Of a stretch of DNA of 64,000 nucleotides, positions 1 through 64,000 are shown one piece after another. The stretch spans positions 147,304,543-147,368,542 of the forward strand of contig NC_079211.1 in the NCBI RefSeq assembly GCF_029633865.1. The letters run 5' to 3'. How positions within the stretch are numbered: the stretch's first letter is position 1; each line of letters opens with the position of its first letter. The notes beneath the pieces are model-generated. The model was not told the origin of the DNA. It saw only the letters and a list, made by a program, of their open reading frames with translations, and made no database searches. Position numbers and translations under genes: made by a program. Origin of the DNA: Lampris incognitus (taxonomy: Eukaryota > Chordata > Actinopteri > Lampriformes > Lampridae).

Positions 1-695
1 AAATGGGACAGTAATGGTTGTTACCCCACTCCAGTCCAAAGCTTAATTCTTTATCCTACCGATGGGAGTTTGTGAAGGACCGAAATCATTACTGTTGCAT
101 TTTTTTCTGGTTACCAGAAGTGGAAATTATAGGAACTTTTGTTTCTGCCAAGATGGCACAGGATGTGGACATCGATGGGAGAAACTGCATCATGACTAAA
201 GTTGCTCAGGGCAAGTTTTCCATTCGGATTAAGTGTTCTCAACAGCCTCTGCGGGGAACTCCTAACGAGTCAGGAGTCCTGACTCGTTAGGAGTCAGGAT
301 AATGGTGGACTGAAGAGATCTTTCCGAGGAATGATGATAATATGGTCTCACTCCTAGTCATAAAAGTGGGACTGAGTCACTTTAAGACTTTTCGGGCGGT
401 TAGGGCCAGTTTAACAACTAAAAAGCTGAAACACGCACATCCCAGAATAGTTAGATAGGGTACAGGATCAAGGCTTTAACTTCCTGAGCCAAACAGAAAA
501 TGGCATCAGGTGACTGCCAACATGTGATGAGTGTTTCCATTAGGATGTGCTGCGATGCACAAACCCAGACTCTGTATAACTGCTGGACTGTCTGCTGTTG
601 TCTGGTTAGCCTGGATGGGGTTCAGTCTGCTCTCCTGTGCCGTCTGTGTGTGTGTTTGGGTGTGTGTGGATGTGGATGTGTTCTTTCTGGTCCAG
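1..695. other. Intronic or upstream sequence, left edge
   Basis: I recognise no coding exon here. It precedes the first recognised exon of the + strand gene at 696 and is probably its intron. It contains the 37-bp palindrome at 258-294 (annotated separately) and a TG-rich stretch at 643-690 that leads into the splice acceptor TCCAG at 691-695. Short open frames in the TG-rich part are low-complexity and are not called as genes. Confidence 0.5.
258..294. repeat. 37-bp near-perfect palindrome
   Basis: The arm at 258-275 (ACTCCTAACGAGTCAGGA) is the exact reverse complement of 277-294, with a single G at 276 between them. This gives an 18-bp perfect stem with a one-base centre. It is not at the end of any element I recognise. 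It could be a folded-back terminal repeat, a hairpin remnant of a repair event, or chance expansion. Confidence 0.9.
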
Positions 696-2056
696 GTTCA
701 GAGCATCGTCTCAGAGAACTTTGTCAGGAACTTCTGGGTCCGGTCCACAAGTCTGCCTCCACAGCCTGGGAGCCTACCACTCTGGTAAAACTCAGCCAGT
801 TACTTATCCATCCATCCATCTATTTATCAATCCATCCAACCGTCAATCAATCCAAAAACATGATGGTGGGCATCCGGGTGGCATAGCAGACAATTGGCCG
901 TGTCTGTGGGTGGGAAGCCGGATGTGGGTTTGTGTCCTGGTCACTGCACTAGCGCCTCCTCTGGTCGGTTGGGGCACCTGTTCAGGGGGGGAGGGGGAAC
1001 TGGGGGAATAGCGTGATCCTCCCATGCGCTATGTCCCCATGGTGAAACTCCTCACTGTCAGGTGAAAAGAAGCGGCTGCCGAACTCCACATGTATGGGAG
1101 GAGGCATGTGGTAGTCTGCAGCCCCCCCCCCCCCCGGATCAGCAGAGGCGGGTGGAGCAGCGACCTGGACGGCTCGGAAGAGTGGGGTAATTGGCCGGGT
1201 ACAATTGAGGAGAGAAGAAAAAACATAATGGTATTTTATTATCACTATCAATACTGGTATGCTTTTATTTCAAAATAAAAGCGCAGATCGCTGCTCCTTG
1301 TACCAAGCATTTGTCGATTTGGTTAAATGAATATATAGAAACAATAGATTCACCTGAGGTGTCAGTCAACAGTCAGCTGACCCGCCTGATTCTGGCTGAA
1401 AGAATAGTCCTGGTTTTCCTAAATATTACGAGTCCACTGACATCCGAGCTCTTGTCCGATACGGTGGCTGGGCCGAATGAAATGAAAGTTCAGTATCACT
1501 TACATGCCCGTATTCTACTTTATGGGTCCAGCTCCAGTCTTCTGTAGTCCATAATTAGGTCGTCTATTTCCTGTTGAGGAGCGAGGCCAGAGCCCCTCCC
1601 AGCAGGTGTAGCGAAGAATTACACACACCGTTATAAGTTTATCCACCGGCGCTTTTATTTTTTTATTCATTCGAAATAATAGTGTACTTTTTTATGTAAC
1701 AATAAAAACTTTGAACAACGTGTCACCTAAACGTTAAATGAAGCAGGTGCGTTCAAGATTGAATCTCGAATCTTGCACATAAACCTTAAAGCTTTGGGTG
1801 TCTAGAGAAGCGCTATATAAATGTAGTGATGATGATGATTATTATTATTAGTATAGCAACCATTGCACACATCCTGCTAACCTGTTGTTTGTTGGTATTT
1901 CCTGTGTGTGTGTGTGTGTGTGTGTGTGGTTGTGAACAGGGTCTATCTAAGCGTGAGCTTCTCAGAGAGGTGCTTCCTGTCATCGGTCAGAACCTGCGAT
2001 TCCAGAGACTTTTCACAGAATATCAGGACCAACTAGAGCTGCTCCGCACTAAATAA
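696..2056 (+). CDS. C-terminal two exons of an unidentified protein gene
   Basis: Two exons join in phase: 696-784 (acceptor TCCAG, donor GTAAAA, two bases of a split codon then 29 codons) and 1940-2056 (acceptor AACAG after a long TG tract, stop TAA at 2054-2056). The joined peptide reads ...SEHRLRELCQELLGPV... then GLSKRELLREVLPVIGQNLR... and ends ...YQDQLELLRTK. It is leucine- and charge-rich and probably alpha-helical, with no signal peptide or membrane segment. I do not recognise the family. The upstream exons lie outside the window. The first exon is also open in another frame (VQSIVSENFVRNFW...), but that frame does not join the second exon with a sensible ending. The second exon is the surer of the two, because its frame ends in a stop followed by a typical 3' UTR with poly(A) signals. 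Confidence 0.6.
868..1226 (+). mobile_element. SINE family B, copy with deleted B box
   Basis: This is the forward-strand copy of the repeat also seen at 26780, 31246, 32942, 42816 and 57091. It starts GGGCATCCGGGTGGCATAGC and ends with the GGCCGGGTACAATTG block. Compared with the 42816 copy, it lacks about 70 bases after the A-box-like head, including the GGTTCGAATCC B-box-like motif. It lies in the last intron of the left-edge gene. Confidence 0.8.
1902..1928 (+). repeat. (TG)n microsatellite before splice acceptor
   Basis: A run of TG dinucleotides ends about 11 bases before the acceptor of the last exon at 1940. It takes the place of a normal polypyrimidine tract. TG length can affect acceptor use in other genes; here that is inference. 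Confidence 0.85.
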
Positions 2057-3005
2057 CGCGCGCGCACACACACACAACGCATAACACACACACCCACATG
2101 AAACACCCACACACGCCACAACACATTTGGACTCGCCCTCAGACCGGATTTGGTTTGTTTTGGCCCAGCTCGGCTTTGCTGCGCCACTCTACTACGAATC
2201 TCTGCCGACTGTGCCGAGGTGTATCCCGGCCGGTGCCGAGGTGTACCCCGGCTGGTTTGCCCCCACCGAGACGTTCGAGACATTGGCCCGGTGTTGACCT
2301 TTGAACTCTTCTATTTAGAAACCTTTCTGGTTTTTTTTTTTAAGGACATTAATCATGGCTAAGCTACAAATTCACAGAAGAACGAGTTTCATTGCTCTTC
2401 ATCACGAGGAAGAAGAGGAGTGAGCCTGCTGTTTTTCTGTTTTTTATTTTTTGTAAATATGGAGAGTTGGGGTGAAGGGTCACCCAGCTCTCGTTTTTTC
2501 CACTAAATGTCCTTCTTGTGACCTCTCCGTCTGCCCTGCCCTGTCCGTAAACCACGACTGAGAAACGCAGCGGCGGGTGTTGGAGAAACCTCGCCGGGTG
2601 GCTTTCCTGCGTGCGAGTCTTTACGTACCGACATCCTGTCCTGAGGTCTCAGCAGCCCGAGGACGCCACTCAGCACAACACACGGACGGACGGACGGACG
2701 GACTTCATGTTGACCTCACAAAAGGGAAAGTTGCGAGCATTACGGCTTTAAGTGTCTCTTTTTCCAGTCAGACAGTCTGTCTGCTTGTCGGTGTGACTGG
2801 ATTTCCCTTCTTTTCTTGACTAACGTGTACAGACCTTCCTTTTCATTTGTCTTGTTTTTGTTTGTTTTGTTTTGTTTTGTTTTGTTTTTTTGCCCTCATT
2901 CAATTTAAATGTTTGTACAAGACATTTTTTCGTTTTCTATTAAATAAGATTGTGAATAAACTGAGCTTTTGTGTTTCTGAAAATAAAACGAGGAGGATGG
3001 ATGGC
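2057..3005 (+). other. 3' UTR of the left-edge gene
   Basis: This is unique sequence after the TAA at 2054-2056, starting with a CG/CA repeat. It includes a (GGAC)n run near 2685-2703 and a TTTTG repeat near 2863-2887. Two poly(A) signals, AATAAA at 2955-2960 and 2982-2987, mark the likely ends. It contains no transposon I recognise, in contrast to the DNA that follows. Confidence 0.65.
2955..2987 (+). promoter_or_regulatory. Poly(A) signals of the left-edge gene
   Basis: AATAAA occurs at 2955-2960 and 2982-2987, about 0.9 kb after the stop codon. Repeat-dense DNA begins about 140 bp further on. Confidence 0.6.
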
Positions 3006-3137
3006 TTTTGTTAACATCTGTCTGCGGTTTCTTTACTTGCGACGTCATTTTCTCTTGTCTGTTATTAACAATCGTATGTGACGTAACGCCTCCCTGAGGA
3101 AGTCGTCGTAGCGTCGGAGAAGCTCATCTGTGGAACA

Positions 3138-3497
3138 TCATCCATTATCCAAACCCGCTTATCCTGCTCTCAGGGTTGTGGGGATGCTGGAGCCTATCCC
3201 AGCAGTCATTGGGTGGCAGGCGGGGAGACAACCTGGACAGGCCACCAGTCCAACACAGGGCCCACACACCCACACATTCACACCTAGAGACAATTTAGTA
3301 CGGCCGAGTCACCTGACCTACATGTCTTTGGACTGTGGGAGGAAACCGGAGCACCCGGAGGAAACCCACACAGACATGGGGAGAACATGCAAACTCCACA
3401 CAGGGGACGACCCCCAAGGTTGGACTACCTCAGGGCTCGAACCCAGGACCACCTTACTGTGAGGCGACCGTGCTAACCACTGCACCACCGTGCCGCC
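3138..3497 (-). mobile_element. SINE family A, near full length
   Basis: On the minus strand this reads GGCGGCACGGTGGTGCAGTGGTT..., a tRNA-like head with A- and B-box-like motifs (GGTTCGAGCCC). A conserved body follows (TTTGCATGTTCTCCCCATGT, CAGTCCAAAGACATGTAGGT) and then a tail block ending in ATAATGGATG. At least ten other copies lie in the window (7373, 10354, 21757, 25318, 32990, 34995, 37846, 40928, 43412, 60296). The A/B-box head suggests RNA polymerase III transcription; I cannot name the published family. Confidence 0.85.
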
Positions 3498-4236
3498 CTG
3501 TGGAACATAATGCAGAACATAATGGGTTTTCTTCGTAAAATTGTCTCGAAAAATGTCAGTACCTGCACAGCATATTAAATTGAGGCAAATATTAAATGAT
3601 TTGGCCCAGAAGGTTAAATTTGGCAACAAAAAAAAGTGATGGGAGAAAACCTCCATCCCACCTGAGGGGAGATCACTCTTATCGATAAGTGTTGATTGAA
3701 ATACAAAAGAGGGCGATGAGATGAACATACAGACCGGCTCGAAGCTGAGACCCGTGTGACGTTTCTCCATCAGTCACCGTTTCCTCCATGTGGAAGGTGG
3801 AGGTGATGTGGGGGTTTGTGTTGGACAGTCAGGCTTCCAGTGGAACAGTGTTGTGATATAGTGGATGTAGGAGACGGAGAGAAACAGACCTGTTGACTCT
3901 CGTTTTCTGGGACTACAAACAAGGTTGTTTTTTGCCCCCCCCCCCCACCTCCACCCCACTGTCTATTGGAGAAACGAGTATTAGGTTAACAAACATTGAG
4001 ACAGAAACAACATATTAAGGCGTCCTTATAAAGTAAGGATAGAGTATGACTCCATTCTCAGTACAACATTACAATCAGTAAGTTATCAAGACATAGGGTA
4101 AACGTAACATAACAAAATAAATAAAAAGACAATAAAAATAATTAAACAGATGTAGGCATAAAACTCAAGTTTCTAACAACCCTACGGTCCCACCATCCCA
4201 CTTCTGACACCAATGCAGCGAATTCGGGGGGGGGGG
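3498..4236. other. Unassigned intergenic DNA
   Basis: I see no gene or clear repeat structure apart from a C-rich run near 3940 and AT-rich sequence. The open frame on the minus strand across 3318-3770 is mostly SINE and has no protein features. Confidence 0.5.
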
Positions 4237-4326
4237 GCAGTCCGGGAGACCGTCGCCAGAGCCGGGACGCGAACCCGTGTCTCCCACTCCGCAAGCCACA
4301 ACGTTAACCAGTCGACTAAAAGGACC
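4237..4326 (-). mobile_element. tRNA-like SINE head fragment
   Basis: The minus strand has a tRNA-like shape, with TTAACG... near the A box and GGGTTCGCGTCCC-like B-box sequence near 4266-4280. It begins after a G11 run. There is no anticodon-arm consistency or clean acceptor stem, so it is a SINE remnant rather than a tRNA gene. Confidence 0.55.
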
Positions 4327-4431
4327 GAATCGTCTACTTATCCATGCACGCTAGAATGTAGTACTACATCCTTGGCTTCCAGCTTAATTGAATGATTGTG
4401 TAAACTACTAATAAGACACATTAGCCCCTAG

Positions 4432-4612
4432 TTTGACACTTTAGCCGAGCGGTTAGTGATGTCGCCTTGTGGTGCAAAACACGCCGTATCGAATCCCGCA
4501 CCGGGCAACAAAATAGCCGATTACACCTGGTTTAAGAAACAAAATAATCCTCAAAAAAATTTTTTCCCAGAATCCTGCTGTGCACTGACACTCATAAAAT
4601 ATCTGTTTAATA
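4432..4612 (+). mobile_element. tRNA-derived SINE flanked by a 34-bp direct repeat
   Basis: The element has an A-box-like AGCCGAGCGGTTAGTG and a B-box-like ATCGAATCCC, followed by an AT-rich body. It sits between two copies of a 34-bp sequence at 4398-4431 and 4613-4646, which differ at one base. If this is the target-site duplication it is unusually long. The element at 5148 shares the GATCGAATCCCGCA block and the GGTTACA segment. Confidence 0.65.
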
Positions 4613-4646
4613 GTGTAAACTACTAATAAGACACGTTAGCCCCTAG

Positions 4647-5147
4647 CTAACGGCTTCCTCAGAGCAGCGTGTGTACCTGTACCCAACACGCAAGAGAGAG
4701 ATTAATACCACAAACTATACTGGGACAAAGAGGAATTAAACTCAGATTTCACAAGGAACAACTGGGAATGATGTACTTAAATATATCTTCACCTTTCTCA
4801 GGGACACTGGACTGATGGGAAGGATATAAATTAAGGACTCTTTAACGTAATGGTAGGTGGCGATAATGCTTCATCTGCTTGCAATTCGCCAATAAAACAG
4901 AAGAAGAAGAAGGAGGAGGAGGAGGAGGAGGAGGAGAAGAAGAATCACTTCAAAACACCGACAGCCACCTTGATACCTCGCTTCAGTGTGCGGTGTATCA
5001 CTCCGCCCGATCTAAACTATCATAAACACTACGTACAAGAGACATAGCGTAATATAGTTCCTAACTTACCTAAAAATATATATTTGTCAAATCACGAACC
5101 ATTAATCAAATCATGTAAATATCCAACCAATGCCAAAATAGTGTGGC
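4647..5147. other. Unassigned DNA with GGA repeat
   Basis: I recognise no gene. A purine-rich (GAA/GGA)n tract occupies about 4899-4945. Confidence 0.5.
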
Positions 5148-5310
5148 CTACTCGAGGCTCGCTGGCCAGCCGGTCAGGGGTCGGCCCCCTCTCTGGAGCG
5201 GTCAGCGGTGTCGCCTGGTGGCGTCGGCGGATCGAATCCCGCAGCAGGCGGAATATGCTCGGTTACAACAGGGCAATCTTCAAACCAATTCCTCACAAAA
5301 ATAAATCCCA
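5148..5310 (+). mobile_element. tRNA-derived SINE, second copy
   Basis: It contains GAGCGGTCAGCGGTGTCGCC and GGATCGAATCCCGCAGCAGG, the same arrangement as the copy at 4432. An AT-rich tail ending in AAAATAAATCCC follows. Confidence 0.6.
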
Positions 5311-5369
5311 CTAACAGTAAGTAAAGGTTAGGATCTGACCTTGTCCATCTACTTTCAAATGCGTCTTTA

Positions 5370-5770
5370 TTGTGCGCCGAGAAACGATCACTCGGGTTTC
5401 ATTCGCCCGAGCTATTGGCGCTCCGTCACGCTGGACGAATAAAAACGCCGAGGAAGAAATAAAAAGCCCTCCGACGGGGAAGAGCCGACTTCTTCGCGCA
5501 GGTTCCGGTGAAAGTGCGCCAGAAGCGTAGAAGAAGAACAAGTGCGTCCGGTTTGGGAACGCGTTTGAAGCCTCGCCGAGGTGAAATTTAACATTTTGTT
5601 ACGTATTATTGCTGCCAAGGAGCTCCGCAGACGGCACCGTCTGGGAGTCCAAACTCAACAACACGGACTGTGGAAATATTGGGTTTTAAACTCTGGTTTC
5701 GCCCCGGCCAAACGCCTCGTCGTCACGCCGGCGGGACTGCAGAGACCTTGGCGGCCATGAGCATGCCCTC
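5370..5770. promoter_or_regulatory. CpG-rich block, possible orphan promoter
   Basis: About 400 bp is visibly richer in CpG than its AT-rich surroundings (for example CGCCCGAG, CCTCGTCGTCACGCCGGCGG). No transposon structure explains it. It includes a CGAG/GTGAAA that could be a splice donor at about 5578, and an ATG at 5757. No coding exon nearby can be confirmed, so this is only a candidate promoter or first exon. Confidence 0.3.
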
Positions 5771-5931
5771 AGACGCTGCAGCTGATTGAAAACAGCTAAT
5801 GTATATATACATATATATGTATATATATATAGCCATGTGATTTATTCTTAATAATAATCACCAGTTCATATGACCGAATCTCATAACTGCAGAAAGTTAT
5901 GAAGAACTGAGGCTAACAACAACCTTCCCTC

Positions 5932-6364
5932 CCCAGATAGCATCCGGATGTGGGCCACTTCCGGCAGTGACGCGGCACTGGCGGTCTTCTTCTGGCCCTG
6001 ACAAAACGGATGTGAGCCTGAAGTGGCCCACACGTATAATAGCAAATATGGCCGAAATATGGCAAATCAAATGTGGGCTTCTTTTTTTTGCTAAAGACGC
6101 GGTGCTCTGGGCAACATGTGATCTGGATGTGACCCTGAAATGGCCCCGTGTGGTAAATGGTGACTATGGCCCAAATATCACAAAACAAACATGGGCCACC
6201 TTTGGCAAATGTGTGGCACATGCGGCAATGTTATGACTTGGTTCCGGCCCAGATCTGGCAAACAGGAGCGGACCGCCCAAGTGCCATCATTCCACGTGGT
6301 ATGTGGCCCGGAAGAAAGTGTCAGTGTGGGGCGGGTCCGGGCCACAGCAATTTTGCTATCTGGG
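5932..6364. mobile_element. 433-bp MITE with 11-bp terminal inverted repeats
   Basis: It starts CCCAGATAGCA (5932-5942) and ends TGCTATCTGGG (6354-6364), an exact 11-bp inverted pair. The interior carries diverged repeats of a GGATGTGGGCC-like motif in both directions. Open frames across it are chance results of this repetition. I could not fix the target duplication; TCC/TCCC occurs on both sides. Confidence 0.75.
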
Positions 6365-6470
6365 TCCCGTCTGATGACTCCACAGACGGAGGCTCCTGTG
6401 AAGGAACACGCTCCTCAACCTTCAGGATGAACATGACCCACCACGAGTCTTCCAAGTCCACCTAGCCAGA

Positions 6471-6556
6471 AGAACCTGAAGGACTGCATCATGGTGCAGA
6501 AGGTCCTCCAAAGGAACACCTCCTGGTCCAACAAGTCACTGGCAGAACTGCAGAGG
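6471..6556 (+). other. Exon-like open stretch ending in a good donor
   Basis: The frame reads KNLKDCIMVQKVLQRNTSWS... and ends CAGAG/GTAAGG at 6556. It follows a CAG after a pyrimidine-containing stretch. There is no homology I can name and no partner exon in phase nearby. It may be a decayed exon, part of a transposon, or chance. Confidence 0.25.
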
Positions 6557-7372
6557 TAAGGAAGGAGCAAATGGTAAAATAAAATACTGTACTATAAAAT
6601 AAGAAAAAAAAAGGTAAAATATCAAAACAAAGAAATTTGGTGTTGGAACGGCTCCCCTGGTCGGAGAAGACCCAGTGTGTCTCCATGTCCATCTGTGTGA
6701 CCCAGACCTGTCCTTTTAATCAGTAACATGGCAGATCTGAAGGACTTGGTCTTGGAGTCTCTCAACATGAACTAACTCAGGGCTAGGATAACAGGTCCTC
6801 ATGTGCAGTGCAAAGACCCAATGCAAGGTATACCATATAAAAATATAGTAAACCAAACATCCCCTACTATGATAGATTCCATATTGTATAGGTAGTAAAC
6901 CTTTAATAGTATGTTTTGAGGGGAAGACACATTGATGTTTCCTTAGGGTGGTAAAAGGGATGAAATTCCACACAAAAGGAAAAAAACTGACTTTTCCAAG
7001 GAATTTCAGTGACCATTAAAATGGAAGTGACAAAAGTGTTCATGATTTGTGGACTATTATCTTAGATATGTTAGTAATTGGAAGTGATCAAAAGGGACAT
7101 TTGTTTGCATATAGCCTAATGTAAATCTTAAGGATCGTGTCTTTAAATACATCAGAGAGGGCAGTTTTAGTTTCGACTGATACCTCGAGAGTGCCTTCAG
7201 AAATATCCAAATTTGGGTTGTGTACAGAACACGTGACATATGCAGTTACAGAAATTGCTCCGGGTTGGGTGACTTACGGCCCAATGTGAATCCTTTTCAC
7301 AAGGCCTCAAAACCCTGGCGGTGCCCCCTGTTTGTCAGTATTGGAAAAACACGGCTTTGAAAGCCATTTCCC
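6557..7372. other. Unassigned AT-rich DNA
   Basis: I see no coding exon or repeat boundary. Confidence 0.5.
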
Positions 7373-7494
7373 ACATCCATCCATCCATTATCCGAACCGC
7401 TTATCCTGCTGTCAGCATCGTGGGGAGGCTGGAGCCTATCCCAGCAGTCATTGGTCGGCAGGCGGGGAGATACACTGGACAGGCCGCCAGGCCG

Positions 7495-7528
<34 letters not shown>

Positions 7529-7748
7529 TCATACCTAGGGACAATTTAGTACGGCCAATTCACCTGACCTACATGTCTTTGGACTGTGGGAGGAAACCGG
7601 AGCCCCCGGAGGAAACCCACGCAGACACGGGGAGAACATGCAAACTCCACACAGAGGACGACACCCAAGGTTGGACAACCCCGGGGCTTGAACCCAAAAT
7701 CTTCTTGCTATGAGGCAACCGCGCTAACCGCTGTGCTACCATGCCGCT
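7373..7748 (-). mobile_element. SINE family A with internal (CA)n
   Basis: This is a minus-strand copy running from the CATCCATCCATCCATTATCC tail to the GCGGCATGGTAGCACAGCGG head. A (CA)n run at 7498-7527 has expanded at the point where other copies carry a short CACACA. Protein-like open frames over it follow the conserved SINE body. Confidence 0.85.
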
Positions 7749-8321
7749 CCATTTCCCACATCTCTCATCCTAAACAGAATGTGTCATTTGGCCTCATAAG
7801 GCAGGCCTGCGGTTTTCACACCATGCAGAAAGATAGCAACTTTGCTGTCTGTGCCTCTGCCTCTTCTTTTTCAGACACGGGACAGCTTCAGGCTTTATGT
7901 CAGAATCACAGATATCAAGATGAACTTCCTGTGCTGAATGACTCAATATGTCCCATTGCTGGTGGAAAAGAAAGCAAACCATGAATTGTTTACAGCACAG
8001 TTTGAGGTTGAGGTTCACCACAGATGAGCAGAATACAGGAGCGATCAGTCTGCCGGCAAGCAGTGCCTAAAAAGCCGCTTTGTTTCAATGACGCATTCAC
8101 GGAAGTACAAGGTGCACCAGACGCCCCTCACAATTAACAAATACAGCGAGTATGCCACAAATGGAAAACCACAACGCCTGCCTGAAGCAAAATATACATA
8201 CGCATAACAGTCATCGGGTAGGAATACTAAATGGTTGACAACGCTATATCTCCTCTAGCTGTTCGGTCTTCTCTTCCCCGTTAAGGTTAATGCAAGTCAT
8301 TTACTGGACAGTGTCATCATT
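7749..8321. other. Unassigned DNA
   Basis: I see no gene. The open frame around 7794-8021 on the minus strand has no recognisable motif. Confidence 0.5.
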
Positions 8322-9090
8322 CAGAATCAGAAACACTTTGTCATTTCGTTTCATGCACTTGCACACATGAAATGAAACGAAAGAACGTTTCCCCCCGCCC
8401 ACAGCAGTGCAACACAAAGACAAAAAAGCATATCCAGAAATTACAAGAACTACAACAACACATATATCCAAACTAACACATATATCTAAACACACACACA
8501 CAAAAAAAAAATCACTGTCCTGGAGAATGAACGCCAGCCAGGATGACTGTCAGAACTGCCGGTCTGCATGGGCTAGCAGTTAGCTTAGCCTGCCCCGCTT
8601 CTGCATCCTGTCAGACCGCCCTCGGTGTTTCGTCTTCAGGTGCTGCTACGGTCAGGGCCGTGATTCTTGGGCCCACAGGACGCAGCAGACCAGGCTCCCT
8701 CAGCCCATCCAACGCCAGCTCTCCCAGCCAGACACCTTCAACACACCTCCCCGCACTCCACACAACGACACTAAAAACACAGTCAACGCTAAGTGAGGCC
8801 GCCACCGGACCGCCGTTGGGGTTATTGGAACTGCCGGTCTGCATAGGCTAGCAGTTAGCCTAGCCTGCCCCACTTCCACCTCCTGTCAGACCACCCTCGG
8901 CGTTACCTCTTTGGGTACAGCTCCAGGCAGGGCCGTTGTCCCTGGGCCCACAGGATCCAGCTCCAGCTCTCCCAGCCATCAAACGAAGACAAACTTAGAC
9001 ACAGACGTGGCCAAAGACACTGCATGGTCGGTACTGGGCGAGGCTGCCGCAAACATGAATTTGTGCCACCATCTTCTCACACCAGACATT
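8322..9090 (-). mobile_element. Non-autonomous retroposon family D, copy 1
   Basis: The minus-strand orientation is defined by the better ends seen in other copies: a GTGTGGGAAGATGG-like start and a GACAAAGTGTTTCTGATTCTGA-like end. The block with the GCTAACTGCTAGCCCATGCA-like motif occurs twice in this copy (around 8560 and 8840), so it carries an internal duplication. It has no reverse transcriptase. Copies 2-4 lie at 28539, 30241 and 37327. Confidence 0.7.
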
Positions 9091-9589
9091 GAGATGTCGA
9101 AATCTAAATTAACATTGAAAACATTGAACTTGGCCGTGTTATTTAAGGCCATGTTATATAAAGGCCAAGGAAGTATAGCTGGCTGGTTTGCGAACCCATA
9201 AACTACAGAGACAGCCAGACAAAAGTGTCTACATCCTGCCCTAAAAAGTAAAAGATCAAAGAGCCTTACCGTAAGCTGTCAATACGAGACCTACTTCCAG
9301 TTCCAGATTTAAAACAACGATCCCCTGTTTTCCTGTTCACCAAGTAGCACAACACCCACAGCCCTGAAAAGTTTCAGGGCTGTGAGGACCCCTCAGCAAT
9401 CCATCACACAAGAAGTGGTTCTGGTGTTGTAGTGCATCCTATTATATTGGTATTAGGTTCCTATAGGGGTTTGGGCCTCCGTAGCAGGATGTGAACATGG
9501 TTTGATTATTCAAACACTCCAAAAAGAATAATAAGTGGGCTTTTTATTGATCCTCACCCCCACCCCACCCCAGAGAGGTCAAAGGTTAT
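9091..9589. other. Unassigned DNA with a 13-bp stem hairpin
   Basis: I recognise no gene. At 9357-9384, the arm CACAGCCCTGAAA and its exact complement TTTCAGGGCTGTG are separated by AG. Confidence 0.5.
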
Positions 9590-9720
9590 TATTCTCCCTG
9601 CGGTTTCTTCCTGGTTTTTTTTCTCCCTGTTAAAGGTTTTTCTTTAGGGAGTTATTTCTTATCCGATGCGAGGGTCTAAGGACAGGAGGTTGTGGATGGA
9701 TCCAACAGCTTTGGATGTTC
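9590..9720 (+). mobile_element. L2-like LINE 3' end fragment
   Basis: It contains CTCCCTGTTAAAGG and ATCCGATGCGAGGGTCTAAG, matching the 3' region of the LINE at 48150-49147. It is only a short 5'-truncated piece. Confidence 0.65.
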
Positions 9721-10353
9721 ACATGCTTGAAGAGATTATGAGTGCAAGTGGTCCATCCATGCACCTCCAGTAACAACAGCAAGGTGGTATTGTGTTAATA
9801 TCATTTTCTCAAACACCCCCCCCCTTCCACGGGGAGGTCAGAGGTCAGCATCATGGGCAAAACAGCACCCCTGGTAGGGAATCCTGTCTTGCTGAAGGAC
9901 ACTTCAGCGGGGCTTGCTTGACAGCACAACCCATTCTCAGTTTCATGACACTCTGTCCACTTGGTTGTTTTATTTCAAACTTCATACGGCTCTTAAAACA
10001 TACGGGGTGCCCTGGGACTCGTACCCCCTCTCCCACCCACTTGTGAACACGCCTTCTTCTGCCAGGTCATCTGGACTTGTTTTGTTCATACATGCCGTTA
10101 TCCTCCCACAATTTCAGCCCCTTGCTGTCACCGATGTGTGGGCAAGAGAGCTGACTAGCTAGACTTGAACAGGATATGATCTAATATCTCCTCCTCCTCC
10201 TCCAGAAACCGTGAGCGAGGTTTGCTTGAATAAATGCTGAATTTATTCCCAGCACATTTTACGCCTGACCGTAGATTTAAATTTATCTTGCTGATTCATC
10301 TTTGTGCAATAACTGCCCACGCTCTGAAATAGGGAAGTATCCGCATGTGTTTT
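9721..10353. other. Unassigned DNA
   Basis: There is a C run near 9817-9825 and a CTC repeat near 10187-10203. I found no coding feature. Confidence 0.45.
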
Positions 10354-10760
10354 GGTGGCGCAGTGGTTAGTGCGGTCGCCTCACAGCACGAAGTTCCTGG
10401 GTTCGAGCCCCGGGGTAGTCCAACCTTGGGGGTCATCCTCTGTGTGGAGTTTGCATGTTCTCCCCGTGTCTGTGTGGGTTTCCTCCGGGGGCTCCGGGTT
10501 CCTCCTACAGCCCAAAATCATGTAGGTCAGGTGAATCGGCCGTACTACATTGCCCCTAGGTATGAAGGTGTGGGTGTGTGTGTGTGGGGGGGGGGGTGTG
10601 GGTGGGTGGTGGTGGTGAGGGAGGCTGTGGTGGCCTGGCGGCCTGTCCAGGGCGTCTCCCCGCCTGCCGCCCAGTGACTGCTGGGATAGGCTCCAGCATC
10701 CCCGCGACCCTGAGAGCAGGGTAAGCGGTTCGGATAATGGATGGATGGATGGATGGATGG
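10354..10760 (+). mobile_element. SINE family A, full-length forward copy
   Basis: It is complete from the head GTGGCGCAGTGGTTAGTGCG with GGGTTCGAGCCCC, through the conserved body, to the tail TAATGGATGGATGGATGG. It carries an expanded G/T-rich tract at 10567-10620. It is a useful reference copy for the family in this window. Confidence 0.9.
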
Positions 10761-11165
10761 AGTTCGGGATCTCTGATTCTATGTCACAGAGGTGCTTCGT
10801 AGGGTTTTTGATAATGACCTAACTTTCTTTCCTTGTCTCCTTTTTGGCTGTAACCCAAACATCCACCTGCCAACGGCAGCCAGAAAAAAAAGAAGATTCT
10901 AAAGAATTGGTTTGGTGGATCATAACCTTTGCTAATATGTGTTTGCTTGAAAGGTCTACAGACAAAATGAATGGAGCAAGAGAAGCAGTTCTGTCAACTG
11001 GGTCCAATGCTGTGTCAGTAGCCCAGAGTTTGTTATGAAATCCCACCCTCCATATTCCTTTGCGATGTGCCGGGTATGTGAGGGGGTACATCTTACTGCC
11101 TGCAGGCAGGGCGAGTTGGAGGAGGGCTGTAGGTACACACATCTTCCTCCCTCCTGTGGTTTGTC
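10761..11165. other. Unassigned DNA
   Basis: Short open frames on both strands have no recognisable domain. Confidence 0.45.
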
Positions 11166-11297
11166 AGTGGTCTGTGTGTGTTATTCCAAAGAGCCATGCC
11201 GTCCGGAGCTCGGCTCCCGGTAGGGTCGCCCAAGGTGGACCCAGAGGGAGGACGGTCGAACTCGACCCCGAGTGACCGCCGATGATGATGATGACGC
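11166..11297 (-). repeat. Internally deleted copy of the 12336 repeat
   Basis: Its reverse complement matches both ends of the repeat at 12336-12745: the CGGTCACTCGGGGTCGA start and the GGTGACCCTACCAGGAGCCAAG end. About 280 bp of the middle is missing. A (GAT)n run at 11281-11294 abuts it. Confidence 0.6.
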
Positions 11298-12335
11298 AGA
11301 TATATGTGACGAGCCAAACTGGGTCAAATGTGGCTCCGAGGCCATAATAAACCGACACAACATTAAGTGTGTTCCTATTATTGTTATTATTCTTTTACTA
11401 TTTATTGTGTTACTCTCTTTCTGTCATTATTACTTATTTGTATTGACTTTTGTTTCGTACTTTATATATAATTTTTCCTTGTTGCTTTCCTCTCCATCCC
11501 ATGCACTGCTAATGCATCCCTAATGTCTGCTGTGTATATTTGTTCAACTAAATGATAGTTAAAAAGAAAGAAAGGCGTCTAACCGACGGCCATAGCACCC
11601 ATCAGTAGACGTATCACAAATGCCTGCGGCCAGGGATCAACATTTATGATCAAGACTTGTCCAAACTGTCTATTTCCATTTCAGACCAAGTGGAAATGGG
11701 GAGCGTGGGAGCTGGAAGGATGCCTTCTGTGACGGAGACCCGCTGGACTTTTCTAGGCACCAGGTATAGAAACCTACCGAGTCTCCGTCAGATTTACATT
11801 TTTATGACTGGTTCACCACTTCTTTCAATTCTGTCCATCAAGATATTTGAGGGGGGGAAGTAATCTTTTTTCTTTTTTTAAATTAGTTTTAAGGGAAACG
11901 GCTCCATTTCTTGCTTCAGACCTGTAAAAACTTTAATTTTGCTCCCCATTCACTGTCAAGTTAAACAACTTAGGAAAATGTGTTGTGATTGATCGGACTT
12001 GTTGGTGTTCAGAAATATCGTTCAAGGTATTTCGGAAATGTGTGTATAAACACTCACACAAGCATATATTCTCAAAATTAGTGACTTAACTTGTGGATTA
12101 ATACAATCATAAGCCAACAGAGGCATGAATTCAACTTTATCAAAAGTCATGTCGGCCTTTATTTGATAATTCTTACCAATTATCTTGTTTTTAAATGTAG
12201 TATTGTGGAGGAACCTCGCGTCTACCCACAATCCCCCCTGCTAACCCCTGAACCCGCTGTCTTAAAGGGACAGGCTCTGGTCCACATGGTGAATATTTAA
12301 CCTGCCTAAAGTAGGTCACTCCAATATAATACCAA
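11298..12335. other. Unassigned AT-rich DNA
   Basis: It is T-rich at 11370-11480 and otherwise unremarkable. I recognise no exon. Confidence 0.45.
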
Positions 12336-12745
12336 CGTCATTGGCGGTCACTCGGGGTCGATCCTCAAGCCGCATAACAGGGGGATGCCTGCAAGTGACA
12401 GCTTTTTACGTGGAGGGGCTGATGTGCCTGCACCCACCACACGGTCCTTGGCAGGGGATGGCCAGAGTCCATTGGCATGGAGTACCAAGACGAGTTGGGA
12501 CCACCCTCTGTTGCAGCCTTCATCCGTCTTCACTGGCATTGTGAACTGGAGACATCTTCCACTAGTTCCGCCGTTGAGGTCTTTGTTGGATCACGCTTCG
12601 TCTGGAACATCCCCCTTGACCTATCTGCCTTGGGTGACCCTACCAGGAGCCAAGCCCTGGACAGCATAGCTCTTGGAATCATTGGTACACGTAAGCTTCT
12701 CCAGCACGACAAGGTGGCGATCCAGGAGAAGAAATCCAACATAAA
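12336..12745 (+). repeat. Unnamed interspersed repeat, long copy
   Basis: It runs from GCGGTCACTCGGGGTCGATC to the GCACGACAAGGTGGCGATCC region. The two overlapping open frames over it (12385-12669, 12477-12797) give no recognisable protein. A shorter minus-strand copy lies at 11166. It is probably a retroposed non-autonomous repeat. Confidence 0.5.
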
Positions 12746-13049
12746 GATCAGCACACCGGTGTCCAACCACACCCGGTACTGTATATACCTGTTTTAGAAG
12801 ACTCCAGCTTCTTGTCCCGTCATCACTCCATCATGGCTTCCAGTTTGATGTGCCACCTCACAGAACAGTGTCCCGTCATTACTGTGCTGGGAATTTCTAC
12901 AGAAGGCTGATCCAGGAAAGGCATATTTATGAACTCCTGAACATTTCAAATTTTTTGAACTCCTGGACATTTCAAGTTTTTGAACTCCTGGACATTTCCT
13001 TTCAGTACAGAGTCAGTTTTTCATGTGGAAACACATTGAAAACGTCTCT

Positions 13050-14336
13050 ATGCCACATTGTGCTTTGACAAACTGATTTGGAGTCACATCATCTCAAGCC
13101 TCCCACCCACTTTTGACACACACCAATTTGCCTACAGAGCAAATAGGTCCACAGAGGATGCTGTAGCCACATCTCTCCACACCGCCCTGACCCACCTAGA
13201 GCAGCAGGGGAGCTACGCCAGGCTGCTCTTTATGGACTTCAGCTCTGGATTCAACACCATCCTCCCCCACAGACTGGCGACCAAACTGACAGAACTGGGC
13301 CTTGCTTATTCCATCTGCCTCTGGATTAAGGACTTTCTGTCTGAGCACCCACAGAGGGTCAGAGTAGGCCCCCCCACATCTCCTCAGCTTCAGCACTGGC
13401 TCCCTACAGGGCTGTGTGCTGAGCCCCCTACTCTACATCCTGTACACACACGACTGCACCCCCGCTCACTCCAGCAACACCATCATCAAGTTTGCAGACG
13501 ACACTACGGTGGTGGGGCTCATCTCTGGGGGGATGAGTCTGCATACCGGGATGAGGTGGAGCGGCTGTCTGTGTGGTGCAGGGAAAATAACTTGATCCTC
13601 AACACCTCCAAGACAAAGGAGCTGATTATAAACTACAGGAGGAACCAAACGGACAGTCATCCCCTTTTCATTGGCAGGGACTGTGTGGAGAGTGTCTCGG
13701 ACTTCCGGTTTCTGGGCATACACACAGAGGAGGGCCTGACCTGGAGCATTAACACCACAGTGCTGGTTAAGAAGGCACAGCAGAGACTCTACTTCCTGAG
13801 GATCCACAGGAAGAACCACCTTACTGCTTGTGTTCTTCTACCGCTGCTCCATAGAGAGCATACTGACCTACTGCATCTGTGTCTGGTTTGCCAGCTGCAC
13901 AGTAGCAGAGAGGAAAGCGCTCCAGAGGGTCATCACCACCACCCAGAAGATTATCGCATGCCCACTCCCCTCCCTGGAAGACCTATACAGTTCCCGCTGC
14001 CTCAAAAAAGCCCATGGCATCCTCAAGGACCCATCCCACCCAGGACACCATCTGTTTGAACTGCTGCTCTCGGGCAGACGTGACAGGACAATAAGAGCTC
14101 GGACAAACGGACTAAAGAACAGCTTCTATCCCCGAGCCATAACCGCACTAAATGCTAAGTCTTGATTTCTGACTCTTTGTGCAATATGTTGGTGTCCAGC
14201 AGAATGTAGAAATGAATGTGTGTGTGTTTTATGTTTTTCATTCTTTCTATACTGATCTTTGCACTGATAAGAACTGCACTTTCAAATGTCGTTGTACTTG
14301 TACAATGACAAAGTTCTATTCTATTCTATTCTATTC
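13050..14336 (+). pseudogene. LINE reverse transcriptase, 5'-truncated and frameshifted
   Basis: The protein starts at 13058 within the RT domain. Seen in order are FDTHQFAYRANRSTEDAV, LLFMDFSSGFNTILPHRL (first catalytic Asp block), ADDTTVVG-like sequence readable near 13496 in a shifted frame, WCRENNLILNTSKTKELIIN, and YCICVWFASCTVAERKALQR in the frame of 13830-14165. At least two frameshifts separate these blocks. The 3' end, TTGTACAATGACAAAG followed by (TTCTA)n at 14316-14336, is typical of fish L2/Rex1-like LINEs. Apurinic endonuclease sequence is absent. It is an inactive copy. Confidence 0.85.
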
Positions 14337-14460
14337 ACCCGGCTGAAGAAATCAAATGTCTGTACTGCAAAAGGCCTTGGTTTGGCAAAATGATCAAGTG
14401 CAAAGACTGCTGCAAACACTTTCACTATGCATGTGTGAACAGTACCGGATATTAAAAAAA
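14337..14460 (+). pseudogene. PHD-type zinc finger remnant
   Basis: The + frame reads EEIKCLYCKRPWFGKMIKCK then DCCKHFHYACVN, giving CxxC...CxxC...HxxxC spacing like a PHD finger. It ends at TAA after STGY. It lies directly after the LINE tail and may come from a transposon-encoded protein or a lost host exon. Confidence 0.4.
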
Positions 14461-14905
14461 AATTGAACTGTGGATGCAAATAGATCAAAATCATAAATGG
14501 AAAGAAGTGCGCTTGGAGTTCTGCAGACACTGAAGATAACACTCAAAATTCAAGAAGAAATAAATGATTCACCTCAAGACAGAAATGTTAGATATATATT
14601 CATTTGGTGTTATTATTCACATTTGTTGTTGGAAACACACAGTTACATTTAATTTTACATTCAAATTTACATTTAATTTTGATAACATTATTTACATTTC
14701 ATTTTATTGCAATGACAATAAAATCTATTTATTTATCAATATTGCATTATTGTTATCATTTGTTTATTTTCCTTTGTTATCAGTTGTAGGCCTACTCTGT
14801 TCTAATGTCCTGTCTTGACATCCTTAGTGTCATCTCCTTAAGTGTTCGTTATGTAGTTATTGTTCACTTGGTATTGTCCATGTTCTTGCACAGTTAAAAA
14901 AATCT

Positions 14906-14966
14906 ATCTATCTGTCTATCTATCTGTCTATCTGTCTATCTGTCTGTCTGTCTGTCTGTCTGTCTA
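14906..14966 (+). repeat. (ATCT/GTCT)n microsatellite
   Basis: A tetranucleotide tract with ATCT units changes to GTCT units towards its 3' end. It is preceded by about 300 bp of AT-rich DNA without features. Confidence 0.9.
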
Positions 14967-15569
14967 TATTGCTGACTGATTTTGAGAAATTTTCTGTTTC
15001 TGCTCTGGTTTGGCTGAGAGATGGGGTGGGTTTCCCCCCGCAGGATGTGATGGATTCTGATGCGTAAGAGCAACTTGACCATGTAGATGAGTGCCTCTTG
15101 GCACTTCTTCCTGTCACACACCACTCTGTTGCACTCACTCACAACCTGCATGCTACTGGTAAATACCCCCCCCCCCCCCAAGGCCATCTCGGTGGACAAC
15201 TGATGTGATGTTCTTTCTGAAGTTACTTTCCAGGCCTGTGATTAGATCAACCAGTGCCAGGCTGGGCACTTTAAGGCCCTTCTCTCCTAGGTTGAGATCG
15301 GTGTACTGTTTGTAGCTTAGAAATGTGTACCGTGGATCGTCAGGGACATCTGTGGTCAAGATGTTACACTCTTCGCAGTGACCACCGGTACTATACTTGT
15401 GTACAACCTCACTGCCTGTATACCCAGCTATATAAACCAGTACATTACCATCGTGATCCATTCCAGACGCTGATATCGGTGGCGCCATCACACTCAGCAG
15501 GGCCAGCACACATGGGAAGGGCACCCTCAGGGGGACTAACATGGGATAGTTCTGACATATTTTAGACAA
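14967..15569 (-). pseudogene. P-element/THAP9-like transposase C-terminal remnant
   Basis: The minus-strand frame from 15569 reads MSKICQNYPMLVP..., NVLVYIAGYTGSEVVHKY, GGHCEECNILTTD, SYKQYTDLN and LKVPSLALVDLITGLE. These match the general shape of the P-element transposase C-terminus (YIAGY..., CxxC, GL..PS). The frame is broken at a C11 run (15169-15179) and continues as CNRVVCDRKKCQEALIYMVK then LLLRIRIHHILRG. The rest of the transposase is missing. Assignment is by motif recognition only. Confidence 0.5.
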
Positions 15570-15819
15570 CGCTGCCGATAGATAGACATCGGGTAGTTCT
15601 GACAGTTAATAGCTGAACACTGTTTTCAATTTTTTATTTCTTTCCGCGGAATCCGCGGCTGTTTGACGTTAGTCTTCATGCTGACTGACTGGCCTTGAGA
15701 TGTCTCTAGGTTTCAGTCCATAATGGCGGAATCGTTACGTCAGCGCCCTCTTCAGGCTGGTACAGGAGTGTCTGCTCTTGTTATCTTGGCCGAAGCTTTT
15801 AAATATTAGCAATCGATGG
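15570..15819. other. Unassigned DNA
   Basis: I see no feature except a short hairpin-like CCGCGGAATCCGCGG near 15644-15658. Confidence 0.4.
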
Positions 15820-15930
15820 ACTGGTGGCCTGTCCAGTGTGTCCCCCTGCCTGCTGCCCAATGACTGCTGGGATAGGCTTCAGCATCCTGCGACCCCGATT
15901 GGGATAAGAGGTTTGGATAAAGGATGGATA
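15820..15930 (+). mobile_element. SINE family A, 3' fragment
   Basis: Only the tail block is present (GGCCTGTCCAGTGTGTCC through GGATAAAGGATGG). It directly abuts the truncated 5' LTR of the gypsy element. Confidence 0.75.
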
Positions 15931-17476
15931 AGTGAATTAGCCTCGCTCGAGCTGTGGTTGCTAGCTTGTGAATTGAGTTTGAAGTGCTTGGAAATTTCCC
16001 AAACTTTCCGTCTGTTGCTGCTCTGGAAAAACAAAGCAAAACAAGGTAATGCGTCTAGTTCATAAATAATTTACTTCAGTATAGTTCAACTGAGTAAAAG
16101 CTAACTCATCTGATACAACTTGTACAGTAGCGACGCACTGGAATGACTTTGGCCATATTGTATGTTTGGTTCATTTTGTGCATGCGTCCAGCCCGCTCAC
16201 ACGAAATCTGAGATTTTTTTTTTTTTAAAGCGGGATTTAATTTTATTTTGCACCTTATTGAAATAATTATGCTGTGGGAGTGCAGGAATGAGGAGACAGA
16301 GAGATCGAGTCGAGTCAATTCCGTTTACTCGCCACACAAAACAACACCGATACAGCACAATTCCTCGTGGCAACCAGCTAACCGGTAGGCTGCTGCAAAC
16401 ATGGCTCCCCGGAAACCCCAAGCAGTGCCTACTTCAGCACTCTTAAAATGTCTGCCTTAAAGGAGCAGCAGCCCCCGGTGAATCTACCCTCAAAATGTGT
16501 ATCACCACAATGCACACTTTATTGAATTATTGTATGTCTGTTTAATTTGTTACCAGGGTGGGTTTATGATTTACATGGTACTTCACTGGATGCAATTCAA
16601 CTTAATTTGCGCTTTATGTAAAACTTTATTGAATTCTATGTGCAACTAGTTGTTTGGAGAAATTAAATTTGCAAGGTTAAAGGGCATGTATGAAAAAGTG
16701 TAAGCATGCAAAGTATTGCAAAACAATCAATCAAGTTGCAGCGCTTTTCTAGCTGCAACAGCCACTAAAATCAGTACTGTAATTTTAAAGTTCATGTGAA
16801 TGCAATGTGCATGATATAGATTACAGTTTGATATTCATGAGATTTCTCCGACCCCTTACGGGTCAGGTTTTTTTTTTTTTTTTTTTTTATCTTTCCAGTG
16901 AAATAGATGGTGAGCCTTCCCACTTGGCTCTAGAGAGGGACAGTATTCTGAGATACCAACGTGCGGTGTGTTAGGCCCAACTTCTGCAAACACCGTCGCA
17001 CTCAGCCTCATCATTCTTGTTTTCTCCTTTCACAGTCATCCCCATGCACACACACCCTAATTTTACAGGAATTCTGAACTCATACTTACCCTTGGACTTA
17101 TTCTTGGACTCTAGACTTGACTCAAAACACTACACTTAATTTTCATTCCCTGGAACTGTGAATTAGGCAGTTACTATATTGTTTATCAGCAAGTCTGTGA
17201 ATGTTCTCATTCATCCAGGTCATGGTTATCCAAAGGAGTTGAATCAAGTGCAACTGGACTGTGTTTATCAGCAAATATATTTTCTTTGTCATTGTGTATG
17301 GTGCCGACATAGATCTTTTTTCTTTTTTTTTCAAATTGCTTGTTCTACTACAAAGCCGGCATACTGTTTACATTTAACCTTTTGTCTCTGAGTCTCATTT
17401 AAGCATTCCACTTTGCTCCAGTAGCCGAACCTCACTGGTCCAAAATATTAACAATCAGTCTGTTATAGATGTTACA
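15931..17476 (+). repeat. 5' LTR, truncated on its left side
   Basis: It matches the 3' LTR from its GAGTTAGCC block to GTTACA but lacks the first several hundred bases (those at 21426-22230). The border lies at a SINE fragment. It contains a T22 run at 16867-16888 and a 237-bp nested insertion at 16273-16509. A primer-binding-site candidate (TGGCGAGCTGGGCAGG) begins about 7 bases after the LTR end. Confidence 0.75.
16273..16509. mobile_element. 237-bp solo-LTR-like insertion
   Basis: It starts TGTGG and ends CCACA and is flanked by ATGC on both sides (16269-16272, 16510-16513). The other LTR copy has the uninterrupted site with a single GC/ACAC junction at 28481. These are the signs of an LTR element reduced to one LTR, or of another short TG...CA element. 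Confidence 0.65.
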
Positions 17477-17592
17477 TAAAAAATGGCGAGCTGGGCAGGA
17501 GCATTGTTGAATGTTTAATTGTCAGCCCTATTTGGTGCAATTTTTTTCTACAATTTGCTACATTTAAAGTCAGGTAATCAAAACCAAGCGCA

Positions 17593-19178
17593 ATGGAAAT
17601 TGTAATGCAAGAATTGGTTAAAATTTCCTACTCCGTAGTAGTTAGTGGACTAATGGGGACAGACATTGGTAATGAGGTATCCACTTACCTCAACGGGCAC
17701 GGTTCAATTAACTGCTATTTCCGCATAGTTGACCCTAAGTCAGATGTTCACCAACACATGATAGAAGAGTTCACATAGGGCACGGTCATGCAAACATTAC
17801 AGCCCTTGCTGCCGCTTAAGCTTGAAAGCCCCACTCAAGCTGATACTGTTTATGAGGTAAAGAACTTGGCAAGTGTTTATGTGCTAAATGCCCGTAATAA
17901 CACTACCAGAACATACATGGAGGAGCTGCGTGAAATTTGCAGACTGAGTGGAAATTCTCGCGAGCAAATGCTGAAAGAAGAATTGGCCAATCTTTGCTTT
18001 GTCCACCACTTCTCCGCAAGCTTGTCAAGACTCTTCCTCTGAGCAGAAGCCGCTCCCCCAAACAGAACAACACAGACAGAGTGGCTTGTTGTCTTCTCCA
18101 AGTCCACACCCCTTGAACTCTTCTGATCCTACAGCCCTTGAATTCCCTCATGATGCAGTTCAGCCTTGTGATTCTGCGACCCTCAATAAAAACCTGACTG
18201 ATTTCACCCTATTGTCAAATCCACCAGTTGTGGCTAATGGCACATTCCAGTCCACACTCGATATTTATCCACCCAGTGTTCAGCGAGTGGTGGTCAAACA
18301 TCTTGTGCGCAATAGTGAAACCTCATCACACTTCGAACTTTTCAGGGAAAAGTCCCCGCCCCAATAACGAAGCAGATTATGACACATGGTACACTAGCAT
18401 CAAAGTACTCATGAAAGATCCCACTGTTTCTGATTTGCACTGCACACAGCGTATACGTGACAATCCTTCCGCCCACTGCTGAGATGACTAAGCATTTATG
18501 CCCACAGGCTCAACCTTCTGCCTATCTTGACCTACTTGACTCTCTATGGAACTGTCAAAGGTGGCAGTGAACTCTGCAAGATTTATGAGTACACCTCAGA
18601 ATGATTGAGAAAAGCCATCCACATTTCTGCATAGATCGCATGTTTGTGTGAACATGACCATGGCGCGGTGGTGTTGTCTGCTCACGAATTTAACAGGCAG
18701 CTCCTGAAGCAGTTCTGCCACGGTTGCTCGGAATAACACCCTGATAATCGACCTCCAGTTAGAACAAAGAAAGGAGACTCCACCGTCCTTTGCAGAACTC
18801 TTGCTGCTGATAAGGACAGAAGCAGATAAGCAGGCTGCAAAAGTCAGTCGTATGAGGCAACACTTGGGCACTGCCAAGCCTGCTCCTAGTACCACTAAGC
18901 AGTGTGTCATGTCTCATCTACAAACGGTACATGCCACTTCTGATTCTGATCATTTTACTGAATTTGAGATGCTAAAGAAGGAAATAGCTGACATTAGTGC
19001 CCAGTCCACTCGCATGAAAAACGAGAGCCACAAGCAGAAACAACCGAAACAACAGAAAGCTGAGTCCCCTGCAGCAAGTGCCAAAGTTGAGGCCCACCGT
19101 GTGAACAAGAAAGAAATTAAACAGCAGAGTCCTGACACCAAGACAAACAGCAAGCCATACCGTTGGTATTGCTTCTAG
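17593..19178 (+). pseudogene. Gypsy gag remnant, PNMA-like
   Basis: Successive open pieces at 17593-17778, 17788-18042, 18228-18482 and 18801-19178 follow one another, with stops and frameshifts between them. The piece near 18350-18395 reads SPRPNNEADYDTW, resembling the FSG...W region shared by gypsy gag and PNMA-type proteins. The last piece is lysine/glutamine-rich and leads into the zinc knuckle. It cannot make a full gag protein. Confidence 0.7.
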
Positions 19179-19213
19179 TGTGGTGAGGATGGCCACATCG
19201 TTTCAGCCTGTGA
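19168..19213 (+). pseudogene. Zinc knuckle with a stop codon inside
   Basis: It reads YC-F-stop-CGEDGHIVSAC, a CX2CX4HX4C nucleocapsid knuckle in which TAG at 19176-19178 replaces one spacer residue. The four metal ligands are intact. Confidence 0.75.
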
Positions 19214-19484
19214 AAATGAACCAAATCCATCCCTTGTGGCTGCCAAGAAAAAGCAGTTGAGAGAAAGACAGGCTATCTGGCCAACTGCTAATGTCCTTGA
19301 TGATGATGCACAGTTAAAACTGAGATCTGCTCCCATAGCGGGATATATGGGAGCAACAGCTGACAAATCCTGTTCCAAATTAAGAAATCTGTCTTGAAGA
19401 GACTTCAGACTAAAGAGCAGTCCGTCAAACTTCCTCAGGGCCTCGTTGGAAAACTAAAACTACTGCTCAAGTAACTATTGCAGG

Positions 19485-19680
19485 GAAAGACACTGTCTTA
19501 TGGATACAGGGTCACAGGTGACAGCTGTACCCCAATCTTTTTATGAGCAGCATCTTACAGAACTGACTGTCCATCCACTAAATGATCTCCTTGATGTGGA
19601 AGGTGCCATTGGCCAATCAGTCCCCTACTTAGGATATATTGAGCTCTCCGTTACCTTTCCTTAAGACTTTGTAGGGTCTG
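19485..19680 (+). pseudogene. Aspartic protease remnant
   Basis: LMDTGSQVTAVPQSFYEQHL includes the catalytic Asp-Thr-Gly (19502-19510). It continues towards a VPYLGYIELSV block near 19625. No clean start or continuous frame links it to gag or RT. Confidence 0.7.
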
Positions 19681-20239
19681 ACATCGAAGTTCACACTTTG
19701 GCTCTGGTTACTCCCCACCTTCGCTCTACAGCCCAAGAGCAGGTGCTTATTGGCACTGACACCCTTGACGCACTTCATACTGACTTCTGTATTGATCAGA
19801 AGCTCTTTGCTTTCCAGCCTTTGCCCTATGGCTATTGGGCTATTCTTAAGATTCTTGAAATGCGACAGAAGAACTCCAGCAGCCGGTAACCTTGGCTGGG
19901 TAAAAATGCAAAGAAAGAGCCCCGAGGTTATCCCTGCATGACATATAGTCATTCTGGAAGGCTTAGTTAACAGTGCTCACTCTGAGAGATACGTCATCAT
20001 TAAACAACCATCAGTCTCTTCCTTACTAGGCGGCCTCCTGGTTTCGGCTGGCCTAGTCAACTTGCCAATCAAACATCCCTTCCAGTTGCCTGTGGTGTTG
20101 GAAAATGAGACAAATCATGACATTGTCATACCACCCAGAACTGTATTGGTAGATGTTAATATTATAGTGCGGGTACTACATAAAGAGCAAGCTGTGAAAG
20201 ATTCAAACCCCCTGACATGCAGAGAGAGTCCTCTCAATC

Positions 20240-21190
20240 TACAAGGTTGAGCTTTGATTTTGGAGACTCTCCCTTACCCACTGAATGGAAGGAACAAGTA
20301 ACAAATATGTTGAATTCCATGCCAGATGTCTTTTCCCATCATGATCTGGATTTTGGACATACAGATAAGGTCAAACATCATATCAAGCTCAGCAATGAAA
20401 TGCCTTTGAAACACAGCACATCCAGTACATCCCCATGATGTGGATGTGTTAAGGAAACACCTTCAGTAACTCCTTGACTCGGGAGTTATACGAGAGTCCA
20501 AGTCCCCGTTTGCTTTTCCCATAGTTGTCATGAGGAAGAACAATGGTTCTGTTCATCTTTGTGTAGACTTCAGAAAGCTAAATCTTCAGACCATCAAGGA
20601 TGCGTATGCCCTCCCAAATGTAGAGGAGGCGTTCTCTGCTCTAGTTGAGTTGAAGTTGTTCTCTGTTCTGGATCTTAAATCGGGAGATTATCAAATTGAA
20701 ATAGAAGAATCCAACAAGCAGAAGACAGTGTTCGTTTGCCTGCTAGGATTTTGGGAATTTAACAGGATGTCCCAAGGAATCACAAATGCACCATCAACCT
20801 TCCAACGATTTATGGAGAAGTGTATGGGAGAGATGAACCTAAAGGAGGTTTTAGTGTTCATTGGTGACCTGATAATTTTTTCATCATCCTTAGAAGAACA
20901 CGAGCAGTGTCTGACACGTGTACTACAACAACTGAAGGAATACGGACTGAAGCTGGTTCTGGAAAAATGTGAAATACCCTGGTCTCGGAGCAGGGCATGG
21001 AAACAGACTCAGAGAAGATCAAGGCCCTAACAACTTGGCCCATCCCCACCAATCTGAAGGAACTTCGGTCTTTTTTAGGCTTTGCTGGATATTACAGAAG
21101 GTTCATTCAGGGGTACTCTCAAATTGTCAAGACCCTTAACGAACTAACCTCTGGTTATCCACCATTTAGAAAGGGAAGAAAAAAACCCGA
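20240..21190 (+). pseudogene. Reverse transcriptase remnant with mutated active site
   Basis: The sequence covers VFSHHDLDFG...VKHHIKL, then VVMRKNNGSVHLCVDFRKLN (from 20524), FSVLDLKSGDYQIEI (first catalytic Asp) and FNRMSQGITNAPSTFQRFME. The usual xxDD turn is changed to VFIGDLIIFS (Gly at 20863-20865 for the first Asp). The thumb/connection block RSFLGFAGYYRRFIQGYS lies near 21066-21120 in another frame. RNase H and integrase are absent: the sequence jumps from SGYPPFRKGRKK to non-coding DNA before the polypurine tract. Confidence 0.85.
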
Positions 21191-21756
21191 GAAAGGTGAG
21201 AAGCCTGAGAGATTTGAGTATTCAAGACTAGGTAGTCCTTTATTGTTTGTGGTGAATTCACTCTTCCAATGTCTGAGTGATGCATTTGCAAGTTCCTTCA
21301 ACTTCCTTGCAAGGATTTGATTACTCGCAAATAGAACAGAAACCATGTCAGGGACTTGAGAAAACTGTGACTCAGCCATCACCATTCAAATGCATGGCAA
21401 CGTGCATGCCATCAAGAGGGGAGGTTGTAACCCAGATGATATAATGGATTACATATTAAAAAAAAAAGTCAAAGTATATACTTGCTGTAGTCCAGTAATT
21501 TTACTCAAGAGCAATAAATGAAATAATCCCAAAGTTCATAGTATATTTAGTATCAAGTTAAATATTCGAGAATAGAACGATACGTTGGTTGCAGCCAAGC
21601 AGCAACCTGCTGTCAGTAGCTAGTCCCACCCACCTGTTCCAGTCTCATTGGGAGCAAGTGAGCGAGCTTTTTTTTCTTCTTCTTTTCTTCACATTGTGTG
21701 TGGAGAGAGTGAGAGTACCATTTTCAGAGCAGTGCAATCAAGGATGTGAATCCTTG

Positions 21757-22112
21757 GGCGGCACGGTGGCACAGTGGTTAGTACTGTCGCCTCACAGCAA
21801 ATAGGTCCTGGGTTCGAACCCCGGGGTTGTCCAACCTTGGGGGTCATCCCAGGTTGTCCTCTGTGTGGAGTTTGCGTGTTCTCCCCGTGTCTGCGGTGGG
21901 TTTTCTCCGGGTGCTCCGGTTTCCCCCACCATCAAAACGACATGCATGTTAGGGTTAATACTCATGTCTGTGCCCTTGACCGAGGCATGGCAACACCAAC
22001 TGGACTTGGTCCCCGGGTGCTACACGGCGGCTGCCCACTGCTCCTACCTACACAGCTAGGATGGATTAAATGCAGAGCATGATTTCCCTACGGGGATTAT
22101 TAAAGTATCTCA
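21757..22112 (+). mobile_element. Composite SINE: family A head with a different 3' half
   Basis: The first about 200 bp are family A (GGCGGCACGGTGGCACAGTG, GGGTTCGAACCCC, TTCTCCCCGTGTCTG). From about 21945 it changes to a different block (GTTAATACTCATG..., CTGCCCACTGCTCC, GATGGATTAAATGCAGAG). It ends TCAAAATCAAAATCAAAAA. The same composite occurs inverted at 43412-43696. Confidence 0.75.
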
Positions 22113-23036
22113 AAATCAAAATCAAAAAAGAATAACATAAGAAATAGAAGAAAACCCAGGAATCAAGCTAAAACAGATTCTACTGGAGACAACTTCGACC
22201 TTACCAAAGTGGTACCTAATTACATTGAGCATAAGTGAGTTAGCCTGGCTAGATCTGTGGTTGCTAGCTTGTGAATGAGTTTGAAGTGCTTGGAAATTTC
22301 CCAAACTTGCCGTCTATTACTGCTCCGAAAAAAAACAAGGTAATGCGTCCAATTCATAAATAATTTACTTCAGTATTGTTCAATTGAGTAAAAGCTAACT
22401 TATCTGATGCAGCTTGTACAGTAACAATGCACTGAAATGACTTTGGCCATATTGTATGTTTGGTTTTAGAAACTGTGTGGCTTGACTGGGTATGCCATTT
22501 TGTGCATGCATCCAGCTCGCTCACACGAAATTGAAACGGTGTGGCTTACTGGCGGTGGTAGCTCTAGACCAATTTTAGTCGGGGGGGGGGGGGGCAGGCT
22601 GGGGCCAGTTGTGTTGTCACAGAGGCACATTCAACCCAGGACAAAAGAGAGAAGAGGGTATTCAAGCTTTCAAATTTTTTAGGTCAGTATATAACATAAT
22701 AGCGCGCAAAAAAAACCCCCAACATAAAATACCATGATTTTTATTTGTTTCAGTAACAGTATTTGCTTCAGTAACTTACAGTTAGTTATTTCTTTCAGTA
22801 GCAGTATTGGTTTCAATAACTTACAGTTACAATTTTATCAAATTTAAATTTTGAAAACAAAGTGAAACACATTCCTGTTAGCTTCAGCTCAAGTTACAGC
22901 ACATTCTTTGTTGCAGCACTTCTTTATAAGGCTCAATGAACAGTACAAGCTTTACTGGACTAGAGGGTCTCTGCTTCCCAGTCTGTATTTTCCTTTCTAA
23001 AAGTTCACATTACAGCAACTGTATTCTGCATTTTTT

Positions 23037-23315
23037 TTAATGATTTTTGGCAAACCGATCAACAAATGAGTCAAGATTCAAAGCCTTTGCCTTCCTAGAT
23101 TCAATACTTAGTACACCCAGATTGCTCAATCTCTCATCGGTTATGGTGGACCTGAGGTAAGTTTTCACCAGCTTCAGTGTAGAAAAACTCAGCTCACAAG
23201 CAGAACTCATTGGGATCGCAACTGCTATTTTGCAGAGTCTGAAGAGCTCAAAAAACGCTTCTTTATATGGCCCAATGAACAGTACCAGCTCTACTGTACT
23301 AGAAGGTCTCTGCAT
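23037..23315 (-). pseudogene. hAT transposase C-terminal dimerisation domain
   Basis: It contains IPMSSACELSFSTLKLVKTY and LRSTITDERLSNLGVLSIES, the hallmark hAT C-terminal dimer motif. It ends VDRFAKNH before a stop. An approximately 86-bp part (23258-23343) is repeated at 22919-23004, so the 3' end of the transposase has been partly duplicated. Confidence 0.85.
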
Positions 23316-23395
23316 CCCAGTCTGTATTTTCCTTTCTGAAATTTGGCTGAACTGGTGTAGTTCATTTCACTTGAACACAATTCGTTGAAAGCTGG

Positions 23396-23503
23396 CAGCC
23401 TGTCCAGGGTGTCTCCTTGCCTGCCGCTCAATAACTGCTGGAATGGGTTCCAGCATCCCTGCGACCCTGAGAGCAGGATAAGTGGTTCAGATGATGGATG
23501 GAT
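23396..23503 (+). mobile_element. SINE family A, 3' fragment
   Basis: Only the CCTGTCCAGGGTGTCTCC to GATGATGGATGGATG tail portion is present, inside the hAT element. Confidence 0.75.
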
Positions 23504-23591
23504 GATGTAGTTCATGTCCCAAGTCATCAATATTTGAATCATACAATCGAGCAAATGAAAACAGCCGTCTCTTTCAGAAATGCATCATTTT

Positions 23592-24632
23592 TACATTACA
23601 TTACAGTCATTGAGCCGATGCTTTTATCCAAAGCAACTTACAATAAGTGCATTTAATGTAGGAAATCAGGAGAACTACTAGTCATCAGAGGTCATAAGTG
23701 CATCTAAACAAGCATCTAAGAGCAAAACCAGTGCTAAAGTAAAAGCGCAAGAAAGAGATTTATTTATTTATTTTTAATGAGTGAATACAAAAAGTGCTTA
23801 GAACAAGTAACAGGGTAGTAGTTCTTGAAGAGGTGAGTTTTCAACCTGTGCCGAAAGATGGGCAGCGACTCTGCTGTCCTGACATCAGTGGGGAGTTCAT
23901 TCCACCACTGTGGGGCCAGGACAGAAAAGAGCCGTGACCGGGTCGATTGGCAGCAGGGGCCTCTGAGCAATGGGGCAACCAGGCATCCCAAGGCAGCAGA
24001 GCGAAGTGGTTGGGTGGGGGTGTAGAGCTTGACCATGGCCTGGAGATAGGAAGGAGCTGTTCCTTTCACTGCCCTGTAGGCTAGCACCAGAGTCTTAAAC
24101 TGGATGCGAGCAGCTACTAGGAGCCAGTGTAGGGACATGAGAAGGGGAGTTGTGTGGAAGAACTTAGGGTGGTTGAACACCAGATGAGCTGCAGCTTTCT
24201 GAACAAGCTCCAGAGGTCTGGTGGCCGACACCGGGGCGCCAGCAAGGAGGGAGTTGCCGTAGTCCAGCCGGGAGATGACCAGAGCCTGGATGAGCACCTG
24301 TGCCATCTCGTCGGTGAGGAATGGGCGAATCCTCCTGATGTTACAGAGGAGAAATCTGCAGGAGCGAGCAACCGATGCAACGTTTGCAGCAAACAACTGT
24401 TGGTCGTCCAGGATCACACCCAGATTCTGGCATCATCACAGTGTTGTCAATGGTAATGGCCAGGTCTCGACGCGGGCAACCTTTCCCTGGGAGGAACATC
24501 AGCTCTGTCTTGTCCAGATTGAGCTTCAGGTGGTTTGTCGCCATCCACTCCGAGATGTCAGTCAAGCACGCAGCAATGCGTGTCTCTACTTGTGTATCAG
24601 AGGGAGGAAAGGACAAGATCAGATCTTTTGAG
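23592..24632 (-). pseudogene. L2-like LINE fragment nested in the hAT element
   Basis: Minus-strand frames give CLTDISEWMATNHLKLNLDK (from 24616), then after a frameshift LTDEMAQVLIQALVISRLDY, ELVQKAAAHLVFNH and LHWLLVAARIQFKTL..., ending PIFRHRLKTHLFKNYYPVT. This is the C-terminal part of a reverse transcriptase plus the post-RT region. The 3' end is an AGTTGCTTTGGATAAAAGCA-like sequence with an ATTACATTAC border at 23592. Confidence 0.8.
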
Positions 24633-24649
24633 GTTTAGACCTTGGATGC

Positions 24650-25310
24650 TATTCATTATGTCACAGCTTGTCTTTGAAAACCATCTGTTAAGCTCATTGA
24701 GCATCTGATCAATGACAGGGTAGAAAAAGGCTGTACGAAACCCATCTTTATCTGGTTCTGACACTAACCAACAGTAGTCAGTATACAGTGTTAACCGAGT
24801 TTAGAGCTTAGCCCATTTTGTTCTTTTGCAGCTAGCTGTAGTGCAGTATCACATTGCTGAGAAACGTTCAACACTTCATCCAAAAAGTTATCAAAAAATG
24901 ACTCCTGCCTGAAGTCATTCAATGTCTAAACTAAAGCCTCCAACTAAATCAGCAGCTTTTCAAAAGTCAAGTGATGAAGATTGTAGCATATCGGAGAGAA
25001 GTTTTGTTTCTCCAAACACTTTACGGAGTGTAACGAAATGAACAATGAATGCAAGATCTATCTGTGCCAGCAGACCTCGAGCCTCAATAGGTCTTCCATT
25101 ATTGTGTTCTTGGGCTATCTCATGCAGTACTCGGTTAAGGGCAGGCAATCTATCCATAATGTTACGTAGAGCTATAAATCGACATGCCCATCGAGTGTCA
25201 CTTCATCACTCGAGTTCCCTTGGTGCACCTTTGTACATCTGTCTTTCTATAGTTAGCCATATAGGATGGACATATGACTCAGATGTGAACAGATATTCTA
25301 GACCATGACT
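24650..25310 (-). pseudogene. hAT transposase central region
   Basis: The minus frame at 25157-24960 reads MDRLPALNRVLHEIAQEHNN then RPIEARGLLAQIDLAFIVHF and VTLRKVFGETKLLSDMLQSS. This conserved segment of hAT transposases of the ZMYM1/TTF type precedes the dimer domain. Stops on both sides show decay. Confidence 0.7.
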
Positions 25311-25317
25311 TTCCAAT

Positions 25318-25688
25318 ATCCATCCATACATCCATTAACGAAGACACTTATCCCAGTGGGGGTCACGGGATGCTGGAGCCTATCCCGGCAATCACTGGGC
25401 GGCAGTCGGGGAGACACCCTGGACAGGCCACCAGGCCATCACAGGGCCGACACACTCACACCTAGGGACAATTTAGTATGGCCGATTCACCTGACCTACA
25501 TGTCTTTGGACTGTAGGAGGAAACTGGAGCATCCGGCGAAAACCCACGCATACACGGAGAGAACATGCAGACTCCACACAGATGATGACCTGGGATGACC
25601 CCCCAAGGTTGGACAACCCCAGGGTTCAAACCCAGGACCTTCTTGCTGTGAGGCAACCATGTTAACCAATGTGCAACCGTGCCGCCCG
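25318..25688 (-). mobile_element. SINE family A, near full length, in the hAT element
   Basis: It runs from TATCCATCCATACATCC to the GGGCGGCACGGTTGCACATTGG head. It interrupts the transposase; CTTTCCAATAT occurs on both sides (25308-25318 and 25690-25700), giving an 11-bp target duplication. Confidence 0.8.
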
Positions 25689-26149
25689 GCTTTCCAATAT
25701 GTGGATTATTTTTTCAGTAAGCTCTGCTGCATCTAGTCTCTCAGCAGACTCAAACAAGGGAAAACTCTCCTGGATAGCTCCATTGAAATAGTACCTGAGC
25801 ACTACAGAAATCTGTTTTTGTTTTTTGGGGTTTTTTTTTTAACATCTTTTGTTTCATCTGCCATGTTGCTGAAGACTTCACTGTTTTTCACTTATTCTGT
25901 AATTTCGGTTCGAACCATGTCTGCCAAACAATACAGAATCTCTGAATTATTTTGCTTGTGTACTTTGCATTGTGAATGGAAGTCAACATTTTTTTAAACA
26001 GCTTTGCCATGGTTACCAATTTTCTATAAAACTGCTATGAAGTTCCCTTTATTATCTGAGCCTGCAGACTCACTGTGTCCTCTATGAATAGTGTATTGTG
26101 TGGCAGCAAGTAGTTGCACTTCCCCTATTGTTTTTATATATTCCCGATT

Positions 26150-26345
26150 TTCTCTAACCTATTTGTTATGTTCCTTGTTTAGGACATTTGCCAGTGTTGC
26201 ATTAGTTGTTACGGCTCTCTGATAGTCCCTCCATGCAATCATTGCTTGTTTGTACTGCTCAGACTTGGCATGGATTGCAAAACTCCCCCTCTCTGTAGGT
26301 TGCTTTCTTCCAGTTTTTGGATCCGGGTGGTTAGTCAAACACTGT
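26150..26345 (-). pseudogene. hAT transposase TTF-like N-terminal region
   Basis: On the minus strand, one frame reads CLTNHPDPKTGRKQPTERGS then FAIHAKSEQYKQAMIAWRDY and QRAVTTNATLANVLNKEHNK before a stop. This is the zinc-finger and following helical region seen in ZMYM1-like hAT transposases. Confidence 0.65.
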
Positions 26346-26779
26346 CTGTGCTATTAGGAGGGCTATAAAATGTCTGCAGGCTAACAATACGCAGAGTCTG
26401 ATAGTTTAGAATACTCAGGCCAGTGGCAAATGTTGTACCAGGCCTGCCTTGAAGCTCATCCTCCTGTCCCCCATCAAGGTCCATGAAACATTTTCAAGTT
26501 CGACTGCATCGGTGGGTCTTCTTTACATTTGCTATCTGTGGAGAAAGACAAACCTATATGGATAAAAAAGACATATACTATAGCAATCAAGAAACACCAT
26601 AATATCATAAGACTACACACTTCTATATGGACACACCATATGAACTGTAATCAAACTGCTTTACAAGCAGGCAAATATTTTTTCAACATCACAACCCTGA
26701 TGGTCCAGTGCTTGTGGATGCACGTTGTCTCTGTCTCACACACTGCTTGTATGTCACCCTCAGCCTCACTCTCAGGATC

Positions 26780-27185
26780 TTTTTTTCTCTCTCTCTTTTT
26801 CTCCCTAATTGTACTTGACCAATTACCCCACACTTCCAAGCCATCCCGATCGCTGCTTCACCCCCTCTGCCGACCCGGGGAGGGCTGCAGACTACCACAT
26901 GCCTCCTCGGATACATGTGGAGTCGCCACCCACTTCTTTTCACCTGACAGTGAGGAGATTCGCCAGGGGGACGTAGTGCGTGGGAGGGTCACGCTATTCC
27001 CCCACTTCCCCTCCCACCTAAACAGACACCCCGACCAACCAGAGGAGGCGCTAGTGCAGCGACCAGGACACATAACCACAACTGGCTTCCCACCCACAGA
27101 CACGGCCAGTTGTGTCTGTAGGGGCGCCCGGCCAAGCCGGAGGTAACATGGGGATTCGAACTGGCGATCCGCGTGTTGGTGAAGC
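26780..27185 (-). mobile_element. SINE family B copy
   Basis: The minus strand carries GGATCGCCAGTTCGAATCCC (B-box-like), GGAAGCCAGTTGTGG, the CTGACAGGTGAAAAGAAGTG-type block and the G-rich GGGGTAATTGG end. It interrupts the N-terminal part of the hAT element. Long open frames here are SINE sequence, not genes. Confidence 0.8.
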
Positions 27186-28538
27186 AATGGAATAGCTCTT
27201 CATCTGTCTCTCCTTCCTGCTCTGTGCCCTCACTTTGAAAACCAGTCTCTCCAACTAACAAGACCTCTGGCTTTCTCTCTGTGGCGCTCTTCACGTCCTG
27301 CTGTTTCTCTTCAGCTCTCTCAACACCTGGATCATCTGGCTCTGTCTCAATGTCTGCCTCATCATTGTCGTTTTTATTTTTGGGGGGCAGTGAAATAGGA
27401 CATAATATCCTTTTTTTCTCTTCATTTTGATGATAACTGTAGAGCAAAAACGATGGAGAGGAATGCACGACACTTGAGCAACCCAGACTATTAATATACC
27501 GTTGCTGGCTTGCTTGAATTAATGTGTTGCGGTAGCCTTTGTGCTTACATTTCACAACTATATAGCAATACCGATGGACATGAATGTATAGCATGCCATC
27601 AGCTCGGGCGAACCGTTCGTGAAGAGAGAAATTTTCCTCCAAACACTATTGCAAAGCTTACAACTAGTATTAACCCTTTCATGTGTAACATATTTATTGT
27701 GCTATGTAGCGCACGTTACGCTACGTGGTTCGTTATGTTTTCATTAGCGTTACCGAGCTTCTCGTAGTAATCAGTTAGCCTTTGCTGTGTTTTTTTAATG
27801 TTAAATCGCTGCTTCCTCAAAGCTAAAATAGCTAGAATTTTTATAATCTAGTTTTCTGATCGCACTGGTTTTAGCATACACGCCAAACGGCTAATCACAC
27901 CGGCGTGGCCATATGTGTGACGGGGTTAATGCAAGCAAACTGTTGGCTGTAGCTGTTTACACTGGCTGCTGGTAAGTTAACTAGTCAACAACAACATCTC
28001 CTGACCAGAAGTCTGACCTTGTAGCATTTGCACAAACAAAATAGTTTTGCTCACCTTCAATTCTTCGTGGTAGTCTCACAACGTTTAGCTTTGATTCTTG
28101 TTCTGGTCAGAGCTGACAGGTGGTGGGTAGCCTACTTTCTTTTGCACTTCAGCCAGCCAGTGGCGGTGTACCGCGCTAAGGGATCCCATTAGAATGTGGA
28201 ACCACATTTGTTCCGCCTTTCGCGTCAGCACAATTCATCCCAAGAAATCATTAATTTTATTATTATTGTGGGCTCTTCGTCCGGAGGGCGACCAGAGGGC
28301 GTGTCCAAGCTCAGTTTTACAGGGCACTGGTCCCTGTTTGCCCCTCCCCAGTACCGCCTATGCTTACTAGGTACACCATTTTGTGCATGTGTCCAGCCTG
28401 CTCACTCAAAATCAGTGAGAATGTTTTGGGTTTTTTTAAACGAGGGATTTCATTTTATTTTGCACTTTATTGAAATAATTGTGCACACTTTATTGTCTTA
28501 TTGTATGTCTATTTAATTTGTTACCAGAGTGGGTTTAT

Positions 28539-29074
28539 CAGAATCAGAAACACTTTGTCGTTTCATTTCATGCAGTTGCACACATGAAATGAAACGAAAC
28601 ATCGTTTCCCCCAGCCCACAGCAGCGCAACACAGACAAAAACACATCCAAAAACTACAAGAAAACACGTATCCAAACTAACACATTCGTATATCTAAACT
28701 AAAAACCCTCACTGTCCAGGAGAACGAACGCCAGCCAGGGTGACTGTCGGAACTGCCGGTCTTCATGGGCTAGCAGTTAGCTTAGCCTGCCCTGCCTCCA
28801 CCCTCTGTCAGACCACCCTCGGTGTTACCTCTTCAGGCACAGCTCCAGGCAGGGCCGTGCTCCCTGGGCCCACAGGATACAGCAGACCAAGCTCCCCCAG
28901 CCGATCCAGCGCCAGCTCTCCCGGCCATCAAATGAAGACGAACTTAGACGTGGACAAAGACACTGCACAGACGGTACTGTGTGAGGCCGCCGCAAATGTG
29001 AATTCACACCGGAACTGGGTGAGGCCGCTGCAAACATGAATTTGTGCCGCCATCTTCCCACACCGGAAGTGGAA
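28539..29074 (-). mobile_element. Non-autonomous retroposon family D, copy 2
   Basis: It is inverted, starting CAGAATCAGAAACACTTTGT and ending CATCTTCCCACACCGGAAGT. It is inserted in the gypsy 3' LTR, where the 5' LTR shows the uninterrupted GGGTTTATGATTTAC. It has one GCTAGCAGTTAGCTTAGCC block, unlike copy 1. Confidence 0.75.
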
Positions 29075-29149
29075 GTGATTTATACTGTTGTTATTCAATG
29101 AATAGAATTCAACTTATTTTGCAATTTATATAAAACTTTATTGAATTCT

Positions 29150-29821
29150 CTTTTTTTTTCCCATGTACACAATTTATTATTCTTAGTGCTCGTTTCTGAA
29201 GACAGTATATGGGTCATGTTTGATCTGATGAGTACTAGCCCAAGTTATATTACAATAATTAATATACGGATAAACCACTGAATAATATAACATAGTGGCT
29301 GCCTCAGTGTTGACCAAAAACACTAACGACCAAATCTGAGGAAAACCCAGTTTGATCAACAGTTTTGGAGTGACTGTGCTTCTCAGAGTTGGCTGCTATA
29401 TGGAGGGAGGTGGAAAAGGTCGGTACCCGAGGAGTCGTCGTACTGCAGATACGTTGCGACACAGGTCCATTAGGAACGGGTTGGTTGTTTCTGAGTTGAA
29501 CAAGAGTCTCCATTTCTTTGCTTCAAAAAGGTATAGACTGAAGGAAAGACAGATGCCCTCTGTGAGGGGAGATACTGAACTATCCAGGGTTTCACACCCA
29601 CACACACAAATGAGGAAATGTAAAAATGAAAGACATACAAAGTACTGGTCCCCATCCACTCAAGTTCCTGACTTATATTACTGACCTAAACCAGCAAATG
29701 AACCTGAAAGCTAAGTCTATACACGCGGCTCACGCCTATCTTTTCAGACACGATGATAATGCATAAGTCATACAGCTCAGTTACTTTCAGCTCTAGCCAG
29801 CGTCACTCGCGGGCTGTGTCC
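29150..29821 (-). mobile_element. 672-bp retroposed sequence of unknown origin
   Basis: It is flanked by a perfect 16-bp direct repeat AACTTTATTGAATTCT (29134-29149 and 29822-29837). The 5' LTR copy has this sequence once. It begins with a poly(T) run, so it looks like a minus-strand copy with a poly(A) tail inserted by LINE machinery. The body resembles none of the other repeats in the window. It could be a processed pseudogene, a new SINE or a 5'-truncated LINE. Confidence 0.65.
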
Positions 29822-30240
29822 AACTTTATTGAATTCTATGTGCAGCTAGTTGTTTGGAGAATTTTAATGTGCAAGGTTAAAGGGCATGTATGAAAAAGTG
29901 GAAGCTGCAAAGTGCCTGATATAAATTACAGTTTGATATTCATGAGCTTTGTCTGAGCCTGTCTGTTCACAGGTCAGGTTTTTTGTTTTTTGGTTTTTTT
30001 TTTTGGATCTTTCCATTGAAATAGATGGCGAGCCTTCCCACCTGGATCTAGAGAGGGACAGTATTCGGAGATACCGCCCTGATAACTGGACAGGTTCTAC
30101 CCCACTCGGGAGACCCAACTTGTGCAAACACCCCCACACTCAGCCTCATCATTCTCATTTTCTCCTTTCACAGTCCTTCCCACGCACACCAACCCCAATT
30201 TCCCAGAACTCTGAACTCCTACTTACCCTTGGACTCCTCT

Positions 30241-30898
30241 GCTTCCGGTGTGGGAAGATGACTGTGCGAATTCACGTTTGCAGCGGCCTCACCCAGTGCC
30301 GTCCATGCAGTGTCTTTGTCCACGTCCGTGTCTAAGTTTGTCCTCGTTTGATGGCTGGTAGAGCTGGCGCTGGATTGGCTGGGAGGGCGGGGCAGGCTAA
30401 GCTAACTGCTAGCCCATGCAGACCGGCAGTTCTGATAACACCGAGGGTGGTCTTGCGGCGGCCTCACCTGGTGTTGACTTTGGTGTTTTTGATGTCGTCG
30501 TGAGGAGTGTGGGGAGGTGTGTCGAGGCTGCCTGGCTGGGAGACCTTGGTCTGCTTCATCCGGTGGGCCCAAGGACCTTGGCCCCTGCCTGGAGCTGCGG
30601 TCTGACAGAACGCGGAAGCGGGACGGGCTAAGCTAACTGCTAACCCATACAGACCGGTGGTTCCAACATTCATCCTGGCTGGCGTTCGTTCCCTTGGACG
30701 GGGATTTTTTGTTTAGTTTGGATATATGCGTTAGTTTGGGTATGTGCGTTAGTTTGGGTATGTGTGTTCTTGTAGTTTTTGGATGTGTTTTTGGCTTTGT
30801 GTTGTACTGCTGTGGGCTGGGGGAAACGGTATTTCGTTTCATTTCATGTACGCAAGCGCATGAAGTGAAATGACAAATGAAAGTGTTCCTGATTCCTG
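30241..30898 (+). mobile_element. Non-autonomous retroposon family D, copy 3
   Basis: It is in forward orientation, starting GCTTCCGGTGTGGGAAGATG and ending AAAGTGTTCCTGATTCCTGA. It has two GCTAACTGCTA blocks and short tandem repeats of GTTTGGGTATGTGCGTTA near 30725-30765. It is inserted in the gypsy 3' LTR. Confidence 0.75.
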
Positions 30899-31031
30899 AC
30901 TTTGTCTTGGACTCTGGACGTGACTCAGAACACTAGACTTAACTTTCATTCCCTGGAACTGTGCATCAGGCAGTTGCTGTATTGTTTATCACTAAACATA
31001 TTTTCTTTGTCATTGTGTATGGTACCGACAT

Positions 31032-31055
31032 ATATATATATATATATATATATAA
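31032..31055. repeat. (TA)n microsatellite
   Basis: A TA dinucleotide run in the gypsy 3' LTR is absent from the corresponding place in the 5' LTR near 17310. Confidence 0.85.
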
Positions 31056-31245
31056 ACAAATTTTTTTCAAATTCCTTGTTCCAGTACAAAGCCGTTATAC
31101 TGTTTACATTTAACCTTTTGTCTCCGAGTCTCGTTTTAGCATTCCACCGTGCTGCAGTAGCCGAGCCTCGCCGGTCTGTAATATTATCCATCAGTCCTTA
31201 TAGGGAGGCATTACACCTGCATCTCAACAGGGTTTCTTCTGACCC

Positions 31246-31684
31246 TTTTTTGTTTTTTGTGGCTTTTTCCCCCTTTTTCTCCCCAATTGTACCCAGCCAA
31301 TTACCCCACTCTTCCAAGCTGTCCCGGTTGCTGCTTCACCCCCTCTGCTGATCCGGGAAGGGCTGCAACCTACCTCATGCCTCCTCTGATACATGTGAGG
31401 TCGCCAGCCCCTTCTTTTCACCTGACAGTGGTTTCACCAGGGGGATATAGCATGTGGGAGGATCACGCTATTCCCCCAGACCCCCGACAGGCGCCCCGAC
31501 CAACCAGAGGAGGCGCCAGTGCAGGAACCAGGACACACACCCACATCCAGCTTCCCATCCGCCGACACGGCCAATTGTGTCTGTAGGGACGCCCGACCGA
31601 GCCGGAGGTAACACGGGGATTCGAACCGGCGATCCCCGTGTTGGTAGGCGATGGAATAGGCCGCTAAGCTACCCAGACGCCCCC
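31246..31684 (-). mobile_element. SINE family B, full-length copy
   Basis: It is complete in reverse, from the CTTTTTCTCCCCAATTGTAC end to GGGGCGTCTGGGTAGCTTAG at the head, with GGTTCGAATCCCC near 31618-31630. It lies just outside the right end of the gypsy element. Confidence 0.85.
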
Positions 31685-32575
31685 TCTTTGGGCTTTTTGA
31701 AAGTGCACGCGAGCAGTCACTGGTTTTCATGAGAACATACTCGGTCACTTCACAGTATTCACACACTGGCGATTTGTCCAGTTTGTTGTTTGTACCCGCT
31801 GCCTTCCTCTCGTCGAGCCGTGATCTCAACTTTTATCTTTTTCTTTCTGCTGATGCTTAATGTTCCTTTGTCAGTTTTTAAGGCCTCATTTTTTTTAATC
31901 TTTTGTGCAAAATGAGCACGGCCAAACCAAATGAGACGAAGATGAAGTAAACAATGTGAACTAAGACAGATAAACTCAGACTCGTGCGAGACCAGATGAA
32001 CTGAACTGATAGACAGAAAGTAGTGCACCCCGCTGCAAGACCTGATGAGGCAAGCAGTCGCTTGTTTTCAACTGGATGTTTTCCCGGTAGCTTCCCTGCA
32101 TAGTGTGTGTGTGTGTGTGTGTGCGTGTGTGTTTGTGTGTTTAGAAACTTTCTATTCTTATCGTAAGGTCGGGGAAATTTAGATCGAGTGGTTTCTCTGT
32201 CAGCAGATTAATAGGTTTCGTTCTCAGAGGCTGTGGTGGATTACAGCACATGTGTCTTTATTTAGTTAATTTCTGAATTTATCTGGCAGTGCCTGTCTTG
32301 AGAAATGTCGAGTCTGGTCGAAGTGATAAGTGTTTACATCTGCCAGGAGTGCTGCTGCTGGGGGGGAAGCAAGTTCTCCTTTTCAATCGAAAAGTGACAA
32401 GATGAGTTTTGAACTACTTGTGCTGTGCAGCAACACCAAAAAAAAGTCATATCCAAACTAGCCAAAATCCTCCCAGGGGTGCTGTGCCGATGTAGCAATA
32501 AAAAAAAAAAAACACACACACACAAAACGTACCAAATTAGACATATCAAGAAAAAAGAGAGATGCAAAAAGGACA
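31685..32575. other. Unassigned DNA
   Basis: It contains a (TG)n run at 32105-32143 and a short A run near 32498-32511. No exon is recognised. Confidence 0.45.
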
Positions 32576-32895
32576 CATTATGATGTCATAGATGTGCATC
32601 ACAACTGCTGTGTGACTTGGTTGTGTACAGAAAGATACAGGATCATTGTTTTGAGTGTGTAATTATGAAGTAGGTCTAGTATCGACAGCACGTTGTCAGT
32701 TGAGTACCCGAACCGCTTATCCTGCTCTCAGGGTCGGGGGGATGCTGGAGCCTATCCCAGCAGTCATTATGATGTCATAGATGTGCATCACAACTCCCGT
32801 GTGACTTGGTTGGGTACAGAAAGATACAGGATCGTTGTTTTAAGTGTGTAATTATGAAGTAGGTCTAGTATCGACAGCACGTTGTCAGTTGAGTA
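32576..32895. repeat. 131-bp direct duplication around a 58-bp SINE filler
   Basis: Segments 32576-32706 and 32765-32895 match at about 95% without gaps. Between them, 32707-32764 is a tail piece of SINE family A. The filler shares the unusual ACCCGAACCGC and GGTCGGGGGG forms with the SINE at 35010-35074, the likely donor. TA and CATT are shared at the joints. Confidence 0.85.
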
Positions 32896-32941
32896 ACATG
32901 ATATATTATTCGCATCATATCCTATTTATTTATTTATTTAT

Positions 32942-33684
32942 TGGATTTTTTTTTTCCCCACACCGTTTTCTCCCAATTGTACCTGGCCAGGCAGCACAGT
33001 GGCACAGTGGTCAGCGCGGTCGCCTCACAGCAAGAAGGTTCTGGGTTCGAGCCCCGGGGTAGTCCAACCTTAGGGGTCGTCCTGTGTGTGGAGTTTGCGT
33101 GTTCTCCCCGTGTCTGTGTGGGTTTCCTCCGGGTGCCCTGGTTTCCTCCCACAGTCCAAAGACATGCAGGTCAGGTGACTGTGTTTATGTCGGCCCTGTC
33201 CAGGGTGTCTCCCCGCCTGCCGCCCAATGACTGCTGGGATAAGCTCCAGAATCCCCGCGACCCTGAGAGCAGGTCCGGATAATGGATGGATGGATGTACT
33301 TGGCCAACTACCCCACTCTTCTGAGATGTCCTGGTCGCTGCTCCACCCCCCTGCCAATCTGGGGAGGACTGCAGACTACCACATGCCTCCTCCCATACAT
33401 GTGGAGTCAACAGCCGCTTCTTTCCACCTGACAGTGAGGAGTTTCACCAGGGGGACGTAGCGCGTGGGAGGATCATGCTATTCCCCCCTCCCCCTGAACA
33501 GGCGCCTCGACCGCCCAGAGGAGGCGACCAGGACACATACCCACACCCGTCTTCCCACCCCGCAGACATGGCCAATTGTATCTGTAGGGATGCCCGACCA
33601 AGCCGGAGGTAACACAGGGATTTGAACCGGCGATCCCCGTGTTGGTACACAATGGAATAGACTGCCACGCTACCCGGACGCCCC
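32942..33684 (-). mobile_element. SINE family B interrupted by SINE family A
   Basis: The two halves (32942-32989 and 33296-33684) are a reverse family B copy. A family A SINE is inserted between them with an 11-bp near-perfect target duplication, GTACCTGGCCA/GTACTTGGCCA. Family B insertion therefore came first here. Confidence 0.85.
32990..33295 (+). mobile_element. SINE family A nested in SINE family B
   Basis: It has the head GGCAGCACAGTGGCACAGTG with GGGTTCGAGCCCC and the tail GATAATGGATGGATG. It is somewhat shorter than the 10354 copy, because part of the middle after GGTCAGGTGA is missing. Confidence 0.9.
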
Positions 33685-33770
33685 TCACATCATATCCTGA
33701 CTGGACGATTGTGCTTTTGCAGCAGTCCAGCAGAGCTAAAAGTTAGCTGGTCTGGATCATGGTCTGGATC

Positions 33771-34005
33771 AGCGCTTCCCAACCCAGTCCTCAAGGACCC
33801 CCTATCCTGCAGCTTTTCATTGTAACCCTGCATAGGTAGCCCCGCTTGTACTTACTCAACCAATCATCTCACAACACTTAATTATGCGAGGTGTGCAGCA
33901 TCTGTCATTGCTGATTGGTTGAATAACTACAAACGGGTACCTATTCAGGGTTGCAAAGAAAATCTGCAGGAGAGGGGGTCCTTGAGGACTGGGTTGGGAA
34001 ACACT
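33771..34005. mobile_element. Short MITE with long inverted ends
   Basis: The left end GCTTCCCAACCCAGTCCTCA mirrors the right end TGAGGACTGGGTTGGGAAAC. The CAG...CTG tips and AAGGACCCCC/GGGGGTCCTT extend the arms to about 35 bp. It looks like a hAT MITE. Its right half plus flank is copied at 39151-39344. Confidence 0.75.
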
Positions 34006-34994
34006 GATCGGGATCAGGTCCTCTGCTAACCGACGACCCGGAGAAGCAAACCAAGTGAGAGAATGCGAAGGGGAGGCTGAGAGAGAGAGAATAGATTTTG
34101 ACAACAACATTAATGAGGATTGTAATGTCTTCAAAAACACAATCTTTAACGTCTTTCAGATGCACTCACAAACATTTTTGGAAGAACCCCCCCCCACACA
34201 CACACACACACACACACATTCTACACACACACATTCTACACAGGTGGTACAGCTAAATGTGAGACAAATGTCGGATTGTGAGTGGATTAGATAGAAGCCG
34301 CGTTCATGAGGCGCTTCACATTTTTAAAAAGAAGGAAAGAATTCTCATTTTGTTGTCAGCTTGGTGATCTCAGGAAAACATCTTCAACACAACAGGCGGT
34401 CGGTCACATGACCTCACAAGGAACAGCGGAGACCCTCCATCCACCTGGTCCTCACACAATACTTAACCAACTCATCAGTGCAGCAGGGTTAACTAGCGTG
34501 TGTGTAAATGACCGCGGCGTTGGGGTTTGTACCGTCACCCCTAGTGAAAGGATTTGGGGTTCGCGCCTCACCCCTCCGTCCATGTGTTGCGCTGGTTCGA
34601 ATTGGTTTCCTCCAGCAGTGACAAGTTGCGTGTGGATGATGAATTGCAGACTAGATTACCCACACAGCTATAACGGGTTTATGAATGACTGTGAGTGAGG
34701 GCCCTGTAATGGATCGGTGATGAGTCCAGGGTGTTTCCATGAGATCTGCACAATGCATGCTGGGATAGACTCCAATCCCATTAGAGGAATGTAATTTGCA
34801 AAATGAATGAAGGACTCGTCATTTTTTTAGAGTGTATTTCCAAGTCGGTGAGAGCATTACATCTTTAGAGCCGGTCGTGTCTGGATGTAATGTGGCTGTA
34901 TTGATGTGAGACTAGATGTGGGGTGGGCTTTTGTTTATGGTAATATGGTGATATATTTAATAATATAGAGTTTCCAACGGTAAGACACTACACC
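34006..34994. other. Unassigned DNA with (CA)n tract
   Basis: It has (AC)n at 34195-34218 with a shorter run after it, and a weak SINE-tail-like GCATGCTGGGATAGACTCCA near 34757. The 130-aa open frame at 34306-34698 has no recognised domain. Confidence 0.45.
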
Positions 34995-35364
34995 CATCCT
35001 TCCATCCATTACCCGAACCGCTTATCCTGCTCTCAGGGTCGGGGGGGATGCTGGAGCCTATCCCAGCAGTCATTGGGCGGTAGGCAGGGAGACACCCTGG
35101 ACAGGCCACCAGGCCATCACACAGGGCCGACATACACACACACACACACGCACACGCACACACACATTCACACCTAGGGGCGGTTTAGTACAGCCGAGTC
35201 ACCTGACCTACATGTCTTTGGACTGTGGGAGGAAACCGGGGCCCCCGGAGGAAACCCACGCAGACACGGGGAGAAGATGCAAACTCCACACAGAGGACGA
35301 CCTGAGACGACCCCCAAGGTTGGACTACCCCGGGGCTTGAACCCAGGACCTTCTTGCTGTGAGA
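34995..35364 (-). mobile_element. SINE family A, likely donor of the 32707 filler
   Basis: This reverse copy has TTACCCGAACCGCTTATCC and GGTCGGGGGGG in its tail block and a (CA)n expansion at 35135-35165. It ends near ACCTTCTTGCTGTGA, so the tRNA-like head is truncated. Confidence 0.85.
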
Positions 35365-35749
35365 TTCATATATCAAAGATGTGAATCAAAAGTGGAGTTT
35401 GGGAGCTGCATGACAATGGATTACAATGGTTCTCAATCCGGTGCTTGGGTACCACCAGTACTATGGATGGATTACTGAACGGGCCTACTGGGCACAGGAC
35501 CAGGTGGCCGGGGGGGGGGGGTCCCTAAGCCAGAGTCTTAGCATGAGGTTGCTGTTAGTAACACCAGCTTGCTGTCACTACTTTTTTTTCAGGCTATTTA
35601 TTTGTTGATATAAGGGTATCTGGTCTCATATTTGTGTTTGAAGGAGGTGTATTTTGTTTATGTGCCATTTGCCATAATTGAGTGTTACTGCAGGGTCAGG
35701 GTGGGCTGGGGGATCTCTTAAGTTGTCCTTACTCAGGGGCCCATTGACT
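35365..35749. other. Unassigned DNA
   Basis: It has a G11 run near 35510-35521 and no recognised exon. Confidence 0.4.
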
Positions 35750-36090
35750 GTGTTTACATGCACAGTTAAGTCGAGCTACGGTTATAGCTCGACTAGGCCA
35801 TGTAATTGGACTACTGTTGTTGTCCCAGTATACAAGAACTGGGGGGGGGGTCGATTTACTTATGCCCCCTTCAGCTGGTTGCTATTGGACCGTGGGAACT
35901 ATGGATCATGCACAGAATGCCAAGGCCAGTTTGTGGCTGATTGAAGTGTATACATGCCGGAGTAAACTGATCCCCAACCGCGTTATCTAGGCATGTTAGT
36001 CTGACTTTGGGAAATTCCATTTAGTACAATTTCAGTCGGACTAACGTGTTTACATGTATTTTAAAAGTCCAGTTTGAGTCGGACTAACAC
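35750..36090. repeat. Possible MITE built on GTTTACATG and AGTCGGACT motifs
   Basis: GTGTTTACATGCACAG at the left and GTGTTTACATGTATTTTAAA near 36048 occur with repeated GTCGGACTAA/AGTCGAGCTA motifs in both orientations. Ends are not clear enough to fix a target duplication. Confidence 0.4.
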
Positions 36091-36132
36091 AGTAAATCGA
36101 CTTTTTCTAACATCATTTGAACGTACTGAGTG

Positions 36133-36410
36133 TCTCATCATCTGTCCCTGACCAGTGCTGCATCATCTGTCCCTGACCAGTACTGCATCATCTGTCCCTG
36201 ACCAGTAATGCATCGTCTGTCCCTGACCAGTAATGCATCATCTGTCCCTGACCAGTAATAGATCGTCTGTCCCTGACCAGTACTGCATCATCTGTCCCTG
36301 ACCAGTAATGCATCGTCTGTCCCTGACCAGTAATGCATCATCTGTCCCTGACCAGTACTGCATCATCTGTCCCTGACCAGTGCTGCATCATCTGTCCCTG
36401 ACCAGTACGG
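36133..36410. repeat. 25-bp minisatellite, 11 units
   Basis: The core CATCTGTCCCTGACCAGT repeats every 25 bp, with ACCAG at 36151, 36176 ... 36401. Variant positions (TGC/TAC/TAA and CATCAT/CATCGT) are arranged so that units 36181-36255 and 36281-36355 repeat as a block with a 100-bp period. No coding frame is suggested. Confidence 0.95.
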
Positions 36411-37326
36411 CTGACTTTTCTAGTCCACCAGGTAGTTAATTACATACCCCTGTTGACCCGGTGTAAAACCTCCCTGACTGGAGGCTGGATAACTGGAGCA
36501 GCAGGTGGATGTCCTGAACCACCTGGTAGAATAGAAAACCAGCAGTACTGCTGGTATCTCATTAGCTGATTAAGAACTGCTGCGGCCTTTTTTTGTTTTT
36601 TGCATTCACTTTCATGCCTCAAACACTCATCTGGCTGTCAGTATGTTAGTCAGTTGCTCTTCCTCTTTCGATTGAAAGCGAACTTGGAATGGGCAGAGGC
36701 CTTTGGCAGGAGGTCATCAGGCCAGCAGGCAGTTATATCTGCTGACCACCTGGGAAAAATACAAAACAAAATGAAAATGAAACGCAAAAAAAAAGAAGAA
36801 AAAGACATGACTAACTTAGTGATTTGCGCTGTTGTTGACACTGGATTTCCGAGTCTTAATTCAGGTTTAAGAGGAACTGCAACGTCCCCGGTGCACTCAT
36901 AATATAGACGTGACTAGGTTAGATCGGTTGTTACTCATCTTTTCTATTCATTGTTTTATAATAGAAATGACTGCTCGTAGTCTGCTGCATTAGTTTCCCT
37001 TTTGTAGGTTTATTAAGTTACTGAACTCAAACACGGTTATTTCTCTCCGAGGACTAATGGCGTTTGCCACAAAAGGGATAATGTAAGTAAAACTTGTGTA
37101 TTAAAAATTTATTTTTGATCCCATGTGTCATTTCAAGACATCCTAAAATGAGATGTGCTGGATTAAGTTAGGACAGTGTTTCGTTGATAATTAGAAAATC
37201 CTAATTAAGTATGATGAAATCTCCAGAGTGGGCATTTCCCCTCTTAATAGAGAAGGGTGTAGAGTCCCCCCCCCCCCCGAAAAAGGATGTGGCACATGGT
37301 CAGTGACCTGTAGCCTGAGATTCTGC
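36411..37326. other. Unassigned DNA
   Basis: I see no repeats or exons with clear borders. A C10 run lies near 37267-37278. Confidence 0.4.
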
Positions 37327-37806
37327 TTCCAGTTTGGGAAAACAGCGGCATGAATTCACGTTTGCAGCGGCCTCACCCAGTACCATTATGGGAAGATGGC
37401 AGCACAATCTTAGGTTTGCGGCCTCACCCAGTACCATTATGGGAAGATGGCAGCACGATCTTAGGTTTGCAGCCTCACCCAGTACCGCCCATACAGTGTC
37501 TTTGTCCACATCTTGGTTTGATGGCTGGGAGAGCTTGGTCTGCTGTGGCCTGTGGGCCCAGGGACCACGGCCCTGGCGGGAGCTGCACCCAAAGAGGAAA
37601 CACCGACAGGACACGGAAGCGGGGCAGGCTAAGCTAACTGCTAGCCCATGCAGGCCGGCCGTTCGGACAGTTATCCTGGCGTTCATTCTCTCGGACAGTG
37701 GTTTTTTCTTTTCTTTGTAGTTTGTATATATGTGTTCTTGTAGTTTTTATCTTTGTGTTGCACTGCTGTGGGCTGGGGGAAACGACAAAGTGTTCCTGAT
37801 TCCTGA
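37327..37806 (+). mobile_element. Non-autonomous retroposon family D, copy 4
   Basis: In forward orientation, it has a GCTTCCAGTTTGGGAAAACA start, then an approximately 57-bp block with CCTCACCCAGTACCATTATG tandemly repeated at 37370-37485, and ends AAAGTGTTCCTGATTCCTGA. It is shorter in the middle than copies 1 and 3. Confidence 0.75.
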
Positions 37807-37845
37807 GGTACCACAGCCACTGCTAACATCTTAGTGCATACGGCA

Positions 37846-38055
37846 TGGTGGCCCAGTGGTTAGCGCGGTCGCCTCAAAGCAGGAAGGTCCTGGGTTCGAG
37901 CCCCGGGGTAGCCCAACCTTGGGGGTTGTCCCAGGTCATCCTCTGTGTGGAGTTTACATGTTCTCCCCGTGTCTGCGTGGGTTTCCTCCGGGTGCTCCGG
38001 TTTCCTTCCACAGTCCAAAGACATGTAAGCCAGGTGAATCGGCCGTACTAAATTA
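37846..38055 (+). mobile_element. SINE family A, 3'-truncated
   Basis: It has the head ATGGTGGCCCAGTGGTTAGC, GGGTTCGAGCCCC, and the body up to GAATCGGCCGTACTAAATTA. The tail block is missing. Confidence 0.85.
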
Positions 38056-39074
38056 CAAGTCCCCCTTCATGCATTTATCCGGTTTCTATGTGCTCATTAA
38101 GTTCCTTCACTGAAGGATCGGTTGTAAATATGTTATTGCTTGTCTATTTTGTCTCCTCGGCACTTTTTGCATGTCCATCCGTCTGGAAACGGATCCCTGC
38201 TCTGATGCTCCTCACATTTCTCCCATCATTATTTTCTTTAAAACTCGTTTCCTCGTCTGAATCAAGGGTCTCTTTGGATAGGGGGCGCTGTACATCATTG
38301 TTAATTGTCTTTTTTTAGTGAATTTGATGGCAACATAAAGTCCTAACGTGCTGAGGCGAGGAGTAAAAACTAGGTCCCCATAGATGGCGTCTATTCACAG
38401 GTTTTTCTGGAGACTTCCGCCCTCAAAATTTGGTCAAATTCTTGTGATTTTTTTTTTTTTTTGGAGTCCACTTGAGGGGTTCCTGATAAGACAGGCTGTG
38501 GAAGCGATGCAGGTTCACCTCTATGTCTTTGACTAGTTGAAGGGTTTTTAGTCCTTCGTCCTTTGAGCTGGTTGGTTTAACCTCTAAACTTTCTATTATC
38601 AACGCTGAACAAAGACAGCAGCACAAGTTAAATACTGCACTTTACGAGGCCCGTCAAAAGCAATCAATAGACAAGGACAAAGAAAATCCCAGATCAACAA
38701 TTTCCCACCGCAAAGGTTGTTTCGTATCTTTATGCATGTCTGAACATGGCCGGTCACGTGGAACCAACATGTAGGTCAGACCATCGTTACTGTTTTATGT
38801 CGATGACACAGCAGATTATCAGACTCGAGCAAATGGAGGAGAGCAAAGATGAATAAAAAGAAGAAGCAGGAGCCACACAAAAAAATCAAGCAAAATTTCC
38901 AAAGTCTGTGGCTATTTTCAGCCAAAACACGAAGAGAAAGCGGTGGTCTACGAGCACTTGGAAGCTGAGCTTACTTCTGACAGCAGCACAGCTTCCGGGC
39001 TGCGGCGCCTCCGCGGGAAGCATCCGGACTACACCCCTATCATTTTTTATGATGGGTGTCTTTCAGAACAACGC
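38056..39074. other. Unassigned DNA with BED-finger-like trace
   Basis: No intact gene. At about 38900-39045 one frame reads KVCGYFQPKHEEKAVVYEHL then EAELTSDSSTASGLRRLRGK and HP. The layout resembles a BED-type zinc finger of hAT transposases, but the CxxC pair has been lost. Confidence 0.35.
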
Positions 39075-39420
39075 AGGTCACCTTACATTAAAAGATGTAG
39101 TAAAATGGACAGTGTAAGAACACGTGGACCAGAGATGGGAAAAGCATCTCACAGCACTTAATTATGCGAGGTGTGCAACATCTGACATAAGTCACTGCTG
39201 ATTGGTTGAATAACTACAAACAGGTACCTATTCAGGGTTGCAAAGAAAATCTGCAGGAGAGGGGGTCCTTGAGGACTGGGTTGGGAAACACTGATCGGGA
39301 TCATGTCCTCTGCTAACCGACGACCCAGAGAAGCAAACCAAGTGAGGTCACCTTACATTAAAAGATGTAGTAAAACGGACAGTGTAAGAACACGTGGACC
39401 AGAGATGGAGAAAGCATCTC
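39075..39420. repeat. 76-bp direct duplication around a 194-bp copied filler
   Basis: Segments 39075-39150 and 39345-39420 differ at about 3 of 76 bases. The filler 39151-39344 matches 33871-34054, which spans the right half of the MITE at 33771 plus about 50 bp of its unique flank. CATCTC is shared at the left joint and GTGAG at the right joint. An 8-base difference inside shows later change in one copy. Confidence 0.9.
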
Positions 39421-40298
39421 GTAAGGAAGGCGATGTGACATTACAGTGGCTCTCAAATGAACATTTAGAAAAACTGTTCCCTTATCCGATTAACTGGATC
39501 TATTGCCTGAATAATCATTAGTCACAAGTGACAGCCCTACACTGTTTATTCATTTAGTTTTGGGGGGTTTACGTTGTTTACTCGGATTCAGAGGTAGGAG
39601 AATTTTCTCAACCCGTGCAGGAACACTTCACCCTTCAGTTTATCACAAACACCCAAATTCAACACGTCTGGTTTTCACTGGACAGGAAAGGTATGAACAA
39701 TTACCTGGAAAGTAACCCCTACCTAGAACCGTCAGACGAATGAAGTGAAGTAAAAACTACCAACATTTGCCTCTGAGACGTAGTGGAGTAGAAGTACAAA
39801 GTTGCTTAACATGGAAATGCTCAAGTAAATTACAGGTACCTCAGGTTTGTACCTCGGTACTTAGTGACATGACGCCGCTGGTGGTTAGTCGTGTTGACTG
39901 GGTTGTCGTCGTGTCTGTTTCCTGGAAATGAGCTCTCCTCTCAGATGTACAGAGCTGCACAGACCTTCAGGCGCCTTATCGCTCGTTCAACACGAATGGG
40001 GACGTTTGCGAATGCGTCGTGTGCGACGCACAGCGACCTCCCAGGGGATGGCGCCGTTGTCAAGCCACGTGTAATGGTTGCTCCGCTGGAGTAGCTGGGG
40101 TCCTCCGCTGCTGGGTCTGCCCGCCGTGTTTGGGCATCGTGGAAGTCTTTGAAACAGGACCTGGCTCCTCAGGAACCTGCATGTCACCAGACTCGTCCAT
40201 CGTTGTGACACGATGAGTCAAGATGAGTTCTGATGAAAAGGTGTTGAGTAAGGCTTATCCAGCGTTGGCTTCTTCTTCTTCTTCTTTCTTTCTTTCGT
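39421..40298. other. Unassigned DNA
   Basis: Open frames on both strands at 39890-40216 overlap but show no domain I recognise. Confidence 0.4.
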
Positions 40299-40927
40299 TT
40301 TTTTTTTTGTAAATATATTTTATTGATTTTCAGCTTTTTTTTAACCCCACGAGAATTACAAAACATGTACGACGTCAAATCAACCACTCATTCCTGATAC
40401 AGAGTATTATTCATCACACCCCACCCGCCCACCCACTCATAGGATCACGGGTCACAGAGTACATTTAGGTAAAGAAGGGAAAACATAAGATAATCAAATA
40501 ATTGTATGAATTATTCGAAGAAAAGGTGAAGGGAGAGAGGGAAAACAGGAGGGGGGAAATGCTCATTACTGTAATAGGACATTTATGGCTTCCACCCTAC
40601 TCTTTCAAGGGGCTCCTGTAGAGCGTCATAGAAATCCAGAAAGGGCCTCTGTATCTCAGTGAAGGTTCCAGATGACCCTTTGAGTGTGTATTTAATTTTC
40701 TCCAGAGTTAAGAAATGCATAACATCTTTGACCCAACGAGAGAAGGGTGGAGGAGTGTGTTGCTCCCATTTTAAGAGGATCAAACGTCTTGCAAGCAGTG
40801 TGGTGAAAGCTATGATCACATGGGCTTTATGTGGCGAGAGAGCACGAGACTGCTGTGGTGTTAAACCAAAGAGAGCGCAGATTGGGTCCGGGTCAAACTG
40901 GGTTTCAAACATCTCACTAAAAGCTTT
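40299..40927 (-). pseudogene. L1-like LINE 3' fragment
   Basis: It begins at a T12 run (the poly(A) end of the minus strand). The frame from 40957 reads FGLTPQQSRALSPHKAHVII, FTTLLARRLILLKWEQHTPP and WVKDVMHFLTLEKIKYTLKG. These resemble the C-terminal end of L1/Tx1-type ORF2. It is cut off upstream by the SINE at 40928. Confidence 0.65.
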
Positions 40928-41285
40928 GAAGATCCATCCATTCATTATCCACACCACTTATCCCGCTCTCAGGGCCGTGGGGATGCTGGAGCCTATCCCA
41001 GCAGTCATTGGGCAGCAGGTGGGCGGACACCCCGGACAGGCCGCCAGGCCATCACACAGGGCCCACACACACAGTCGTACCTAGGGACAGTTTAGTACGG
41101 CCGATTCACCTGACCTACATGTCTTTGGACTGTGGGAGGAAACCCACACAGACACGGGGAGAACACGCAAACTCTACACAGAGGACGACCCGGGACGACC
41201 CCCAAGGTTGGGCTACCCCGGGGGCTCGAACCCAGGACCTTCCTGCTATGAGGTGACTGCGCTAACCACTGCACCGCCATGCCGC
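40928..41285 (-). mobile_element. SINE family A, near full length
   Basis: This reverse copy runs from GATCCATCCATTCATTATCC to TGCGGCATGGCGGTGCAGTG. It lies head to tail with the LINE fragment and truncates it. Confidence 0.85.
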
Positions 41286-42424
41286 ATGCACAAAGATGTT
41301 AGCGGTGTCTCCACAGCCACCGCTAACATCTCTGAAAATTCTCTGATATCCTTTGCCAGTCTAGCTTAAGTAAAATGTAGTGTGTGTACAACCTTCACTT
41401 GTATTAAGCCATGTTTAGCAGACGTAGACGATGTGTGTATCACATCTAAAATAGAGTCCCGTTGGTCTTCTGTTACAGCTGTCCCAAGATCAGAGTCCCT
41501 ACAAAGTTCCTACAGCCCTACACTGTTTATGTTCTTGTTTTGTGATTTGACCCTGAACACCGACAGTGGCTTCCAAAAGCCACCGACCGCTCTCAGCATT
41601 CACCAGCCGGGCGTAGATTCTGGAATAGATCAGAACTCTAATCATTCGAGCCAACCACAGCATACAATTTGCTATTAAGTGGTCGCTCGGTGTTGGATTT
41701 CCAAATCACCGTAGGCCGCATAACATACACGTCATCTATTCTAGGGGGTTCCCAAAGTTGTTCAAACCCCAGCATCCCCCTCTCAAAAGGCCTTGATGCC
41801 ATAAAGAAGAAGTCCCAGGGATCCCCTTAAGACTGTTGTAGGTAACATCGGAAAGATGAGTCATTTTGACGCAACCCCCCCCCTCCAAAAAAAAAAATTC
41901 CAGTCCCCCTCTTCCTTCCTTCCCATACCCCCTCCCTCCAAACCAGCTTCATACGTGTGAATGAGTTTAACCATCGTGACTGGCGAGTGCGCATCGTCGT
42001 CGATGTGTGGGGGAAATATTGTTTTCAGCCAAGCGTAGTGACGCCATCATAGATGCGGTGAAACCCTGTTTTACTCATAGCAGAGGTATTTCTAAAGGGC
42101 CCCGTTTCCAAAGTGCCGGGCTGCCCAGTATTTGCACACCGCACCGCGTATCTGACGTTGACATAGGGACTGTCCTTAGCCGCGTTTGTTTGTTTCATTT
42201 GGACCGATTGGATTTGAAGGGAACCGGATTGCAGACCCAGGAGACACCGGAGAGACCAGATCGTTTCACGGGACATTTCCCTGATGGAAACCTGTCGGTG
42301 CATGATGGGAATTTCACCCAACTACAACAAAACGGTGTTGAAAGAAAGTTACCTACAGCAACTTTAATGAGGAGACGTTCGTGGTTGTTTGTTTTATAAT
42401 CGTTATTCTGTTTCATGGTGGTTT
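41286..42424. other. Unassigned DNA
   Basis: No exon is recognised. The 130-aa open frame at 42007-42399 has no motif I can name. A C/A-rich low-complexity tract lies near 41872-41940. Confidence 0.4.
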
Positions 42425-42700
42425 AGCACTTGTCACCTCACAACACAACAACAGGGTCTACATGTTGTCCCATGTCCACGTGTCCCCCCCCCCCCCACAG
42501 TCCAAAGAATGTTAGCAGCGTTAGCGCCGTGCTACGTTAGACGAAGTGGAGTCTCTAAATTGCCCATACGTGTTAATGGGTGTGGGTATGTGTGTGTATC
42601 TGCCCTTGTGCTGATGCATGCTGGGATAGACCCTGGCCCCCAGTGATCCTGAACTGGTAGAGATGGTGGATAATGCATGGATGGGTTTTCGATTCTCCTG
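42425..42700 (+). repeat. Diverged SINE-like fragment
   Basis: It has a CCCCACAGTCCAAAGAATGT block and ATGCTGGGATAGACCCTGG followed by GGATAATGCATGGATGGG. These resemble the family A body and tail but with different spacing, suggesting an older relative. Confidence 0.5.
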
Positions 42701-42815
42701 TCTAAGCCTGTTAAGGTGCTCTGAAACAGCTGTTAGAGCGCTTCGATATCAATGCTTTCAATAAGAAACCCCACAAAACGTGTATTTGTGTGTGAGTAGT
42801 TGAAAGAGGAAGGCC

Positions 42816-43245
42816 GGGGCGTCCGGGTAGCATAGCGGTCTATTCCGTCGCCTACCAACACAGGGATCGCCGGTTCGAATCCCCGTGTTACCTCCGGCTT
42901 GATCGGGTGTCCCTACAGACACAATTAGGCGTGTCTGCGGGCGGGAAGCCGGATGTGGGTATGTGTCCTGGTCGCTGCACTAGCGCCTCCTCTGGTTGCT
43001 CGGGGCGCCTGTTTGAGGGATGGGGAGGGGGAACTGAGGGGGAATAGCGTGATCTTACCACATGCGACGTCCCCCTGGTGAAACTCCTCACTGTCAGGTG
43101 AAAAGAAGCGGCTGGCGACTCCACATGTATGGGAGGAGGCATGTGGTAGTCTGCAGCCCTCCCCGGATCAGCAGAGTGGGTGGAGCAGCGACCGGGACGG
43201 CTCAGACGAGTGGGGTAATTGGCCGGGTACAATTGGGGAGGATTA
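42816..43245 (+). mobile_element. SINE family B, full-length reference copy
   Basis: It starts GGGCGTCCGGGTAGCATAGC, has GCCGGTTCGAATCCCCGTG as the B-box region, and ends GGGTAATTGGCCGGGTACAA. All parts seen in other family B copies are present in order. Confidence 0.9.
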
Positions 43246-43411
43246 CTGTTGCTGACCAAAGCACCGCACAACGTCAAACCCAGCTTGGTGTGTTCAGGTT
43301 TTAAGGTAGAAACTGGTAAAGTGGACTTGATGAAAGTCTCGTCTACGCCGGCGTGAGGTCACACCGAGACTAAGAGGAGAAAGAAAGCCACTGTTATTTC
43401 CTTATTGTCTT

Positions 43412-43696
43412 CTTGCAATGAATATGTCCTCTGCATTTAACCCTTCCTGTTGTATAGGAGCAGTGGGCAGCTGCAGCGCCCGGGGACCAACTCCAGTTCT
43501 TTCTTCCGCTGCCTTGCTCAGGGGCACAGATGGGAGTATTAACCCTAGCATGAATGTCTTTCTGATGGTGGGAGGAAACTCACGCAGACACGGGGAGAAC
43601 ATGCAAACTCCACACAGAAAGGACCTGGGACAGCCCGGGGTTCGAATCCAGGACCTTCTTGCTGTGAGGCAACAGCGCTAACCACTGGGCCGCCCC
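43412..43696 (-). mobile_element. Composite SINE, inverted copy
   Basis: It has the same two-part structure as 21757-22112: the left part has CTCTGCATTTAACCC and GAGCAGTGGGCAGC, and the right part is the family A head ending GGGCGGCCCAGTGGTTAGCG in reverse. Two copies with the same join show this is a real family, not a chance junction. Confidence 0.75.
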
Positions 43697-43918
43697 CAAA
43701 GGTTCAAAACGCCTTCAGTCATCACTGAAAATGATGAGGAAAATTACCAGCAGGTGAAATATTAACCGAAAATCTACTGTTGGTTCACAGGAAATGCTGA
43801 AAATGATTAAGATGCTGCAGTTTTTCCATTCATACGTAGGTTATCTGTGTTTTGTTTTTTTTTCATACAGGGAAGGACCTAAGGAATCATCCACCGCAAA
43901 CTTCCTTCTTTGCAGCTT

Positions 43919-43924
43919 TATAAA
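43919..43924 (+). promoter_or_regulatory. TATA box of the chemokine gene
   Basis: TATAAA lies 69 bp before the ATG at 43993, so transcription would start near 43950 and give a 5' UTR of about 40 bases. This matches the compact promoters usual for inducible chemokines. I did not find a convincing NF-kB site next to it. Confidence 0.55.
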
Positions 43925-43992
43925 CCACGTCTCCTTCATTCACTCTCAGATTCTCACATCCTCTTTAATGGTTAGTCATAATTAGCATCAGA

Positions 43993-44056
43993 ATGTCGAG
44001 CGGCGTCCTTCCTCTGCAGGCGGCGGTGGTTCTCTGCTGCATCATCACACTGCACG
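43993..44056 (+). CDS. cxcl13: cxcl13-like exon 1
   Basis: It encodes the signal peptide and ends CTGCACG/GTGAGT (phase 1). The ATG is the first in the frame, just after the inferred transcription start. Confidence 0.8.
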
Positions 44057-47000
44057 GTGAGTCGCCTGGTACACCCCAGTCCACGGCAAGGTTTTTGGTT
44101 TTCTCTTTATTTTGGTTCATAGCCAGACGATATATGTATATATTGGTTGTATTTATTGTGTACTTTCTTTTATAATTCCCCAGTTGACTTTGCAGCGTGT
44201 CAAGTCCCAGGTGAAAAAATATCATACTTAAGTTATACTTTTAAAAAAATGGGTAACACTTTAGTATGGGGACATAAAAAGATTAATTACTAGTGAATTA
44301 GTAATGATCAAGATGTCACTTTAGTATGGGGAACATATTCTAAGTAAAAAAACTTAATTTACAGTAATTTAACACTTTGAACACTTGTAGTTTTGTGTGT
44401 TGCTATGTAAGAACAGAGCATATTCATTAAGTGTTAGTAAGGGAGAATAACTCTTCTTGTGGTACTACCACCTTATAAAGGCCATACTAAGCAAAGCATA
44501 TTGAGATGGTACTACTAATAAGCAATACTTCTGAGGTTATAGAGGGAAAACTCATAGTTAATGGCTTACTGGTTGTATAATAAGGCCATGCAGAATAAGG
44601 CATTAATGAGTACGTAATAATGACCAATTAAGTGCCAATATGTTGCTAATTTGCATGCTAATAAGCACCTAATTAATGGTGACTACGTTCCCCATACTAA
44701 AGTGTTACCAAAAAATGTACTAAGTACACTTTCATGTTCTTTGTACTTTTTTGTTGCCTTCAAGTCTCCTAAGGTATACTCAACTACTCCTTGAGTACAA
44801 CTTCAATTGTTAATGACTTCTATTTCGAAGTACACTTTTTAAAAGTACATTTTAAGAATACTTTGAATTAAGCACAAAAAGTAAAAGTATATTTGTACAA
44901 ACTTTAGTATACATAGATTATATTTCTAATACACTAAAGTATACTACTTTTTGACCTCCTGATTTTTCCCTGTTTTAGTTTTGGTTTTTTTTTGCCTTTG
45001 CACAAATAAACCTAAGGCGCAGTCAAAACTAAACCTTAAAGGAAGAAGGTGTGATGTACTTGGCGTCGCCTCTTTTTTTCAGTCAAACTGACCCAGATTA
45101 GTGATTTCTTGAGGGAACAAAAACACCACAGTGTTCATCCAGGAGTCACTGAACAGGTGTGGTAAGGCTGATTTCAGTGAAGGGTTTTGGTGCCGCTCCA
45201 CATGCGGCTGTGTGTCCTCGTTACTTTGCTTCTCTAGCAAGTGAACCAGCGTCACCCCCCAGCGGGTAGCAAGGTCATAACGAGTGAAGACTAACGACAT
45301 GAAAATGTGATCAGAGTGTTAAAAATGAAGTGCCGGACCGCTGCCCAACATCACATGTTGATGTCGGTGATGTTACTCTTTTGTTTGCCAGCTTTTTCAA
45401 TGGATGGCTTCGCCCCGGGGCTGAGGTGTCACTGCAGAAAGACGACCTCCCACCAGATCCCTGCTCACCTCTTCAAGAAGTTGGAGGTCATTCCTCCCGG
45501 AGCACAGTGCCGCCGGACTGAAATCATGTGAGTGAGCCGCCAAACGAGACGTTGGCGTATAGAAAGCAGTTTGAGGAGAAATGGCCGTTGACATTAAGTT
45601 AATGTCTCTGAAAACTCGGGTAGCATAAAAACATCATCTGGACCCTTTCTTCCATGCGCTCATTTCCTTTCTTTCCACCTCCGTCATAACATGTCATTAG
45701 GAAGCAGTGACCTTAACCTTTGACCTCCTTGCTATCAATTCCTATCAATGTTGATATTTGAAGCTTAGGGCACTGTTGGCCTAACTGCCTGTCAGTTAAA
45801 AATAAGTAAAAAGAAAAACCTTAAGGAACTAAATGGAAGGGATCAGTGACAACATTCAGTTGACTAAAGCCCATTGTGTTGTGTTAAAACAAATTAAGAC
45901 CATACACTGGACTGTCAGTGTAGATTTGTGATCTTCTTCTTTTTGACATTGTGTATTCCCGGATGACTGAAATGAACCCACCCATTCTGCAGCATTTTAA
46001 AGCCCGCTCACTTTCTCGTCAGGTCTGTATATTGGCAAGAATCCGGCGATGCGGTTCGTAAACACAAGTGTCACTGCTCAGTATATTCTGATGTTAGGAT
46101 ACTACAAACGCTGCGATGTATTGTGTTATTTTGTCAAAATTTTAGAAAATTATCAAGAAAAACCTCAATATGCATCAAATCAGGGTAATCAGTCATGGCT
46201 GTTGTGCGTCCCTGTTACAGTACTGCACCGGCCACCTACTGGTCAGAGATGGAAACTGCACAATGAAGTGGTGACGCTTATGTCTTTGTGCGTCATATTG
46301 AGAATCGATGAAGTGTTGTTAAAGGTAGTACCGTGATACTCGAGTATATTAATATTTTCTTACGCCCCTATTTCTCAGTCCAATCTGTCGATTAACGTGT
46401 AACTCTGCTCTTGTGTTAGTGGGCAGCCTCTCGTTCCTAGCTCGTTCCTAGCTTCTGGCTTGGCCTAGCTTAGCAGTTAGCTCTGCTGCATCGGCAGTTA
46501 GCTCTGCTGCATTAGCAGTTAGCTCTGGTGCATTAGCAGTTAGCTCTGCTGCATTGGCAGTTAGCTCTACTGCATTAGCAGTTAGCTCTGCTGCATCAGC
46601 AGTTAGCTCTGCTGCATTAGCAGTTAGCTCTGGTGCATTAGCAGTTAGCTGTGCTGCATTAGCAGTTAGCTGTGCTGCATTAGCCTATCAGAGCAGCAGC
46701 CTGGTTAACTCGACGGCGTGCTGCGGCTGCTCGGCAGTTGCAGGTAGTAGTCGCTACCGTGCCTTCACCTGGCTCAAGCAAACACTTTTTCTTTTGCAAG
46801 CAGCGTATTTTAAAAGTTCTGATAATCTTATGATCGAAGAAAATGACCATGATCAGGTTAAAGCATATTTTATTAAAAAATCTACTCCCATATTTTCGTA
46901 ATGTGTGTGTGTGTGTGTGGTAGTTAGTGTAGATAGCGGGACCGAAAACTAAAGCACTTATGATCCTAATTCTTTTTGGAGGTGGTAGGTATTGTCTCAG

Positions 47001-49294
47001 AGAGTAAGGGGAAAATCCCAGAAAATTAAAATTATGCATAATTATGCATTAATATGCAAAATATGCATTTTTCTAAAAAAAATGGCTAAAACCACTTTTC
47101 TCTGCATTTCAGATGATTCTGAGCATCTTTGATTTTTTCGCCTATATAAAAAATGTTCTGGGACTTAGAAATGTTCTGGCATTATGCAAAATATATGCAT
47201 TTTTGCAAAAATGCACTTATGATCCTCATTTTTTTTGGAGGTGGTAGGTATTGTTCCAGAGAGGACCAGAAAAATAGCAGAACATTAAAATATAATTATA
47301 ATAAATATGCAAAATATGCATTTTCTAAAAATGGCTAAAAACCACTTTTCTCGGCATTGCAGATGATTCCGAGCATTTGGGGGGAGGGAGTTGGAGTGGG
47401 GGGGGGTTTAGGGGCAGGGGGAAGGCGGTTAGCTTGGCAGGATGAAGAGGGGGGAGATTTAGACGGGTGGATCACCAAACCGCTACATTGTAGCAGGGTT
47501 CTTCTAGTAGATAAATAAAGGTGCCCTGTTCAACATTACATTAAATACAACATAAATGCTAATGTGTTAATTTACACACTTATTAAATCAAATGTAACAT
47601 AAGCTATTGTTTTCCTGTAAAGTTTGCACGGGCCCTCTTGCAGTGTAGTTGAACATGAATACAACATAAAAGCCTTTGCTTTAATTTACACTTTACACAG
47701 CTGGAAACTTCTGGGAAAGTGCAGCTCTTTTCCCCCTCTGGCAGTTTCGTCAGCGCCTCTCCAGCTGCGCCATGCTGATTGCGATACAGCGCCACCACGT
47801 CGCAACTGCAGTTAAAAATGACATCCACCGAGCGCAACGCTCATTAGAAAACAAGTGTTTTTCAGTAAGACCCCCGTTGAGAGCGGCAGGCGGGACGGGA
47901 TCTGATGGAGGCGGCCGCCTCGTAATTCTCTATGCAGGAAAACCTCTGTCTATCGCGAGTTCGAGCAGCTTTCCATAAGCACACTAAAGAAATCACCAAG
48001 ACTGCCCCCCCCCCACTTATGTGACACAGCTGAAATTCGGTCTTTCCTGCCCAGATAGGGGCTCTGTGTCGCCCTCTGTCTCGGTTTGGTAGAGTTGTGA
48101 GGGCAGAGGCTGATTACCATGATCATTTCCATCACAAAGAGGGGTAAATATGGACTCAGGGGTACATGCATTTGTGTCATCCAGACTTGATTACTGTAAT
48201 GTGTTTTCAGGTCTGCCACATGCTGGTAGTAATCAGATGGTTCAGAATGCTGCAGTGAGAATCTTAACTACTACTCCTACTTTCGGCCGCTCCCGTTTGG
48301 GGGCACCACAGCGGATCATCCGTTTCCATTTCTTCCTGTCCTCTGCATCTTCCTCTGTCACACCTGCATGTCCTCCCTCACCACATCCATAAACCTACTC
48401 TTTGGCCTTCCTCTTCTCCTCTTGCCTGGCAGCTCCATATTCAGCATCCTTCTCCCAGTATACCCAGCATCTCTCCTCCACACATGTCCAAACCATCTCA
48501 ATCTTGTCTCTCTTGCTTTGTCTCCAAACCGTCCAACTTGAGCTGTCCCTCTAATATAATCGTTCCTAATCCTGTCCTTCTTCGTTACTCCCAGTGCAAA
48601 TCTTAGCATCTTCAAGTCTGCCACCTCCAGCTCCACCTCCTGTCTTTTCATCAGTGCCACTGTCTCTAAACCATATAACATAGCTGGTCTCACTTAACTA
48701 AAAATCTTAACTAGGAAATTTGACCATATTACACCAATTCTTGCCTCCCTTTATTGGCTTCCTATCCATGTTAGGTCAGACTTCAAGGTGCTTCTGCTGA
48801 CTTATAAAATCCTCCTCCCAGGTCTCCATGGTGACCACCTGGAAACTGCTTGGCATCCTCCTCATCATATTCTTCATATTTTATAATTGTGTTATCCTCC
48901 TTTCAATGTTGTATTGTGTAAATTGTGTGAACACAACATCCCTTGCACGCTGTCCATCTTGGGAGAGAGATCCCTCCTCTGTTGCGCTCCCTGAGGTTCC
49001 TTCCTATTTTTCCTCCCTGTTAAAGGGCTTTTTCAGGGAGTGGTTCCTTATCCGATGTGAGGGTCTAAGGGCAGGATGTTGTGTTGCTATAAAGCCCCCT
49101 GAGGCAAATTTGTCATGATGGGCTATATAAATATAATTGACTTGACTTGTCTCTGTGCAACCACAGAATCACCAAAAAGAACGGTTCGAAGGTTTGTGTC
49201 AACCCTGAGGAAAACTGGATCTCCGAGATCATCAACAGGTTAAAAAAACTGCAGAGGTGAGCTTGTCCGGTGGGCCTGCTTGTTAAAATGGCAT

Positions 49295-49332
<38 letters not shown>

Positions 49333-49700
49333 GCTATATATATATATATGTGTGTGTGTGTATATATGTATATGTATAGCGTTTTTTTTTCCCGAAACCG
49401 TCAATGGTGTTGTGAGTGCTCAACTAATGAGTGGAATATCAACACAGATACAGGGAAAAAGCAGCTGATGAGTGCGAGACGCACGAAACAGGCCTGTACT
49501 GCAATGTATTAAAATCCATTTTCCTGTATCCGTGTTGATATAATATCGGAGAGAGAGAGGTGAAACTTCTCCGTGATGTTTGATAGAAGTCTGAAATGTG
49601 TCCTTCGTTCCTGCACAGAGAGAGAAGGAGCCAAGTGACTCGTCCAGCGACTGCTCCGCTGACGACTGCTGCCCAGACGCCTAAAACCAAACCCCACTAA
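43993..49700 (+). CDS. cxcl13: CXC chemokine, CXCL13-like, four exons
   Basis: The exons 43993-44056, 45392-45527, 49167-49256 and 49619-49700 join with consistent phases (1, 2, 2) to a 123-aa protein. It begins with a hydrophobic signal peptide (MSSGVLPLQAAVVLCCIITL), cleaved probably after the AFS region. The mature part has CHC (the CXC pair) preceded by GLR rather than ELR, a third Cys in GAQCRR, and a fourth in KVCVNPEENW. A C-terminal helix WISEIINRLKKLQR follows, then a basic Thr/Pro-rich tail ending TPKTKPH. CXC chemokines are secreted ligands of G-protein-coupled receptors that guide leukocytes; CXCL13 attracts B cells through CXCR5 in mammals. The name rests on resemblance and on convergent linkage to cnot6l, as in human. 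It could be another fish CXC member. Confidence 0.8.
44252..44709. mobile_element. hAT-like MITE in chemokine intron 1
   Basis: The ends GGTAACACTTTAGTATGGGG and CCCCATACTAAAGTGTTACC are perfect inverted repeats. A perfect 8-bp target duplication AAAAAATG flanks it (44244-44251 and 44710-44717). The interior is AT-rich and non-coding. The flanking DNA (44215-44250, 44718-44955) has repeated AAGTATAC-like motifs and may be an older element into which this one inserted. Confidence 0.9.
45392..45527 (+). CDS. cxcl13: cxcl13-like exon 2
   Basis: The acceptor is TTGTTTGCCAG and the donor GTGAGT. It encodes the mature N-terminus, the CHC motif and the third cysteine (ending CRRTEI plus two bases). 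Exon 2 holding the CXC pair and the third Cys is the standard chemokine arrangement. Confidence 0.85.
46478..46686 (+). repeat. 21-bp minisatellite
   Basis: About ten units of GCAGTTAGCTCTGCTGCATTA with single-base variants (TCT/TGT, GCT/GGT, ATTA/ATCA). It happens to be open in one frame (Ala/Val/Ser-rich), but this reflects the unit length being a multiple of three. Confidence 0.9.
46945..47380. repeat. Two-copy tandem repeat of about 260 bp
   Basis: The block beginning GCACTTATGATCCT..., with TTTGGAGGTGGTAGGTATTG, AATATGCAAAATATGCATTT and ACCACTTTTCTC, occurs at about 46951-47130 and again at 47212-47375. Divergence between copies is moderate. Confidence 0.75.
48150..49147 (+). pseudogene. 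L2-like LINE fragment in chemokine intron 2
   Basis: It starts in reverse transcriptase sequence (VSSRLDYCNVFSGLPHAG, QMVQNAAVRILT). It resumes after a nested insertion (HITPILASLYWLPIHVRSDF) and ends with the L2-like 3' region ATCCGATGTGAGGGTCTAAG, GGGCTATATAAATATAATTG and a TTGACTTGACTTG tail. The tail ends about 19 bases before the exon 3 acceptor. Confidence 0.8.
48271..48702 (-). pseudogene. Second LINE type nested in the L2-like LINE
   Basis: The minus frame contains LKMLRFALGVTKKDRIRNDY, ETRLRWFGHVWRRDAGYTGR and LPGKRRRGRPKSRFMDVVRE, the C-terminal end of a different non-LTR retrotransposon (also at 57790). It is flanked by the 11-bp duplication AATCTTAACTA (48260-48270 and 48703-48713). 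Its 3' end is the GGTGCCCCCAAACGGGAGCG region with AGTAGTAG-like tail. Confidence 0.85.
49167..49256 (+). CDS. cxcl13: cxcl13-like exon 3
   Basis: The acceptor is CAACCACAG and the donor GTGAGC. It encodes ITKKNGSKVCVNPEENWISE and the start of the C-terminal helix. It carries the fourth conserved cysteine and the tryptophan of the helix. Confidence 0.85.
49293..49372. repeat. (TA)n/(TG)n microsatellite in chemokine intron 3
   Basis: Two TA runs are interrupted by AACGC and followed by TG repeats. It lies 40 bp downstream of the exon 3 donor. Confidence 0.9.
49619..49700 (+). CDS. cxcl13: cxcl13-like exon 4
   Basis: The acceptor is CCTGCACAG. It encodes the tail ERRSQVTRPATAPLTTAAQT ending TPKTKPH and TAA at 49698-49700. 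A separate last exon for an extended basic tail fits the CXCL13/CXCL9-like gene layout better than three-exon chemokines. Confidence 0.75.
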
Positions 49701-50195
49701 CGTTTTGTGGTGTCATTTTACTGTCAAAACAGCCCGGTTCCGGCGCACTGATCAGTGGCTTTCTCCATATCAGTAGGCAAGTACCATCAGTGCAGTAACT
49801 TCGCACTTGACAGTAAAATGTAAGTTTAATTTTCAGTTTGTGTCAATACAACATTGTCTTTCCAAATGTTTTTTTTACAGTGAAATAAGAATTTACCCGT
49901 TTTGTTTATACTGTCATTTGAGCTTTAACTGAGATTAAAAATGTGAATTTGGTAAAGGTGCCTCCTGCAGTGGGTACTTTTGACAGCTAACCTTTAATAA
50001 TGTGATGTAACACACAATTTCCTGGTACAGCTTTGATTATGATAGGCTGTGAATCAAGTCCTTGTATGTCACAGTGCTTTGAATTCCTGCATTGCTCTAT
50101 TTTTCTTTTTTTCTTTGAACTGTATTGTTCCCGTACTGCATACACAAATGTTTTTCCCACCAAAAACACGAGAATAAAATGGCACGTAAAAGACG
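49701..50195 (+). other. cxcl13: Chemokine 3' UTR (inferred)
   Basis: This is unique AT-rich DNA without recognised repeats. The first canonical AATAAA on this strand is at 50173-50178. Confidence 0.5.
50173..50178 (+). promoter_or_regulatory. cxcl13: Poly(A) signal of the chemokine gene
   Basis: AATAAA lies 473 bp after the stop codon and 34 bp from an AATAAA on the other strand (50213-50218). Confidence 0.5.
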
Positions 50196-50212
50196 ACTTG
50201 AAAAACGACAAT

Positions 50213-50218
50213 TTTATT
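50213..50218 (-). promoter_or_regulatory. cnot6l: Candidate poly(A) signal of cnot6l
   Basis: TTTATT on the + strand reads AATAAA on the minus strand. It would end a cnot6l 3' UTR of about 5.7 kb, in the range of the long 3' UTR known for mammalian CNOT6L. Nearer signals may also be used. Confidence 0.4.
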
Positions 50219-53200
50219 GCCTACAGGAAATGGGGGGAGTTGGGGCACAGGGAGATGACACAGGTGCTGATGAGCGCACATGGTTTTTAACTGAGATGCA
50301 CAAAACTGCTCAGAAATCAAAGACAGGAGGCCGCTGCTGTAGAAATCCTCCTCCACCCATTTATCCTGCATCAGTGCCACAGAAGCCTCCTTCTGTCGGG
50401 TGGTAGACCCAGAAATCTCATGTCTCCGAAACCCAGCTAGCCCACCTACCCTTTTGGCAGGCGGGCGTCGTGTTTGCTGGGAAGGAAGCAAAAGTGAACC
50501 CCCCCGCCAAACATTTACTTTCACAATAGCCGAGGTGCAGTAGGGGTGCAGCAGGGGAAAGGTGGGACTTCTACAGCGGCTCCACCTGTACCGTTTCTCA
50601 GAGAAATACAACAAAATTCAGCACCGCCACCTATGGCTGACAAACCTCTGGTTGTCCTCGCAGCCGTGATTCTGGACGCCATGGTTGTGTACACTTTGGT
50701 CTCCACAATACAACAACCTGATCTGTCCTGAATCCGTCAACGAGTCATGACGTGGTTTGCAAAGACAGGCCAAGCGCAGTTATTTCAAAACGTGTTAAGA
50801 AATATAGCACCTTTGTTGGTGACTGCTGGTGACTGAGGACCCAAGCCCAGTTTACCTGCTACTATTAAACTGTTCCTTCCTTACAAAGGGAAAAGGTGCA
50901 ACTCTCAAAACTACGCAAGTTGATTTTGCTGCGAATTATCCGAGAATAAAGGCGTTCTCATTTTTCTAGCAGTCGGGTACCTTGGATGCACTGATGACCC
51001 CCCCCCTCACATTTCTAACGGTTTACATGCCCTGTTCAGAAACACGTGTTCAGCTACTGTAGCTCTGAAGCCAAGGCGGCATTCTTCATCCGAGTTAAGG
51101 ACAGCATGTGCCCAGACTACACAAACTGAGAAAAACAGCTTCGAACTTATTAGCTCCCCAGCCAGCTGGCTAGTTGAGAGACTTTTGAAAATGTGAGGCG
51201 GTTAATCGATTCTCCCGAAAAGTGACCAAATCTAATTTTCCAACAGTTTTTTTTTTGCCGTTTCCCCTTTGTAAAGTGTAACCAGAAGCTCTGCCAGACG
51301 ACGGCTCATTAACCCTACTTGACCCTGTGTGTTTACCGATGGAAAGGTGCTTCAAGTGCACAGTAGTGGGCTACCGTGTCGGTTGTTAACCAATGAAATT
51401 TCTCCCTGATACTTGAAGGAATAGTTCCTACGTTTTAAAGCCCCCTTCTATTTCCTACCCACCATTAAGTAGCCTTGTAATTGCTTCAGGCGACCCACGG
51501 TAAACTTTTTCTGAACAGGAGGAGAATTATCCCCAACTGTCCCCATTGACATGCACTGCAGCGTAGCTGGCTGGCAGGAGCTGCGTGTCCGGTATGAAGT
51601 CCAGGACAGACGAACGTGAAAACAACCGACAACGTAAGCAGCGGGTAGAAAATAGTGGCGGGCCACAAAACTTCTGAACTGTCCCTTTGGCGTACAACCG
51701 GAGGCGAGACAATTCAGTGTTGTTAGTACAACCTTCGACTAACATTTCGTTCTTACATCCCTTTTGCATACAATGTTGAGTACATTTTCACCAAGTTCGG
51801 ACACTACACAGCCGTCTGTTGTCTGCAGAATGCTTTTCCACAGGTTGAGTATTTATGAAGTTACATAAAACCATTGCTGAACATAACACAGCTGCCGTTT
51901 AGCTGTGACTGTCAAGGACGCAGGGACAACCTGCCCAGTCAGATTCAACATGGGTAAGGCAGATGGAGACTCACTTGACAGCTCTCTGGCATTGTCAACT
52001 CGTTTAGATGGATGAGTGTTTTTTTGCTTCCACCTTTCTTGAGCCGTTGCGGGCAAGAGGGGAGCGGTCTCGTTGAAGCTATGGATGACTCGGGGGGGCC
52101 CCCCAAAGACAAAAGATAATGCAGCTATCATCCAATTCACAACTCGTTAAAATAAAACCAGTGGGGGTGGGGGGGGGATGACAGAACAGGGTTTTTACAT
52201 TCAGATATGGTACATGACGACGGTCATGATAATTCTGACACAGGGTACTCGCGTCCTCGCCAATGCGTTGGTACAATAAGCATACCAGTCAACATTCAGC
52301 TATCAACGTGGATCTGATCTGATCGCCTGACTGATACAAAATATGGCAAATGACTCGTAAAGAAACTTTTGTCGTTGGCCTGAAGAGTACAAAAAAAAAA
52401 GGAGAAGAAAGTTTGGCTTCACACAAAAGCCGTATCTGTGGCTCATCAGAACAAGTGCCGAGTCAGACAAGGGAAGTTCATCTTGTGAGGCTCGATACCC
52501 TATAATCTCATCACCAAACGGTCTGGTAAAATATGGCGGAAACGGGGGAAAGTTGGCGGGATGGTTGGATGGATGGATGGACAAAGGGATGTGTGGAGGG
52601 AGGGATGACAGTGCTGGGTTTTCTCCGAGTGGCTTGGTCTCATGGGCAGTGCTGCTGTTGAGGGAATTGTACAAACTAGGCACGTTGTTTGTAGAAAAAG
52701 TATGTCAGATATGCTCTACAAAAACACAAAGGGTTGAACGCCTGCAGATACCGATAGATGTGGATTTCCTCTGATGTGGTCTACCGTGAGATACATGAAG
52801 TGCCTGTGGACGAGCTCACGAAAGCCTGTGATGAGAATCTGAAGAGGCGTTTGTTTGTTCTTCCATCGTGAAGCTGGATGAACATACAAAGCAAGACAGA
52901 ACTTTGGACTGGAGCGTTGTCTCAGAGCGTGGGCAGCGCGGCTTTGAGAGAACATCCAGATTTGCAGTGGGGAAATAAAAAGCCATCACGACAATTTCGT
53001 TCTTAATCTACAACATTTATCTGGTTTTCAAAAGCTCGGTAATGCTGATTTGTACAAAGTGTCAACTGAAGACCGCATTTCAGTTTTGAGACAGAAAAAA
53101 AGTGCCTGTTGTTCAAAAATCAAAATGTCTGACGGAGCCACCGGGTCTCTGTGAGAACAACTGGGTCGAGTGGTAGGTGGGTATTCACATGTGTACAAAA

Positions 53201-55887
53201 GTACAACGCCACGCACAGCTCCAATCAACCTATGTGACCCCTTCTGTCGGGGAACGGTACATTCCCCAGCAGATGTTAAAGACGCCTGCTCGTCTGAGGC
53301 ACTTCAACTACTGTTTATGTAAAACTGTACAAACAAAGCCGGAATGCCCCGTGTAGTGAGTTTAGGAGTGAAGTATAGGCCTTGAAATGCCCACAAAAGT
53401 CTTGACTTCGAACTGCCGTCTCAGTCAGAGGCAAACTCGTCAGCATAATCTGTTAGCGTCGATCCATGTGCAAATAAAGCAAAGCCAAGCCAATACCGTC
53501 CGGGCCACTAACATCTGGTTGACTGCGGCTTAAAGCTAGGTTTACAACGAGCCATTTTGCGTAGACAGAATTTACCCCCAAATTATGGCTTGTTTTTTTT
53601 TCAGAGCATACCAAGTTATAACAATATTATTAAGTCTCAAAGAGGCAAAGATTACTAGATCATCCACCAACTAGGCACTAGAGTGTGAAGTAGCCCGGGA
53701 CAGAAATGTGGAATATCACACGTGTGGTCTGCAGTGGCAGCCACGATAGAAATCACCCTGCTTGTATTTATAGTTACGATGCCTCTGTGCTGCATTTGTA
53801 GTGAAGACAATTCTTTAAAGCCATACAGTCAACCCACATTAGCACATTTTAAAAACCAAGCTATCGTCTCTGGCCCAACCATCCAAACATTCCCTGTGCC
53901 TTCAAATAGCCGACAAAGAAATAAAACTGAGATTTTCTAAATAGTTCACCTTGGGGATGGAGCCAAAGAGGCTGCAGAGGTTTGAGCAGGCTTGCAGCCA
54001 GCAGTGGCACCTCTACAATGGCTTCATCTGTGACATACAAATATTGTACAAGTCTGAACAGACCGGCGCTTACAAACTGTTTTCAAAGCAGTAGCATCTG
54101 TTTTGGTTTTGCTCATAGAACACGACACAGAAAGTCAAATCATTTTAGAGGTACTTCTGAGTGCATAGAATAGCCCTGAGTCAAAGCTTGAAATAAAGGG
54201 CTATCTCTTTTCATCACTCTTTCATCGGTCAGGTAACGTTACGAAGGTAAAAGACCGTGGGAATCTGGCATCAGAAGGCTGTCGAAACCCAGTTTTCGCA
54301 GTGAGCTTTCTGCAATACATTCGGCTCCGGGTCAGAAATCACAGAGTAATTCTCCACAGGTTCATATTCTCTCTAAATTGTTTTTTACAGCAATTCACAA
54401 ATAGAACGACAAAAGCATTGTGTCATTCATTCTGGTATGACTCTGGCCAATCACTTACTGGGAGAAAGGACAAAGCATTTAAAAAAAAAAAAAGAAAAAA
54501 AGATGGCAGCAGTTAATACGCACTCCTTTAAAAATGGAACAATCAAATAACATACAATTAGTGATTGCCAGGGTTATATATATATATTTAAAAACAAAAT
54601 CTATGATGACATTTTTCTCCCGGTACCTCAGCGAGAAGGAGCAACACGTTTGCTGTGATGGTAAAAATAATTAAGGGTTTGAGTGAAAAAAGTGCCTGTG
54701 AGGGTTACGACAGGAGTGTCCACTACCTCGGTTTGATATTTCACTGACACTTCCAAAGACTGCAACACATTATCAAACTCAACTTAAATGTGTGCCAGTA
54801 GAATGAAATTAAACTTCATGTTGGCACTGTCAAGCAAACTGCTGGCTCCCGAGAAAAATGCAAAGATTTCGAAAAAAAAAAAAATTAAGGGTTTTTGAGA
54901 AATATGCAGAACTCTGGCATAAAAGCTTGGCAAGCAATGCAAGCAGATGGGGAGGTGCATAGAAGTAGAACGCAGAAACATTGTGGTCATGTGCAAGCAG
55001 CATTTGAACAGTGTTTAGTTCAGATTAGAGAGGCAGGGAGCTAACCACATCATCAAAGATTTGAAGGGCAGCTGGAAATGGAGATCATTTCATATATTGA
55101 TTTTTTTTATGGATATACCGAATAGTGATGTATTTTAGTGTTCTGACCATGCTGCTGTAATTAACACTACATACATGTAAGAGAGGTAGTGTTAAACCTA
55201 TACTACGGTGCTTCCTCGTTCAAACAACAGTTTGCCAACCCTGATTAAATAACTTTGTGAGGAGGGGAAGGAAAACAAGCCCAGTGTGAAACAGATAATT
55301 TGAAATACACGCAAAAAAATCATGCGAAACTCCCAAAACAAAAAAACAAAACAAAAAGGCTGCTATTTTCAGGAGGTGAATCAGAGGAGTAGTGGCGATT
55401 GTGAACAGAATGTAAGGCAACACCCCCCCCTCCAAAAAAAAAAACCCCCAAAACACGGCGACATGCAGGGGAGGTTACCACTGCGACTGTGGGATGCCAA
55501 CCCTCACCGTTTGGTTTCAAGCCTTTCAAGGGAGATGAAAATGAGAAAGAAAGACAGGGGGAAAATAATAAAATAATATTTTTTTTACATTACATTGTGC
55601 AGCAACACAGAAAAGGTGCATTAACAGGCAAATACTTCACTCCTCTCAGGATGGGAGGGGCATGGTCAGTGGTCGGTCGGTCGAGCCGTGTCCGAGTTTA
55701 AACAGGATCAGTGGGTCGACTGTACAGGGTCCTGGAGGAGGGATGGCAGTGTGTGGGCGAGGGTGGGAGGGTAGGGTGGGGTGGGGTTGGGTGGGGCGGT
55801 ATAGGAGCTGGTAGAGCTTTTGAAGGGTGTAGTGAGTAGAATGGGAGTTTTTTTGGGGGCGAGGGGGGGGCATGTAATCGGGCTGCA
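50219..55887 (-). other. cnot6l: Probable long 3' UTR of cnot6l
   Basis: It is 5.7 kb with almost no transposon sequence, in sharp contrast to everything else in the window, and lies directly after the cnot6l stop codon. No open frame in it has protein features. Repeat avoidance fits a transcribed, constrained 3' UTR. Extent is inferred, not seen. Confidence 0.5.
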
Positions 55888-56109
55888 CTACCTGTGGACC
55901 GGCAAGTGCAGCCCGTTAAGCGGGTTGAGTGGGTGCGGGAGGGGCGGGTGCAGCTCCAGCTGGGCCAGCAGGGAGAAGTGGTCCGAGGGGATGTGGGGAT
56001 GGGGGCAGCCGGTGATGTTGTTCTCCTCCAGCCACTGGCTCTCCAGCGGTCCCAGCAGGCCCAGCACACTCATGTGGGTCTTGGAGAAAAAGATGTAGTC
56101 GATCACGCC
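55888..56109 (-). CDS. cnot6l: cnot6l last exon
   Basis: The acceptor is CCCGGGCAG before GGCGTGATCGAC. It encodes GVIDYIFFSKTHMSVLGLLG to the stop, holding the late catalytic Asp and the SDH motif. A Pro-rich HPLNPLNGLHLP stretch near the end is longer than in mammals by a few residues. Confidence 0.92.
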   Translation of the reverse strand, partial: GVIDYIFFSKTHMSVLGLLGPLESQWLEENNITGCPHPHIPSDHFSLLAQLELHPPLPHPLNPLNGLHLPVHR

Positions 56110-59100
56110 CTGCCCGGGAAACACAGATTAGTTTCACATTACCGTTAATTATCTCAGCTACTGCAGAATTTATCTTCTTTTGGAATGTATTAATCTGCGG
56201 AGAAAAACAGGTGGCGTGACTCAAACAGTGGAAACACACCTGCACAAGCAGCCAACTGTACAACTCAGCAATAACAAAGTTAGTCACGTCCTGCAGAGAG
56301 ACGATCAAGATAAGACAGATGTATGAGAAAACAGATGTGTGCTGCAGCAAGTATCTCATAAAGACAACCCACCAACCAAGTGTTCACACACACACACACA
56401 CACACACACAGAGTTCTGTTGTTTACCACAGGTCACACACTACTCGTGTAAAATGTAGCGTGTGTGTTGGTGGGTCTAGTATTGTTGGTCAAGAACTTAC
56501 TGCCCGATAGCCGTTTCCAAGATGGCGCCCGAGTGAAATGGCTTGTCTAGAAGCTCTGCTAATGCTGCCGGGGTTGTAGCTGTGGTCAGCTCTGATACGG
56601 TACACAGTTCTAGAGCTCTGATAGTAACGTGCTCCTGTACTGCAGCAGCGACGTAGACTACGTTATATCTGCCGAGCGATGCTTTTATGAGCCACGCCTT
56701 CGTCATGTGACTCGACAATTACAGCTTCCTCAACCCGACACTCGCCACCACCAACACCATGGTCATTTAAAGTAGTGCTGTGTACATCCAAACTCTGGGC
56801 ACACCTTGCTCTGGTCTCCTGTCTACTTGTGTAATTGCTCTCGACAAGAGGGAGGCAAAAGACCAATGTGACCGACTCACAGGACTGGTCTGTTCCACAG
56901 ACCAGCTAATCCCTTTGGGTGGGGCAAATACTTGGTTTCACCCCCCAACCAGCCCAGAAAAACAAGCACAGAAATAATTACCAAGGCTGTTCATCAGTCA
57001 TCCAAGTTTCTTACTCTGAATTACAGTCTGTCACTTAATCTGTGAAATGCCGCCCCATTTTGGTAAATGGGGCGGCATAAGAAACAGGTGATTTTTTTTT
57101 CTTTTGGATTTTACCCCTTTTTCTCCCCAGTTGTATTCAGCCAACTACCCCACTCTTCCGAGCCGTCCCGGCCGCTGCTCCACCCCCTCTGCCGACCCGG
57201 GGAGGGCTGCAGACTACCACATGCCTCCTCCCATACATGTGGAGTCACCGGCTGCTTCTTTCCACCTGACAGTGAGGAGTTTCGCCAGGGGGACGTAGCG
57301 CGTGGGAGGATCACGCTATTCCCCCCAGTCCCCGAACAGGCGCCCCAACCGACCAGCGGAGGCGCTAGTGCAGCAACCAGGACACATACCCACATCTGGC
57401 TTCCCACCCACAGACACGGCCAATTGTGTCTGTAGGGACGCCCTGCCAAGCCGGAGCTAACACGGGGATTCGAACCGGCGATCCCCGTGTTGGTAGGCAA
57501 CAGAATAGAGACCGCTACGCTACCCGGACGCCCAAGGAAATGGCTTTGATTTGATTTGTTTTGAACATGTAAAAAAAAGAACCGATAAAAACAAAACAAT
57601 GATATTAAATTGAAATGAACAACAAACCTATACAACAAACTCAACAAACAAATTCTCAGAAACAACACAAATTAAATATCACATGTTCAAAAAGGAGCAG
57701 GAGGAAGCATACACTTACTTATTCCTATCCCTTCTCCACTACTCTTCAATTCATTCATAATCTTCATCTTATATACAATTTATATATAAGATATATACAG
57801 CCACTGAGGATGCAGAAGCCAGTGCAGGTTTAGTGCCAGTGCCGAGCCCGGATAAATAGGGAGGGTTGTGTCAGGAAGGACATCCGGCGTAAAACCTTTG
57901 CCAAACCAAATATGCGGCTCATAAATCAGATTTCCATACCGGATCGGTTGAGGCCCGGGTTACCAATGACCGCCACCGGTACTGCTGGCCAGCAGGGTGC
58001 CGGTGGAAACTATGCTACTGTTGGGTGAGGAGGGGGAAGGCATGTCCAGAGGCAGCGGGAGAGGGGGAAGGGTAGGGGTGTGGAGGTGAGAGTCGGAACT
58101 TTGAATGTTGGCAGTATGACTGGTACTGAATATGGAGCTGCTAGGGAAGAGGAGAAGAGGAAGGCCAAAGAGGAGGTTTATGGATGTGGTGAGGGAGGAC
58201 ATGCAGGTTGCTGGTGTGACAGGAAGATACAGAGGACGGGAAGAGATAGAAATGGATGATACGCTGTGGCGCCCCCTAACGGGAGCAGCCGAAAGTAGTA
58301 GTAGTATGTACAACCCAAAATCACCCAGTGTCAATAATATAAAACTTCAACAGTTATCACAGCCCTTCCTCGTCCCTATACCTCTTAAAAATAAATTTTT
58401 TGTGCATCTTTTTGAACTGAATGTTTGTACTTTGCTTGAGTTCCACGTCCAAACTATTCCTTCCACAAATACAGCCCACAGATCGAAATACACACACGGT
58501 TTTTTTTCCACAAGGACGCAGGAAAGGCACAGCGCCAACGGGACACTTACCTTGAAGTCGTACGTGTAGTTGGTGTAAGGCATCAGATTGTTCTCATAGG
58601 CGCTCTTCAGCTGGAAGTTGTGGGTGATGCTGCCGTCTGTGTTGCCGTTCTTGCCGTTGCAGCTGAAGTTGGTGAGACATTCGTTGTAGCGCAGCTCCTT
58701 GAAGTCCTTGTGATTCTCGGCCACGCCGCCATTGCTCAGGTATTCCACCACACCTGGGCAGCACACAGACAAACACCACTGCTAGAGTATCCTGGCTACC
58801 AGAGCAGGACCCATGAAGGATACCTGTTACCACAACAGCCAGAATTTGTCTCACTTGCTTTGATTTTGTTGTTATTTGCATTGCTGAACACTAGAGGTCA
58901 GGATTCAAGTATTAATAACATAGAGCACCTTTTAGCTTTTAGGTCTGAGCTGGTCTGGTGTTGTGTGTGTCAAAAACACACATGTCTACTGCAACACAAA
59001 CCTTCTCCCAGGCAAGTTAACCCCACCTCCTCGGGGTTCAGACTGGTATCACTAACGAGGCTCTCTGGCTGTGGACGAATCGCCGGCACCCTAGAAAGTA

Positions 59101-62100
59101 ACTGGCCCCCTACTGCCTTGTGGGATAGGCTATTTAGCCAAAGGCTAAGGGGCAGGGCAAACCCCGACAGAAAACCTCCGGAGGAGTAACCCCCCCCCCC
59201 CGAGACCAATTACTATGGCCCACTTGAATGTGGACATGTCCTGGTAATTGAGTCAAGGTTACCCCAGTTATGGGTTAAATAACAAAACAAACTACTGCCT
59301 TTCAGGCACCCTGGGAGGGGTAAAGGCTATGGGACCAGCCCAGACAGAAACTGGGTACTGAAGGAGTTGCGACCTCGGTCTATTATCAGCAAATGATAAG
59401 CATCGCTCGACTGCAGTCGAAGGATGATGACCTCCTAGCTGCTGCAGCCACAAGGACAACCCTTGTTTTTTGATGGGTTTACTCAGCAGGCTCAGTATAC
59501 CCAAGGAGTCACAGGAAGTCCTACCGGAGTCGGGCAGTGAATTGAGGTCAGCGCACAGGACAATGGGGATAGCGGACGGGTCGCAGGTGGGCGAGCCTGT
59601 GGCTACGGAGCCCGAGGCCCGCTCGGCGATGCTCTTCAGCTCGGACAGGAACATCATGGTCTGGATCAGCTTGACATCGGAGTACTCCGGGTCCCAGTGC
59701 ATGTGGGCATTGGCCACCAGGATCAGCTGCCTCTCCTGAAGGGGCTTCAGGCCTGGAAAGTGAGCAAAGGGATTGGAGGGAATTTTAGAAGAACATGCGA
59801 ACTCAACCAATCACAGACTTGAAGGAGCGAAAAAAATTTGGGAGTTCAAAATGTTAATTTGTCATTTCGCGGTCTAAGCATCGGCTTGGTGTCGATGCAG
59901 TTGCCCACTGGGGACTGGGGTTCGCGCCCCGGTCTCGTCAGATCTAACTATGGCCGGACTCGATGAAGCAGCAATCATTGGCAACGCTGTCTTCGGGAGG
60001 GGGGCGGAGTCGGCTCGTGTTCGTCATGTGAATGCGTCTCTGTGTGTGTCGGAAAAACAGTGGATCGGCTTGGATTCGCCTTGTCACGAAAGTGGGGAGG
60101 CGCTTTCCTTCGAGACTGCCGGCCGGAGAGATGCAGTTGGCGAACGCATGCAATACGAGGGTGGGTGTTTGAATTAAAATAGGGATCAATTGGCCACTAA
60201 ATTGGGAGAAAAAAGGGAAAAATCAGAAATAAATTTATTAAAAAAAAAATGTTAATTTGTCATTTAGACAAAAACTGTCAAACTTTTTTTTATCCCACCC
60301 ATCCATCCATTATCCAAACCGCTTCTCCTGCTCTCAGGGTCACGGGGATGCCGGAGCCTATCCCAGCAGTCATTTGGGTGGCAGGCGGGGGAGACACCCT
60401 GGACAGGCCGCCAGGTTGTCATAGGGCCCACACACACATTCACACCTAGGGACAATTTAGTAAGGCCGATTCACCTGACCTACATGTCTTGAAACCGGAG
60501 CACCTGGAGGAAACCCATGCAGACACGGGGAGAACATGCAGACTCCACACAGAGGACGACCCCCAAGGCTGGACTACCCCGGGGCTCAAACCCAGGACCT
60601 GCTTGCTGTGAGGTGACCGCACTAACCACTGTGCCACCATGCCGCTGAACTTTTTTATATAATGCATTTTATACATTAAAATTCAAGGCACTAAATGTAT
60701 ATGAGAACAAGGTATGGAGGAATGACCTCCATTTACTTTTAGGATATGAAAGAACGTGTGTGTGTGTGTGTGTGTGTGTGGTTCTCAAAGTCTCAGACTG
60801 TATTCTGTTCTGTTCTTACCACCAGAGAACATGCCCTTGTTGACCTCCAACAGGACGGCTACCCCGATGTTGTCTTTGGTCATCACTCTGTTCAGCATGA
60901 CCTCTGACCCCTCTGAGTTTGCCATGGCCACCTGGTTGAATTCCACCGTGTGTTTCTGCACCAAGGTAAATCTACAAGCAGACAGGCGGCGGAGAGAGAC
61001 TGCTATTCACTCTGAGAAAATGACAAGTGAATTAAAATACAAGATGAATATTCAGAGACCTCGGTCTTGTCATCAGGGATGGAACCCCTCAGACTCTCAG
61101 TTTTGCCCTTTTCCCTTCCTTTTGACCCCCAGGCCTAATGTTGTTCCCAGTTTTCACATCTCTGACTACAAACCCCAATTCCAATGAAGTTGGGACGTTG
61201 TGTAAAACGTGAATAAAAACCGAATGCAATGATTTGCAAATCCTTTTCGACCTATATTCAATTGAATACACTACAAAGACAAGATATTTAATGTTCAAAC
61301 TAATAAACTTTATTGTTTTTTGCAAATATTCTCTCATTTTGAATTTGATGCCTGCAACACGTTCCAAAGAAGCTGGGACAGGGGCAACAAAAGACTGGGA
61401 AAGTTGAGGAATGCTCAAAAAACACCTGTTTGGAACATTCCACAGGTGAACAGGTTAACTGGAAACAGGGGAGTGTCATGATTGGGTATAAAAGGAGCAT
61501 CCCCGAAAGGCTCAGCCGTTCACAAGCAAGGATGGGGCGAGGTTCACCACTTTGTGAACGACTGTGTGAGCAAATAGTCCAACAGTTTAAGAACAACGTT
61601 TCTCAATGTACAAACACAAGGAATGTAGGGATTTCATCATCTCCAGTCCATACTATCATCACAAGATTCAGAGAATCCGGAGAAATCTCTGCACGTAAGC
61701 GGCAAGGCCCAAAACCAACACTGAATGCCCGTGACCTTTGACCCCTCAGGCGGCACTGCATTAAAAACCGACATCATTGTGTAAAGGATATTACCACGTG
61801 GGCTCAGGAACACTGGGGAAAACCATCGTCAGTTAACACAGTTCGTCACTACATCTACAAGTGCAAGTTAAAACTCTCCCATGCAAAGCCAAAGCCAGAT
61901 ATCAACACCACCCAGAAACACCACCGGCTTCTCTGGCCCGAGCTCATCTGAGATGGACTGACGCAAAGTGGACAAATGTGCTGTGGTCTGACGAGTCCAC
62001 ATTTCAGATTGTTTTTGGAAATCATGGACGCCGTGTCCTTCGGGCTAAAGAGGAAAAGGACCATCCAGATTGTTCTCAGCCCAAAGTTCAAAAGCCAGCA

Positions 62101-63980
62101 TCTGTGATGGTATGGGGGCGTGTTAGGGCCCATGGCATCATGGGTAACTTGCACATCTGTGAAGGCACCATTAATGCTGGAAGGTACATACAGGTTTTGG
62201 AGCAACATGTGCTGCCATCCAAGCGACGTCTTTTTCAGGGACGTCCCTGCTTATTTCAGCAAGACAATGCCAAGCCACATTCTGCAGGTGTTACACCAGC
62301 AGGGCTTCGTAGTGAAAGAGTGCGGGTACTGGACTGGCCTGCCTGCAGTCCAGACCTGTCTCCCATTGAACATGTGTGGCACATTATGAAGCGCAAAATA
62401 CGACAACGGAGACCCCGGACTGTTGAGCAACTGAAGTCGTACATCAAGCAAGAATGGGAAAGAATTCCTCCTACAAAGCTTCAACAATCAGTGTCCTCAG
62501 TTCCCAAACGCTTATTGAGTGTTGTTAAAAGGAAAGGTGGTGTAACACAGTGGTAAACATGCCCCTGTCCCAGCTTCTTTGGGACGTGTTGCAGGCATCA
62601 AATTCAAAGTGAGTGAATATTTGCAAACAATATCAGTTTGAACATTAAATATCTTGTCTTTGTAGTGTATTCAATTGAATATAGGTCGAAAAGGATTTGC
62701 AAATCATTGTATTCTGTTTTTATTTACGTTTTACACAACGTCCCAACTTCATTGGAATTGGGGTTTGTAAATTCCCCACATTTATTTACAAAGTGTATGT
62801 TCAGTTAAAGCCCCCAAACCGCTTTGTCATCTCGCTTTTTCACCATTCTTAACCCAGGGAGGAGCATGCAGTGAATAAGACGGACTGGCGTAGATATAGG
62901 TGGTGCAGCCGGTGCAGTGGCACCGGGGCCCGTCGCTAGGGGGCATCCGTCAATATTTCTGCATGCATTGTCCTAGTCCAATGTTACGTGGCTGTTTTGA
63001 GCATGTGATGATAGTTTGTTTAGCGCGCGCAATATCGTTTACCTATCTAGCCTACCTAAGAAACGTGAGAAAAATAAAATCAAGCAAGCAAGCGTGAGTT
63101 ACACACATAAAAGTGGATGTAAAAAGAGGAAGGAGAGCAAGGAAAGAAAGGAAAGCTGCAATGTGTGCTGCGTGCGTGCCAAACCATGCAATCTACCAGG
63201 TTTTGAGTGTGATGTGTGCTCCCCTGTTACTGTCGAATGACCAGGCTATCAGCTATATTACAGCCTAGTTGCCTTGTTGACTTGTTTCATTGCCTTGTCG
63301 ACTGATGTGATTTAGAGACCGTCTGTTTAGGTTTCCCAACTCTGTCCGTGGTGCGTCCGCTCTCCGTGGTTCTGAAGTGTAGCCAATCTTTGACGTACTG
63401 ACCTTTACAATAACTCATCTGTGTCAACTTTGTCTGTTACTTTGATATTTCTATTTTATTTGTTATATTTTATGCTGCGAAGCACTTTGTGATTGTATAT
63501 CTGTGAAAGGTGTTATACAAAGAAATGACTAAAATTACTTCTAAACCCACCTAATGTGGTGGTGTGTGTGTGTGTGAGCGAGTGAGAGAGAGACGGGGGG
63601 GGGGGGCTACGAGGGTTGCTTGCACCACGGCCCATAATAAAAATGTTACGCCAGTGATAAGACGTCTACAACTTAACCCTGGGAGGAGCATGCAGTCAAT
63701 AAGACGTCTACAACTTAACCCTGGGAGGAGCATGCAGTCAATAAGACGTCTACAACTTAACCCTGGGAGGAGCATGCAGTCAATAAGACGTCTACAACTG
63801 AAAAGATGAAACGTGTTCTTCTCACTTCTCCGTTTTGAAGAACACCGCGCAGCCGTCCACGTGCTTCCTCTCCTGCTCCGACACCAGCTTGGCGCGGGAT
63901 TTGGGGCAGAAGTATCCGTTGTAGCCGCGGTCTTTCAGCGTATCCAGGAACAGGGTGTAGTACTGCTCCGTCTCCACCTC
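55888..63980 (-). CDS. cnot6l: CCR4-NOT deadenylase subunit 6-like, last five coding exons
   Basis: Exons on the minus strand, 5' to 3': 63826-63980, 60820-60971, 59525-59752, 58551-58753 and 55888-56109. Phases match at every joint and give 319 aa ending LNGLHLPVHR. This is the C-terminal part, about 57% of a usual 555-aa protein. The leucine-rich repeats and gene start lie beyond the right edge. The protein is the EEP-type (exonuclease/endonuclease/phosphatase) catalytic subunit that shortens mRNA poly(A) tails within CCR4-NOT. Metal and catalytic residues are in place: the Glu opening the first exon (EVETEQYY), ADLNSLPD, GVIDYIFFSKT and PSDHFSL. Residues such as ENNITGCPHPHIPSDHFSLL and the SPTCDPS insert favour CNOT6L over CNOT6. 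Confidence 0.88.
57091..57533 (-). mobile_element. SINE family B copy in cnot6l intron
   Basis: It is complete in reverse with the GGCGTCCGGGTAGCGTAGCG head, GCCGGTTCGAATCCCCGTG B box and a poly(T)/CTTTT border. It has the same orientation as the host gene's transcript. Confidence 0.85.
57790..58312 (+). mobile_element. Internally deleted LINE joining 5' and 3' ends
   Basis: The right part (58127-58312) encodes ELLGKRRRGRPKRRFMDVVR and EDMQVAGVTG and ends TGGCGCCCCCTAACGGGAGC followed by (AGT)n, as in the LINE at 48271. The left part is non-coding GC-rich 5'-type sequence. No reverse transcriptase lies between, so this is a short non-autonomous derivative. Confidence 0.65.
58551..58753 (-). 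CDS. cnot6l: cnot6l exon with VVEYLSNGGVAENHKDFKEL
   Basis: It begins with two bases completing Gly and encodes VVEYLSNGG...YTNYTYDFK. The donor is GTAAGT. The 67 complete codons match CNOT6L closely across the substrate-binding side of the EEP domain. Confidence 0.92.
58754..59524 (-). other. cnot6l: cnot6l intron, unassigned repeat DNA
   Basis: It contains a C11 run near 59190-59200 and about 450 bp (59005-59460) that looks repeat-derived, but I cannot name it. Confidence 0.5.
59525..59752 (-). CDS. cnot6l: cnot6l exon with ADLNSLPDSG
   Basis: It encodes LKPLQERQLILVANAHMHWD, the PEYSDVKLIQTMMFLSELKS helix and IPIVLCADLNSLPDSG. It holds the His and Asp/Asn residues of the catalytic centre. 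The donor is GTAGGA, a weaker GT site. Confidence 0.92.
59868..60245 (+). mobile_element. SINE family C with 20-bp target duplication
   Basis: It is flanked by AAAATGTTAATTTGTCATTT at 59848-59867 and 60246-60265 (part overlaps the A tail). The head has TGGGGTTCGCGCCCCGGTCT, a B-box-like motif. The tail is AAATTTATT plus a poly(A) run. It is the only copy in this window. Confidence 0.85.
60296..60646 (-). mobile_element. SINE family A in cnot6l intron
   Basis: This reverse copy runs from CCCATCCATCCATTATCC to the AGCGGCATGGTGGCACAGTG head. A part of the body is missing near 60489 (TACATGTCTT/GAAACCGG). Confidence 0.85.
60753..60780. repeat. (TG)n microsatellite
   Basis: About 13 TG units lie in the cnot6l intron. 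Confidence 0.9.
60820..60971 (-). CDS. cnot6l: cnot6l exon with FTLVQKHTVEFNQVAMANSE
   Basis: It runs from the acceptor TGCTTGTAG to the donor GTAAGA. It encodes 50 complete codons, including MLNRVMTKDNIGVAVLLEVN and MFSG. Phases 2 and 1 at the two ends fit the neighbouring exons. Confidence 0.92.
61169..62767 (+). mobile_element. Tc1-like transposon with about 215-bp inverted repeats
   Basis: It is bounded by TA at 61167-61168 and 62768-62769. The ends CAAACCCCAATTCCAATGAA and TTCATTGGAATTGGGGTTTG are exact inverses. Similarity between arms continues to the GCTGGGACAGGGGCA block (61370-61385) and its mirror at 62565-62580. The full length of 1599 bp is typical of intact fish Tc1 elements. 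Confidence 0.95.
61531..62556 (+). pseudogene. Tc1 transposase, frameshifted
   Basis: The N-terminal helix-turn-helix part is readable at 61531-61741 (MGRGSPLCERLCEQIVQQFK, SSPVHTIITRFRESGEISAR). The catalytic part is readable at 61920-62556 (LRWTDAKWTNVLWSDESTFQ, LFQQDNAKPH, WPACSPDLSPIEHVW), giving the DDE triad with D, D and E present. Between them the frame shifts and has stops near 61740 and 61950. Apart from these breaks the protein is well preserved, suggesting a fairly recent copy. Confidence 0.9.
62850..63799. repeat. 42-bp minisatellite split by a hAT MITE
   Basis: One diverged unit (TTAACCCAGGGAGGAGCATG...) lies at about 62849-62882. The others (AAGACGTCTACAACTTAACC, CTGGGAGGAGCATGCAGTCA) lie at 63659-63799. 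The last three complete units are nearly identical. It ends only 26 bp from the donor of the cnot6l exon at 63826. Confidence 0.85.
62883..63656. mobile_element. 774-bp non-autonomous hAT element
   Basis: A perfect 8-bp target duplication ATAAGACG lies at 62875-62882 and 63657-63664. The ends GACTGGCGTA and TACGCCAGTG are inverted repeats apart from the first base and one position. Both are followed inwards by GGGCC/GGCCC and GGTGCA/TGCACC blocks. No transposase frame is present. Confidence 0.9.
63826..63980 (-). CDS. cnot6l: cnot6l exon starting at the catalytic Glu
   Basis: It follows the acceptor TGTCCCCAG. It encodes EVETEQYYTLFLDTLKDRGY, NGYFCPKSRAKLVSEQERKH and VDGCAVFFKTE plus two bases. 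The first residue corresponds to the metal-binding Glu of the QE motif of EEP nucleases, so the splice junction lies next to it. Confidence 0.92.
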
Positions 63981-64000
63981 CTGGGGACACGCAGGTCAAC

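Follow-up and report, generated by a model that had tools for sequence, protein, structure and literature searches.

The window, that is, the whole 64,000-nucleotide stretch of Lampris incognitus DNA analysed here, carries between positions 39075 and 39420 a three-part scar, read like all features below on the forward strand. A 76-bp segment, A (39075-39150), which begins with AG and ends with CATCTC, is followed by a 194-bp filler (39151-39344) and then by a second copy of the same segment, A' (39345-39420), which is identical to A at 73 of 76 positions and lies exactly 270 bp from it. The filler matches 33871-34057, 5.2 kb away, colinearly, on the same strand and with no rearrangement; the two differ by six substitutions and by 7 bp missing from the donor, and a seventh mismatch of the alignment, at 39144, falls within A's own sequence. 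BLAST searches within the window gave E values of 1e-86 for filler against donor and 1e-30 for A against A', and by these values neither match is due to chance. An earlier note on this DNA had described a local 76-bp sequence on both sides of a 194-bp filler copied from 5.2 kb away, and alignment of the donor and target regions bears out both statements. The donor match given there as 33871-34054 was right in source and start, while its end is corrected to 34057.

Donor and target share bases at both joints, and with these bases included the donor interval spans 33865-34059. On the left, CATCTC at 39145-39150 recurs at 33865-33870, an overlap that a random joint would show with a probability of about 0.0014. 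On the right, the overlap is AG (39345-39346 and 34058-34059, with AG also at 39075-39076), which at a probability of about 0.16 is within chance. The microhomology characteristic of MMBIR/FoSTeS is thus found at the left joint, the two bases at the right being within chance. Of the joint sequences previously proposed, CATCTC stands, whereas GTGAG on the right is mostly donor sequence, with a target overlap of AG.

The donor is the right half of a MITE together with its flank. The element, which we take to be hAT-type, is near-palindromic and occupies 33770-34006, with arms that we read as 33770-33866 and 33912-34006 around a loop at 33867-33911. It is bordered by 8-bp repeats (33762-33769, GTCTGGAT, and 34007-34014, ATCGGGAT) that agree at six of eight positions. 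The family has terminal inverted repeats and an 8-bp target duplication: in 22 of 26 copies compared from the genome the 8-bp flanks agree at six positions at least (at all eight in 13 of these), and in the other four they do not. Since the donor MITE is intact in place, with both ends and its flanking repeats (33762-34014), the filler arose by copying and not by excision. In single-stranded form the donor reaches folding energies of -90.7 and -98.1 kcal/mol, with z of -16.4 and -18.6, energies that none of 200 shuffles reached, and CATCTC at 33865-33870 straddles the border between arm and loop, given our reading of the arm as ending at 33866.

The copied piece does not end with the MITE. We searched the window's own assembly (1.48 Gb, 537 contigs) with 39000-39500 and scored 40 of 1,309 first-look candidates. 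Among these 40, the query aside, only the 34-kb donor matches the whole filler to its end; 38 other places contain the filler's MITE part and stop 0-16 bp beyond the MITE end, and the remaining listed matches are to the opposite MITE arm. A genome search with 95 bp of donor flank, in which very common words are skipped, gave two places, the donor (bases 1-95) and the filler (bases 1-54); in it, the 53 bp of flank that were copied (34007-34059) were found only at the donor and in the filler. The filler therefore has one identifiable source, as defines a templated insertion with local duplication. These searches agree with the earlier claim that the copy includes about 50 bp of unique DNA past the MITE end, and the finding that was to overturn it, namely that the 34-kb flank with its MITE half is a genome-wide repeat, did not emerge, as the flank occurs at two places only.

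The abundance of the MITE family allowed individual mutations to be assigned. We aligned 26 of the 38 other listed places that match the filler's MITE part. At two positions donor and filler stand apart from the family: both have G at 39168, where all 26 other copies have A, and both have G at 39259, where 25 copies have T and one has C. Three substitutions are confined to the donor (opposite 39154, 39178 and 39222), all 26 copies agreeing there with the filler. Similarly, 7 bp of the MITE loop are absent from the donor (between 33904 and 33905) and present in the filler and in 26 of 26 other copies, so at this gap the filler, as judged from the panel, keeps older sequence than its donor. Together, these results show the 34-kb site as the source and the 39-kb site as the recipient of the copy; in the simplest case copying would predate the donor's 7-bp deletion. 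On the filler's side, the base at 39195 differs from the donor and is found in two of the 26 copies, and a filler-specific difference at 39191, opposite the donor gap, is shared by one copy. Two further differences between filler and donor sit in the flank, outside the reach of the MITE panel.

The target, too, lies in repetitive DNA, and its relatives suggest what the site looked like before the event. A is part of an old dispersed repeat (38647-39532), whose relatives at 24 loci are 61-74% identical, each over its best-matching stretch; a genome search with 38600-39141 gave 30 scored candidates at 66-85% identity, the query itself and A' aside. The 24 loci, which are part of the listed matches, were compared with the window from which the filler and one A had been removed. 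Seventeen cross the site in a single alignment that takes in 27 bp or more to the left of A and 20 bp or more to its right, and none of the 17 has an insertion of more than 25 bp at the site. The other seven are interrupted, end inside A or do not cover it. No match to the filler was detected in any of the 24 loci at E up to 1; at the same threshold 21 loci had a single match to A, one had A split into two pieces and two had none. The likely ancestral state is thus a single A with no filler, as read from paralogues and not from the orthologous locus. Such paralogues speak to the likely order of states, not to the timing of the change at the orthologous locus.

We consider it highly probable that one germline mutation turned X-A-Y into X-A-filler-A-Y by a template-switch event. 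Template switching during break repair or replication restart, which the earlier note had proposed from the structure, is thereby supported as the best reading, on the same structural grounds. In the sequence of steps that we infer, a 3' end terminating at the end of A (...CATCTC) would anneal 5.2 kb upstream, to the CATCTC that lies on the edge of the loop in the MITE palindrome. Synthesis towards the right would then copy some 190 bases, crossing the loop and the right arm and running 53 bp into the flank. Finally, the copied strand would come off and, using the AG overlap, re-engage where A starts, 76 bp behind the point that it had left. That annealing took place there, that synthesis ran rightwards and that all happened in a single step would each follow from this reading. 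A and A' differ at 3 of 76 positions and filler and donor at 6 of 191 (Fisher p 0.72, with low power at these lengths), and equal divergence of the two pairs is what one event predicts. A two-step history, in which a tandem duplication was followed by a later filler exactly at its joint, would need a coincidence. Given the position of CATCTC at the border of arm and loop and the strong folding of the donor, it is possible that an exposed MITE hairpin loop served as the landing site, a model that draws on this one case.

Several routes could have produced this outcome. We put first the collapse of a replication fork followed by microhomology-mediated restart (MMBIR/FoSTeS), to which we give a little less than an even chance. 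Another route, in which the ends of a break were staggered by 76 nt and, after fill-in, became joined by way of a captured patch, would fit the 76-bp duplication equally and seems to us rather unlikely overall, if a serious contender. In this connection, one study (PMC8355091) ties small tandem duplications to staggered breaks through Pol alpha-primase fill-in at 3' overhangs. What probability remains we leave to other routes, such as RNA-templated patching. MMBIR/FoSTeS, a patched staggered break and theta end joining leave the same sequence, and the pathway is not proven.

Polymerase theta end joining alone, acting on a break whose 3' overhangs were about 76 nt long, might have made both the duplication and the filler, and it would account for the shared bases at both joints. 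A review (PMC12426944) describes the repair of Cas9 breaks in early zebrafish embryos as dependent on microhomology-mediated joining, and in mouse cells lacking Ku80, CTC1 or STN1 theta makes tandem duplications that take in nearly the whole 3' overhang, often with microhomology (PMC8355091). The insert itself fits this route less well. Theta-type templated insertions are generally shorter than 25 bp, according to PMC12426944, and in worms most mapped inserts come from very close to the break, about 3% map to distant sites and synthesis makes about one error per 30 bases (PMC5068794). The present filler is not a short flank-derived insert; it measures 194 bp and came from 5.2 kb away. The copy also looks accurate for such an error rate: the 150-bp MITE part has one or two filler-specific changes where five would be expected, with P of 0.04-0.12 from synthesis errors alone and of 0.005-0.02 when a later change of 1.6% (half of the observed divergence) is assumed in addition. 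If all four unassigned changes, over 191 bp, are counted as the filler's, these values become 0.24 and 0.04, so that fidelity, with P anywhere from 0.005 to 0.24 by assumption, is weak evidence. It is therefore chiefly the length and the distance, and fidelity only weakly, that speak for replication-type copying rather than theta alone, and we regard theta alone as improbable. Of the two routes named before, MMBIR stands and polymerase theta fits less well.

The remaining explanations account for single features of the scar. Retrotransposon machinery might have inserted reverse-transcribed donor RNA, the 76 bp then being a target-site duplication, as in class 1 templated insertions. The insert is indeed flanked by a direct repeat, and RNA-derived templated insertions have been described (PMC5110952). 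Inspection of both joints, however, revealed shared bases instead of poly(A) or poly(T), and the same source gives class 1 a poly(A) tract and class 2 no flank duplication. With its 76-bp duplication and no poly(A), the scar fits neither, and we hold this origin to be very unlikely. An independent MITE insertion or transposition into A might be suggested by a filler that is mostly MITE and by the abundance of the family (1,309 first-look candidates, 40 scored). Against it stand the half element, the 53 bp of donor flank, a duplication of 76 and not 8 bp and the substitutions private to donor and filler. The occurrence of the donor flank at two genome places contradicts it outright, and its probability is close to nil. 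Creation of a spliceosomal intron by the duplication was considered because A begins AG/GT: AGGT occurs at both copies, the 270 bp are divisible by three, and removal of 39077-39346 restores an open frame (38853-39521) whose joined form is open for 133 aa. Yet the site is an old decayed repeat, with a stop in or just after A in 16 of the 17 spanning relatives; the frame has no Pfam match on either side of the joint, and the 3' splice site is without a pyrimidine tract. Intron gain by AGGT duplication was dropped because of the decayed repeat, and we judge it slightly less probable even than the retrotransposon route. Protein-family searches with eight proteins near the scar gave nothing relevant, the one weak match being below the cut-off.

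A second scar of similar build, absent from the earlier note, lies 6.4 kb from the first. Here, A2 (32576-32706) is followed by a 58-bp filler (32707-32764), which comes from the interior of a common SINE-like repeat and lacks both of its ends, and by A2' (32765-32895), which is identical to A2 at 126 of 131 positions. At the joints, two bases (TA) and four bases (CATT, p 0.016) are shared. Over 65 alignment columns the filler differs from 35010-35074 by a single homopolymer gap and by no substitution, and this place scores best among the 34 other matches in 264 kb, the next twelve listed having two to five mismatches over 56-64 bases. In the genome as a whole, with 40 of 1,730 candidates scored, 11 listed places slightly outscore it (64 bases, 98%, no gap). 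As higher-scoring places exist, 35010-35074 is likely the donor on account of its nearness (2.3 kb), and is not proven. If only 13 such close copies were present genome-wide, one would fall within 2.3 kb by chance with a probability of about 4e-5; as 13 is a lower bound from the scored list, the true figure may be much larger. For the flanks, 40 candidates were scored of 179 (32765-32990) and of 229 (32450-32704). Among the 39 other listed places for the former, 35 run at least 15 bp past the right end of A2' in one alignment. For the latter, eight of 39 run at least 10 bp past the left end of A2, and most of the 39 begin inside the copy. These relatives point to a flank within an old repeat and to a probable single-copy ancestral state for this scar as well.

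The two scars have similar divergence (9/267 for the first, 5/195 for the second, p 0.79), and if 35010-35074 is the right donor, both donors would lie between both targets. By our arithmetic, two random placements in this stretch would fall 6.4 kb apart about once in 20, a figure resting on a survey that is not a clean count. We raise, as a speculation that is probably wrong, that both scars (39.1-39.4 and 32.6-32.9 kb) stem from one germline episode of serial template switching within about 7 kb, in which the two templates lay between the targets and the exposed loop of a MITE hairpin primed the first switch. If true, this would be a small germline cluster resembling chromoanasynthesis, in which MITE palindromes act as landing sites.

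That survey, which gives no clean rate, took in 264 kb around the site, including 12.5 kb of N. It listed 134 direct-repeat pairs, many of which we read as minisatellites or internally repetitive repeats. One filter set removed both scars and another removed the second, through overlapping pairs. A stricter filter (flanks of at least 40 bp, at least 93% alike, with exactly two copies in the region), which 76 pairs entered, kept the first scar alone, as two overlapping forms; the second probably failed since its flank has an old relative, at about 9.3 kb, which raises the copy count to three. An 87-bp direct repeat (22919-23005 and 23258-23344, 89.7%) surrounds a 252-bp spacer without a match in the 264 kb and is possibly an older scar of the same A-filler-A type. 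A perfect 20-bp direct repeat (59848-59867 and 60246-60265) encloses 378 bp that match -77564 to -77938, left of the window, at 91%, and looks like an ordinary mobile-element insertion with a target duplication.

Other features of the window include a 239-aa open frame at 61837-62553 with a DDE_3 transposase domain (Pfam PF13358, E 1.9e-14) and open frames with reverse-transcriptase matches (PF00078) at 13040-14056, which also matches the ALKBH8_N model, and at 20470-21027. The segments 16511-17468 and 28482-31203 form a colinear old duplication with blocks 78-94% identical, the second copy being interrupted by extra sequence. The suspicion that a neighbouring gene has a retrocopy at 16.5-17.2 kb was dropped, as the blocks look non-coding.

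Donor, target, joints, copying direction and, via paralogues, the ancestral state of the first scar could all be read from one assembly, because target and donor both lie in repeats whose relatives act as outgroups. Using old repeats as built-in empty sites, and MITE panels to assign mutations, is an approach for repeat-rich genomes that could test how often and how accurately repair copies nearby patches. The linked second scar raises the question of whether such events cluster.

Published MMBIR/FoSTeS cases are generally much larger than tens to hundreds of bases, the range spanned by the present scar. Joint microhomology, a retained donor and a backward jump that leads to a duplication are common to both, and complex duplications with templated insertions are reported for MMBIR/FoSTeS (PMC5120786, PMC6258378). 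Like polymerase-theta templated insertions, copying here starts at shared bases; in contrast to them, the insert is much longer, its source more distant than typical and the copy apparently more accurate. The human templated insertion polymorphisms, as classified in PMC5110952, have either a flank duplication with poly(A) or neither. As in those, the insert was templated from another genomic place and the donor is intact, whereas a 76-bp flank duplication without poly(A) puts the scar in neither class. In the literature, microhomology, template switching, an inverted repeat, a hairpin, a transposable element and filler are mentioned together in a paper on a fly inversion. In rice, tandem or partly tandem duplications with insertions from ectopic donors have been explained by the patching of staggered breaks (Vaughn and Bennetzen 2014, as summarized in PMC7407515). 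The first scar resembles this type in its direct flank duplication, in sequence copied from elsewhere and in a size within 10-1000 bp, and differs from it in its host and in its source, half a MITE with its flank 5.2 kb away. The first scar is thus a well-documented case of an already known kind of mutation.
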